Below, one piece after another: positions 1 to 37,342 of a stretch of DNA of 37,342 nt (the stretch's first letter is position 1; the number at the start of each line of letters is the position of its first letter). The stretch lies in contig PLTN01000191.1 in the NCBI GenBank assembly GCA_003164495.1, positions 63,512-100,853 of the forward strand, given 5' to 3'. The position numbers and the translations under genes are program-made. Source of the stretch: Vulcanimicrobiota bacterium. Its GTDB lineage: Bacteria; Vulcanimicrobiota; Vulcanimicrobiia; Vulcanimicrobiales; Vulcanimicrobiaceae. Below the pieces are notes generated by a model, which was not told where the DNA came from, made no database searches, and saw nothing but the letters and a program-made list of their open reading frames with translations.

Positions 1-783
1 ATACGTCAGGTTGCCGTTACCGCCGAGAATCGGGATGTCCACGCCGGCGTCGGTGATCCCGTGCAGCAACGTGCCGAACGGCGTTCCGGTCGACCACGCG
101 ACGATGGCATCCGGTTTGAGCGACATGATGTGCGCGATCTGCGCGCTCACGGTCACGTCGGTCGGGTTGAAATGCTCTTGCACGACCAGCGACAGCCCGG
201 CGTTCTCCGAACGGTGCGACGCTTCGACGAACGCGCGCTCCGCGTCCTGACCGCTGGCATCGGTCGACGTGATGATCGCGACGCGATTCCAGTGCTTGCC
301 GTGGAAGTAGCGCAGCGACGCGGTCGCGAGATCGTCGGTGCTGATGCTCGATGAGAACGTGTAGCTGTTGGCGACCGGATGGATACCGGGCGAGAAACAA
401 AACTGCACCGGTCCCGCCGCTTTGACGAGCGCCGCCATCGCATTGCACATCGCGACGACCGCGCTGCCGAGAATCACCGGCGGCTTCTTCGCGAGCGCGC
501 CGTTTGTCAACTGAATGGCGACTTGCGGATTGGACTGATCGTCCTGCACCGCAAAGTGGATCGGCCGGCCTTTGATGCCGCCCGTCTTGTTGACCATCTT
601 CTCGATGATCTGCAGCGACTGCAGCTCCGAGGTGCCCAGAAACGCCCCGCCGCCGGTGAGCGGCATGACGACCGGAATCTCAAACGGCTCGGCCGCGGTA
701 GCCGGCAGCGCGCTCGGCGAGGCGAGGAGCACCAGCGCGGCGGACAAGGCAGCGCCGGCCAGGCGCTTCGAGGGGATCAGCAT
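1..783 (-). CDS. Branched-chain amino acid type (Liv/type I) ABC substrate-binding protein, 3' end missing
   Basis: Read on the minus strand from ATG at 783 and open to the window edge, so the C-terminal part is missing (261 codons visible). It starts with a signal peptide (Lys-Arg, then an Ala/Leu-rich core ending near residue 30) and continues with the type I periplasmic-binding fold: an opening strand IPVVMPLTGGG, a segment IKGRPIHFAVQDDQSNP typical of the LivK/aromatic-receptor family, and later VAIITSTDASGQD. The family binds amino acids or small aromatic acids in the periplasm for ABC import. A GGAG stands about 10 nt before the ATG. It is divergent from the dehydrogenase at 848, with 64 bp between. 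No LivHMGF genes lie in the window, so the ligand and partner are unknown. Seen: signal peptide and fold motifs; inferred: aromatic-acid receptor from context. Confidence 0.85.
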   Translation of the reverse strand, partial: MLIPSKRLAGAALSAALVLLASPSALPATAAEPFEIPVVMPLTGGGAFLGTSELQSLQIIEKMVNKTGGIKGRPIHFAVQDDQSNPQVAIQLTNGALAKKPPVILGSAVVAMCNAMAALVKAAGPVQFCFSPGIHPVANSYTFSSSISTDDLATASLRYFHGKHWNRVAIITSTDASGQDAERAFVEASHRSENAGLSLVVQEHFNPTDVTVSAQIAHIMSLKPDAIVAWSTGTPFGTLLHGITDAGVDIPILGGNGNLTY

Positions 784-812
784 GCAGTGGTCTCCAAAAG
801 CTTCCAGGTACT

Positions 813-840
813 TTGCTTCTCGAATGATTTGGTGTACGAT
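813..840 (+). promoter_or_regulatory. Candidate sigma70-type promoter for the gene at 848, possibly leaderless
   Basis: TTGCTT (813-818), 16 nt spacer, TACGAT (835-840). Only 7 nt (GGGTTAA) separate the -10 box from the ATG at 848, so transcription would begin at or within a base or two of the start codon. No ribosome binding site is visible before this ATG. The -35 match is weak. Confidence 0.4.
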
Positions 841-847
841 GGGTTAA

Positions 848-2041
848 ATGCCTGCCCAAACCCTACGTCTCGGAGCGATCGGCCTCGGCCGGGCAGCAGC
901 GACGATGCTGCCGAGCCTGCTTGCCCATCCCCACGTACGGCTTACGGCAGCGGCCGACCCGAATCCCGAGGCGCGGGCGCGCTTCGAGGCCGATTTCGGC
1001 GGCACCACGTATGCGACGGCCGAGGAGCTGTGTGCATCCCCCGGCATCGATGCCGTCTACATTGCCAGCCCGCACCAGTTCCACGCCGCCGACGTGATGA
1101 CCGCGGCGCGCAACGGCAAGCACGCGATCGTCGAGAAACCGATGGCGCTCACGGTCGAGGAATGCCGCGCCATGACCGATTCCGCGGAGAGCAACGGCGT
1201 GGTGCTCGTCGTCGGCCACAGCGCGGGCTTCAACCCCACGATCAAGATGATTCGCGAACTCGTAGCGAGCGGCGAGGTCGGGCCGCTGCACATGATGACC
1301 AACCTCGTCTATACGAGCTTCCTCTACCGTCCGCGCCGTCCGGAGGAACTCGATACCGCGCAAGGCGGCGGCATCATGTTCAACCAGATCCCGCATCAGC
1401 TCGATCTCATCCGCGTCATTCACGGTGGTCCGCTGCAGAGCGCCTATGCCGTCACCGGCGTGTGGGATAAGACGCGACCGACCGAAGGCGCGATGACCGC
1501 GCTGCTGCAGTTCACCGACGGCGTTGCCGCATCGCTGACGTACAGCGGCTACGACCACTTCGACACCGATGAATTTCACGATTGGGTCAGCGAAGGCGGC
1601 GTAGAGAAAAAGCCGGCCTACGGCAAAGCGCGCCGCGAACTGCGCGCGTTCGCCACGCCGGCGGAGGAAGCGCGCGGCCGCACCGCCAGCGGTTTTGCCG
1701 GGCGCGGTATCGCAAAACCCAGCGGCCGGATGCACCACCCGCATTTCGGGCTGCTGCTCGTGAGCTGCGAAAAGGCCGATCTGCGCCCCTCGCCCGACGG
1801 CGTTCTGGTGTACGATGACGACGGCGTCCACGAGCTGATCGCTCCACCCGCGCGGACCTACCCGAACAAAGACGGCGTCATCGACGAATTCTACGATGCC
1901 ATCGTGAGCGGCGAGCCGCCGCTGCACGACGGCCGCTGGGGAATCGACACGATGGCCGCAGCCATCGCCCTGCTCCAAAGTGCGCGCGAACGGCGCATCA
2001 TCCCGCTCACCAACGAGGAACGGCCACATGCTTACCGCTGA
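848..2041 (+). CDS. Gfo/Idh/MocA oxidoreductase, phthalate 4,5-cis-dihydrodiol dehydrogenase-like
   Basis: 397 aa NAD(P)-dependent dehydrogenase. The Rossmann motif GAIGLG is at residues 9-14, the family EKP motif at 96-98, and the GGG..NQIPHQLDL substrate/catalytic stretch at about 173-187. Length and the segments SPHQFHA, YRPRRPEELDTAQGGG and SYSGYDHFD-like region resemble Pht4-type enzymes, which oxidise the cis-dihydrodiol made by phthalate dioxygenase to 4,5-dihydroxyphthalate. The stop codon overlaps the start of the Rieske oxygenase by 14 nt, so the two are translationally coupled, which is the expected partnership (dioxygenase makes the diol, this enzyme rearomatises it). The exact aromatic acid is inferred; isophthalate, terephthalate or another substrate cannot be excluded. 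Confidence 0.82.
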   Translation: MPAQTLRLGAIGLGRAAATMLPSLLAHPHVRLTAAADPNPEARARFEADFGGTTYATAEELCASPGIDAVYIASPHQFHAADVMTAARNGKHAIVEKPMALTVEECRAMTDSAESNGVVLVVGHSAGFNPTIKMIRELVASGEVGPLHMMTNLVYTSFLYRPRRPEELDTAQGGGIMFNQIPHQLDLIRVIHGGPLQSAYAVTGVWDKTRPTEGAMTALLQFTDGVAASLTYSGYDHFDTDEFHDWVSEGGVEKKPAYGKARRELRAFATPAEEARGRTASGFAGRGIAKPSGRMHHPHFGLLLVSCEKADLRPSPDGVLVYDDDGVHELIAPPARTYPNKDGVIDEFYDAIVSGEPPLHDGRWGIDTMAAAIALLQSARERRIIPLTNEERPHAYR

Positions 2042-3305
2042 AGAAAACACGCTTCTCACCAAAGTCACCGGCAACGCGCCGATGGGTCAGATGATGCGCC
2101 GTTACTGGGTGCCGGCCGCTCTCGCCGAAGAGGTCGCCGAACGCGATTGCACGCCCGTGCGCACGCAGATCTTCGGTGACCGGCTGGTGGTGTTCCGCGA
2201 CAGCGAAGGCAAACTCGGCGTCGTGGACGAGCGGTGCCCGCACCGTCTCGCGTCGCTCGCACTCGGACGCAACGAAGAGGGCGGCCTGCGCTGCATCTAT
2301 CACGGCTGGAAATTCAACACCGCCGGCGCATGCGTCGACATGCCGACCGAGCCCGGGTCGTTCGGCTTTCGCGATCGCATGAAACTGGCGAGCTACCCGG
2401 TGCGCGAAGCGGGCGGCATGGTGTGGACGTACTTAGGGCCGGCCGGCACCGAGCCCAAATTTCCGGAATACGATTGGATGAAGCTGCCGCGCGATCAGTA
2501 CGCGACGGTGAAGGTCGGCGAACGCGTCAACTACGCGCAGGCGATCGAAGGCGCGATCGATTCATCGCACTCCTGGTTCTTGCATCAGGGCATCATCTGG
2601 GATTGGAAGAAACGCGCCGAGACCTCGATGGACACCTCGCCCAAGATGGAGTGCGAGGACACGAGCTACGGCTTCCGTTACGCTGCGATCCGCAGGCCGA
2701 CGACGAATCCCGATACCGAGAAATACGTGCGCGTAACGATCTTCCTCGTGCCGTTCACGGCGTTCATTCCGCGCCCGCTCGAAAAATCGCAGAACTGCCA
2801 CATCCAGGTGTTCGTGCCCGTGGATAACGAGCGCACGATCTTCTACGGCGTGTTCTTCAGCCAAGACGGCAGCCCGGTCGACGAAACCGAAACGCGCCGC
2901 AAACACCACCTCGTCCCCGGCGTCGACCTCGACCGCAATTGGTATAGATTCGCCACCGAAGAGAACTGGTTCAACCAGGACCGCGAGGCGATGAAGAACG
3001 GCAGCTACACCGGAATCAACGGCTTCTCCAATCAGGACATGGCGTGTCAGGAATCGATGGGGCCGATCGTCGACCGCACCCAAGAACATCTCGGCACATC
3101 CGACATCGCGATCATCCGCATGCGCAAGCGCATGCTCGAAGCCGTAGGCCTCTTTCAAGCCGGCAAACCGTTAATCGGCCTCGACCCGAACCTCCCCTAC
3201 GATAAAATCCGCACCGAACAACTCATCATCCCGATCGATCAACCCTGGCAAACCGTCGGCAACTACGCCGGGGAATACACCCCAAAAGTAGCGACGCCAG
3301 CGTAA
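2028..3305 (+). CDS. Rieske [2Fe-2S] ring-hydroxylating oxygenase, phthalate 4,5-dioxygenase-like
   Basis: 425 aa. The Rieske cluster motif is complete: C70-x-H72 and C89-x2-H92 with 16 residues between. The mononuclear iron site shows D178 and H181-x4-H186 (AIDSSHSWFLH). The N-terminus (LLTKV..PMGQMMRRYWVPA) is typical of the phthalate/vanillate oxygenase group, single-component alpha subunits that insert O2 into an aromatic acid. ATG 2028 is chosen because GAGGAA lies 7 nt upstream and the family begins there; an upstream in-frame ATG at 1980 lies inside the dehydrogenase gene without a ribosome site. No reductase gene is in the window, so electrons must come from a component encoded elsewhere. 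Substrate assignment rests on the adjacent dihydrodiol dehydrogenase. Confidence 0.85.
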   Translation: MLTAEENTLLTKVTGNAPMGQMMRRYWVPAALAEEVAERDCTPVRTQIFGDRLVVFRDSEGKLGVVDERCPHRLASLALGRNEEGGLRCIYHGWKFNTAGACVDMPTEPGSFGFRDRMKLASYPVREAGGMVWTYLGPAGTEPKFPEYDWMKLPRDQYATVKVGERVNYAQAIEGAIDSSHSWFLHQGIIWDWKKRAETSMDTSPKMECEDTSYGFRYAAIRRPTTNPDTEKYVRVTIFLVPFTAFIPRPLEKSQNCHIQVFVPVDNERTIFYGVFFSQDGSPVDETETRRKHHLVPGVDLDRNWYRFATEENWFNQDREAMKNGSYTGINGFSNQDMACQESMGPIVDRTQEHLGTSDIAIIRMRKRMLEAVGLFQAGKPLIGLDPNLPYDKIRTEQLIIPIDQPWQTVGNYAGEYTPKVATPA

Positions 3306-3360
3306 CGCATCCTGAGGGTTAGAGGCGCCTCCTCAACTACCCAATGTCATTAACTACCGA

Positions 3361-3434
3361 ATGTCATTCCGAGCGAAGTGCCGCAGGCACGTGGTCGAGG
3401 AACGCGCCCAAGGGCGCTCCACTCGGAATGACAT
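3361..3434. repeat. Dispersed TGTCATTCCGAG-type repeat, paired copy forming a long inverted repeat
   Basis: Arms ATGTCATTCCGAG (3361-3373) and CTCGGAATGACAT (3422-3434) are perfect 13-bp reverse complements. The interior has two further small stems: GTGCC-GCA-GGCAC and GCGCCC-AA-GGGCGC. A short fragment of the same sequence (CAATGTCATTA) lies just upstream near 3342. Same family as the copies at 4811, 21484, 24110, 25338, 32006 and 37316. The rest of the 3306-3588 gap holds nothing else I recognise. Confidence 0.8.
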
Positions 3435-3588
3435 AGGGCACTTTCCTTCTCTCAGGCTCCGCGTTTGTTCACGAGATGGCGTTCTCCCGAGAGCGCTTTC
3501 CCCGCCCGACGGTAACGCCACGCCAACCACCCGCCAGCCGGTCTCGTGGGGGAAGGAAAGTTTCTCAGGCTCGCTCCAAAGCCGTCAC

Positions 3589-4806
3589 ATGAGCACCACG
3601 CTGCCCAAGAAGCGGTTGATTCTCGGCCTGCTTTGGACGGCTTTTTTCGTTGCCTACCTCGACCGGACGAACATCTCGGTCGCGGGGCCGACGATGATGA
3701 AAGCGCTCGCCATGTCGCCGCAGACGTTCGGCTACGTCCTGGCGTCGTTCACGGCCGGTTACGCGCTGATGCAGATCCCCGGCGGCATGTTCGCCGATCG
3801 CTTCGGCGCGAAACGCATGCTGATCATCGCCCTGCTGGTCTGGTCGCTGTTCACGGGACTGACGGGCCTGGCCGTTTCGGTCGGAATGCTCATCGCGGTG
3901 CGCTTCTTCTTCGGCGTCGGCGAAGGGCTCGAGAACGGCGCGCACTTCAAGGCGATCGGCGACACGTTCGCCTCGCACGAACGCTCGGCCGCCAGCGGCA
4001 TCTTCCATACCGCACTCGCGCTCGGCCCAGCGTTTGTGGCGCCGATTGCGGCGCTGACGATCGCGAACTTCGGCTGGCAAACGCTGTTTCTGCTCTTCAC
4101 GATTCCGGGCGTGCTCGTCGCGGCGTTGATTTGGGGATTCTTCCCGGCGGTGACGGGCAACCCCAATGCAGATCGTGCGGAAGACGCGGGCGGCGGAGCG
4201 GCATCGTTCGGCGAGATGATCGCACGCCCGCTGGCGTGGCTGCCGTTTGCCGCATACTTGCTATTCAACGTGGCGTTCTGGGGTCTGCTGAACTGGATGC
4301 CCTCGTACCTGAGCGCGGAACGGCACATCGACTTGAAATCGCTCGGCGCGATCGCGTCGATTCCGTATCTGTGCGGCTTCTGCGGGCTCCTGATTCTCGG
4401 ATATCTCGGTAAGGGGTTGCTGTACCGCTATCGCCCGCTGTTGTTAGGCGGAAGTTATCTGCTGGCGGGGCTCGGGTTATATCTTGCGTTCACCGCGGAT
4501 AACGTCGTCAGCAGCGTTGCCGGCCTCTCGTTCGGTGCGTTTTTTCTCTACGGCGGATTCGGCCCGTTCTGGGCCGTCGCACTCGACGTCGTGCCCGGAA
4601 AGCTGCGCGGCACATTCAGCGGTTTCGTCAACTTCGGCGGTCAAATCGGCGGCTTCTTCTCACCGATCGTCGTCGGCACGATCGTGCAAAACACCAAGTC
4701 GTATTCCGGCGGCTTCGTCTTCATGATCGGCGCACTGATTCTCGCCGGCGCGACGATGGTCGCCATCCAGCAAGGCCAACGCTTACCACAACCCGCCCCC
4801 GCGTAG
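3589..4806 (+). CDS. MFS transporter, anion:cation symporter (phthalate permease/ACS) type
   Basis: 405 aa integral membrane protein with about 12 hydrophobic segments. The first segment runs into YLDRTNISVAGPTM, the hallmark of the ACS family (phthalate, tartrate, glucarate, galactonate permeases), and MFS motif A appears as GGMFADRFGAKR between TM2 and TM3. These carriers bring organic anions in with protons. The ATG at 3589 is chosen because the first TM helix begins just after it; the open frame reaches back to 3361 only through repeat DNA. No clear ribosome site precedes it (a GGAAGGAAAG stands 29 nt upstream). It follows the ring-hydroxylation pair on the same strand, so uptake of its aromatic acid is the likely job. 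It faces the class II aldolase gene, with a repeat between. Confidence 0.82.
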   Translation: MSTTLPKKRLILGLLWTAFFVAYLDRTNISVAGPTMMKALAMSPQTFGYVLASFTAGYALMQIPGGMFADRFGAKRMLIIALLVWSLFTGLTGLAVSVGMLIAVRFFFGVGEGLENGAHFKAIGDTFASHERSAASGIFHTALALGPAFVAPIAALTIANFGWQTLFLLFTIPGVLVAALIWGFFPAVTGNPNADRAEDAGGGAASFGEMIARPLAWLPFAAYLLFNVAFWGLLNWMPSYLSAERHIDLKSLGAIASIPYLCGFCGLLILGYLGKGLLYRYRPLLLGGSYLLAGLGLYLAFTADNVVSSVAGLSFGAFFLYGGFGPFWAVALDVVPGKLRGTFSGFVNFGGQIGGFFSPIVVGTIVQNTKSYSGGFVFMIGALILAGATMVAIQQGQRLPQPAPA

Positions 4807-4810
4807 CCCG

Positions 4811-4878
4811 TTGTCGTCCCGAGCTCGTCGAGGAACCGCTACGATCGGGGCGGCCATTCGACAAGTTCAGGATGACAA
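4811..4878. repeat. Dispersed repeat, paired copy between convergent genes; supplies the stop codon of the aldolase gene
   Basis: Left arm TTGTCGTCCCGAGCTCGTCGA (4811-4831 region) and right arm TCGACAAGTTCAGGATGACA (from 4858) are reverse complements over 21 nt with four mismatches. The minus-strand class II aldolase gene ends inside the right arm (TGA at 4867-4869). The element could fold as a bidirectional 3'-end hairpin for the MFS gene and the aldolase gene. Confidence 0.8.
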
Positions 4879-5628
4879 TGGCGCGTATCCCCCGGGCTCG
4901 TAGTCAAAGCCGGCCCGTCGCGTCCAGTACTCCCACGCCCGCTGATTGCCGGTACCGCCGCGGTTTGCGCTGGCGGGGCCGATCTCACCGTCAGAGAGCG
5001 TCTTCACCGCTCCCAAGCGCAGCGCGTCGAGATAAATTTTCGCGTTTCGCGGCATGTAGACCGCGATCGTGACGGCCTCAAGCAGCGACGAGGCTGCGGC
5101 GGCAAAGCCGTGTCCGCGCATGAGTACAACCTTGTTGGGGCCAAGCCGCGCTGCCAAAGCGCGACCGTGGTCCATGTTTTGCACGAGAAGGTTCGTCGCG
5201 TCGCCGAACTGTTCGTCGATATCCCATACCGGCGCATGTTTACCAATGCTCTTTGCCGCGCCGAGCACCGGCCGCAGCGGCGTCTCGGAAACGGTAAACG
5301 GCAGCACTTCATCCGCGTGCGAATGAACGACGGCACCAACGTCCGGCCGCGCTTCGTAGATGGCCGCGTGGATGAAGCGCTCGATGTAGCGCTCGCGCTG
5401 GTCGCCGTCGGACGGATTGCCGGCGAGATCGAGTTCCATGATGTCTTCGATGGTGACCAACTCCGGACTGCGCGCGCGAGAGAGCAAAAAGTGGTCGCGA
5501 TGATCCGGATGGCGCACACTGACATGCCCGAACGTATCCACGACGTTTTCATGGGCCAGAATGCGGTTGGCAATCATGAGATCGCGCTTGATACGCGGCA
5601 GTTCACTACCTTCGGGCATGTAAGGCAT
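4867..5628 (-). CDS. Class II aldolase/adducin family protein, candidate dihydroxy-aromatic acid decarboxylase
   Basis: 253 aa. Zinc-ligand signature of class II aldolases: VVHSHADEV (His-x-His) in mid-protein and LMRGHGFAAA further on, the third His; acidic residues precede the first pair as in L-fuculose-1-phosphate aldolase. Members of this fold are sugar-phosphate aldolases, but some act as metal-dependent decarboxylases of hydroxy-aromatic acids, including 3,4-dihydroxyphthalate decarboxylase of Gram-positive phthalate degraders. Lying beside a phthalate-type dioxygenase pair, decarboxylation of a dihydroxy-aromatic acid is the favoured inference. ATG 5628 has GAGGAA 7 nt upstream. The last residues (..APLSS) and the stop are encoded by the repeat arm at 4858-4878. 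It follows the NMT1-like binding protein by 47 nt and probably shares its mRNA. Confidence 0.75.
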   Translation of the reverse strand: MPYMPEGSELPRIKRDLMIANRILAHENVVDTFGHVSVRHPDHRDHFLLSRARSPELVTIEDIMELDLAGNPSDGDQRERYIERFIHAAIYEARPDVGAVVHSHADEVLPFTVSETPLRPVLGAAKSIGKHAPVWDIDEQFGDATNLLVQNMDHGRALAARLGPNKVVLMRGHGFAAAASSLLEAVTIAVYMPRNAKIYLDALRLGAVKTLSDGEIGPASANRGGTGNQRAWEYWTRRAGFDYEPGGYAPLSS

Positions 5629-5675
5629 ATTGCGTTCCTCGATGGATCGCCCCTGGGCATCGCCGTTGTGCGCGC

Positions 5676-6617
5676 CTACGACGCGTAGAATTCGTCGTAC
5701 GTCACCGGCCGTTGCAGCATGCCGTATTTTGCGGCGAGGCGCAGCGTTGCATCGACGTAGCTGCGCTCGTTGCGGATTGCGAACAACCGGCGTTGTTGCG
5801 CGGAAACAATAGTCGGGTCGACTTTCGTTATGCGCGCGATGATATCGGCGGCTTGCCGGGCGTGCGTGTTGGCCCAGCGCGCGGTCGCGTAGATTGCCCC
5901 GACCAGACGCTTTGCCGTCTCGGGGTCGTTCTGCAGCCACGCCTTCGAGGTGAACCACACGGTCGTCGCGAGTTCGGGCGCGAGCGCGATGTACGTATCG
6001 GCAAAGTCGCGGATGAGGCCGGCGCGCATCGCGTCGGTCTTGGCGGGCTCGACGATGAAGCCGGCTTGGATCGTGCCGCGCTGCAGCGCCGCGCCGATCT
6101 CGGAGAACGGCAGTTCGATGTACTTGATGCTCGTGCGCGGTACCCCGTTCGCGTCGAGCCACGCCCACAAACTGAGCTGATTGAAATCCCCCAGCGAGCC
6201 GACGCCGATCGTCGCGCCGGCCAGATCTCTCGGCGATCGGATCGGTGAGGTTTTCGCCACGACGACATTCGGATTGGCGACCTGCTTCGTGTAGATGCAG
6301 GCCGGCGCGATCATCTGGAGCGGTATTCCGCGCGCGATCGCAACCGCGAGCGCAAACGGATTCACCTCGCCCACGTCGAGATCGCCGCCGATCACGGCTT
6401 GAACGATCGTTGCGCCGTTGTTGAGCGTTTGCACCACGGGCGTGATGCCGGTGCTCGCGAAGATGCCGGCCTCGGCACCGTAGTACGCTTCAGCCGACGG
6501 TTCGATCGGGATCGTGCCCATGCGCACCGTCGACGCCGGCTGGGCCGATGCGGGCCGCGCGGCAGCAACGATTCCGCCGGCGATCAAACGCATCGCGGCG
6601 GAACGCGGCAGGCTCAC
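5676..6617 (-). CDS. NMT1/SsuA-like ABC substrate-binding protein (orphan)
   Basis: 313 aa periplasmic receptor of the PBP2 (sulfonate/nitrate/thiamine-precursor) type: signal peptide up to about residue 26 (ending ARPASAQ), then VRMGTIPIEPSAEAYYGAEAGIF, a first strand-helix unit characteristic of the family, GGDLDVGEVNPFALAVAIARG, and a domain-two LAGATIGVGSLGDFNQLSLWAWL. The start is GTG at 6617, 10 nt after the stop of the small ORF upstream, so the two may be co-transcribed. No ATPase or permease gene is adjacent, so it must share an ABC membrane pair encoded elsewhere (for example the one at 17.2-18.8 kb). The next gene downstream is the class II aldolase, suggesting the ligand is a related aromatic or organic acid; the ligand itself cannot be read from the sequence. 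Confidence 0.82.
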   Translation of the reverse strand: MSLPRSAAMRLIAGGIVAAARPASAQPASTVRMGTIPIEPSAEAYYGAEAGIFASTGITPVVQTLNNGATIVQAVIGGDLDVGEVNPFALAVAIARGIPLQMIAPACIYTKQVANPNVVVAKTSPIRSPRDLAGATIGVGSLGDFNQLSLWAWLDANGVPRTSIKYIELPFSEIGAALQRGTIQAGFIVEPAKTDAMRAGLIRDFADTYIALAPELATTVWFTSKAWLQNDPETAKRLVGAIYATARWANTHARQAADIIARITKVDPTIVSAQQRRLFAIRNERSYVDATLRLAAKYGMLQRPVTYDEFYAS

Positions 6618-6627
6618 CGGTGACGTG

Positions 6628-6948
6628 CTAGACGCGCACCGAGATGATGAACCACGCTGCGCCGAGCACGCGCCGCTGGCCCTTGGTGAGCAAACCGAAG
6701 ATCTCGCTGCGGACGTCGTCGGCGATGCTCTTCCCCAAACGCAAGCCGATGAGCAGTTTGCGAATGCCTTGGAACTGGTCGCTGGTCAAGTTGAGGATCG
6801 CCGTCCCTTCGGTCGAGGGAAAGTTGTCCTGCGGCGACATAGCCGGCGCTTGAAAACGCGGCAGACGTGGGGCGGTACCGCTGGCGGTCGCCCCGCCGGC
6901 AGGCGTGCCGCCGGTAGCCGGGAGACCGACCTTGTTCACATTGCTCAC
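6628..6948 (-). CDS. Small protein of unknown function
   Basis: 106 aa from GTG 6948, ending with TAG 10 nt before the start of the binding-protein gene. The N-terminal 50 residues are Gly/Ala/Pro/Thr-rich and probably disordered; the second half (LTSDQFQGIRKLLIGLRLGKS..EIFGLLTKGQRRVLG) looks like amphipathic helices with two LTxxQ-like turns faintly recalling Spy/CpxP proteins, which is too weak to assign. No signal peptide and no clear ribosome site. Kept because its composition looks coding and it sits tightly upstream of a real gene on the same strand. It could be a chance ORF. Confidence 0.4.
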   Translation of the reverse strand: MSNVNKVGLPATGGTPAGGATASGTAPRLPRFQAPAMSPQDNFPSTEGTAILNLTSDQFQGIRKLLIGLRLGKSIADDVRSEIFGLLTKGQRRVLGAAWFIISVRV

Positions 6949-7039
6949 ATGAATACTTTCGACCGGATGGCGCTGGAAGTCCAGCCTTCGCGACCGGCGG
7001 CCCAGGCCTTTCTCCGGCGCGGATTAAAGTTTTGCCTTT

Positions 7040-8182
7040 ATGAGGATTTTACGAACGGTGAGTTGCACCGCCGTTATAACGGCGGTGGTCTTTGCGTTGG
7101 CGGCAACGGCCTTCGCGGCGACCCGTCCCGTCGTCACGCAAGACTGGTTCTACGTCGGCGGCCACTACGAAGGCACGCCCCAAGGCACCATCCTGACCGG
7201 GCAAATGTACACCCAGGTGTTCACCCCCGTTCACGTGACCCACAAGTATCCGATCATCCTCATTCACGGCGGCGGCGGCACCGGCGCCACCTACGAGAAA
7301 ACGGCCGACGGCCGGCCGGGCTGGGCGTACGACTACGCCGGCCGCGGCTTCCGCGTGTACGTCGTCGATCAGCCCGCTCGCGGACGCTCGATCCAAGATG
7401 ACTCCGTCGACGGTCCGCTGGTGCGCGATACGGTGAAGTCGCTCGAGGAGCGCCTCACCATTCCGCAAGACTTCAATCTCTGGCCGCAAGCGAAGCTGCA
7501 CACGCAGTGGCCCGGCACCGGCAAACCCGGCGACAAATACTTCGATGCCTTCATGGCCACGCGCGTCATGTCGCTCAAGGACAACGGCAAGATGGAAGAG
7601 CTGACGACGCATGCGGTCGTCGCGCTGCTCGATAAGATCGGCCCGGCGATCGTTCAGACGCATTCACAATCCGGCGCGTACGGCTGGCGCATCGCCGACG
7701 CGCGCCCGAAGCTCGTCAAAGCGCTGATTCAAGTCGAACCCAACGGCCCGCCGTACAAGGAGACGACCTACATCGGGCCGCCGGAGTATTTCGGTAAGGA
7801 GACGATCGGACGTCCGTGGGGACTCACCAGCGGACCGCTGACGTTTTCTCCGCCGGTCGCCGATGCCGCCGATTTGAACTTCGCGCAACAGGCGAAGGCC
7901 GATGGACCGGGTCTCGTGCGCTGCTGGGTGCAAGCGCCCCCGATCCATCAGCTCCCCGTGCTCGCAACCGTGAAAATTCTCATGGTCACGAGCGAGGCGT
8001 CATACCACGCGCCCTACGATCACTGCACGTCGCGCTTTCTCACGCAGGCCGGGGTGAAACACGATTGGATTCACCTGGCCGCCGTCGGTATTCACGGCAA
8101 CGCGCACGATATGATGCTCGAGAAAAACAGCGCGGCCATCTCCGCGGTGATGGCCGACTGGCTCGTGAGCAAGGGACTCTAG
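7040..8182 (+). CDS. Secreted alpha/beta-hydrolase, esterase-713-like
   Basis: 380 aa. A signal peptide covers residues 1-26 (MRILRTVS.. hydrophobic core, cleavage after AFA). Then YPIILIHGGGGTGATYE, the oxyanion-hole strand, and THSQSGAYGW, whose second Ser is the likely nucleophile (G/T-H-S-x-S-G instead of the usual GxSxG), and AVGIHGNAHDMM near the C-terminus with the likely catalytic His. This layout resembles the Alcaligenes esterase 713 group of periplasmic esterases. It would hydrolyse an ester outside the cytoplasm; given the neighbours, an aromatic ester is plausible but not shown. The start at 7040 has no strong ribosome site. Its stop codon overlaps that of the small membrane protein on the other strand by 4 nt. 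Confidence 0.78.
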   Translation: MRILRTVSCTAVITAVVFALAATAFAATRPVVTQDWFYVGGHYEGTPQGTILTGQMYTQVFTPVHVTHKYPIILIHGGGGTGATYEKTADGRPGWAYDYAGRGFRVYVVDQPARGRSIQDDSVDGPLVRDTVKSLEERLTIPQDFNLWPQAKLHTQWPGTGKPGDKYFDAFMATRVMSLKDNGKMEELTTHAVVALLDKIGPAIVQTHSQSGAYGWRIADARPKLVKALIQVEPNGPPYKETTYIGPPEYFGKETIGRPWGLTSGPLTFSPPVADAADLNFAQQAKADGPGLVRCWVQAPPIHQLPVLATVKILMVTSEASYHAPYDHCTSRFLTQAGVKHDWIHLAAVGIHGNAHDMMLEKNSAAISAVMADWLVSKGL

Positions 8183-8337
8183 ACTCGCGCCCCGCGCCCG
8201 GTGACGATGTTGAAGATCAACAGCACAACGGCGATGACGAGCAGCAAATGAATGAATCCGCCGGCGATGTGCAGCGTGAAGCCCAAGAGCCAAAAAACGA
8301 ACAATACGACGATGATGGCCCAAATAAGTCCAGCCAT
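8179..8337 (-). CDS. Lmo0937-family (DUF5670-like) small membrane protein
   Basis: 52 aa, almost entirely two hydrophobic helices: MAGLIWAIIVVLFVFWLLGF, a short turn with HIAGGFIH, then LLLVIAVVLLIFNIV and a basic end GRGARV. This matches the short membrane proteins annotated as Lmo0937 family, widespread and often stress-induced, function unknown. The ATG at 8337 has AAGGGGA about 6 nt upstream; an in-frame upstream extension lacks a ribosome site and is rejected. The stop overlaps the esterase stop (CTAG, shared 4 nt). Confidence 0.78.
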   Translation of the reverse strand: MAGLIWAIIVVLFVFWLLGFTLHIAGGFIHLLLVIAVVLLIFNIVTGRGARV

Positions 8338-8402
8338 GGTTTCCCCTTCGTAGTGCGACGCAAGCGCGTCCTGAGTACTAGGGTCCCCCGGCAAGTCACC
8401 GG

Positions 8403-8957
8403 CTAAACTTCGTCGAGAAAGGCGAACACGCGGCGTTCCGCTTCGAGCGCCGCGGGTTCGTTGAACCCCGCGTCCTCGCGCATCGCAAAGCCTTGCCCGA
8501 CGCCCGGATAGCGATATATTTCGGTCGTTGCAAAGCCCTCGAGTGCGCCCTTGATCGCGCGGACTTCCTCGAACGGCACGTACGCATCGTCATCGCCGAA
8601 ATGCAAGCTCAGGGGCTGCTTCGCGTTGGGAGCTTCGGCAAGATGAGCGCCGATACCGGAGCCGTGGAAGGCCGCCGCGGCATCGGCGGCGAGGCGCGTC
8701 AGCGCGAGGAACGCATACCGCCCGCCGAAACCGTAGCCGACCACCGCGACCTTGCCGGCGGTCGTGCGTTCTCGCAGCGCTTGCATCCCCCGCGCGACCG
8801 CCGTGAGGCCGGCTTCGACGCCGGCGGCGTCGTCGACGTCGACGGCAAGCACATCGTAGCCTCGGGCGACGAAGCGCTCCAGCGTGGTGCGCGACCCGGC
8901 CGGAAGGCCGACGACCACCACCCCAAGGCCTTCGCCCGGCTGCCGTTCAGAGTCCAT
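8403..8957 (-). CDS. Dienelactone-hydrolase-fold protein lacking catalytic residues (probable pseudoenzyme)
   Basis: 184 aa, clearly related to the intact enzyme at 9054: both have the nucleophile-elbow region, LHFGDDDAYVPFEEV against MHFGETDGSIPVTDI, and a matching C-terminal helix. In the elbow the canonical G-F-C-F-G-G reads G-Y-G-F-G-G, so Gly76 replaces the Cys nucleophile; Q155 (GVGQGF) replaces the catalytic His (AGHGF); and the E of the active-site QEIFG loop is also gone (GLPAG). Only Asp124 of the triad remains. It is about 36 residues shorter, missing one middle segment. The frame is open and undamaged, so it is more likely a retained non-catalytic paralogue than a decaying gene. 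It is divergent from the intact gene, with 96 bp between the starts. Role unknown; a binding or regulatory role is speculative. Confidence 0.75.
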   Translation of the reverse strand: MDSERQPGEGLGVVVVGLPAGSRTTLERFVARGYDVLAVDVDDAAGVEAGLTAVARGMQALRERTTAGKVAVVGYGFGGRYAFLALTRLAADAAAAFHGSGIGAHLAEAPNAKQPLSLHFGDDDAYVPFEEVRAIKGALEGFATTEIYRYPGVGQGFAMREDAGFNEPAALEAERRVFAFLDEV

Positions 8958-9053
8958 GTGAAAGCCCTCTTCGCCGCCCGAAGGTAATGAACCGTGCGGA
9001 GCGCATTATCAAGCCGGAACACCGCAGCACTGCATATCGAGGATTGGGGAGAC

Positions 9054-9716
9054 ATGGGAACAGCAACGATCACCACCGCCGACAACTTCTCGCTCACGGG
9101 CTACACCGCCGGGCCCGAGAACGCCACCAAGGGCATCGTCGTCGTCCAAGAGATTTTCGGCGTAAACAAGCACATTCGCGACATGGCCGACGCCTACGCC
9201 GCCGCCGGCTATAAAGTCATCGCACCGGCCATGTTCGATCGCGCGCAGCGCGGCGCCGATCTCGGTTACGGTCCGGACGATCGCAAAGCCGGCATGGAAA
9301 TGCGCGGCAAGATCAGCGAAGAACAGAACATCCACGACATCGTCGCGGCCGCGAAAGCGCTCGGCACGAAGTCGACCGGCATCGTCGGCTTCTGCTTCGG
9401 CGGATCGATAGCGTGGTTCGGCGCAACGCGCACGCATGAGTTTCAAGCAGCGTCGTGCTGGTACGGCGGCGGCATCGCCAAGGCCAAGGACGAAAAGCCG
9501 AATTGCCCGGTGCAAATGCACTTCGGCGAAACCGACGGCAGCATCCCGGTGACCGACATCGACGCGATCAAAGCTGCGCAGCCCAGCGCGGAAATCTACG
9601 TCTACAAGAACGCCGGCCACGGCTTCGGTTGTGCCGACCGCGACAGCTTCAACAAAGAAGCGTACGAGACGGCACAGAAGCGCACGCTCGAGTTTTTCGC
9701 CAAGTACCTGAAATAG
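9054..9716 (+). CDS. Dienelactone hydrolase family protein (catalytically intact)
   Basis: 220 aa cytoplasmic alpha/beta-hydrolase. The Cys-His-Asp triad is visible: Cys114 in GFCFGG, Asp161 in GETDGSIPV, His189 in NAGHGFGC, and the accessory Glu33 in VVQEIFGVN. Family members open dienelactone (4-carboxymethylenebut-2-en-4-olide) after ortho cleavage of chlorocatechols, or act on related esters and thioesters. ATG 9054 is preferred over 8994 because GGGGAGAC stands 1-8 nt before it and family alignment begins there. The gene ends 67 nt before a small membrane-protein gene on the same strand. Ring-cleavage genes elsewhere in the window make a role in aromatic breakdown reasonable; the true substrate is not known. 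Confidence 0.85.
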   Translation: MGTATITTADNFSLTGYTAGPENATKGIVVVQEIFGVNKHIRDMADAYAAAGYKVIAPAMFDRAQRGADLGYGPDDRKAGMEMRGKISEEQNIHDIVAAAKALGTKSTGIVGFCFGGSIAWFGATRTHEFQAASCWYGGGIAKAKDEKPNCPVQMHFGETDGSIPVTDIDAIKAAQPSAEIYVYKNAGHGFGCADRDSFNKEAYETAQKRTLEFFAKYLK

Positions 9717-9783
9717 CGCGTTTGGGGGTAATCAGCCGCCGAGGGACAACCTGCCATGAGTACCTTGCCAGAAAGGCGGACTC

Positions 9784-9942
9784 ATGACGCTCCTCATCAT
9801 CATCATCGTACTTGTGGTTCTCTTCGGCGGCGGCGGCCACTACTACAACAACGGCTCATACCGCAGCGGCGGCTATAGCATCGCCGGCATCCTGATCGTG
9901 CTGCTGCTCATCCTCTGGCTCACGGGCAACGTGCACATCTAA
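9784..9942 (+). CDS. DUF3309-like small membrane protein
   Basis: 52 aa. N-terminal hydrophobic helix MTLLIIIIVLVVLF, a Gly/Tyr/Asn/Ser-rich loop (GGGGHYYNNGSYRSGGYS), then a second helix AGILIVLLLILWLTG. The layout (two helices with a G/Y-rich loop, about 50 aa) matches DUF3309-type proteins of unknown function. AAGGCGG lies about 6 nt before the ATG. The TAA overlaps the stop codon of the convergent hydroxyacid dehydrogenase by 4 nt. Confidence 0.65.
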   Translation: MTLLIIIIVLVVLFGGGGHYYNNGSYRSGGYSIAGILIVLLLILWLTGNVHI

Positions 9943-10904
9943 AGCAGCGGCGGCAGTACGATCTCGCCCTCGAGCGCTTCGCCCCGCGCGAAACGCTCGA
10001 GGTTGCGATCATACTGATCGGCCAGCCGTTGCCCCGTCGCGATGCTGCCGAACGTCGCGATGTGCGGCGTGATGATCACGCCCGGCGCCTTCCACAGCGG
10101 ATCGGCCGCCGGTAACGGCTCGGGATCGGTAACGTCGAGTGCTGCGCCCGCAAGTTTCCCGGCCACGAGCGCCGCATGCAGCGCAGTTCCATCCACGACC
10201 GGACCGCGCGAAACGTTGACCAGCAAAGAATTCGCGGGCATCGCGGCCAGCGCGGCGGCATCGATCATATGCCGCGTTTCGTCGTTATAGGTTACGGCCA
10301 GCACCACCGCATCGCTTTGCGCGAGCGCCTCCTGCAGGCGCGCGCTCGGGAACATCGCATCGGCGCGCGCATCGGGATTGCCGCTGCGCGAGACGCCGAT
10401 GATGCGCTTGGCCAGCGGACGTAGACGCGTCGCCAATCCGCCGCCGATCGCGCCGAATCCGACGATTGCAACGGTGAGATCTTCGAGCGAACGCAGCGTG
10501 CGGATCATCGCCGGCGCATCCCACACACCTTGCGTCTGGGCGGCAAACGCGCGCGGCAATTGACGCAAGAGCGCGAGCAGCAACGCGACGGCATGTTCTG
10601 CGACCGCCGGTCCATGCACGTGGATCGCGTACGTCATAGTGACAGCCGGCGGCACGCCGGCGCGTAACAAGACGTCGTAACCGGCACTCGTCAGGCCGAT
10701 CCACTTGAGGCTCCCGCGATTCCCTTTCACCGCCTGGGGTATGGCGGCCGAATAGTACGTCGGCGTAATCCACAGCGCGTCGGCGGCGGGGAGCGCCGCG
10801 AGCAGCTCTTGTTCGTCGTTGGCGACGAAAAAATCGAGCTTCCGGCGCTGGGCGAGCTCGGTCAGCTCAGCCTCGAAGACTTGACCACGAAAAACGACGC
10901 GCAT
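9939..10904 (-). CDS. D-2-hydroxyacid dehydrogenase (glyoxylate/hydroxypyruvate reductase type)
   Basis: 321 aa NAD(P)-dependent oxidoreductase. The Rossmann motif GFGAIG is followed by the R-S of GVSRSG, which favours NADP(H). The catalytic trio is present: Arg in NVSRGPVVD, Glu in TDPEPLPAADPLW, His in ITPHIATFG. It interconverts a 2-keto acid and a D-2-hydroxy acid. ATG 10904 fits the family N-terminus (MRVVFRGQVFEAEL); the frame extends further upstream, but without homology. Divergent from the MFS gene at 11049 across an AT-richer 144-bp gap. Confidence 0.85.
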   Translation of the reverse strand: MRVVFRGQVFEAELTELAQRRKLDFFVANDEQELLAALPAADALWITPTYYSAAIPQAVKGNRGSLKWIGLTSAGYDVLLRAGVPPAVTMTYAIHVHGPAVAEHAVALLLALLRQLPRAFAAQTQGVWDAPAMIRTLRSLEDLTVAIVGFGAIGGGLATRLRPLAKRIIGVSRSGNPDARADAMFPSARLQEALAQSDAVVLAVTYNDETRHMIDAAALAAMPANSLLVNVSRGPVVDGTALHAALVAGKLAGAALDVTDPEPLPAADPLWKAPGVIITPHIATFGSIATGQRLADQYDRNLERFARGEALEGEIVLPPLL

Positions 10905-11048
10905 CAACGTGCCGAGTTGGACGCCGCGGATGCACTCTCCACTACGGGAGGGTTCAGTTTTATTTAGGCGTACCAAAATTATCGATATGCTCGACCTAAG
11001 TATGCCCCGCTGAGAGCAGCGCCGGCGGCCGGCGTCGAGGCCCACCGC
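10905..11048. promoter_or_regulatory. Divergent intergenic region, AT-rich centre, likely holding both promoters
   Basis: The centre (about 10955-11005) is markedly AT-rich against the surrounding DNA, with TTTTATTTAGG, AAAATTATCGATATGC and an inverted pair TTAGG (10964-10968) / CCTAA (10995-10999). A weak plus-strand pair is TTTAGG-17-TATGCT. I cannot fix either promoter with confidence. Confidence 0.3.
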
Positions 11049-12485
11049 ATGATTTTCCTTGCGGCGTGCTTGGCGGTTTTCATGGTTTCGGTCGAAGCAA
11101 CGATCGTTGCAACGGCCATCCCGACGATCGTCGGCGATCTCGGTGGATTGCGGCTCTTCAGTTGGGTCTTCGGGATATATCTTCTCACGCAAGCGGTGAC
11201 GATCCCGATCTACGGACGCCTCGCCGACATCTACGGCCGCAAGGCGCTGATCTTCGTCTCGATCACGCTGTTTCTCATCGGTTCGATCCTCAGCGGCTTC
11301 GCGCATAACATGGTCATGCTCATCGTCTACCGCGGCTTGCAAGGCCTCGGCGCGGGCGGCGTGATGCCGCTCGCATCAACGATGGTCGGCGACATCTACA
11401 CCGGCGCCGCACGCGCCAAGGTGCAGGGCTACCTGTCCAGCGTGTGGGGCATCTCGGCCATCACCGGCCCGCTGATCGGCGCGTTCTTGATCGCGCATAC
11501 CGGCTGGCCGACGATCTTCTGGCTCAACGTTCCGTTCGGGATCCTCTGTCTGTTCGTGATCGCACGATTCTTCAACGAACGCGTCGAGCACCACACGCAT
11601 AGCATCGACTACGTCGGCTCGTTGCTGCTCGCGGGCGGCACCGGAACGCTGATGTTCGTGCTCGTCATGCTCGGCAATCTTCCGGCCACGACGGCGATCG
11701 CGCTCGCGATCGTCGCGGTCGTGCTCATCACCTGGCTGATCGTGCACGAACTGCGCACCCCCGAACCGATGATGCCGCTACGGCTCTATCGCCTGCGTGT
11801 GATCGCGATTGCCAACTCCGGCAACTTCGCCATGGGGGCGCTCTCGATCGGCATCACCGCCTTCTTGCCGACGTACGTGCAAGGCGCGATGGGGCTCTCG
11901 GCCGTGCTGGCCGGATCGACGCTCGGCATCACGTCGGCGTCATGGACCGTCGGCTCCCTGATCGTGTCGCGCAACGTCCATCGCGTTACGTATCGCGCGA
12001 TGGCGTCGGCCGGCGGCGTGATGCTCATCATCGGCAGCCTCTTTCTGATCACGCTCGAGCCCGGCCGCTCGATCTGGTGGGCGCTCGCGGGCGGAACGAT
12101 CCTGGGCCTCGGTTTCGGGTTCGTCAACCTCGTCTTCGTCGTGACCACGCAAGCCGCCGTGTCCTGGCAGCAACGCGGCGCCGCAACGGCATCGAACCAG
12201 TTCATGCGGCAGCTGGGCAGTTCGATCGGCACCGCCGCGTTCGGTGCGGTCTTCAATCTCGGGCTCTACGCGCGCATCCCCGACGCCGGCGACGTGGTCA
12301 CGCGCATGATGGACCCGCGCACGCGCAGTAGCTTGCCGCCGGTGGAGATCGGCAGCTACGCCGCCGCGATCTCCGGCTCGCTCCACGGCATCTTCATCAT
12401 GCTGGGCGTGCTGGGGATCGTCGTCTTCGCACTCGCTCTCGGCTTACCGGCAAAACTCAGCGCAAGCGATCCTACGCCGGCGTAA
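11049..12485 (+). CDS. MFS drug-efflux transporter, EmrB/QacA (DHA2, 14-TM) type
   Basis: 478 aa with about 14 hydrophobic segments. Motif A is GRLADIYGRKAL after TM2, motif B is YRGLQGLGAGGV in TM4, motif C is the GPLIGAFL turn in TM5; TM1 carries VSVEATIVATAIPTIVGDLGG, typical of DHA2 multidrug:H+ antiporters. It would expel amphipathic or aromatic compounds. ATG 11049 has GAGG 8 nt upstream. The frame is open further back (to 10968) without any ATG/GTG/TTG, so a slightly longer N-terminus from a rare start cannot be excluded. Its last 14 nt overlap the end of the convergent dehydrogenase gene. Confidence 0.85.
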   Translation: MIFLAACLAVFMVSVEATIVATAIPTIVGDLGGLRLFSWVFGIYLLTQAVTIPIYGRLADIYGRKALIFVSITLFLIGSILSGFAHNMVMLIVYRGLQGLGAGGVMPLASTMVGDIYTGAARAKVQGYLSSVWGISAITGPLIGAFLIAHTGWPTIFWLNVPFGILCLFVIARFFNERVEHHTHSIDYVGSLLLAGGTGTLMFVLVMLGNLPATTAIALAIVAVVLITWLIVHELRTPEPMMPLRLYRLRVIAIANSGNFAMGALSIGITAFLPTYVQGAMGLSAVLAGSTLGITSASWTVGSLIVSRNVHRVTYRAMASAGGVMLIIGSLFLITLEPGRSIWWALAGGTILGLGFGFVNLVFVVTTQAAVSWQQRGAATASNQFMRQLGSSIGTAAFGAVFNLGLYARIPDAGDVVTRMMDPRTRSSLPPVEIGSYAAAISGSLHGIFIMLGVLGIVVFALALGLPAKLSASDPTPA

Positions 12486-13413
12486 GCCAAGCCAGGATGT
12501 TCTTCACCGTATCGCGGTAGAAGATCTCGTAGGTTTCGCGCGTGACGAAACCGATATGCGACGTCGCCAGCACATTGGGCAACGTCCGGAACGGATGATC
12601 GGGCGGTAACGGCTCGGTCGCGAACACGTCGAGCGCGGCACCCGCGATGCGCTTCTCCCGGAGCGCCGCTATTAAGGCATCCTCATCGACGAGCGGGCCG
12701 CGCGAGGTGTTCACGAGCCACGTATCCGGCTTCATCGACGCAAGCTCCGCGGCTCCGACGATACCGCGCGATCGTTTGCCGAGCACGAGATGCACGGTGA
12801 CGATATCGGCGCTCCGGAAGAGTTCGTCTTTGCCGACGTATCGCGCACCCGCGGCGGCCGCTTTTTCCGCCGTCAGGTTGGGGCTCCACGCAATGACGTC
12901 CATCCCGAAGGCGCCGGCGATGCGGGCGCTCGCCGTCCCGATACGGCCGAGTCCGAGGATGCCGAGCGTGCGGCGCGTGAGATCGCCGCCGAGCGCGACT
13001 TGCCAGCCGCCGGCCCTCATGGAAGCAGCCTCGGCCGGGATCTGCCGTACCGCCGCGAGGATCAGCGCCCACGTCAACTCGATCGCACCGTGCGAAGTGT
13101 ATCCAGTATGCGCGACCGTGATGCCGCGCTCGCGCGCCGCCTCGAGATCGATCGATGCGTTGACCGCGCCGGTCGAAGCGATCAAGCGCAGTCGCGGGAG
13201 GCGTTCGATGATCTCTCGCGTCAACGGCGTCCGCTCGCGCATCACGCACACGACGTCGAACGGCTCCAGCCGGGCAACGACGGCATCGGGCTCGGCAACG
13301 TGATCGCGAAAAATCCGTATGTTGGCGCGCCCATCGAGCTGCGACCAGTCGGCACATGCGAGCGCGACACCCTGATAGTCGTCGAGGACGGCGACGTTTA
13401 CCGCTGACATCAT
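12472..13413 (-). CDS. D-isomer 2-hydroxyacid dehydrogenase (phosphoglycerate dehydrogenase-like)
   Basis: 313 aa. The cofactor motif GLGRIG is at about 150-155; catalytic Arg in NTSRGPLVD, Glu in FATEPLPPDHPF and His in TSHIGFV are all present. It starts with VAVLDDYQGVA, typical of the short SerA-like D-2-hydroxyacid dehydrogenases of soil bacteria; the ACT regulatory domain of true SerA is absent. Two adjacent ATGs (13413 and 13410) lie 5 and 8 nt after a perfect TATAAT, so the mRNA is probably leaderless. It is a distant paralogue of the enzyme at 9939. Substrate unknown. Confidence 0.85.
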   Translation of the reverse strand: MMSAVNVAVLDDYQGVALACADWSQLDGRANIRIFRDHVAEPDAVVARLEPFDVVCVMRERTPLTREIIERLPRLRLIASTGAVNASIDLEAARERGITVAHTGYTSHGAIELTWALILAAVRQIPAEAASMRAGGWQVALGGDLTRRTLGILGLGRIGTASARIAGAFGMDVIAWSPNLTAEKAAAAGARYVGKDELFRSADIVTVHLVLGKRSRGIVGAAELASMKPDTWLVNTSRGPLVDEDALIAALREKRIAGAALDVFATEPLPPDHPFRTLPNVLATSHIGFVTRETYEIFYRDTVKNILAWLTPA

Positions 13414-13426
13414 TTTCTATTATACT
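13397..13426 (+). promoter_or_regulatory. Candidate promoter for the small Cys-rich gene at 13433, overlapping the divergent promoter
   Basis: TTTACC (13397-13402), 18 nt, TATACT (13421-13426), then 6 nt to the ATG at 13433. The -10 boxes of the two divergent promoters overlap on opposite strands, so only one direction could be occupied at a time. Confidence 0.4.
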
Positions 13427-13446
13427 TGGCGGATGGGTGGTATCAA
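13419..13446 (-). promoter_or_regulatory. Strong sigma70-type promoter for the dehydrogenase at 13413, probably leaderless
   Basis: On the minus strand TTGATA (13446-13441), 16 nt spacer, TATAAT (13424-13419). The ATGATG start follows after only 5 nt, so the transcript should begin at or next to the start codon. The -35 box lies inside the first codons of the divergent zinc-ribbon gene. Confidence 0.65.
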
Positions 13447-13672
13447 CGATCGCTGTACGAAGTGCGGCCATCTTCTTGCATCGCATGCTCCGGACGTGGG
13501 CTGCACCGACCGCGTTCCCGGCACGATGGAGCGGATGCCCGGCGCGTGCGGCTGCGGGGCCCCGGAAGTCCTCGCCGACGTCATTCCCTTTCGCACCCGC
13601 AGCCAGCGCGAAGCGTTAGCGCGGGGGCTGCCCATCGACGAGGACGGCGGTGACGGCGATCACCGCGCTTAG
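13433..13672 (+). CDS. Small Cys-rich protein, probable zinc ribbon
   Basis: 79 aa. Cysteines are spaced as in a metal-binding knuckle: CTKCGHLLASH near residues 8-18, a lone Cys at about 24, and CGCG at about 39-42, followed by an Arg-rich helix (IPFRTRSQREALARG) and an acidic tail. No family recognised. The 3' 57 nt overlap the end of the CopC-CopD gene on the other strand. The ATG has no separate ribosome site but a -10-like TATACT 6 nt upstream. A metal-binding or nucleic-acid-binding role is a guess from the Cys pattern alone. Confidence 0.6.
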   Translation: MGGINDRCTKCGHLLASHAPDVGCTDRVPGTMERMPGACGCGAPEVLADVIPFRTRSQREALARGLPIDEDGGDGDHRA

Positions 13673-14806
13673 GATCAGCAGCTCGTAGCGGACCGTGCTC
13701 GCAACTGCTACGGCGCCATCGTTTATCCGGCGGCGCGAGTGTAACGCAATCCACCCGGCGATCGCGAACAGTACGATCTTCGCGCAGATCTCCCACCCGT
13801 AGGCCGTCGTGAACAGGCCTCCCAGCGGATGAACGTTGCGGAGCACTTGCACGACCGAGCTCAGGAGCAAGAGGATCACCGCGTAGGTTGCTACATTCGA
13901 GGTGCGACGCACGTCGACGACCTCCGTCACCATCAGCGTGGTCAGCAGCACGCCGATCCACGCCGCCGCCGCGAGCAGGTGCGCGAAGTCGAAGGTCACG
14001 CCCGCCACGGGTAGTACGCCGGTTCCGCCATGTCCGCTCAGCGATTCGCAGAGCATCACCGCGATGACGGCGGTGATCAGCATTTCCCAACGGCGCTTGC
14101 CGCCGCTCACCGCAATCGCACCGAGGAAGGCGGCAATCGTCATCGTGAGGTGCAGCACCCCGTAACGCGTATTGAGCGTCGCGACCAGCGAGCCGCCCGT
14201 GATGAGGCCTTGTACGCGAATATCGACAAAGGCAACGAACGCAACGGCGATCCAGGCCCCAAACTCCAGCATCGAAACCGGCGCCGTGTCGGGAGCGCGC
14301 ACGATCAGCAGCGCGCCGAACGCAAGACCCGTGCCGATCAAGAGCCCCGCCAGCAACGCAAATCGCAGCACGGCGACGATCGGGCCGGCGCCGGCGATTC
14401 CCGGCTCGCCGCCGGCCGGAAGCACGCCGGCCGGAACGCCGACGCCGAACGCAAAGCGCCCCTCGCCCACGTGACCGTCATCTGCCGTCACTTGCCACGT
14501 AACGATGTAGCTTCCGCGGGGGAGCGACGGTGTTTTCACCTCGACCAACCGCGTATCACCGCCGGGGTGATACGGCGCGCTCGCGCGGTTCGCGCCGTGT
14601 GCATCGGTCACGCGCAATAGGTCGATCTGCGCATCTTCCTGGAAGCGCAGCGTGACGGCATCCGGCGCGCGCTGCAGTTCCACGCCGGATGCCGGCGTGC
14701 TGCCCAAGAACTTCGTGTGCGCGTTCGCCGCCAGCGGTACGAACACGAACAGTCCGCCGAGAACGAAGGCCGCCACGGCTACCGCCCGACGGAACTGCCC
14801 GAACAC
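13616..14806 (-). CDS. CopC-CopD fusion, copper resistance/uptake membrane protein
   Basis: 396 aa. A signal peptide (VFGQFRR, hydrophobic core, cleavage after AANA) exposes an N-terminal His (AHTKFLGSTPASG), the Cu-ligand start of the CopC domain, followed by TVTLRFQE-like strands and TADDGHVGEGRFAFGV with the second ligand His. From about residue 130 come eight or so TM helices of the CopD/YcnJ domain (pfam CopD). Such fusions handle copper at the membrane. GTG 14806 is chosen because it begins the signal peptide cleanly; no ATG is available. It follows the double-VOC gene by 31 nt on the same strand and probably belongs to its operon. C-terminal 57 nt overlap the Cys-rich gene. Confidence 0.78.
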   Translation of the reverse strand: MFGQFRRAVAVAAFVLGGLFVFVPLAANAHTKFLGSTPASGVELQRAPDAVTLRFQEDAQIDLLRVTDAHGANRASAPYHPGGDTRLVEVKTPSLPRGSYIVTWQVTADDGHVGEGRFAFGVGVPAGVLPAGGEPGIAGAGPIVAVLRFALLAGLLIGTGLAFGALLIVRAPDTAPVSMLEFGAWIAVAFVAFVDIRVQGLITGGSLVATLNTRYGVLHLTMTIAAFLGAIAVSGGKRRWEMLITAVIAVMLCESLSGHGGTGVLPVAGVTFDFAHLLAAAAWIGVLLTTLMVTEVVDVRRTSNVATYAVILLLLSSVVQVLRNVHPLGGLFTTAYGWEICAKIVLFAIAGWIALHSRRRINDGAVAVASTVRYELLILSAVIAVTAVLVDGQPPR

Positions 14807-14837
14807 GTACAGCTCGGGTATCGCTGTTCGCTTCGCC

Positions 14838-16070
14838 TTAGCCGAGCGGTCCGAGCAGCGTTTCACCGCCGTAGACGTCCGCTTCGCCGGCGAGCGTTGC
14901 GGGCCACGAGCCGGGCTTCGGATTCGGCCGCGACGATGCCGGCCGCACGCGGCCGTCCCAGCCGACCTGCTCCATCGAGAAATACACTTGCACGGCTTGT
15001 CCGTCGGGATCGAGCACGTGGAACGCGTAGTCGATCCCGGGATGCAACTCGGCCGGAAGCTCGATGAAACGCCGGCCGCGCTTGGCCAAGAACGTGCGCG
15101 CGTCGCACAGCTGACGGTACGAGCCGACTTGGATGCCGATCGAGAACGTCGTCGAGTCCGGCCGCAAGCCGAGCTGTTCGCGCAGCTCGATCGGATAGAG
15201 CGCGATCGTGTGGTGTTCGGTGTTTGCGCGCAGGAAGACGCAGCGCACGCCGTTCCAAACGATCTCCTCGGAAATGCGCAGCCCCATTTCGTGCGCGTAG
15301 AAGCGCGCGGCCGCGTCGATGTCGGCGGTGAACAAGCTGATCGGGCCGCCCTTGATGATCTTGAACGGCCGCGGCAGCAGAATGCCGTCGACGTCGTAAT
15401 CCTTGCCGGGCAGCGAGTCGCGCATTTCATAGCCCGCGTTGAGATCGTTGCCGCGCTGCTCCGCCACCCGCACTTCCTCGTCCTCGGAGATCTGCGGAAG
15501 CTCGGGTTTCTGGCGGAACATCCGGTCCCACATCGGCTCGGGCTTGCTGCGGGCGTCCCAACCGACTTGCTCCATCCCGTAGTAGAGCTCGTTGGTGTGA
15601 CCGTCGGGATCGTAAAAATACGTGTGCCAGTTGGACCCGGGCATGTCGCGCCCGCTGCGTTGGATCTTCAGGCCTTCTTCGTTGAGCCAATCGCAGCCGT
15701 TGACGACTTCGCCGAGGCTGCCGACTTGCCATGAGATCTGATTCATCACCACGCCCGGTGCGAAGTGCCGTTGCTTGTCGATGTACTCGCGCACGCGCTT
15801 GTTGAACAGCACGAAGCTGTGGTGGTCGGTGCCGTAGCGCATGAAATAGCCGTGCGGATCACCGAAGCCCGCGATATCTTCCGGCCGTTCCGCGCGTTCG
15901 CCGAAATTGCGCTTGTCGGAGATCCGGTAACCCAAATCTTCCGTATAGAAGCGCACGCACTCTTCCATCTTCAGCGCGTTCAGGCCGAAGTGGCCCAGGC
16001 GACGAATCTTGAACGGCCGCTCGAGCAGCACGCCGCCGACGTCGTAGGTAGCAGCGGATGTTTCAATCAT
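14838..16070 (-). CDS. Two-domain VOC (type I extradiol dioxygenase-like) protein with altered metal sites
   Basis: 410 aa built from two VOC units, about residues 22-170 and 236-370, each ending in the sequence MEQVGWD. Unit 1 has the first metal His (H27, LGHFGL), active-site H149 and metal Glu (E161) in the extradiol signature HTYFYDPDGHTNE, but the usual second metal His (HHLAFEV in relatives) is N110-Q111. Unit 2 has lost all three ligands (P243, S310, Q361). In classical catechol 2,3-dioxygenases the C-terminal unit is catalytic, so the pattern is reversed here. Likely acts on an aromatic diol or related ligand, or has become a binding protein. ATG 16070 has GGAGA 7 nt upstream. It lies 12 nt after the binding-protein gene. 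Confidence 0.75.
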   Translation of the reverse strand: MIETSAATYDVGGVLLERPFKIRRLGHFGLNALKMEECVRFYTEDLGYRISDKRNFGERAERPEDIAGFGDPHGYFMRYGTDHHSFVLFNKRVREYIDKQRHFAPGVVMNQISWQVGSLGEVVNGCDWLNEEGLKIQRSGRDMPGSNWHTYFYDPDGHTNELYYGMEQVGWDARSKPEPMWDRMFRQKPELPQISEDEEVRVAEQRGNDLNAGYEMRDSLPGKDYDVDGILLPRPFKIIKGGPISLFTADIDAAARFYAHEMGLRISEEIVWNGVRCVFLRANTEHHTIALYPIELREQLGLRPDSTTFSIGIQVGSYRQLCDARTFLAKRGRRFIELPAELHPGIDYAFHVLDPDGQAVQVYFSMEQVGWDGRVRPASSRPNPKPGSWPATLAGEADVYGGETLLGPLG

Positions 16071-16082
16071 GCCGATTCTCCG

Positions 16083-17060
16083 TTACTTGAATGCGTCGGT
16101 GACGAACGATGGATCGTACAAGTCGCTGATCGCCGGCATCGCTGGAACGACCCCGAACTGGACTTGATACCTGCCGACGTTCTGGATCGCCGGAATCGAG
16201 AGCTTGAGGCTCGTGTTGAAGGCTTTCCATTTTCCGAAATCGACGTCCCAGGCCGCATTCGCGATCGCCGGATCGACCTTCGTCTTGTCGATGAGGACCG
16301 CGACGGAGCCGGCCTTGTTCGCATAACCGTACTGAATCGCTTTGCGTAGCGCGCGCAAGAACTTCAGCACGGTCGGCCGGTTCTTCGCCGCCCAATCGGT
16401 GTTGGCCGCGATACACGTGAAGGCCCAGTCCTTGATCGTGTCGCTCGCCGTCGCGAGCAGAACGTCCCCCTTTGACTCCGCTAGCAGGTCGTAGGGCTGG
16501 GCCAGCATCGCGCCCTGCACGTTGCCGCTCTGAAGCCCGGCATAACGCGCCGTGCTGTTGCCGCCGATCACGATCTGGAAATCATCGAGCGTCATCTTGT
16601 GAGCTGCGGCCAGCGAAGCGAGCGCGATTGCCGTGACGTCTTGCTTCGTGCCGAGCATGACCGACTTGCCCTTGAGGTCGGCCCACGACTTGATGCTCGG
16701 GACCACCACCAGCGAGTAGGGGTTCACGACGAACATCGGCGCGACGACCTTGAGCGGCAGGTTGTGCGAAACCGCGGCGATCTCGCTGTCGCAGCCGTTG
16801 TCGACCATATTGGCCCCGTTGGTCGCGACCAGGTTGATGACGTTGGGCGGCGAGTTGCCCTCGATGATCGAGACCGACAGTCCCTCGTCCTTGTAGAAGC
16901 CCTCTGCCTGAGCGATGTAGACGGGCCACTCCGACGCGGTCGGCGTCAGGATGCCGAAGGTCAGCTCGGTCAGGCCGTTTTGAGCGGCCACCGGCGGCGG
17001 AGCGACGAGCAACGTCAGCGCTGCCAGCAACGCGAGCGAGACCAACCTTGGTGCGTTCAT
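16083..17060 (-). CDS. NMT1/SsuA-like ABC substrate-binding protein
   Basis: 325 aa. Signal peptide to about residue 26 (VAPPPVAAQ), then LTFGILTPTASEWPVYIAQAEGFYKDEGL, the opening unit of the PBP2 receptors of the nitrate/sulfonate/aromatic family, and domain 2 with LKGKSVMLGTKQDVTAIALASL. It should deliver an organic anion to the ATPase-permease pair encoded divergently at 17157-18775. ATG 17060 has GGGGA 9 nt upstream. It heads a minus-strand set: receptor, double VOC, CopC-CopD. The link with ring-cleavage-type VOC proteins on both sides suggests an aromatic or hydroxy-aromatic ligand. Confidence 0.87.
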   Translation of the reverse strand: MNAPRLVSLALLAALTLLVAPPPVAAQNGLTELTFGILTPTASEWPVYIAQAEGFYKDEGLSVSIIEGNSPPNVINLVATNGANMVDNGCDSEIAAVSHNLPLKVVAPMFVVNPYSLVVVPSIKSWADLKGKSVMLGTKQDVTAIALASLAAAHKMTLDDFQIVIGGNSTARYAGLQSGNVQGAMLAQPYDLLAESKGDVLLATASDTIKDWAFTCIAANTDWAAKNRPTVLKFLRALRKAIQYGYANKAGSVAVLIDKTKVDPAIANAAWDVDFGKWKAFNTSLKLSIPAIQNVGRYQVQFGVVPAMPAISDLYDPSFVTDAFK

Positions 17061-17156
17061 GCAAATATCCCCATGAGCGGAGTGCTGCGGTGAAAACGGG
17101 AGCCGAAACGGAATTTTGCGCGAGGAGACGGCTTCCCCCCGCCGTACCGTCCATTC

Positions 17157-17939
17157 GTGGCCCTCATTGAGTTCATCGACGTCGGTATGACCTACCAGCG
17201 CCGCGGCGGCGGAGAAACAGTCGCGCTCGAGCGTACCTCCCTGTCGATCGCACCGGGCGAGTTCATCTGCATCGTCGGACCGAGCGGATGCGGGAAGACG
17301 ACGCTGCTGCACTGCCTCGACGGCCTGCAGACGCCGACCAGCGGCCGGATCCTCATCGACGGCCGCGAGATCACGGCTCCCGGACGCGACCGCGCGATGG
17401 TCTTCCAAAGCGCATCGCTGATGCCGTGGCGCACGGTCTTGCGCAACATCACCTACGGTCTCGACCTGCAGGGTGTCGCGCTGCGCGAAGCGCTGCCGCG
17501 CGCCCAAAAGATGATCGAACTCGTGGGCCTCGTCGGTTTCGAGGATCGTCATCCGGGCGAACTCTCCGGCGGCATGCAGCAACGCGTCAACCTGGCGCGC
17601 GCGCTCGTGATCGATCCCGAAGTAATCCTGCTCGACGAGCCGTTTGCCGCGCTCGACGCACAGACGCGCGAGCTGATGCAAACCGAACTCTTGCGCGTGT
17701 GGGATGAAACGAAGAAGACCGCGGTCTTCATCACGCACCAGATCAGCGAAGCCGTGTACCTCGCCGACCGCGTGGTCGTGATGTCCGCGCGTCCGGGGAA
17801 CGTCAAGGCCATCGTTCCGGTGCCGATCGCCCGGCCGCGTCCGGCCAGCGCCCGGCGCGATCCGCAGATGTTCGCGATCGAATCGGAAATCGCCGCATTG
17901 ATCGAAGGCAGCCACACCGAGACGGTGGTGTCGGTATGA
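17157..17939 (+). CDS. ABC transporter ATP-binding protein, SsuB/TauB/NrtD type
   Basis: 260 aa. Walker A GPSGCGKTT (41-49), Q-loop Gln84 (VFQSASLMPW), ABC signature LSGGMQQRV (136-144), Walker B VILLDEP (156-162), H-loop His194 (FITHQISEAV). The short length and LMPWRTVLRN match the nitrate/sulfonate/taurine importers. The GTG start at 17157 is the first in frame with family homology; the next candidate (ATG at residue 11) would cut the first strand. The stop overlaps the permease start (ATGA). It powers uptake with the permease downstream and the receptor encoded divergently, 96 bp away. Confidence 0.92.
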   Translation: MALIEFIDVGMTYQRRGGGETVALERTSLSIAPGEFICIVGPSGCGKTTLLHCLDGLQTPTSGRILIDGREITAPGRDRAMVFQSASLMPWRTVLRNITYGLDLQGVALREALPRAQKMIELVGLVGFEDRHPGELSGGMQQRVNLARALVIDPEVILLDEPFAALDAQTRELMQTELLRVWDETKKTAVFITHQISEAVYLADRVVVMSARPGNVKAIVPVPIARPRPASARRDPQMFAIESEIAALIEGSHTETVVSV

Positions 17940-18775
17940 CGCAGTTGACGCAAACGTCGGGCGGCCTCGTTACCGACGACATCCCCGTTCCGCGCCGCCC
18001 GCCCGCCGCACGCAAGGGCTTGCTCTCACAGCGCAGCATCACGCAGGTGATCTCGATCATCGGCGGCCTCGCGCTCTGGGAGCTGCTGGCGCGCTTTGCC
18101 GTACACAACACGGCGTTCCTCGCGCCGCCGTCGCTCGTTGCGATCCGCTTCTACCAGATGCTGCGCGATGGTTCGCTGCTCTTCAACGGCTGGGTCAGCT
18201 TCCAGGAACTCATCGGCGGCTTCGTGATCGGCGTCGCCGCCGGCATCATCATCGGCGCCGCCATGGTGCAGTGGAAACAGGTCGACGACGCGTTGGAAGT
18301 CTGGATCGCCGCGCTCTACGCCGCACCGATCGTGGCGCTCGCCCCGATCCTGATCATCTGGTTCGGCTTCGGCCCGTGGTCGAAAATCGCCGTCGTCTTC
18401 ATCATGGTCGTCTTCCCGATGGTGATCTGCACGCAGGCCGGGCTCGAATCGGTCGACCGTCGCCTGCTGCTCGTGGCCCGATCGTTTTGCGGTTCGCGCT
18501 GGAAGACGTTCCTCACCGTGGCACTGCCCTCCGCAGCTCCGTTCATCGTATCGGGCATGCGGCAATCGGTCGGCCGCGGACTCGTCGGCGTCGTGATCGG
18601 CGAGCTCTTCGGCGCCAAGGCGGGCCTCGGCAACATCATCACGACGGCCAGCAGCGTCTTCGACATGCCGACCCTCTTCGTTGCCGTCGTGACCCTCGCG
18701 CTGGCCGGCATCATCCTCACCGGCATTCTCCGCTCGTTCGAACTGCGTCTCGCCGCTTGGCGCGACGTCGCATAG
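17936..18775 (+). CDS. ABC transporter permease, SsuC/TauC type
   Basis: 279 aa with six or so TM helices after a hydrophilic 30-residue N-terminus. The cytoplasmic EAA loop that docks on the ATPase is visible in VARSFCGSRWKTFLTVALPSA followed by a Gly-Arg-rich GMRQSVGRGL. Typical of BPD_transp_1 permeases for nitrate, sulfonate or aliphatic/aromatic anions. Overlaps the ATPase gene by 4 nt. Followed by two tandem hairpins before the VOC gene. Confidence 0.92.
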   Translation: MTQLTQTSGGLVTDDIPVPRRPPAARKGLLSQRSITQVISIIGGLALWELLARFAVHNTAFLAPPSLVAIRFYQMLRDGSLLFNGWVSFQELIGGFVIGVAAGIIIGAAMVQWKQVDDALEVWIAALYAAPIVALAPILIIWFGFGPWSKIAVVFIMVVFPMVICTQAGLESVDRRLLLVARSFCGSRWKTFLTVALPSAAPFIVSGMRQSVGRGLVGVVIGELFGAKAGLGNIITTASSVFDMPTLFVAVVTLALAGIILTGILRSFELRLAAWRDVA

Positions 18776-18777
18776 GT

Positions 18778-18820
18778 GGATTCGCCTGCGGCGAATCCTT
18801 CGCGTTTGGGCTTCGCCCAA
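18778..18820 (+). other. Two tandem RNA hairpins between permease and VOC genes
   Basis: Hairpin 1: GGATTCGCC (18778-18786), loop TGC, GGCGAATCC (18790-18798), a perfect 9-bp stem. Hairpin 2: TTGGGC (18806-18811), loop TTC, GCCCAA (18815-18820). No T-run follows, so a Rho-independent terminator is unlikely; partial termination, mRNA processing or 3'-end protection of the transporter mRNA is more likely. The downstream gene has its own ribosome site (AAGGAAA). Confidence 0.6.
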
Positions 18821-18844
18821 GCCGCCCATAAGGAAACGAAAGAT

Positions 18845-19363
18845 ATGTCCGACACCGCAACGCAAACCCAGACGACGCCGATCAAGGTACGCAAGCTCGG
18901 TCATCTCGTCTACGAAGTCAGCGACATCGACCGCTCGACGGCGTTCTGGACGGAGATCATGGGATTCTCCGTCTCCGATACCAACGAGTTCGGCATGGTG
19001 TTCCTGCACAGCGCGGGTGACCATCACTCGATCGCGCTCGTACCGTCGAAAAAGACGGGCCGCCCGTCCGCGGATGCCGGCTTGCGCTTCCATCACTTGG
19101 CGATGGAAGTCGAGAGCGTCGATCAGTTGTTCGCCGCGCGCGACTTCTTGGAGGCGCGCGGCATCCCGATCGATTTCGAGGGCCGGCGCGGCCCGGGCGG
19201 TAACGTCGGCGTCGAATTCATGGACCCCGACGGCTATACGTTCGAGATCTATGCCGACATGGATCAAATCGGCCCCGACGGGAAGACGCGTCCGCCCGAA
19301 CAGTTCGACCGCGTGAAATCGCTCGAAGACGCCGTCGCCCGGCCGCTTCCCGACACGTACTAG
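18845..19363 (+). CDS. VOC family (extradiol dioxygenase-like) protein with intact metal site
   Basis: 172 aa, single VOC unit. All three expected metal ligands are present: H20 (KLGHLVYEV), H84 (RFHHLAMEV), E134 (YTFEIYADM); the DPDGYTFE stretch is the extradiol signature with Tyr replacing the usual His/Gly. It may be an extradiol ring-cleavage dioxygenase or another VOC enzyme. ATG 18845 follows AAGGAAACG by about 7 nt; the upstream in-frame ATG at 18776 lies in the hairpin DNA. It lies in the operon with the importer and is 7 nt from the next gene. It shares the unit layout, and the end MDQIGPDG, with the units of the 410-aa protein (MEQVGWDG). Confidence 0.82.
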   Translation: MSDTATQTQTTPIKVRKLGHLVYEVSDIDRSTAFWTEIMGFSVSDTNEFGMVFLHSAGDHHSIALVPSKKTGRPSADAGLRFHHLAMEVESVDQLFAARDFLEARGIPIDFEGRRGPGGNVGVEFMDPDGYTFEIYADMDQIGPDGKTRPPEQFDRVKSLEDAVARPLPDTY

Positions 19364-19370
19364 CGCCTCG

Positions 19371-20429
19371 ATGAAGGCCGTGATCTTCGAGCGCTTCGGC
19401 GGACCCGAGGTGATGGAATACCGCGACGTTCCGACGCCCGAAGTCGGACCCGACGACGTGCTCGTCGAGGTGCACGCGGTCACCGTCAACCGGGCGCTCG
19501 ACATTCACGTGCGCGAATCCGGCGACGGGCGCAATCCCGTGCTGCCGCTCGTCCTCGGCGTCGACCCGGTCGGCGTGATCGTCAAAGTGGGCGCGAACGT
19601 TCCGCAAACGCGTCTCGGCGAACGCGTTGCCGTGGCGGCATCGGTGCGGTGTGGAACCTGCGGCGCGTGCCTCGACGGCCGCCCCAACGATTGCGTCGCA
19701 ACGCAGCATCTAGGTATTCACCGCTGGGGCGGCTACGCGGAATACGTGCGGATCCCGGCCGATTGCACTATGCCGATTCCCGACAACATGAACTTCCCGG
19801 AAGCGGCCGTCGTCTTCCGCCACTTCCCGACCGCGTTTCATCTGCTCGACTGCAAAGCCGGCATCAAAGCCGGTGAGACCGTGCTGATCATGGGTGCCGC
19901 GGGCGGACTCGGCAACGCCGGCATCCAGGTGGCGAAATATCGCGGCGCGCGCGTGATCGCCGGCGCCGGCACCGATGCGGGTGTCGCGCTGGCACGCGAA
20001 ACCGGCGCCGACGAAGCGGTCAACTACCGCACCGAAAACCTTGAAGCGCGCGTCAACGAACTCACCGGCGGGCGCGGCGTCGACATCGTGTTCGAGAATA
20101 TCGGCGCGCCGGATCTGTGGCCGGCGGCCTTCAACTCGCTCGGCGGCGGCGGACGCCTCGTTACCGCGGGCGCGCACGGCGGCGGTACCGTTACGCTCGA
20201 CGTGAAACGGCTCTACCGCCGCAAGCTGCGCGTGATCGGCGGCGCGGGTTCCGACCCCTGGGATATCGAGGCGACGGTTGCCGGGGCCGCGAGCGGAGCG
20301 TTGCACGGCGCGATCGATCGCGTGCTGCCGCTCTCCGAAGTTGCGGAAGCGCACCGGCTCGTGACCGAGCGCGAAGTCACCGGTAAGGTCGTGCTCGTGC
20401 CCGAACGCGTCCTCGCGCTAACGAACTAG
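19371..20429 (+). CDS. MDR-superfamily alcohol dehydrogenase/quinone oxidoreductase-like, structural zinc only
   Basis: 352 aa. GroES-like domain, then the Rossmann fold with GAAGGLGNAGIQVAK as cofactor site (around 170-185). Four Cys for structural zinc are present in CGTCGACLDGRPNDC, but the catalytic-zinc ligands are not: the usual C-G-T-D is VNRALD and the G-H-E is GVDPVG. So reduction of an enone or quinone-type substrate, or a non-zinc mechanism, is likelier than classical alcohol oxidation. It sits 7 nt after the VOC gene, in the operon with the importer. Its last 12 nt overlap the end of the convergent 193-aa gene. Confidence 0.82.
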   Translation: MKAVIFERFGGPEVMEYRDVPTPEVGPDDVLVEVHAVTVNRALDIHVRESGDGRNPVLPLVLGVDPVGVIVKVGANVPQTRLGERVAVAASVRCGTCGACLDGRPNDCVATQHLGIHRWGGYAEYVRIPADCTMPIPDNMNFPEAAVVFRHFPTAFHLLDCKAGIKAGETVLIMGAAGGLGNAGIQVAKYRGARVIAGAGTDAGVALARETGADEAVNYRTENLEARVNELTGGRGVDIVFENIGAPDLWPAAFNSLGGGGRLVTAGAHGGGTVTLDVKRLYRRKLRVIGGAGSDPWDIEATVAGAASGALHGAIDRVLPLSEVAEAHRLVTEREVTGKVVLVPERVLALTN

Positions 20430-20999
20430 CCGATCGCCCGGTTCCGGCGGCGGCTCGGGGGGTGCCGGAACCGTCGGCATCTCGTGATTGGCGTAGAGCG
20501 CAATGCGTTCGATGCGCCCGTCGTTGCCGCTGATGATCGCGATACCGTGCTGCCAGCGCGCTTGGAAGGCGTGCTGATAGACGATCGAGCGCGCCCCGCC
20601 TTCGCGTCCGGCTTGAGAGATGAAATATTCCGGCAACGTCGTGATGCGATTGCCGATGCCGATGTCGCCCGGCTGCACTTTGAAGATACCGTTGGCCGGC
20701 GGCGTGTCGCGCGGTAGATTTTCCGTCTTCGCAAGGTAGTGCTCGATGCCGATCAGCACTTGGCCGCGATAGATCGCCGAGAGCACCCAGCGCTGATTGC
20801 GCAAACCGGCCGCTGCCCACGTCCGCCAGCCCGGTGCCGGATACTCGATCGCCGGCCCCATGCGCCGTTCGATCGCGCGACGCGTGGTGAACCCGGGCAC
20901 GAAGCTGAGCAAGTCGCTCTCAAGCGTCATCGGAACGGCCGACGGCGGTTTCACGGGCGCGACCGGAGGCTTCTTCTTACCGAACAGGCCGACGAACAT
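20418..20999 (-). CDS. Conserved-looking hypothetical protein
   Basis: 193 aa, no family recognised. N-terminus MFVGLFGKKKPPVAPVKPP is short, basic and Pro-rich, not a standard signal peptide. The middle has a globular pattern (LLSFVPGFTTRRAIERRMGPAIEY.., RWVLSAIYRGQVLIGIEHYLAKTE) and a segment IAIISGNDGRIERIALYANHEM; the end is Pro/Glu-rich. Last gene of the minus-strand group headed at 24 kb, 47 nt after the MarR gene. Convergent overlap of 12 nt with the dehydrogenase. Confidence 0.65.
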   Translation of the reverse strand: MFVGLFGKKKPPVAPVKPPSAVPMTLESDLLSFVPGFTTRRAIERRMGPAIEYPAPGWRTWAAAGLRNQRWVLSAIYRGQVLIGIEHYLAKTENLPRDTPPANGIFKVQPGDIGIGNRITTLPEYFISQAGREGGARSIVYQHAFQARWQHGIAIISGNDGRIERIALYANHEMPTVPAPPEPPPEPGDRLVR

Positions 21000-21046
21000 C
21001 GGCCAAACTTTCTCGCCCGCCGCGGCGAAGGCCGCTTTTCACGCCG

Positions 21047-21478
21047 TCAGTCGAGCGCGATGCGCCCCAAGAGCGCCATTAAGTGATCGCGCTCCGCCGG
21101 CGCGAGCGGTGCCAGCGTTTCGCTCTGCGCACGCGCGCTCAGCTCGGCGATTTCGCCGGCCTGGCGCTCGCCGCCGGGCGAAAGCCGAACGCGCAGTTGG
21201 CGCTGATCCGACGGGTGCGGTTCGACCACGATCAAGGCTTGCTTTTTGAGGCGTGCGACCAAGCCATGCACGTTAGCCGGTTCCATCCCGATCGCACGGC
21301 CGAGATCCGCTTGCGAAAGCGGACCGCGCGCGTGCAGCGTCATCACCGTTGCCGCCTGCATCGGCGTGATGCCGACGTCTTTCAGCAACCGGCTGGTGTT
21401 GCTCTTGGCACGATGATAGGCGCGGCGGAGCAGATGGCCGACACGATGCTCCGCCTCGAAATCGAGTTCTTCCCTCAG
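21047..21478 (-). CDS. MarR family transcriptional regulator, start codon non-canonical or lost
   Basis: Winged-helix regulator: GITPMQAATVMTLHARGPLSQADLGRAIGMEPANVHGLVARLKKQALIVVEPHPSDQRQLRVRLSPGG covers helix-turn-helix and wing (DQR.RLSPxG is the MarR hallmark). The frame codes for a proper N-terminal helix (EELDFEAEHRVGHLLRRAYHRAKSN) upstream of the first canonical start (TTG 21388), yet no ATG/GTG/TTG precedes that helix; I give the CTG at 21478 as the boundary (143 aa, usual MarR length). The dispersed repeat at 21484-21507 abuts this point and may have replaced the original start. Likely ligand: an aromatic acid; likely target: the palindromes at 22392-22414. Alternative: TTG 21388, giving a 113-aa shortened protein. 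Confidence 0.7.
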   Translation of the reverse strand: MREELDFEAEHRVGHLLRRAYHRAKSNTSRLLKDVGITPMQAATVMTLHARGPLSQADLGRAIGMEPANVHGLVARLKKQALIVVEPHPSDQRQLRVRLSPGGERQAGEIAELSARAQSETLAPLAPAERDHLMALLGRIALD

Positions 21479-21483
21479 CTTAG

Positions 21484-21507
21484 CCTGCCCTGAGCGGAGT
21501 CGAGGGG
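21484..21507. repeat. Dispersed repeat, single copy at the 5' end of the MarR gene
   Basis: CCTGCCCTGAGCGGAGTCGAGGGG; its reverse complement matches the copy at 24110-24136 almost exactly (CCTTCGACTCCGCTCAGGGCAGGCT there). Lies between the PBP2-fold gene stop (21511) and the first MarR codons. Confidence 0.75.
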
Positions 21508-21510
21508 TGG

Positions 21511-22392
21511 TTAACGCGCCGACGCGACGGCTTCTTCGAACCGGCCCGCGCCGATCTTATCGGCGTCGAAGATGCCGCGCTCTTCCACCCAGCGGTGCGT
21601 TTCTTCGTACATCGTCTTCGAATACGGCTCGAAGATCAGCCGCTCGCCGGGACCGAAGCGGCGCACGTCGACCAACGGACGAAACCGCTCCTGCAACTCG
21701 TTCTGATAGTAGTGCACGTACTTCTGGTGACGCACGTCGATATCGGCTTGCGCGCGCCGCAACGCCGCATAGTACTTCTTCACATCGTCGAGGTCGGCGT
21801 CTTTCGACACCATCCCGGCGATCATGAACGTCGTATCGGTGATAACGCGGAAGCCGAGCTGCTCGAGGATATAGCGTTGCATGCCGAACACGTTCGCGGC
21901 CTTCGCCTCGCGCGCGATCATCGCGTCGACGCGCTCGTCGGGCAAACCGCCGAAGCGCAACTTGATCTGATCCGCCGGCAGATATTCTTCGAGCGACTGA
22001 ATCGTCGCGTAGTGGCTGCCGGAATGATAGCCGACGTAGACCTCGACGCCGGCAAGCTGTTCGGGCTTCGTGATCGTCGACTCGGGCGGCACCATGATCG
22101 CGCCCGGCGAGATCGAGTAGCATTCACCCCATAGCGTACCGTAGTCGGCGGATGCCGCCATGTTGACGGTCCAGTGGCACGCGCAGCTCACGGTTGCCTC
22201 GCGACCGGTCTCGTAGGACTCATACGCACCGTGCTTCTTGCCTTCGGCCGTCATGACTCGAGCCGGGTCAGGCTGACCGAGATCGTTTTTCTTGAGGACG
22301 TAGTCCGTCAAACCCTCAGCCACATAGTAGCCCTTCTCTTCCGCAACCCATTCCTGAAGGCGCCCGTGCGTGTGGATGACAAACGTGCTCAT
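21511..22392 (-). CDS. PBP2-fold (NMT1/SsuA-like) protein without signal peptide
   Basis: 293 aa. It begins directly in the fold (MSTFVIHTHGRLQEWVAEEKGYYVAEGL, i.e. first strand plus helix of the binding-protein family), continues with a domain-two strand LAGVEVYVGYHSGSHYATIQ, and has no signal sequence, so it should be cytoplasmic. Unusual motifs: SCACHWTVNMAA and RFGGLPDERVDAMIAREAKAAN. PBP2-fold proteins without export are known as enzymes (to my knowledge 4,5-dihydroxyphthalate decarboxylase belongs to this fold) or as receptors exported otherwise. With a phthalate-type dioxygenase pair in the same window, a decarboxylase role is an attractive inference, not demonstrated. Promoter -10 lies 6 nt from the ATG and coincides with palindromes likely bound by MarR. 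Confidence 0.72.
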   Translation of the reverse strand: MSTFVIHTHGRLQEWVAEEKGYYVAEGLTDYVLKKNDLGQPDPARVMTAEGKKHGAYESYETGREATVSCACHWTVNMAASADYGTLWGECYSISPGAIMVPPESTITKPEQLAGVEVYVGYHSGSHYATIQSLEEYLPADQIKLRFGGLPDERVDAMIAREAKAANVFGMQRYILEQLGFRVITDTTFMIAGMVSKDADLDDVKKYYAALRRAQADIDVRHQKYVHYYQNELQERFRPLVDVRRFGPGERLIFEPYSKTMYEETHRWVEERGIFDADKIGAGRFEEAVASAR

Positions 22393-22414
22393 ATCATTAT
22401 GATAATAACATTAT
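22392..22414 (-). promoter_or_regulatory. Overlapping palindromes, candidate MarR operator
   Basis: On the minus strand: ATAATGTTATTAT (22414-22402, perfect inverted repeat with a GTT centre), ATTATCATAAT (perfect, 1-nt centre) and TATCATAATGATA (22404-22392, perfect 13-bp), all overlapping. The block is the most AT-rich in the neighbourhood. It covers the -10 box and reaches the first base of the start codon, where a bound MarR dimer would block RNA polymerase. Confidence 0.6.
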
Positions 22415-22428
22415 TCAGCCGGCGTCAA
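22399..22428 (-). promoter_or_regulatory. Promoter of the PBP2-fold gene, probably leaderless
   Basis: TTGACG (22428-22423), 18 nt spacer, TATCAT (22404-22399), 6 nt to the ATG at 22392. The -35 box lies inside the last codons of the upstream alpha/beta-hydrolase gene. No ribosome site precedes the ATG, consistent with a leaderless mRNA. Confidence 0.55.
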
Positions 22429-23137
22429 GCCCGGCCCGGCGGGCCGCGGCGATCAGGGCCGCCGTGAGCTCTTCGGGGGCATCGAGCATTACGTCGTGGC
22501 CGCTCGGGATCGCGTCGACGAACCAGCCGCCCTCGGCGCTGACCCGGGCGCGCGCTTCGTCGAAGCCCGGTGAGCGATAGTTGCCGGCGCGCAAGTACGT
22601 CTTGTGCGCGCAGCGCTCGCGTGCGCCCGTGAGCGCCAAACCTTCGGTGAACGTCTTCATCGGCTGCGGCACGCATTGGGCATCGACATACGCGCGGTCG
22701 GCTTCGTTCACGCCGAAGCTCGCGGCCGGAATCGGCGGCAGATATCCCGACGCGGCGGCGGCCTCGAAACGCTCGCGCGTGGCGGCGGGTGCGGTGTCCA
22801 TCAGCGACTGGCCGTCGCCGGGGACGAACGCATCGAGGAAGACCAGGGCGGCGATGCGTTCGGGCGCGGCTTCCACGACGCCGGTGATCACGTTGCCGCC
22901 GTAGGAGTGGCCGCACAGCACGACCTCGCGCAAATCTTCGAACTTCAGCACGTTGACGATGTCGGTAACGTGCGTGCTCAACGTAATGTCCGGGCCGGCA
23001 AGATGCACCCGCTCGCCGAGCCCCGTCAGCGTCGGCGTGAACACGCGATGCCCGCGGGCGCGCAACGCATCGGCGACACGCGTGTAACACCATCCGCCGT
23101 GCCACGCACCGTGGACGAGAACGAACGTCGTCGGCAT
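22415..23137 (-). CDS. Alpha/beta-hydrolase, EstC/methyl-esterase-like
   Basis: 240 aa cytoplasmic. HGAWHGGWCY (residues 9-18) is the oxyanion-hole strand of the plant methylesterase/EstC group; nucleophile Ser in CGHSYGGNV; catalytic His in PSGHDVMLDAPEEL near the end. It would cleave a small ester or amide. The ribosome site AAGGAGAG overlaps the stop codon of the TonB-like gene upstream, so translation is coupled. Substrate unknown. Confidence 0.85.
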   Translation of the reverse strand: MPTTFVLVHGAWHGGWCYTRVADALRARGHRVFTPTLTGLGERVHLAGPDITLSTHVTDIVNVLKFEDLREVVLCGHSYGGNVITGVVEAAPERIAALVFLDAFVPGDGQSLMDTAPAATRERFEAAAASGYLPPIPAASFGVNEADRAYVDAQCVPQPMKTFTEGLALTGARERCAHKTYLRAGNYRSPGFDEARARVSAEGGWFVDAIPSGHDVMLDAPEELTAALIAAARRAGLDAG

Positions 23138-23149
23138 GAGAGGCTCTCC

Positions 23150-24019
23150 TTAGCCGACCTGCGGCCCGCCGAAGAATTGCATCAGGACCGGTTTGAGCGG
23201 GCGGTCGGGTTTGTAATCGGCGGGCGGTGGCTGTAAGGGAATCCGGCGATCGCCACGCGCGAATGGATCGTCGTGGATCGCGTAGTGGAACGGCCACGGG
23301 ATGTCGTCTTCTTCCACGTGTCCGTCGCCGTACATGTATTCGTAGTGCGTCCAGTAGTAGATGATGTTACCGCGGCGTTCGTAATGCAGTGCGGTGATGA
23401 TGCCGTCGCCCGGATTCATCCCCTCGTGAATGCCGTTGAACTGCATTTGGAAATGCTTGGTCGTGATCGTCGGCGCCGTGTCCATCGCGGCATTGGCTTG
23501 GGCCAGCGTCTGGTGCGATTGCGCGATCGACTGGGCGAACGAACTGTTGAGCTGGTCGAGCTGTTCTTGCGAATAGCCCTGGCGCTTGGGTTCGGGCGGC
23601 GCGGCGGCGGGCCGGATCTCGTGCGGGATCTCGGCCACGCCCTCACCGCGGGACGGAGCGTTTTGACGCGGGGCGTGCACGGTGACGTGCGCGAGCTCGT
23701 GGTGCTGTTCGACCGGCGCGACGACCGGCTGCGGTTCGACGCGCGGCGCGGGCGGCGGCGGCGGTGGCGGTTTCGGCGGCTTGGGCTTCGGCAACACGAC
23801 CGCCACGGGCCGTTCTTGCGGCTGGGCTTTCTCGAAGCGAATGATGTCGGACTTCGGCAGCTGCGGCGATTGCAAGCTCGCGAGCTGCGGCAGCGCCTTC
23901 ACCACGGCACGCGCAAGCCACCCGTACAACGAGCCACCCGCGAGGTGGACCATCAACGAGAGCATGAGCCCGATGAGGAGATAGCGCCGCGTTCGCGCGC
24001 GGCCTCGCGCGCTGATCAT
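23150..24019 (-). CDS. TonB-like membrane-anchored protein with a C-terminal domain shared with the ModA-like protein
   Basis: 289 aa. A single N-terminal TM helix (about residues 13-36, cytoplasmic side RGRARTRR), a Pro/Lys/Glu-rich spacer with a run of seven prolines (about 80-110), a Gln-rich helix (YSQEQLDQLNSSFAQSIAQSHQTLAQAN), and a C-terminal domain of about 95 residues. This layout resembles TonB, but the end does not match the TonB C-terminal fold. Instead it has the stretch YWTHYEYMYGDGHVEEDD followed by IPWPF, DPFARGD, IPLQPPP and KPDRPLKP, almost the same as the C-terminus of the protein at 25324. Probably envelope-spanning, interacting with the same partner. The start has only a weak AGGA before it. 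Confidence 0.65.
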   Translation of the reverse strand: MISARGRARTRRYLLIGLMLSLMVHLAGGSLYGWLARAVVKALPQLASLQSPQLPKSDIIRFEKAQPQERPVAVVLPKPKPPKPPPPPPPAPRVEPQPVVAPVEQHHELAHVTVHAPRQNAPSRGEGVAEIPHEIRPAAAPPEPKRQGYSQEQLDQLNSSFAQSIAQSHQTLAQANAAMDTAPTITTKHFQMQFNGIHEGMNPGDGIITALHYERRGNIIYYWTHYEYMYGDGHVEEDDIPWPFHYAIHDDPFARGDRRIPLQPPPADYKPDRPLKPVLMQFFGGPQVG

Positions 24020-24041
24020 GTCCTGGGGGATAACGTTCCTC

Positions 24042-24056
24042 GGACTACGGTAGTCC
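24042..24056. promoter_or_regulatory. Perfect 15-bp palindrome upstream of the TonB-like gene, possible operator
   Basis: GGACTAC-G-GTAGTCC, perfect arms of 7 bp around one base, centred 30 nt upstream of the ATG at 24019. No convincing promoter is seen next to it, so the regulatory reading is tentative. Confidence 0.3.
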
Positions 24057-24109
24057 CATGAGATTCAACGGTCAGCATAGGGGGCCCGGCTTGGACTCCC
24101 CTGGGTGGC

Positions 24110-24136
24110 CCCCTTCGACTCCGCTCAGGGCAGGCT
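24110..24136. repeat. Dispersed repeat, single copy downstream of rplL
   Basis: CCCCTTCGACTCCGCTCAGG and following GCAGGCT match the minus strand of the copy at 21484-21507. Lies in the gap between the TonB-like gene and the rplL terminator. Confidence 0.75.
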
Positions 24137-24144
24137 TGGCCCAC

Positions 24145-24172
24145 AAAAAAGCACCCCGCGGGCCGGGGTGCT
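24145..24172 (-). terminator. Intrinsic terminator of rplJ-rplL
   Basis: On the minus strand AGCACCCCG, loop, CGGGGTGCT followed by six T residues (24150-24145): a 9-bp GC-rich stem with a U-tract, just after the rplL stop at 24196. Confidence 0.9.
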
Positions 24173-24195
24173 TGTTCTGCTTAGCGGTCGGTCGA

Positions 24196-24570
24196 CTACT
24201 TGATTTCGACCTTGGCGCCGGCTTCTTCGACTTTCTTCTTGATCGATTCGGCTTCGTCTTTGGTAACGCCGGTCTTGATCGCCTTGGGGGCGCTCTCGAC
24301 GAACGACTTCGCTTCGGTCAGACCGAGCGAGGTGACTTCGCGGACGGCCTTGATGACCTTGATCTTCTCGGCGCCGATTTCGCTGAGGATCACGTCGAAT
24401 TCCGTCTGCTCGGCAGCCGGGCCGGCGGCCGCGGCGGCACCCGGGGCTGCCGCAACGGCAACCGGGGCAGCGGCGCTAACGCCGTACTTTTCTTCGAGGG
24501 TCTTCACCAGCTCGGAGAGCTCGAGGACCGTGAGTTTGTCGATTTGATCGATGAGTTCGGCTACTGCCAT
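24196..24570 (-). CDS. rplL: 50S ribosomal protein L7/L12
   Basis: 124 aa. N-terminal dimerisation helices ([26 protein letters not shown]), Ala/Gly/Pro hinge (about 33-54), and the globular C-terminal domain [55 protein letters not shown], which recruits translation GTPases. Four copies or more sit on L10 in the ribosomal stalk. It follows rplJ by 16 nt and is closed by a strong terminator. Confidence 0.98.
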
Positions 24571-24586
24571 GTTGTTCGATTATCTC

Positions 24587-25126
24587 CTAAGCTGCGGATC
24601 CGGCGGCTTCTTTTTGCTCGCGGATCGAATTGAGGACGCGGACGAGACCGCCTTGGTTGCCCGAGAGCACGGTCACCAGACCGTAAAGCGGGCTCTTGAG
24701 CGACCCAACCAGACGGCCAAGAAGCTCGATTTTCGGGGGGAGGGAGGCGAGTTGGGCAACGCCCTTCGCATCGACGATCTGGCCGTCGATGTACGCCGCC
24801 TTGATTTCGACGGGCTTGTTGGCCTCGCCGAAGGTCATCTTGAGCGCTTTCGCGGGTGCGACCGGATCGTCGCCGGCGAAAACGATGGCCGTCGGACCGG
24901 CCAGGTAGGCTTCAAACTTTGCTGCGAGATCGCTACCCGCGGCACGCGAGAACAGGGTGTTCTTCACGACGCCATACGTGCTGGCGCCGTCTTTGCGCAG
25001 CTCGTTGCGGAGTTTCGTGATGTCTCCGACCGTCAGCCCGGCGTAGTTCGTGAAGAACAGGTTCTTCGACGCGCCCAGCTTCTGGCGGAGTTCTTCGATC
25101 GTCGCTTCTTTTTTCGCGGTCGGCAT
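24587..25126 (-). CDS. rplJ: 50S ribosomal protein L10
   Basis: 179 aa. KKEATIEELRQKLGASKNLFFTNYAGLTVGDITKLRNELRKDGASTYGVVKNTLFSRAA is the canonical N-terminal rRNA-binding region; the C-terminal helix binds L7/L12 dimers. The usual neighbours rplK-rplA upstream and rpoBC downstream are absent; it has its own promoter and an attenuator-bearing leader. L10 normally represses its own mRNA through the leader. Confidence 0.98.
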   Translation of the reverse strand: MPTAKKEATIEELRQKLGASKNLFFTNYAGLTVGDITKLRNELRKDGASTYGVVKNTLFSRAAGSDLAAKFEAYLAGPTAIVFAGDDPVAPAKALKMTFGEANKPVEIKAAYIDGQIVDAKGVAQLASLPPKIELLGRLVGSLKSPLYGLVTVLSGNQGGLVRVLNSIREQKEAAGSAA

Positions 25127-25292
25127 GGTGGCTTTCTTGAGAACGAAAAAGCGCCTCCGCCAACCCTGGCGAGGCGCATCGAAAGCCGAATGCCCGCGGG
25201 CATCAGGAGTCTCGTTCGCATCCTCGGTAGGCGCCCAGCGCTCGCACGCTCAGCATTACCCCCTCGCGGGGACCCACGGTCATTGGAGCCAT
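25127..25292 (-). ncRNA. Leader of rplJ-rplL mRNA (L10 leader region) with attenuator hairpin
   Basis: About 165 nt between the predicted start of transcription and the rplJ ATG. It ends in an intrinsic-terminator-like hairpin (25151-25177, 11-12-bp GC stem with one bulge, T5 at 25150-25146) only 20 nt before the ATG, and contains other GC-rich stems (around GCCCGCGGGC, 25192-25201). The placement fits autogenous control by L10/L12, as in many bacteria. A match to the Rfam L10-leader model was not computed. Confidence 0.6.
25146..25177 (-). terminator. Attenuator hairpin before rplJ
   Basis: Minus strand: GCGCCTCGCCA, loop, TGGCGGAGGCGC, then TTTTT. One unpaired base in the stem. Ends 19 nt upstream of the rplJ start codon. 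Confidence 0.75.
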
Positions 25293-25297
25293 CGAGT

Positions 25298-25327
25298 ATC
25301 ATACCCCACGCGCCCCCAGAGGGTCAA
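25298..25327 (-). promoter_or_regulatory. rplJ promoter
   Basis: TTGACC (25327-25322), 18 nt, TATGAT (25303-25298): each box 5 of 6 to the sigma70 consensus. The -35 box contains the TGA stop codon (25326-25324) of the upstream ModA-like gene. Confidence 0.7.
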
Positions 25328-26436
25328 CCCAGCCTCATGTCACCCTGAGCCCCTCGAAGGGCCGCCGCCACCTGGAGGCCGGGGAAGTATTCCAGCAAGA
25401 GCGGCTTGAGCGGGCGGTCGGGTTTGAACCCCTTGGGCGGCGGCTGAAGCGGTATTTGCGAGTCCCCGCGCGCGAACGGATCGTTGCCGGTCGGAAAATA
25501 GAACGGCCACGGGATGTCGTCTTCCTCGACGTGCCCATCCGGATACCGGTAGATGTAGTGCACCCAATACTTGGTCAATGCGCCATCGGGTTCGTAGCTG
25601 TTGTACGTCATCGCACCCTGACCCGGCGCGAGCGCATCGAGCAAGCCGGTGAAGCCGAATTTCGTGAACACGGCTTGCGCCGGATCGGACAACAGAAACG
25701 CTTGCAGGCGCAGGGCGTCGGCCGAGGCGCCGGTACGCGCGACCAGATCGAACGGAATCTGGACGTTGAGGCTGGCCGGAAGCTCGTCCAGCCGTACGCC
25801 CTCCGGAGGCACGGCGGCGACCGCCTTTGCAAACGAGCAGTAGGTGAGAAACGCCGCGTGCGACGACGCAAGCGTCGCGGCGGCGGCCGGCGCGTCGAAG
25901 CCGGGCGCGCTATCGCGCGCCTTCGAGCGCAGATCGATGCTCATGCCGGGCGCGAGGCGAGCGAAGCCTTTGATCACTTGGTCGGCGTAGGCGGTGACGT
26001 ACCGCTCTTGCACCTGTTTGATCAATCCGAGCGCCGGATCGGCCAGAACGTCCATGAACGAACGCCCCGCAGCGAGCGCGTTCGGCGTCAGCAGGCAGAG
26101 CGCGGTTCGCGCCACGACGCGGATATTGCCGTACTTGCCGGTATCGCGCAATTCGAAGGGCGCCGGCAAATCGAGCGCGACGAACAGATCCGGCGTATCG
26201 GGCATGAGCTTCCCCATCAGCGCCGCATCCGAATCGTACGTTGTATCGACAACGATGCCGGTCTGCCGGGTGAATGCCGTGACCGCTTCATCGACCGGAC
26301 CCTTGAGTAAAACGTTCGCATACAGCGTTACGTGGCGCTGCGGCGCAATGGTCTGCGAGGCGGCCGGCGCCCCCGGAAATAAAAACAGCGCTGCCGCCAC
26401 CGTAAGGGCTACGGCGGACGACCAGCGCTGCTTCAT
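25324..26436 (-). CDS. ModA-like periplasmic substrate-binding protein with an added C-terminal domain
   Basis: 370 aa. Signal peptide to about residue 27 (FLFPGAPAASQ), then a binding-protein fold of the molybdate/iron (SBP type II) kind: HVTLYANVLLKGPVDEAVTAFTRQTGIVVDTTYDSDAALMGKL, DTPDLFVALD, and AFLLSDPAQAVFTKFGF. The usual two-Ser oxyanion start is not conserved, so molybdate is doubtful. From about residue 275 comes a domain (YWVHYIYRYPDGHVEEDD, IPWPF, DPFARGD, IPLQPPP, KPDRPLKP) shared with the TonB-like protein at 23150. The last 14 residues (AAALRGAQGDMRLG) are encoded by the dispersed repeat at 25338, i.e. added by the repeat. It lies 13 nt after a Liv-type binding protein, in one operon. 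Confidence 0.72.
   Translation of the reverse strand: MKQRWSSAVALTVAAALFLFPGAPAASQTIAPQRHVTLYANVLLKGPVDEAVTAFTRQTGIVVDTTYDSDAALMGKLMPDTPDLFVALDLPAPFELRDTGKYGNIRVVARTALCLLTPNALAAGRSFMDVLADPALGLIKQVQERYVTAYADQVIKGFARLAPGMSIDLRSKARDSAPGFDAPAAAATLASSHAAFLTYCSFAKAVAAVPPEGVRLDELPASLNVQIPFDLVARTGASADALRLQAFLLSDPAQAVFTKFGFTGLLDALAPGQGAMTYNSYEPDGALTKYWVHYIYRYPDGHVEEDDIPWPFYFPTGNDPFARGDSQIPLQPPPKGFKPDRPLKPLLLEYFPGLQVAAALRGAQGDMRLG
25338..25361. repeat. Dispersed repeat, single copy read as the C-terminal tail of the ModA-like gene
   Basis: TGTCACCCTGAGCCCCTCGA and AGGG: same family as the other copies. It lies wholly inside the end of the minus-strand gene and just upstream of the rplJ -35 box. Confidence 0.75.
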
Positions 26437-26449
26437 TTCGTTGATCGGG

Positions 26450-27652
26450 TTACGGACCAGTTTCGTTCGGGTCCTTTACGGCGAGGTAGCGGTCGAACTC
26501 GTAGTTGCCGAGCACGCCGTTGCGGCGTTCGACCTTACGGAAGTAGACGTTCTGAATGATGTCGCGCGTGGCCGGATCGATCTGAATGAGACCGCGCGGG
26601 CTCTCGAAGTGCATGCCCTTGACGATCTCCATCGTCTTGTCGGGATCGATGTGGCCTTTTTGCGCGATCAGCACTTTGTACGCTGCGGCGATCGCGTCGT
26701 AGGCTTGCACCCCTTCAAACGTCGGGAGCTGATCGCTTCCGTACGCGGCCTTGAAGTCTTTGATGAACGTGCGATTCAGCGCCGAGTCGTGCATCGCCGA
26801 GTAGTCGAACGTCGTGACGATGCCGAGTGCGGTGTCGCCTTCGGTGGGCAGGATCGCTTCGTCGACGAGATCGCCCGTTGCGAGAAACTTGATCCCCGTG
26901 CGATCGAAACCGGCCGATTTGAGCGCTTTGATGAAGTCGACGCCGCCGCCGGTCGCGTTGATGAACAGGAACATCACGTCGGGCTTCGCGTCCTTGACCT
27001 TTTGAATGTAGGCCGAGAAGTCTTTGGTGTCGAGCGGCATACGCGATTCGCCCAGTACCTTGCCGCCGGCAGCCGTGAACGTCTTTTCAAACGTCGTGCC
27101 GGCATCGATGCCCGGACCGTAATCCTGGAACACGGCATACGCGGTCTTGGCGTGCTGGAAGTTGAAGGCCCATTTTGCGAACGGTTCGGAGATCTGACCC
27201 GTCGTGAAGCCGAAACGCGCCGTGTACGGATTCGTCTTGAAGATGTTCGACGTCGCCGCGTTGACGATGAAGTACGGAACCTTCGCTTGGGTCGAGACCT
27301 TCCCCATCGCGATCGCGTTGGGCGTGTACGATGCGCCGATCAGCAGGTCGATGTGATCTTGCACGATCAGTTCCTGCGCCAGCCGGGCGGCCGTTTCGGG
27401 CGCGATGCCCGTATCGTCGCGCTTGATCAGCACGACCTTACGCCCGGCGATCGTGTCGCCGTGCTCTTTCATGTACGCCGCAAAGGCCGCGTCGGCCATC
27501 TTTCCAAGGATGACGTTGTCGCCGCCCGAGTACGACAACACGACGCCGATCTTGATCGGCTCCTGGGTCTGCGCGACGGCCGGCACCGATGCCGTGACGA
27601 GCACAGCGGCCAGCAATGCCAGCAAGCAACGTTGAAACGAACGAATGATCAA
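26450..27652 (-). CDS. Liv-type (type I) ABC substrate-binding protein
   Basis: 400 aa from TTG 27652: signal peptide (IIRSFQRCLLALLAAVLVTASVPAVAQ), then IKIGVVLSYSGGDNVILGK, GRKVVLIKRDDTGIAPE, LAQELIVQDHIDLLIGASYTPNA: the type I periplasmic fold. It is a close paralogue of the protein at 35454 (IKIGVVYSYTGS.., KVELIKRDDTGPAPD.., YTPNAVAM..). These receptors (LivK/PhbX-like) often bind aromatic acids or amino acids in soil bacteria. TTG is chosen because GAGGGAG lies 7 nt upstream and the signal peptide starts there; the frame extends upstream without homology. The permease and ATPases are not in the window. Confidence 0.87.
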   Translation of the reverse strand: MIIRSFQRCLLALLAAVLVTASVPAVAQTQEPIKIGVVLSYSGGDNVILGKMADAAFAAYMKEHGDTIAGRKVVLIKRDDTGIAPETAARLAQELIVQDHIDLLIGASYTPNAIAMGKVSTQAKVPYFIVNAATSNIFKTNPYTARFGFTTGQISEPFAKWAFNFQHAKTAYAVFQDYGPGIDAGTTFEKTFTAAGGKVLGESRMPLDTKDFSAYIQKVKDAKPDVMFLFINATGGGVDFIKALKSAGFDRTGIKFLATGDLVDEAILPTEGDTALGIVTTFDYSAMHDSALNRTFIKDFKAAYGSDQLPTFEGVQAYDAIAAAYKVLIAQKGHIDPDKTMEIVKGMHFESPRGLIQIDPATRDIIQNVYFRKVERRNGVLGNYEFDRYLAVKDPNETGP

Positions 27653-27725
27653 AACACGTCTCCCTCGAAAATAACTTTCACTCGATACCGATGAGAACGC
27701 GAACATTCCTTCGAACGTTGGAAAC

Positions 27726-28376
27726 GTGACCAGCGCCTTTATCGCGACGGCTTTCGCCACGGCGTTCACGATCATCGACCCCGTCGGCATGATTCCGCTA
27801 GCCCTTTCGGTGACCGCCGACGTCACCCCGAGCCGCCGCGCGGCGATCGTCAATCAGTCGATTCTAGTGGCGGCCGCCGTCGTTCTGCTCATGGGGCTCG
27901 TCGGAAAGCCGCTGCTCGAGTCGCTCGGCATCACGCTCCCGGCATTCACCATCGCCGGCGGCGCGCTGCTCTTCCTTATCTCCGTCGACATGCTCTTCGG
28001 CCGCAAGACCGGCACCAAGCAGACCCCGGAAGAGGAACGCGCCGACGCAGAGAGCTCCAACCCGGCCGTCTTTCCGCTCGCCGTGCCGATGATCGCCGGT
28101 CCCGGAACGATTGCGACGGTCCTCGTCTTGGTGACGCTGGCCGGCGGCGACCGGGAAAAGGACGCGATCGTGTTCGCGGCGTTTGCGAGCGCGATGATCG
28201 TCACGTGGATCTGCATGCGCCTGTCCACCCGGCTGCTGCGCGTCATCGGCACCACCGGTATCCACGTGGTCACCCGCCTCTTCGGCATCCTGCTCTCCGC
28301 CCTCGCCGTCCAATTCATCCTGAACGGCTTAGCGCAAACCCCACTCCTCCATGCGGCCATCCCCGCTGTTAAGTGA
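27726..28376 (+). CDS. MarC family integral membrane protein
   Basis: 216 aa, six hydrophobic segments. Starts with [28 protein letters not shown], the conserved first TM and proline turn of MarC/NAAT proteins, and has [18 protein letters not shown] in the middle, the other family hallmark. Function is not settled (NAAT-type amino-acid transport in archaeal relatives). GTG 27726 is the first start; GGAAA stands 1-5 nt upstream. Divergent from the binding protein at 27652 by 73 bp; its end overlaps the homogentisate dioxygenase stop by 8 nt. Confidence 0.9.
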
Positions 28377-29637
28377 AGCCGTTCCAGCAGGCGTCGTAGT
28401 CGGGTTGTAGGGCCGGTGTTGCGAGCGCGAATGCGGTTGGCGCGAGCACGTAGCACGTCTCGAACATGAACGCGAGCCCTTCCAGGCGGCGCGGCTGCAG
28501 CTCCGCCGTTACGGCTTGCTGATAGGCGGCACGATCCGGGCCATGCGCCGACATGCAGTTGTGCAGGCTGGCACCGCCGGGGACGAAGCCGCCGGATTTT
28601 GCTTCGTAGGCTCCCTCGATCAGGCCCATATACTCGTTCATCACGTTGCGATGAAACCACGGCGGCCGGAACGTGTGCTCGGCGACGGCCCAGCGCGGCG
28701 GGAAAATCACGAAGTCGAGATTCGCCGTTCCGGGCGTCGTCGACGGCGAGGTGAGCACGGTGAAGATCGACGGATCGGGGTGATCGAAACTCACGCTGTT
28801 GACCGTGTTGAAGCGCGCGAGATCGTACTTATACGGTACGTAGTTGCCGTGCCACGCCACGACGTCGAACGGCGAGCGGTCGAGTTGCGTCGACCACAAC
28901 CCGCCCATGAACTTCTGCACGATTTCGGTCGGCTCGGGATCTTCGAACGCAGCCGTCGGCGTGAGAAAATCGCGCGCGTTCGCAAGCCCGTTGGACCCGA
29001 TCGGCCCAAGTTCGGGCAGCCGCAGCAGCGCGCCGTAGTTCTCGCACACGTACCCGCGCGCCGCGGCGTCGAGCAGCTCCACCCGGAAACGCAGACCGCG
29101 CGGGATCACCGCGATCTCACCGGGCCGAATGCTCAGGCGGCCCAGCTCCGTAACGATCCGCAAGCCGCCCTGCTGCGGAACGAGCAGCAACTCACCGTCC
29201 GCATCAAAGAACGCGCGCCCGCGCATTGAGCGGTTCGCGACGTAGTTGTGGATCCCAATCCCCGCATGCAGCGCCGCATCACCGTTCCCGGCAATCGTGT
29301 GCAGCCCGTCGATGAAATCCAACGGCTCCGCCGGGATCGGCAAGGGATCCCAGCGCATCCGGTTCGGTGAGGGAGGCACCTCGGCGAACGGTCCGCTGCG
29401 AACGGCCTTCGATTCGATGCGCACGTAGGCGCGGTGGTCGGCCGAGGGCCGCTTGCGGTACATCCAAGTCCGCCGGTTTTCGGTGCGCGGAGCCGTGAAC
29501 GGCGTCCCGGAGATGATCTCGGCGATCAGGCCGTGCGGCACGTGCTGCGGCGAGTTCTGACCGACGGGCAGCGCGCCCGCGACCGCTTCGCTGGCGAACT
29601 CGTTGCCGAAGCCGCCGGCGTAGGTGAGCTCTTCCAC
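28369..29637 (-). CDS. hmgA: Homogentisate 1,2-dioxygenase
   Basis: 422 aa from GTG 29637. The N-terminal [21 protein letters not shown] matches the family start (YxxGFGNEFxSEA); [22 protein letters not shown] follows. The iron ligands are visible in [16 protein letters not shown] (His, Glu) and [13 protein letters not shown] (His). It opens homogentisate to maleylacetoacetate in tyrosine/phenylalanine breakdown, using O2. The gene frame continues to ATG 29727, but that 30-residue extension is Arg/Gly/Pro-rich, non-homologous and overlaps the divergent gene start, so I prefer GTG 29637. No maleylacetoacetate isomerase or fumarylacetoacetase is adjacent. Confidence 0.93.
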
Positions 29638-29713
29638 GGCGGCGGGGTTCGCGCCGTGTGGCGGGCGGCCCCGTGCTCCGGCGCGAATCCGAACAGTATG
29701 AAAGAACCGGCGA

Positions 29714-32017
29714 TTGCCTAAGTTCATCGGCGCCGCACTCCCGCGGCTCGAAGACAAGCGCCTGATCACCGGCTCCGGCCGGTACACCGACGACGTCCGC
29801 GCGGCGGGGTCGGCGCACGCCGCCTTCATTCGTTCTCCGTATGCGCACGCGCGGATCGGCACCATCGATGCCTCAGCCGCGCTCGCGGCACCGGGCGTGA
29901 TCGCGGTGCTCACCGCCGCCGACTATCTGGCCGACGGTCATCGCGCCATCGCCCACGTTCCCAATCCCGCCGATGCCGTCGATTGGCAGCGGCCCGGCTT
30001 CGTTGCGCCCGAAGGCGAACCGCCGGTGGCCGACATCCCGCAGCTTCCGCTCGCGTACGATCGCGCGCGCCACGCCGGCGAAGCGGTCGCGGTCATCATC
30101 GCCGAAACCGCGGCGCAAGCGCGCGACGCGATCGAGCTCGTCGAGATCGACTACGAAGCGCTGCGCGCGGTGGTCAGCGCGGAGGACGCACTCGATCCGC
30201 ACGCGCCGCTGATCTGGGAGCAAGCACCCGGTAACCGCTGCTTCGATCTCGCGTTCGGTGACGAAGCGGCCTGCGACGCGGCGTTCGCGAGCGCGCACCT
30301 CGTGGTCGAGCGCACGTTCGACAACCACCGTATCGTCACGTGTCACATGGAACCGCGCGCGGCAATCGCCTCCTACGATCCGGCGAGCGGCGACTACACC
30401 GTCATCGCCGGCAGCCAGGGCGTGTTCAAGTATCGCGTCTCGATCGCGGCGGCACTGGGCGTCGACCCGGCGCACGTGCACGTCAGCTCGCCCGATGTCG
30501 GCGGCGGATTCGGTTCGCGCACGAACCTCCATCCCGAACCGCTCGTGCTGGCGTGGGCGGCCAAACGTCTCGGCCGGACGGTGCGCTGGACGAGCGATCG
30601 CAGCGAGTCTTTCGTCACCGACTTTCAAGGCCGCGATATCACCGACAACGTCGCGCTCGCGTTCGATGCGCACGGACGCCTGCTCGGGCTGCGCGCGACG
30701 ATGACCGGCAATATGGGCGCCTACACGGTCGGCTACGCGCCGCTGCAAAACGCCTATCGCATCGCGACCGGCGTGTACGACGTTCCGCTCGCGTTCGTCC
30801 GCGCGCGCGGCGCGATCACGAACACGACGCCCACCGCACCGTATCGCGGGGCCGGCCGGCCCGAAGCGACGCACGCGATCGAACGCCTGCTCGACATCGC
30901 GGCGGGGGAACTCGGCCTTGACCGCGTTGAGATCCGGCGCCGCAACATCGTGCGCACCGCGCAGTTGCCGTACCGCACCGCCGTCGGCCTAACCCTCGAT
31001 TCCGGCGACTTCAGCGACAACATGGATCGCGCGCTGGTGCTTGCCGGCTGGACCGGGTTCGAGGCGCGGCGCGCCGCGAGCGCGGCACGGCACAAACTGC
31101 GCGGCATCGGCTTCGCCAACTACGTCGAAGCGCCGGTCGGCGCCCCGCGGGAACGCCTCGTTCTCACCGTACGCGGTGACGGCGTCGTCGAAATCGCGAC
31201 CGGCACCCAATCGACCGGGCAAGGTCACGAAACCACGTTCGCGCAGGTTGCGGCGGAGTTACTCGACGTGCCGATCGAGTCGATCAAACTCGTGCAAGGC
31301 GAATCGCGTGCCATCACGATCGGCGGCGGAACGCATTCGAACCGCTCGATGCGCATCGTGGGCACGCTGCTCGTGCAAACGTGCGCCGAACTCCGCGAAC
31401 GCGCGCGTGCGATTGCCGCCGCGCACCCCGGAAACCCCGAGGACCTCTTCGCCATCGCGGCGATTGCGGAGCGCAACGGCGAGCCCCTGACGGCGGAGGC
31501 CGACTTCGCGGGACGCATTGCGGCCCACCCGACCGGCTGCGCCGTATGCGAAGTCGAGATCGATCCCGCCACGGGCGTGGTGACGATCGAGCACTACTCG
31601 CAAGTCGACGACGTCGGTCAGGCGATCAACCCGCTGATCCTCGACGGACAGACCCACGGCGGCATCGCAATGGGCATTGGACAGACGCTCTACGAGCAGC
31701 TCTTCTTCGATCGCGAATCCGGAGCAGTGCGCGGCGGAACGTTCATGGAATACGCGGTCCCGCGTTCGTTCCAAGTGCCGCACTACGACGTCGAGCTGCG
31801 CGAGCACCCGACCGCGGGCAATCCGCTGCGCATCAAGGGCGGCGGCGAAGGCGGCGTCACGCCCGCGCCCGCCGCGATCATCAACGCGATCTGCGATGCG
31901 CTACGCGACTACGGCGTCGACCACATCGAAACACCGGCCACGCCGGAGAAAATCTGGCGCGCAATGCACGCCGGCACACCCGCCGAAAAACGCGAAGTTA
32001 CCGTTTTGTCATCCTGA
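29714..32017 (+). CDS. Aerobic CO dehydrogenase/xanthine-dehydrogenase family large (molybdopterin-binding) subunit
   Basis: 767 aa. The order is typical: N-terminal aldehyde-oxidase hammerhead ([26 protein letters not shown]), Mo-pterin domain with [46 protein letters not shown], and the catalytic Glu loop KGGGEGG near the end. The active-site loop has AYRGAGRPE, not the CoxL AYRCSFR loop, so this is a form II-type or xanthine-like hydroxylase, not a true form I CO dehydrogenase. Start TTG 29714. The stop (..EVTVLSS) comes from the repeat at 32006. Medium and small subunits lie convergently at 32.5-33.8 kb. Substrate not deducible. Confidence 0.85.
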
Positions 32018-32084
32018 GCATGTCGAAGGATCGCCGCTCAACCACATCGATTGAGGCGGCCCCTCGACAAGCTCGGGGTGACAT
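32006..32084. repeat. Dispersed repeat, paired copy between convergent genes; supplies the stop of the large-subunit gene
   Basis: Left copy TTGTCATCCTGAGCATGTCG (32006-32025 onward), right copy TCGACAAGCTCGGGGTGACA (32064-32083), reverse-complementary, with an inner stem GCCGCTCAA / TTGAGGCGGC. The plus-strand large-subunit gene ends at the TGA of this copy; the minus-strand DUF5069 gene ends (TAA 32086-32084) right at the right edge. Confidence 0.8.
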
Positions 32085-32437
32085 TATGCTGCGAGGACGC
32101 CTTCTTCGGAGTCCTGTTTGTCGAGGCTCTCTTTTTTCTCGACGATCACCCAGGTATTCGCCGTTTCGCGCTGCGCATCCGAAACGTGCGATTTGACCCA
32201 GGCGAGGATGCCTTCGTCGGTGTCGATCGTCTTCAGCGCTTCGTCGAACTGCGCCGAGGTGATGCCCCAGCGTTCGAACACGCCGCGATCCAACGGGCAC
32301 GGATAGATGTAATCGAAGATCGTATCGTCGCGCTTGGCCCGGGCCTTGTCGAACACACGCGCAAGCCAGTAGAAGTCGCCGATGCGGTCGCGCCCGCGGC
32401 GCGGGAAGTCTTTTCCACTACGGAAGTCAGTCGCCAT
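32084..32437 (-). CDS. DUF5069 domain protein
   Basis: 117 aa. Starts with TDFRSGKDFPRRGRDRIGDFYWLARVFDKARAK, then IFDYIYPCPLDRGVFERWGI and ILAWVKSHVSDAQRETANTW: the DUF5069 signature, function unknown. AAGGAGAG 9 nt before ATG 32437. Third gene after the small and medium hydroxylase subunits on the minus strand (45 nt after the medium subunit). Confidence 0.85.
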   Translation of the reverse strand: MATDFRSGKDFPRRGRDRIGDFYWLARVFDKARAKRDDTIFDYIYPCPLDRGVFERWGITSAQFDEALKTIDTDEGILAWVKSHVSDAQRETANTWVIVEKKESLDKQDSEEGVLAA

Positions 32438-32482
32438 TTGTTCGTCTCTCCTTCGGTGTGCTCGTATGAACCAAAGTTCCGG

Positions 32483-33337
32483 TTAGCCGGGTTGCAGCGC
32501 CGCGGCAACCGCCCGGCGGACGAACACGTCGGCCATGGCGGCCCGGTATTCGCCCGAAGCAAACGTGTCGCCGCGGGCTTCGATGCCCGCTGCGGCGTCC
32601 CGGCAAGCCGCATCGAGCGCGGCGGAATCCCCCGTCTTCACGCCCGCTAGCGCCGCTTCCACGCCGAGGGCGCGGAACGCCGCATCGCCGACCCCGGTGA
32701 ACGCGACCCGCGCGGCGGCGATCCGCCCGGCGGCAAGGGTGAGCTTGACCGCCGCACCGACGACCGCGTAGCCGGACGCCGGATGGTGGAATTTCGCGTA
32801 CGCCGAGTTCGGCGCGGACGCGAACGCAATCGAGGTGAGAATCTCGAGCGGATCGAGCGCCGTTTCGAACATGCCCAGGAAGAACGCGTCGGCGCCGATG
32901 TCACGCGTTCCGTCCGCACCGGTGAGCGTGAACGTTGCATCGAGCGCCAGCATCACCGCCGGGTAGTCGGCCGACGGATCGCCGTGCGCGCACGCGCCGC
33001 CCACCGTGCCGCGGTTACGGACTTGCGGATCGCCGAGCTCGTTCGCGGCCTGCCAGAGCACGGGTGCGTGCTGCTCCAGCTCGCGGCTCGACGCGAGCGC
33101 CGCGTGCGTCGTCAGCGCGCCGATCTCGATACGCTTGCCGTCGTGCGCGATGCCCGTCAAACCGGGGATCGCGCCGATGTCGATGATCGTGCCGGGCGCC
33201 GCGAGCCGCAATTTCATCATCGGAATCAAGCTGTGTCCGCCGGCGAGCAACTTCCCGTCGTCGCCGTGTGCTTCGAGCAAGCGCAGCGCGTCGGGAACGT
33301 CGCGCGCGCGAACGTAGTTGAATGCGACCGGTATCAC
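32483..33337 (-). CDS. Xanthine dehydrogenase/CO dehydrogenase family medium (FAD-binding) subunit
   Basis: 284 aa. FAD motifs of the CoxM/XdhB group: [14 protein letters not shown] near residues 32-45 and [14 protein letters not shown] near 110-123. It passes electrons from the Fe-S subunit to the acceptor. GTG 33337 overlaps the small-subunit stop by 4 nt (GTGA). The partner large subunit is the convergent gene at 29714-32017. Confidence 0.9.
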
Positions 33338-33801
33338 TTGGCGCGCACCGCGGCGGCGGCGACGGTGACGGCTTTCACGATGTTCTCATAGCCCGTGCAG
33401 CGGCAGATGTTGCCCTCGATGCCGTAGCGGATCTCTTCTTCCGTCGGGTTGGGATTGCGCTCGATCAAATCGAGGGCGCTCATGATCATGCCGGGCGTGC
33501 AGAAACCGCACTGCAAGCCGTGCTGCGTCCAGAACGCCTCTTGCATCGGGTGCAAGTCCTCGCGCGTGCCGATCCCCTCGATCGTCGTGACCGCCCGGCC
33601 CTCGGCTTGCACCGCGAACATCGTGCAGCTCTTCACCGACACGCCGTCGAGCAGCACCGTGCACGCGCCGCAACTCGAGGTGTCGCAGCCGACGTGGGTG
33701 CCGGTGAGGTCGAGCTCCTCGCGCAAGGCTTGCACGAGCAAGAGGCGCGGCTCGACGTCGAGCGTGTGCTCGACGCCGTTGACGCGGAAGGTTACGTTCA
33801 T
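33334..33801 (-). CDS. Xanthine dehydrogenase/CO dehydrogenase family small (2x[2Fe-2S]) subunit
   Basis: 155 aa. Plant-type cluster ligands C39, C44, C47, C59 ([18 protein letters not shown]) and second cluster C98, C101, C133, C135 ([19 protein letters not shown]), all present. Start ATG 33801 with GGGAGAG just upstream; the frame extends to 33837 without homology. Divergent from the UbiD gene, 64 bp. Confidence 0.93.
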
Positions 33802-33865
33802 ACGCTCTCCCGTTCTCCGCACCGGCGGCGGGATCATGGGTCCCCTACGCGAAGGCCGATTTGCT

Positions 33866-35419
33866 ATGCAAACCGCCCCTCGCCCCTCGCATCACGGTGT
33901 CGACACGGAACGCTTCCGCCTGCGTTCGTATATCGAATCGCTCGCCGGAACCGAGGAGCTTGCGGTCCACGACGCGCCGATCGACTTGGTCGACGTAGCC
34001 GCCGTCGTCGACGGCAATCCGAAGGCCGTCCTCTTCCGTAACGTGGGACCCGAAGGCGCCGAGATGGTCGCCAGCGTCACCGCCAGCCGCGAACGCCTGG
34101 CACGCGCGTTCGGCGTACCCCAGAGCGAGTTGCGCGCCGAAGTCTCGCGCCGGCTGCGCAACGAGCCCGTGCTGGTCGACGTCGGCCGCGAGGACGCGCC
34201 GGTTCAGCAAGTCGTCCTCACCGGCGACGACGCCGACCTCACCAAGCTGCCGGTCCACTTGCAGCACGGGTACGACGGCGCGCCCTTCATCTCGGCCTCG
34301 ATCGACTACGCGGTCGACAAGCTCACCGGCCTCACGAACGTCGGCATCCGCCGCCTGATGCTGCGCGGCCGGCGCGAAACGGGGATCGATCTGCACACGC
34401 CGAGCGACCTCAAGGCAATCTTCGAGGCCAGCGTCGCCCGCGGCGAACGGTTGCCGATCAGCTTCGTCGTCGGCGCTCATCCGATCGACTACGTGGCCTC
34501 GATGATGCGCCTGCCGGGCGACGAGCTCGGCCTCGTCTCCTCACTGCGCGGGGCGCCGGTCGCGGTCGTCAAGGGCGTGACCAACGACGTGCGCGTTCCG
34601 GCCGATGCCGAGTACGTGCTGGAAGGCTACCTCGACGAGCGCGGCTTCATCGAGCCCGAGGGACCCTACGGCGAATTCCTGGGCTACTACGGCGGCGTGA
34701 AGAAGAACCCGATCTTCGTTCTCACGGCCATCACGCACCGCCGCGACGCGCTCTTCCAATCGGCGAGCATCAGCGGCAAGCAGCTCGCGTACACCGACAC
34801 GGCGCAGCTCGGCGCGCTGCGCAGCGAAGTGATCATCTGGAATGCACTGCAGACCGCGGTGCGCGAACCGCGCCAGATCTATGCGACCGCTTCGAGCGGC
34901 GGCAACTACAACGTGCGCATCCAGATGCGCCAGCGCGTACCGGGCGAGGCGCAAAATGCGATCTCGGCCGTGTTCGGCTGCCTCGCGAACGTGAAGAACG
35001 TGTTCGTGGTCGATCCCGACATCGACATCTTCTCCGATGCCGAGATGGACTGGGCGCTCGCCACGCGCTTCCAAGCCGACCGCGACCTGGTCATCCATCA
35101 GAACATGCGCGCCTTGCCGCTCGACCCGTCGCTCGACCCGGGCAAGCGCATCGGCGCCAAGGCCGGTTTCGACCTCACCGTCGCCTTCGGCCGCAGCGGC
35201 ATGGAGTCGCTGATCCCCGAGGTCCCCACGTATGGAACCCGGCGCTTCCCCACGCTCCGTGCCGCGTTGGAAGACGGACCCAAACGATTCGAAGAGCTGA
35301 TCGCTGCGGCCGGCAGCCGCGACGGCCGCGAAGTGGTGCTCGAACTCGAGCAGCTGCGCAAGGAAGTTTCCATCGGACGCGACGCGCTCGGCAGGTACAC
35401 GCTCGAAAAACGAGCATGA
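33866..35419 (+). CDS. UbiD family (prFMN-dependent) decarboxylase
   Basis: About 517 aa. Landmarks: [46 protein letters not shown] (prFMN/metal region) and the [17 protein letters not shown] loop holding the conserved Glu of the catalytic E-R-E set; then [15 protein letters not shown]-like strands near 385. UbiD enzymes decarboxylate aromatic or unsaturated acids and need the prenylated flavin from UbiX (not in the window). Whether the substrate is ubiquinone precursor 3-octaprenyl-4-hydroxybenzoate or a catabolic aromatic acid cannot be read; the catabolic neighbourhood favours the latter. Start ATG 33866 (GAAGG 10 nt upstream); ATG 33836 is possible. Confidence 0.88.
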
Positions 35420-35453
35420 GCAGGCTCAACTAGCCCGGATCGGGAGTTCTCGC

Positions 35454-36632
35454 ATGACGCACGTACGAAAAATAATTGTTGCGGCGTTCGCCGCGATGTT
35501 CGCACTCGCAACTGCCGGCGCAGCGGATTTGCCGCCGATCAAGATCGGCGTCGTGTATTCGTACACCGGATCGACGGCCGATGCCGGCCCCGTGCTCGAT
35601 GCGGCGGTCGGCGCCTGGCTCGCCCAGCATCACGGCATGATGTCGGGGCGCAAGGTCGAGCTGATCAAGCGCGACGACACCGGCCCCGCACCCGACGTCG
35701 CGCGCCGGCTCTCGACCGAGCTCGTCGTGCAAGATCACGTCGACTTCCTCATGGGCAGCACGTACACGCCCAATGCCGTGGCGATGGCGACCGCCTCGAC
35801 ACAGTCCAAGACGCCGTATTGCATGGTGAACGCCGCCGGCTCCGGTCTGCTCGCGAAAGCGCCGTACGCGACACGGCTCGGGGTGACGATGGCGCAGATC
35901 ACCGTACCGCTCGCGAACTGGGCCTGGAAGAACGGCGTGAAGACCGTCTACAACGTGCTCGCCAACTACCAGCCCGGCATCGACGGCGGCAAGGCGTTCT
36001 CCGACACGTTCACCGCCGCGGGCGGCAAGATGGTGGGCGAAGTGCTCGTGCCGATCAACAACACGGAGTTCAGCGCATACATCCAGCGCGTGAAGGATGC
36101 GAAGCCCGACGCGGTATTCGTTTTCGTCGGCGCGGGTACGCCGGCGGTTGCATTTTTCAAAGCGTTTCATCAAGCCGGACTCGACAAGATGGGCATTCGC
36201 ATTCTCGCCTCGGGCGACGCGCTCGAAGAGGATGCCCTGCCGGAAATGGGTGACGAGCCCAACGGCGTCATCAGCTCGCTGAACTACTCGGCCGTGCACG
36301 ATTCGAAATTCAACCGCGACTTCGTCAACGCGTTTCACGCCGCCGACCCGACCAAAACGCTGGAGCCGGATTTCTTCGCCGTTGCCGCCTACGATTGCAT
36401 GACGGCCTTCGACCGCGCCGTCGCCGCGCAGAAGGGCACGCTCGATCCCGACAAGACGATGGCCATCTGGAGCGGCATGAAGTGGGAGAGCCCGCGCGGT
36501 CCGATCCAGATCGACCCGCAAACCCACGACATCACGCAAGATATGTACATGCGCAAGGTGACAAAACAGGGCCCGAAATATCAGGACGTCGAGTTCTCGA
36601 CGACGCCGATGGTTAAGGCCGACGGCACGTAG
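35454..36632 (+). CDS. Liv-type (type I) ABC substrate-binding protein
   Basis: 392 aa, signal peptide to about residue 23 (FALATAGAA), then IKIGVVYSYTGSTADAGPV, GRKVELIKRDDTGPAPDVARRL, VVQDHVDFLMGSTYTPNAVAM: paralogue of the protein at 26450. Start ATG 35454 with GGGAG 8 nt upstream. It lies 34 nt after the UbiD gene on the same strand, so a shared mRNA and an aromatic-acid ligand are plausible. No permease or ATPase gene adjacent. Confidence 0.87.
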   Translation: MTHVRKIIVAAFAAMFALATAGAADLPPIKIGVVYSYTGSTADAGPVLDAAVGAWLAQHHGMMSGRKVELIKRDDTGPAPDVARRLSTELVVQDHVDFLMGSTYTPNAVAMATASTQSKTPYCMVNAAGSGLLAKAPYATRLGVTMAQITVPLANWAWKNGVKTVYNVLANYQPGIDGGKAFSDTFTAAGGKMVGEVLVPINNTEFSAYIQRVKDAKPDAVFVFVGAGTPAVAFFKAFHQAGLDKMGIRILASGDALEEDALPEMGDEPNGVISSLNYSAVHDSKFNRDFVNAFHAADPTKTLEPDFFAVAAYDCMTAFDRAVAAQKGTLDPDKTMAIWSGMKWESPRGPIQIDPQTHDITQDMYMRKVTKQGPKYQDVEFSTTPMVKADGT

Positions 36633-36656
36633 CGTGTAAGCAAGCGCTATTACGCA

Positions 36657-36686
36657 TTGCGTGACGCGTTCTTTTTTGGGTAGACT
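36657..36686 (+). promoter_or_regulatory. Candidate promoter of the superoxide dismutase gene, possibly leaderless
   Basis: TTGCGT (36657-36662), 18 nt with a T6 run, TAGACT (36681-36686), 6 nt to ATG 36693. No ribosome site. Confidence 0.4.
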
Positions 36687-36692
36687 GCGGTC

Positions 36693-37298
36693 ATGACGAC
36701 CGCAACGCAACAAGCGTATACCGCAAAGAAGTGGGACCTTAAGGGTCTCCAGGGCATTTCCGACAACACGCTCGGGGTGCACTTCGGCCTCTACGAAGGC
36801 TACGTGAAGAACACCAACCTGCTCAATGAACAGATCGCCGGCCTCGTGCAAGCCGGCAAGGCCTCAGCTGCCGATCCGTCGTTCGCCGAACTCACGCGGC
36901 GCCTCGGTTTCGAGTACAACGGCATGGTGCTGCACGAATATTACTTCGATAACCTGACCGTCGCGAGCAAGGGCGCACCGTCGTCCGGCAAACTCGTTGA
37001 TGCCGTAAAAGAGAGTTTCGGCGACTTCGAAACTTGGAAAAAAAGTTTCGCGGCGACCGGCTCCCTGCGCGGCGTGGGCTGGGCGATCGTGTATCAGGAT
37101 CCGAAGAGCGGCCGGCTCTCGAATCACTGGGTGACACTGCATGAAGACGGCAACGTTGCCGGCTTCACGCCGATCCTCGTGATGGACGTGTGGGAGCACG
37201 CCTTCCTGCTCGACTACAAACCCGCCGACCGCCCCAAGTACATCGAAGCCTTCTTCAGCAACGTCGACTGGTCCGCAGTCGAAAAACGCCTCAAGTAA
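36693..37298 (+). CDS. Fe/Mn superoxide dismutase
   Basis: 201 aa. Ligands in order: H30 (LGVHFGLYEGYV), H81 (NGMVLHEYY), D165 and H169 (MDVWEHAF); the GVGWAIVYQDPKSGRL region is typical. The second-sphere residues differ from the textbook enzymes: the HH-x2-YV gate reads LYEGYV, Tyr34 standing where the invariant His is usual. Catalyses dismutation of superoxide to O2 and H2O2 in the cytoplasm; a natural companion for a gene set rich in oxygenases. Whether iron or manganese is used cannot be told. Confidence 0.9.
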   Translation: MTTATQQAYTAKKWDLKGLQGISDNTLGVHFGLYEGYVKNTNLLNEQIAGLVQAGKASAADPSFAELTRRLGFEYNGMVLHEYYFDNLTVASKGAPSSGKLVDAVKESFGDFETWKKSFAATGSLRGVGWAIVYQDPKSGRLSNHWVTLHEDGNVAGFTPILVMDVWEHAFLLDYKPADRPKYIEAFFSNVDWSAVEKRLK

Positions 37299-37315
37299 GG
37301 GCAGCAACGGTCCCC

Positions 37316-37342
37316 AATGTCATCCCGAGCTAGTCGAGGGAC
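37316..37342. repeat. Dispersed repeat, copy at the window edge after the superoxide dismutase gene
   Basis: AATGTCATCCCGAGCTAGTC and GAGGGAC: same family; the element continues past the window edge. Confidence 0.75.

Follow-up and report, generated by a model that had tools for sequence, protein, structure and literature searches.

We identified a stretch at 22392-22428, inside a row of minus-strand genes of a soil bacterium, that is best explained as a species-specific leaderless promoter outside the control of the adjacent MarR regulator, a reading to which we assign a probability of about 0.5. The promoter most likely arose recently, within an older gene row. From sequence, spacing, synteny, absence of the site in orthologs and a predicted fold, we infer promoter activity, leaderless translation, read-through and independence from MarR; the layout is otherwise ordinary. 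We propose that an internal leaderless promoter of sigma70 type, present here but lacking in the sister species, would allow a gene for a signal-less PBP2-fold protein (the PBP gene) and the MarR gene to be transcribed apart from the upstream genes of the row. Transcripts would begin on or beside the ATG and so be translated with no Shine-Dalgarno sequence, whereas in the sister a Shine-Dalgarno site would direct translation of the PBP gene, presumably from a read-through message. The palindromes that cover the promoter would be mostly a by-product of its AT-rich -10 region, with the neighbouring MarR as first candidate for any repressor acting there.

The gene row and its candidate internal promoter

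The window (the whole stretch analysed, 37,342 nucleotides) lies on contig C226. The genome is 5.37 Mb in size, with a GC content of 64% in a 454-kb sample. The row comprises a proline-rich gene, an alpha/beta hydrolase gene, the PBP gene, the MarR gene and a conserved gene (Table 1). A terminator-like hairpin at 24173-24149, after the ribosomal gene upstream of the row, suggests that the row has its own promoter. The first-pass annotation had treated PBP and MarR as one unit, with the MarR gene two positions downstream on the same strand. They are indeed a same-strand pair with MarR downstream, but MarR is the immediately following gene and the pair is not self-contained, being the middle of a longer same-strand row. 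No Rfam families were found within the window.

Table 1. Coordinates of genes and candidate regulatory elements in the window
Feature	Position	Strand	Remarks
Proline-rich gene	23150-24019	-	Opens the row; resembles TonB by eye; without Pfam match
Alpha/beta hydrolase gene	22415-23137	-	Directly upstream of the PBP gene, 22 nt apart
PBP gene	21511-22392	-	Signal-less PBP2-fold (SsuA/TauA/THI5-like) protein, 293 aa
MarR-family regulator gene	21047-21478	-	143 codons from CTG
Conserved uncharacterised gene	20418-20999	-	Downstream of MarR; sister protein 90.6% identical
-35-like hexamer TTGACG	22423-22428	-	Within the 3′-terminal codons of the hydrolase gene
-10-like hexamer TATCAT	22399-22404	-	Spacer of 18 nt to the -35; ATG follows after 6 nt
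Palindrome TATCATAATGATA	22392-22404		Minus-strand reading 22404-22392; 6-bp arms, 1-nt centre; takes in the A of the ATG
Palindrome ATTATCATAAT	22396-22406		Minus-strand reading 22406-22396; 5-bp arms, 1-nt centre
Inverted repeat AATAATGTTATT (AATAA-TG-TTATT)	22404-22415		Minus-strand reading 22415-22404; 5-bp arms, 2-nt centre
Palindrome GGACTACCGTAGTCC	24042-24056 (contig 87553-87567)		Upstream of the first row gene; GGACTTTGGTAGTCC in sister; alternative candidate regulatory site

Two repeated sequences were observed in and around the row. The proteins encoded at 23150-24019 and 25324-26436, which flank ribosomal protein genes, have a common C-terminal stretch (GHVEEDDIPWPF...DPFARGD..IPLQPPP); in the second protein it comes after an SBP_bac_11 domain. 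A 22-base element, CTTCGACTCCGCTCAGGGCAGG or a one-mismatch form of it, is found both at 21484-21505, between the PBP stop and the MarR start, and at 24113-24134, upstream of the row. Four genomic places carry this element at two mismatches or fewer, versus none in the control, and it is absent between the PBP and MarR genes of the sister species.

The two promoter-like hexamers match 10 of 12 consensus bases and were the sole minus-strand promoter match (22399-22428) in the 4.4 kb between 20300 and 24700. No Shine-Dalgarno sequence is visible before the window PBP gene, and its -10 box falls within the 5-7 nt before the start codon that mark a leaderless gene. The earlier description of a leaderless gene with its -10 under the palindromes agrees with these features; given such spacing and no Shine-Dalgarno sequence, the gene is probably leaderless. 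Genome-wide, the pattern TTGAC-N17-19-TANNNT-N5-7-ATG occurred at 16 sites, the window site counted, versus 4 in a reversed-pattern control. TANNNT also peaked 6 nt before the start codon (8, versus 0-6 at other distances) in 357 sampled upstream regions, counts that are approximate because the genes came from a crude gene finder with longest-frame starts. The finder miscalled a wrong-strand frame (21083-21493) over the MarR gene, and 14 of its 371 sampled genes were omitted as having no usable 60-base upstream stretch. Together, the 16 versus 4 count and the peak at 6 nt suggest that leaderless starts are used in this genome. Since Shine-Dalgarno-like five-mers peaked at 6 nt too in the sampled regions, the leaderless and Shine-Dalgarno modes would coexist here.

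Among 149 searched genomes of the phylum, the PBP gene was detected only in the window genome and in a genome of the same genus (Candidatus Eremiobacterota, a bog isolate), which we call the sister. All five row genes are present in the sister in unchanged order, with nucleotide identities of 73% (proline-rich), 72% (hydrolase), 84% (PBP), 73% (MarR) and 84% (conserved gene). A scan of species genomes returned seven PBP loci, namely that of the sister, five from alphaproteobacteria (49-62% identity) and a partial, distant match in Bordetella. Where the window has its AT-rich stretch, the sister carries cttAGGAGAGatgcATG; the 36 known bases before its PBP ATG contain AGGAGAG as a Shine-Dalgarno leader and no palindrome. 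A run of 38 N, a gap or masked stretch, begins 36 nt upstream of that start codon, so a palindromic site may lie further upstream there. Upstream regions were compared at six loci, leaving aside L021 (partial and distant) and L004 (a paralog). No palindrome with arms of at least 5 was present in the 50 bases before the start in L015, L016, L017, L019 or L020, and L018 had an unrelated one (GCGCAATTGCGC). None of the five alphaproteobacterial loci had the window palindromes, and no similar MarR gene was present within their fetched flanks.

Palindromes over the candidate promoter and possible regulators

The first-pass annotation had described three overlapping perfect palindromes at 22392-22414 that coincide with the -10 box and the first base of the gene. 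The number, overlap and placement were accurate, but AATAATGTTATT reaches 22415 and is not gap-free. The palindromic site thus overlaps promoter elements of the PBP and MarR genes. An arm of at least 6 arose with p = 0.04-0.12 in shuffles of 27-base and 41-base stretches and was present in 27 of the 357 sampled upstream regions, 13 of these being longer than the window's. A single 6-bp arm in so AT-rich a stretch is therefore unremarkable and close to chance. The stretch contains five inverted repeats with arms of at least 5 (p <= 0.0008 in shuffles; the top count among the 357 upstream regions), which overlap, two with a common centre, and are thus non-independent, the shuffles being counted identically. 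This pile-up exceeds what AT-richness would give and hints at selection for a binding site. When the 16 leaderless promoters were submitted to shuffling, one fell below p = 0.05 (0.007) and the window's gave 0.077, so leaderless promoters in this genome are not generally marked by palindromes. A hairpin or cruciform was rejected, single-strand folding of the stretch being no better than that of shuffles (z -0.85). Elsewhere, in L060 (9373-9411; G000:C226, about 29.4 kb), two divergent genes have an 18-bp perfect palindrome, TGTTATAATATTATAACA, between them. It is a far stronger operator candidate than the 22392-22415 palindromes.

The first-pass annotation had interpreted the palindromes as the operator of the neighbouring regulator. 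A MarR dimer would bind TATCATAATGATA over the -10, block transcription of the PBP gene and of its own gene, and be released by an aromatic acid of the surrounding catabolic genes. We regard this as possible but doubtful. Gene order and strand favour it, as does the pile-up of inverted repeats. PMC5401885 and PMC5201249 describe MarR proteins as commonly binding palindromes over promoter elements, their own promoters included. Among MarR regulators, an operator placed over the -10 is known from EstR of Agrobacterium, which controls the esterase EstC through GTTATCGCGATAAC (PMC5201249) and offers a precedent. The window resembles EstR/EstC in having a MarR-family gene near an alpha/beta hydrolase, a palindrome over the -10 and TATC/GATA half-sites. 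It differs in that EstR and EstC are divergent genes with two footprinted operators with a GC centre, whereas the window genes are collinear and the site is only a candidate. EstR, moreover, senses peroxides through Cys16 and the window MarR is without cysteine.

The protein itself is a clear family member. Pfam matches to MarR_2 (52.5 bits, cut-off 27) and MarR (41.3 bits, cut-off 24.6) place it in the winged helix-turn-helix family. No ATG, GTG or TTG occurs in the window frame early enough for the full MarR fold with its first helix, and a CTG is present at the expected start in both species (window 21476-21478; L003 1499-1501). In the sister this CTG overlaps the PBP stop codon (CTGA). Its closest solved chains were 2nnn and, as the best match (E 1.3e-16), 6pcp/6pco, which we take to be BpsR of Bordetella. 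The residue numbers agree with those in PMC6837509, according to which BpsR binds 6-hydroxynicotinate through Tyr15, His23, Arg26 and His32. The helix-1 motif VGHLLRRAY is common to both proteins, and His23 and Arg26 correspond to H15 and R18 of the window MarR. Tyr15 and His32 are replaced by F7 and A24 (F7, just outside the printed alignment, was placed by counting), so that two of the four ligand residues are kept and the ligand is probably other than that of BpsR. The ligand positions would fit an aromatic carboxylate and name none.

Aromatic acids are a reasonable guess for the ligand, given the aromatic-degradation genes around the locus and near the orthologs. The window contains a LigXa-like Rieske oxygenase, a VOC-family protein, a homogentisate dioxygenase, a molybdenum hydroxylase, a UbiD-type protein and several solute-binding proteins, and PBP orthologs lie near a Rieske gene (L016) and molybdenum-hydroxylase genes (L019), both named by eye.

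Against binding of MarR to TATCATAATGATA stands the comparison with the sister species. The two MarRs are 75% identical overall and fully identical across SQADLGRAIGMEPANVHGLV, within which the recognition helix of the MarR family presumably lies. A conserved operator should have left something similar in the sister, and none was found in its 12.9-kb locus within three mismatches; the site is thus absent in the only close ortholog despite an identical recognition helix. The palindromes are also missing in five other orthologs, which have no such MarR adjoining. Absence from orthologous loci had been named beforehand as the finding that would count against a MarR operator, and it was largely obtained, in one close and five distant orthologs. 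A genome scan for the site, proposed at the same time, gave no regulon. TATCATAATGATA occurs exactly once, and near-sites at two mismatches or fewer showed no excess over control in the window genome (10 versus 8, two of the ten being the same site on either strand) or in the sister genome (2 versus 4). The 26-base block had no other genomic occurrence at three mismatches or fewer. Finally, the longest symmetric site, 13 bp, is shorter than the usual 16-20 bp (PMC5401885), though 14-bp sites are known (PMC4992311). The MarR-operator interpretation is weakly supported and has failed the best comparative test so far.

Two other assignments were considered. MarR could act on the promoter of the whole row, at or near GGACTACCGTAGTCC just upstream of 24019, which we judge distinctly improbable. 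The flanks of GGACTACCGTAGTCC are conserved in both species (CTCATGGGACT...GTAGTCCGAGGAACGTTAT), unlike the PBP promoter, and all five genes stay together. In the sister, however, just 5 of the 7 arm pairs remain; near-matches were no more frequent than in the control in either genome (4 versus 6 and 12 versus 12); and conservation between two closely related species carries little weight. That the palindromes serve another regulator, MarR-like, TetR-like or similar, is very improbable: 15 further MarR-like matches in the genome (16 with the window MarR) and strong promoter palindromes elsewhere in the sample, such as that of L060, speak for it, but nothing points directly to any particular protein, and the uniqueness of the site makes a global regulator unlikely.

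A signal-less PBP2-fold family

The PBP protein was modelled with a mean pLDDT of 81.5 and a pTM of 0.82, the model being good except at residues 38-64, and is predicted to adopt a two-domain PBP2 fold (best VIA-align Z 21.2, rmsd 3.0, 265 residues). The periplasmic-receptor fold without export signal claimed in the first-pass annotation is supported by this predicted fold and its structure matches (SsuA, TauA, PqqT, THI5, MqnD and DszB), and by inspection, which revealed no export signal in the window protein and six close orthologs; in all of them the sequence opens directly with the first strand. A shared fold is by itself no proof of function. With SsuA, TauA and PqqT the fold is shared over the whole length (Z 18-21, rmsd 3.0-3.5, 260-266 residues), but identity is 12-18%, no signal peptide is visible in the window protein and close orthologs, and no permease genes adjoin the PBP gene in the window. 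In L016 a permease-like gene lies directly beside the PBP ortholog, in convergent orientation. THI5, MqnD and DszB, which we take to be cytosolic PBP2-fold enzymes, have the same fold (Z 13.7-17.2) and likewise no export signal, but are only 10-16% identical to the window protein.

The window protein scored 13.6 bits against PF09084 (NMT1/THI5-like; cut-off 20.5), and 8 of 9 members matched this model at E <= 1, with a best value of 1.8e-7. Searching the solved structures with the single sequence gave no match, and the PBP profile gave three weak rows. Viral contigs yielded no relative, and plasmid records yielded 12 distant ones (<60% identity), whose annotation was in most cases ABC transporter substrate-binding protein. 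An alignment of nine sequences, of which one is partial, has 32 invariant columns, including E61, C72, W74, H127, Y128 and R251. A second signal-less PBP2-fold paralog, 29% identical, is encoded in the same genome (L004 1327-2229); the frame after it reads by eye as an exported solute-binding protein. We found no paper joining Eremiobacterota, aromatic compounds and a substrate-binding protein, and such a literature search does not prove absence from print.

One might go further and suppose that the PBP2-fold protein represents an undescribed cytosolic family exchanged between Alphaproteobacteria and this Eremiobacterota genus, with the invariant residues named above kept even in relatives of about 26-28% identity, acting on lignin-type aromatics either as an enzyme or as a buffer of ligand and placed, in this species, under its own leaderless, MarR-repressed promoter. 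In this full form the proposal is speculative and rather unlikely. The signal-less PBP2-fold family near aromatic-degradation genes is nevertheless a more durable lead than the MarR operator.

Palindromes next to a regulator gene are frequently taken for its operator. The comparison with the sister indicates that a site which looks strong can be confined to a single genome even when the DNA-binding helix and gene order are conserved. If the site were functional after all, it would illustrate the emergence of a new operator and promoter inside a single genus. Members of the signal-less PBP2-fold family, encoded next to Rieske, molybdenum-hydroxylase and other oxidative genes, may have a cytosolic function that is as yet uncharacterised.

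Follow-up and report, generated by a model that had tools for sequence, protein, structure and literature searches.

The locus analyzed here raises the question of why two proteins with different N-terminal halves, encoded on either side of rplJ-rplL, should end in the same domain, and what that domain may do. In the window, by which we mean the whole stretch of 37,342 nucleotides that was analyzed, the two open reading frames had been predicted to flank rplJ-rplL on a single strand. Their ends and their common strand were borne out, but that strand is minus, the plus-strand translation containing stops. The features of the locus and the evidence for each are as follows.

23150..24019, minus strand: TonB-like protein of 289 amino acids, with an N-terminal TM anchor, Pro-rich spacer, helix and tail domain (sequence and homologue family)
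23906..23980, minus strand: its TM anchor with the SxxxH signature, Ser21...His25 in LSLMVHLAGG (sequence, motif survey and the SHLS motif of TonB/TolA, PMC12215075)
23576..23866, minus strand: its Pro-rich periplasmic spacer, residues ~52-148 (sequence and homologue spacer statistics)
23156..23410, minus strand: its tail domain core, residues ~204-288 (AlphaFold2 and alignments)
24196..24570, minus strand: rplL, ribosomal protein L7/L12, the next gene upstream of that for the TonB-like protein (PF00542/PF16320)
24587..25126, minus strand: rplJ, ribosomal protein L10 (PF00466)
25101..25306, minus strand: rplJ start and leader, 91% conserved in a sister species (identity ends just short of the fusion gene)
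25324..26436, minus strand: fusion of a solute-binding protein (SBP) to the tail, 370 amino acids (ORF, BLASTP and PF13531)
26353..26436, minus strand: likely Sec signal peptide of the fusion, residues 1-28 (sequence, judged by eye)
25648..26328, minus strand: SBP_bac_11 domain (ModA/WtpA superfamily) of the fusion, residues 37-263 (PF13531, 8.3e-17)
25366..25620, minus strand: tail domain core of the fusion, residues ~273-357 (BLASTP and AlphaFold2)

The usual gene after rplJ-rplL is rpoBC; downstream of the pair in the window (23150-25126) are the TonB-like gene and an alpha/beta hydrolase gene, not rpoBC. An Rfam search of the rplJ region gave no match. Positions 14838-36632 hold several aromatic-compound genes and solute-binding proteins (UbiD, NMT1-type and Peripla_BP_6 proteins); ORFs resembling a homogentisate dioxygenase and a xanthine dehydrogenase were also recognized there by eye.

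Comparison of the TonB-like protein with the fusion by BLASTP gave 130 bits (E = 9e-40, 46% over 160 residues) in the C-terminal part. All the motifs that the original prediction had placed in both ends were found in the same order (NPGDG/APGQG, YWxHYxY, DGHVEEDDIPWPF, DPFARGD, IPLQPPP, KPDRPLKP and GxQV), and the N-terminal halves are unrelated, as it had also stated, one being a TM segment plus Pro-rich sequence and the other an SBP_bac_11 protein (PF13531, 8e-17, residues 37-263). The common tail, put at ~90 residues, is real, with its size refined to the last ~85 residues. The helix region that precedes the tail in the TonB-like protein is missing from the fusion, where the solute-binding fold joins the tail with almost no linker, and this near-absence of a linker independently marks the start of the domain near the PGxG motif. 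Over 65 aligned codons the two tails have 71% nucleotide identity, with a dN of 0.24 and a dS of 1.08 (dN/dS 0.22), which argues that their likeness is maintained by protein-level selection and is no recent DNA copy. The two tail copies of the window genome, one in the TonB-like protein and one in the fusion, are an older duplication under purifying selection.

The tail had at first been recognized as no named family, in agreement with which no Pfam or NCBIfam model, PDB sequence or PDB fold matched it at E<=1e-3; the best PDB values (E 0.41 by sequence and 0.26 by fold with Foldseek) are meaningless, and likewise the best match in a viral fold library (E 0.013 with an rmsd of 13). AlphaFold models of both tails have the compact, confident core expected of a genuine domain (pLDDT 89-97 in each), which rules out unstructured low-complexity sequence. 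In the AlphaFold2 model of the TonB-like protein, built on an alignment of 38 sequences, residues 205-272 are beta-rich (pLDDT about 89-97; strands predicted at 205-216, 219-229, 235-239 and 244-247) and are preceded by a long helix (151-179) and then a poorly predicted stretch, the predicted order in the C-terminal region being helix, then strand meander. The model of the full fusion has a good tail, like that of the TonB-like protein, and a poor solute-binding half, because the alignment contained only tails. The tail is a new compact domain, uncatalogued and restricted to one family.

One explanation of this domain is that it descends from the TonB C-terminal domain by strong divergence and has retained binding to TonB boxes, since it occupies the same position in the protein, behind the same anchor and the same kind of spacer. 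We consider this very improbable, as no homology between the tail and TonB_C was detected: PF03544 (TonB_C) had no match at E<=1 in 38 members of the tail family, and hhalign gave a probability of 0.4% for the tail against TonB_C of the same phylum, the family's own, as compared with 100% for a control in which two halves of the TonB_C set were aligned with each other. The predicted helix and strand meander, with no PDB fold match at 1e-3, also speak against it. The TolA C-terminal domain was not among the Pfam families matched by the 38 members at E<=1. Because the defining C-terminal domain (TonB_C) was looked for and not found, the tail protein was not filed as TonB.

The phylum Eremiobacterota is little studied, includes phototrophs and has a cultivated member. 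With the TonB-like tail region as query, matches were found in 32 of 60 relatives, all within the window's own family. A survey of 149 genomes with a 38-row tail profile identified the tail in 92 of the 99 genomes of this family (Candidatus Eremiobacterota; several of the seven without a match are incomplete) and in none of the 50 genomes from the rest of the phylum. A four-sequence tail alignment searched against named genomes returned mainly Candidatus Eremiobacterota records, and the whole fusion protein found nothing in the named-genome contigs. One record, L105 (Rhodospirillales bacterium BOG_genome_mining.22), has its tail in the same position as G016:C118 of the Eremiobacterota family and is probably a mislabelled MAG. 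A remote second TM-anchored group (L067, L070 and L168-L177) gives weak matches to the tail profile at its protein ends (about 19-35 bits), mostly adjoins apt-like and relA/spoT-like genes and may be a sister family of the tail protein; its neighborhoods held housekeeping genes and no functional clue. The tail genes themselves lie in housekeeping neighborhoods (rlmD/gatCAB/mutS2/dnaE2, metG and rplJL), away from exbBD or receptors, and these neighborhoods gave no functional clue apart from a solute-binding protein.

Metal binding through the acidic HVEEDD motif, as originally proposed, is contradicted by an alignment of 101 tails, in which the motif occurs in only three and its positions vary freely; conserved acidic or His ligands are absent from these tails, and a metal-binding domain was rejected. 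Trp242 and Pro265 are invariant in the alignment, and Gly233, Pro243 and Asp251 nearly so. Cysteines are found in pairs: Cys221 and Cys245 occur together in 58 tails and Cys208 and Cys226 in 22, never singly in either case, and two further C-terminal pairs occur in 12 tails each, while nine tails, including both from the window, have no cysteine. On the tree the pairs fall in about five clades, so that independent gains are few, each gain being a pair. From the strand limits, residues 208/226 and 221/245 are predicted to face each other across hairpins, and the strict pairing points to interchangeable disulfides in an oxidizing periplasm. With a TM anchor or signal peptide and paired cysteines, the carriers of the tail look extracytoplasmic, consistent with the envelope side to which they had been assigned.

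The architecture of the family was surveyed in 99 full-score proteins outside the window, with the frame traced back to the preceding stop; two were truncated, leaving 97. All 97 have a hydrophobic segment near the N-terminus that forms a single TM anchor, which carries SxxxH in 81 proteins, as in the window protein, AxxxH in nine and SxxxN in seven (these counts include three SxxxH anchors and one SxxxN anchor below the hydrophobicity threshold). Behind the anchor come a Pro-rich spacer (~65-155 residues, with a Pro content of mostly 12-26%), a helix that shows the FxxTIA pattern and finally the tail. Many N-terminal architectures, which the original prediction had named as support for a new domain, were not found: every intact full-score protein from relatives has the TonB-like anchor, and the SBP fusion was seen once. 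In cryo-EM structures, Ser16/His20 of TonB and Ser18/His22 of TolA contact ExbB/TolQ, and the anchor His of both proteins is stated to be essential (PMC12215075). Genomes of the family encode ExbB, several TonB_C proteins and numerous TBDT plugs, and usually carry two genes for ExbD.

The tail protein likely works like TonB, and we lean towards the reading that it is a family-specific energy transducer of the TonB/TolA type with a C-terminal recognition domain, tied to solute-binding proteins. With ExbBD or TolQR as the motor acting on the anchor, the tail would span the periplasm and grip an envelope partner other than the TonB box of ordinary TonB_C proteins. Against this reading stand the seven homologues in which Asn replaces the anchor His, the housekeeping neighborhoods of the tail genes, the many genomes in which the solute-binding protein and the tail are unlinked, the distant relation of the fused SBP to the operonic ones and the restriction of the fusion to one MAG.

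The tie to solute-binding proteins comes from gene order as well as from the fusion. In seven genomes of the first set, the tail gene has an orphan SBP_bac_11 gene as its immediate upstream neighbor; a wider set extends this to 16 genomes from eight genera, always adjacent and on the same strand, with junctions of 2 to 41 bases where these were read (the exact tail start being uncertain in L038 and L044). In L044, L110 and L112 the TM-coding part of the tail gene begins before or at the first ATG/GTG/TTG, near the SBP stop codon, and a CTG start or translational coupling is possible. The operonic SBP of L062 scored 134.7 bits against PF13531 (gathering cut-off 25), and operonic SBPs scored 38.9 and 63.3 bits against WtpA (TIGR03730), below the equivalog cut-off of 242.75; no permease gene was seen beside them on inspection. 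An apparent 543-residue ORF in G100 that overlaps the SBP was rejected as a second fusion, the coordinates placing it in another reading frame. Since most of the family has only a few SBP_bac_11 genes per genome, chance is an unlikely source of both the adjacency and the fusion to one and the same tail, but the two amount to only about two events. Recurring in eight other genera, this operon suggests a permanent place for solute-binding proteins in the system.

The linkage could also mean that the tail binds the SBP fold itself, such that the TonB-like protein tethers the SBP to the inner membrane and the fusion welds the two together (Rosetta-stone logic). Conservation of the two-gene unit in 16 genomes and the existence of a separate fusion, independent of the operon, are consistent with tethering, and there is precedent in E. 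coli TonB, reported in work cited in PMC3813593 to bind the SBPs FhuD and BtuF. Nevertheless, we consider it unlikely that tethering explains the tail, since the tail is near-universal in the family and its linkage to an SBP is less widespread. Elsewhere in the family the same SBP (50-54% identity) is found away from any tail gene (it lies elsewhere in G003, G010, G012, G013 and G014); in G011 the SBP occupies its usual locus, yet the only tail contains a stop and is on another contig. Furthermore, the fused SBP comes from another subfamily.

The fusion was seen only in the window genome, a single MAG (84% complete, 7.2% contaminated). It scored 62.2 bits against PF13531 (gathering cut-off 25) and 14.5 bits against ModA (TIGR01256), below the equivalog cut-off of 62.5. 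Its SBP was not matched by tblastn at 1e-3 to the operonic WtpA-like SBPs and lacks their AGSL/AASL motif; it is a different, more distant subfamily. The fusion tail shares a clade, supported as a whole at 100/100, with the tail of the window TonB-like protein and those of G001 and two G029 proteins. On both flanks of the fusion site the window is collinear with the sister species G001 (78-80% DNA identity). There the interval from the rplJ leader to the next SBP gene contains no fusion but a small GIY-YIG-like ORF (L033:11500-11960, by eye). Inverted copies of a CATCCCGAGCGTAGTCGAGGGA-type repeat stand on either side of this ORF, which with them looks like a small mobile cassette.

A repeat-flanked ORF at the same site marks it as a hot spot, and this, with the restriction of the fusion to one genome and the lack of the AGSL/AASL motif, would fit a recombination accident in one species without selected function, in which case the operon would be mere neighborhood and only the TonB-like family meaningful. 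We find this doubtful, given that the frame is open for 370 codons, has an apparent signal peptide and shows coding-like GC3 in both halves, and that the two window tails differ with the dN/dS of 0.22 given above.

If the tail protein is a transducer, as we favor, the window species would have joined a duplicated tail to an exported solute-binding protein, and the fused binding protein may dock to the transducer's own partner or to the transducer's complex. We infer one common partner for the TonB-like protein and the fusion; that this partner is, or includes, a solute-binding protein is speculative. In its boldest form, to which we give little credence, the reading adds the tail protein to TonB and TolA as a third class of proton-motive-force transducer, specific to one Eremiobacterota family. 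Its new domain would act on periplasmic solute-binding proteins (capturing, docking or releasing them) instead of TonB boxes or Pal, with the SBP-tail fusion as a soluble branch.

The Gram-negative envelope has two textbook force transducers, TonB and TolA, and a near-universal, family-restricted protein that combines their anchor with an unrelated end domain suggests another output for the ExbBD-type motor. The tail alignment is ready for adding the domain to family libraries, and the swapped disulfides and SBP linkage are direct handles for testing the tail protein. The protein resembles TonB in its single N-terminal TM segment with SxxxH, Pro-rich periplasmic spacer and folded C-terminal domain and in the presence of ExbB/ExbD in the same genomes; it differs in that neither Pfam nor hhalign nor the fold search identified its tail as TonB_C, and its genes are orphan, apart from exbBD, and present besides several ordinary TonB_C proteins. 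With TolA it shares a distal folded domain and the TolQ/TolR-engaging type of SxxxH TM anchor, but the Pfam scan found no TolA C-terminal domain in it, its spacer is Pro-rich and not a long helix, and its gene was not seen beside tolQR or pal. Among solute-binding proteins, the fusion matches SBP_bac_11 (PF13531) over residues 37-263 and the operonic SBPs resemble WtpA below the cut-off, whereas scores against ModA and WtpA are far below the equivalog cut-offs, no adjoining permease gene was seen and the fusion bears the extra tail domain. Finally, docking of E. coli TonB to FhuD and BtuF is a precedent for a force transducer that touches periplasmic binding proteins; there the contact is with a TonB_C protein, whereas here the binding protein is fused or co-operonic and the C-terminal domain is another one.
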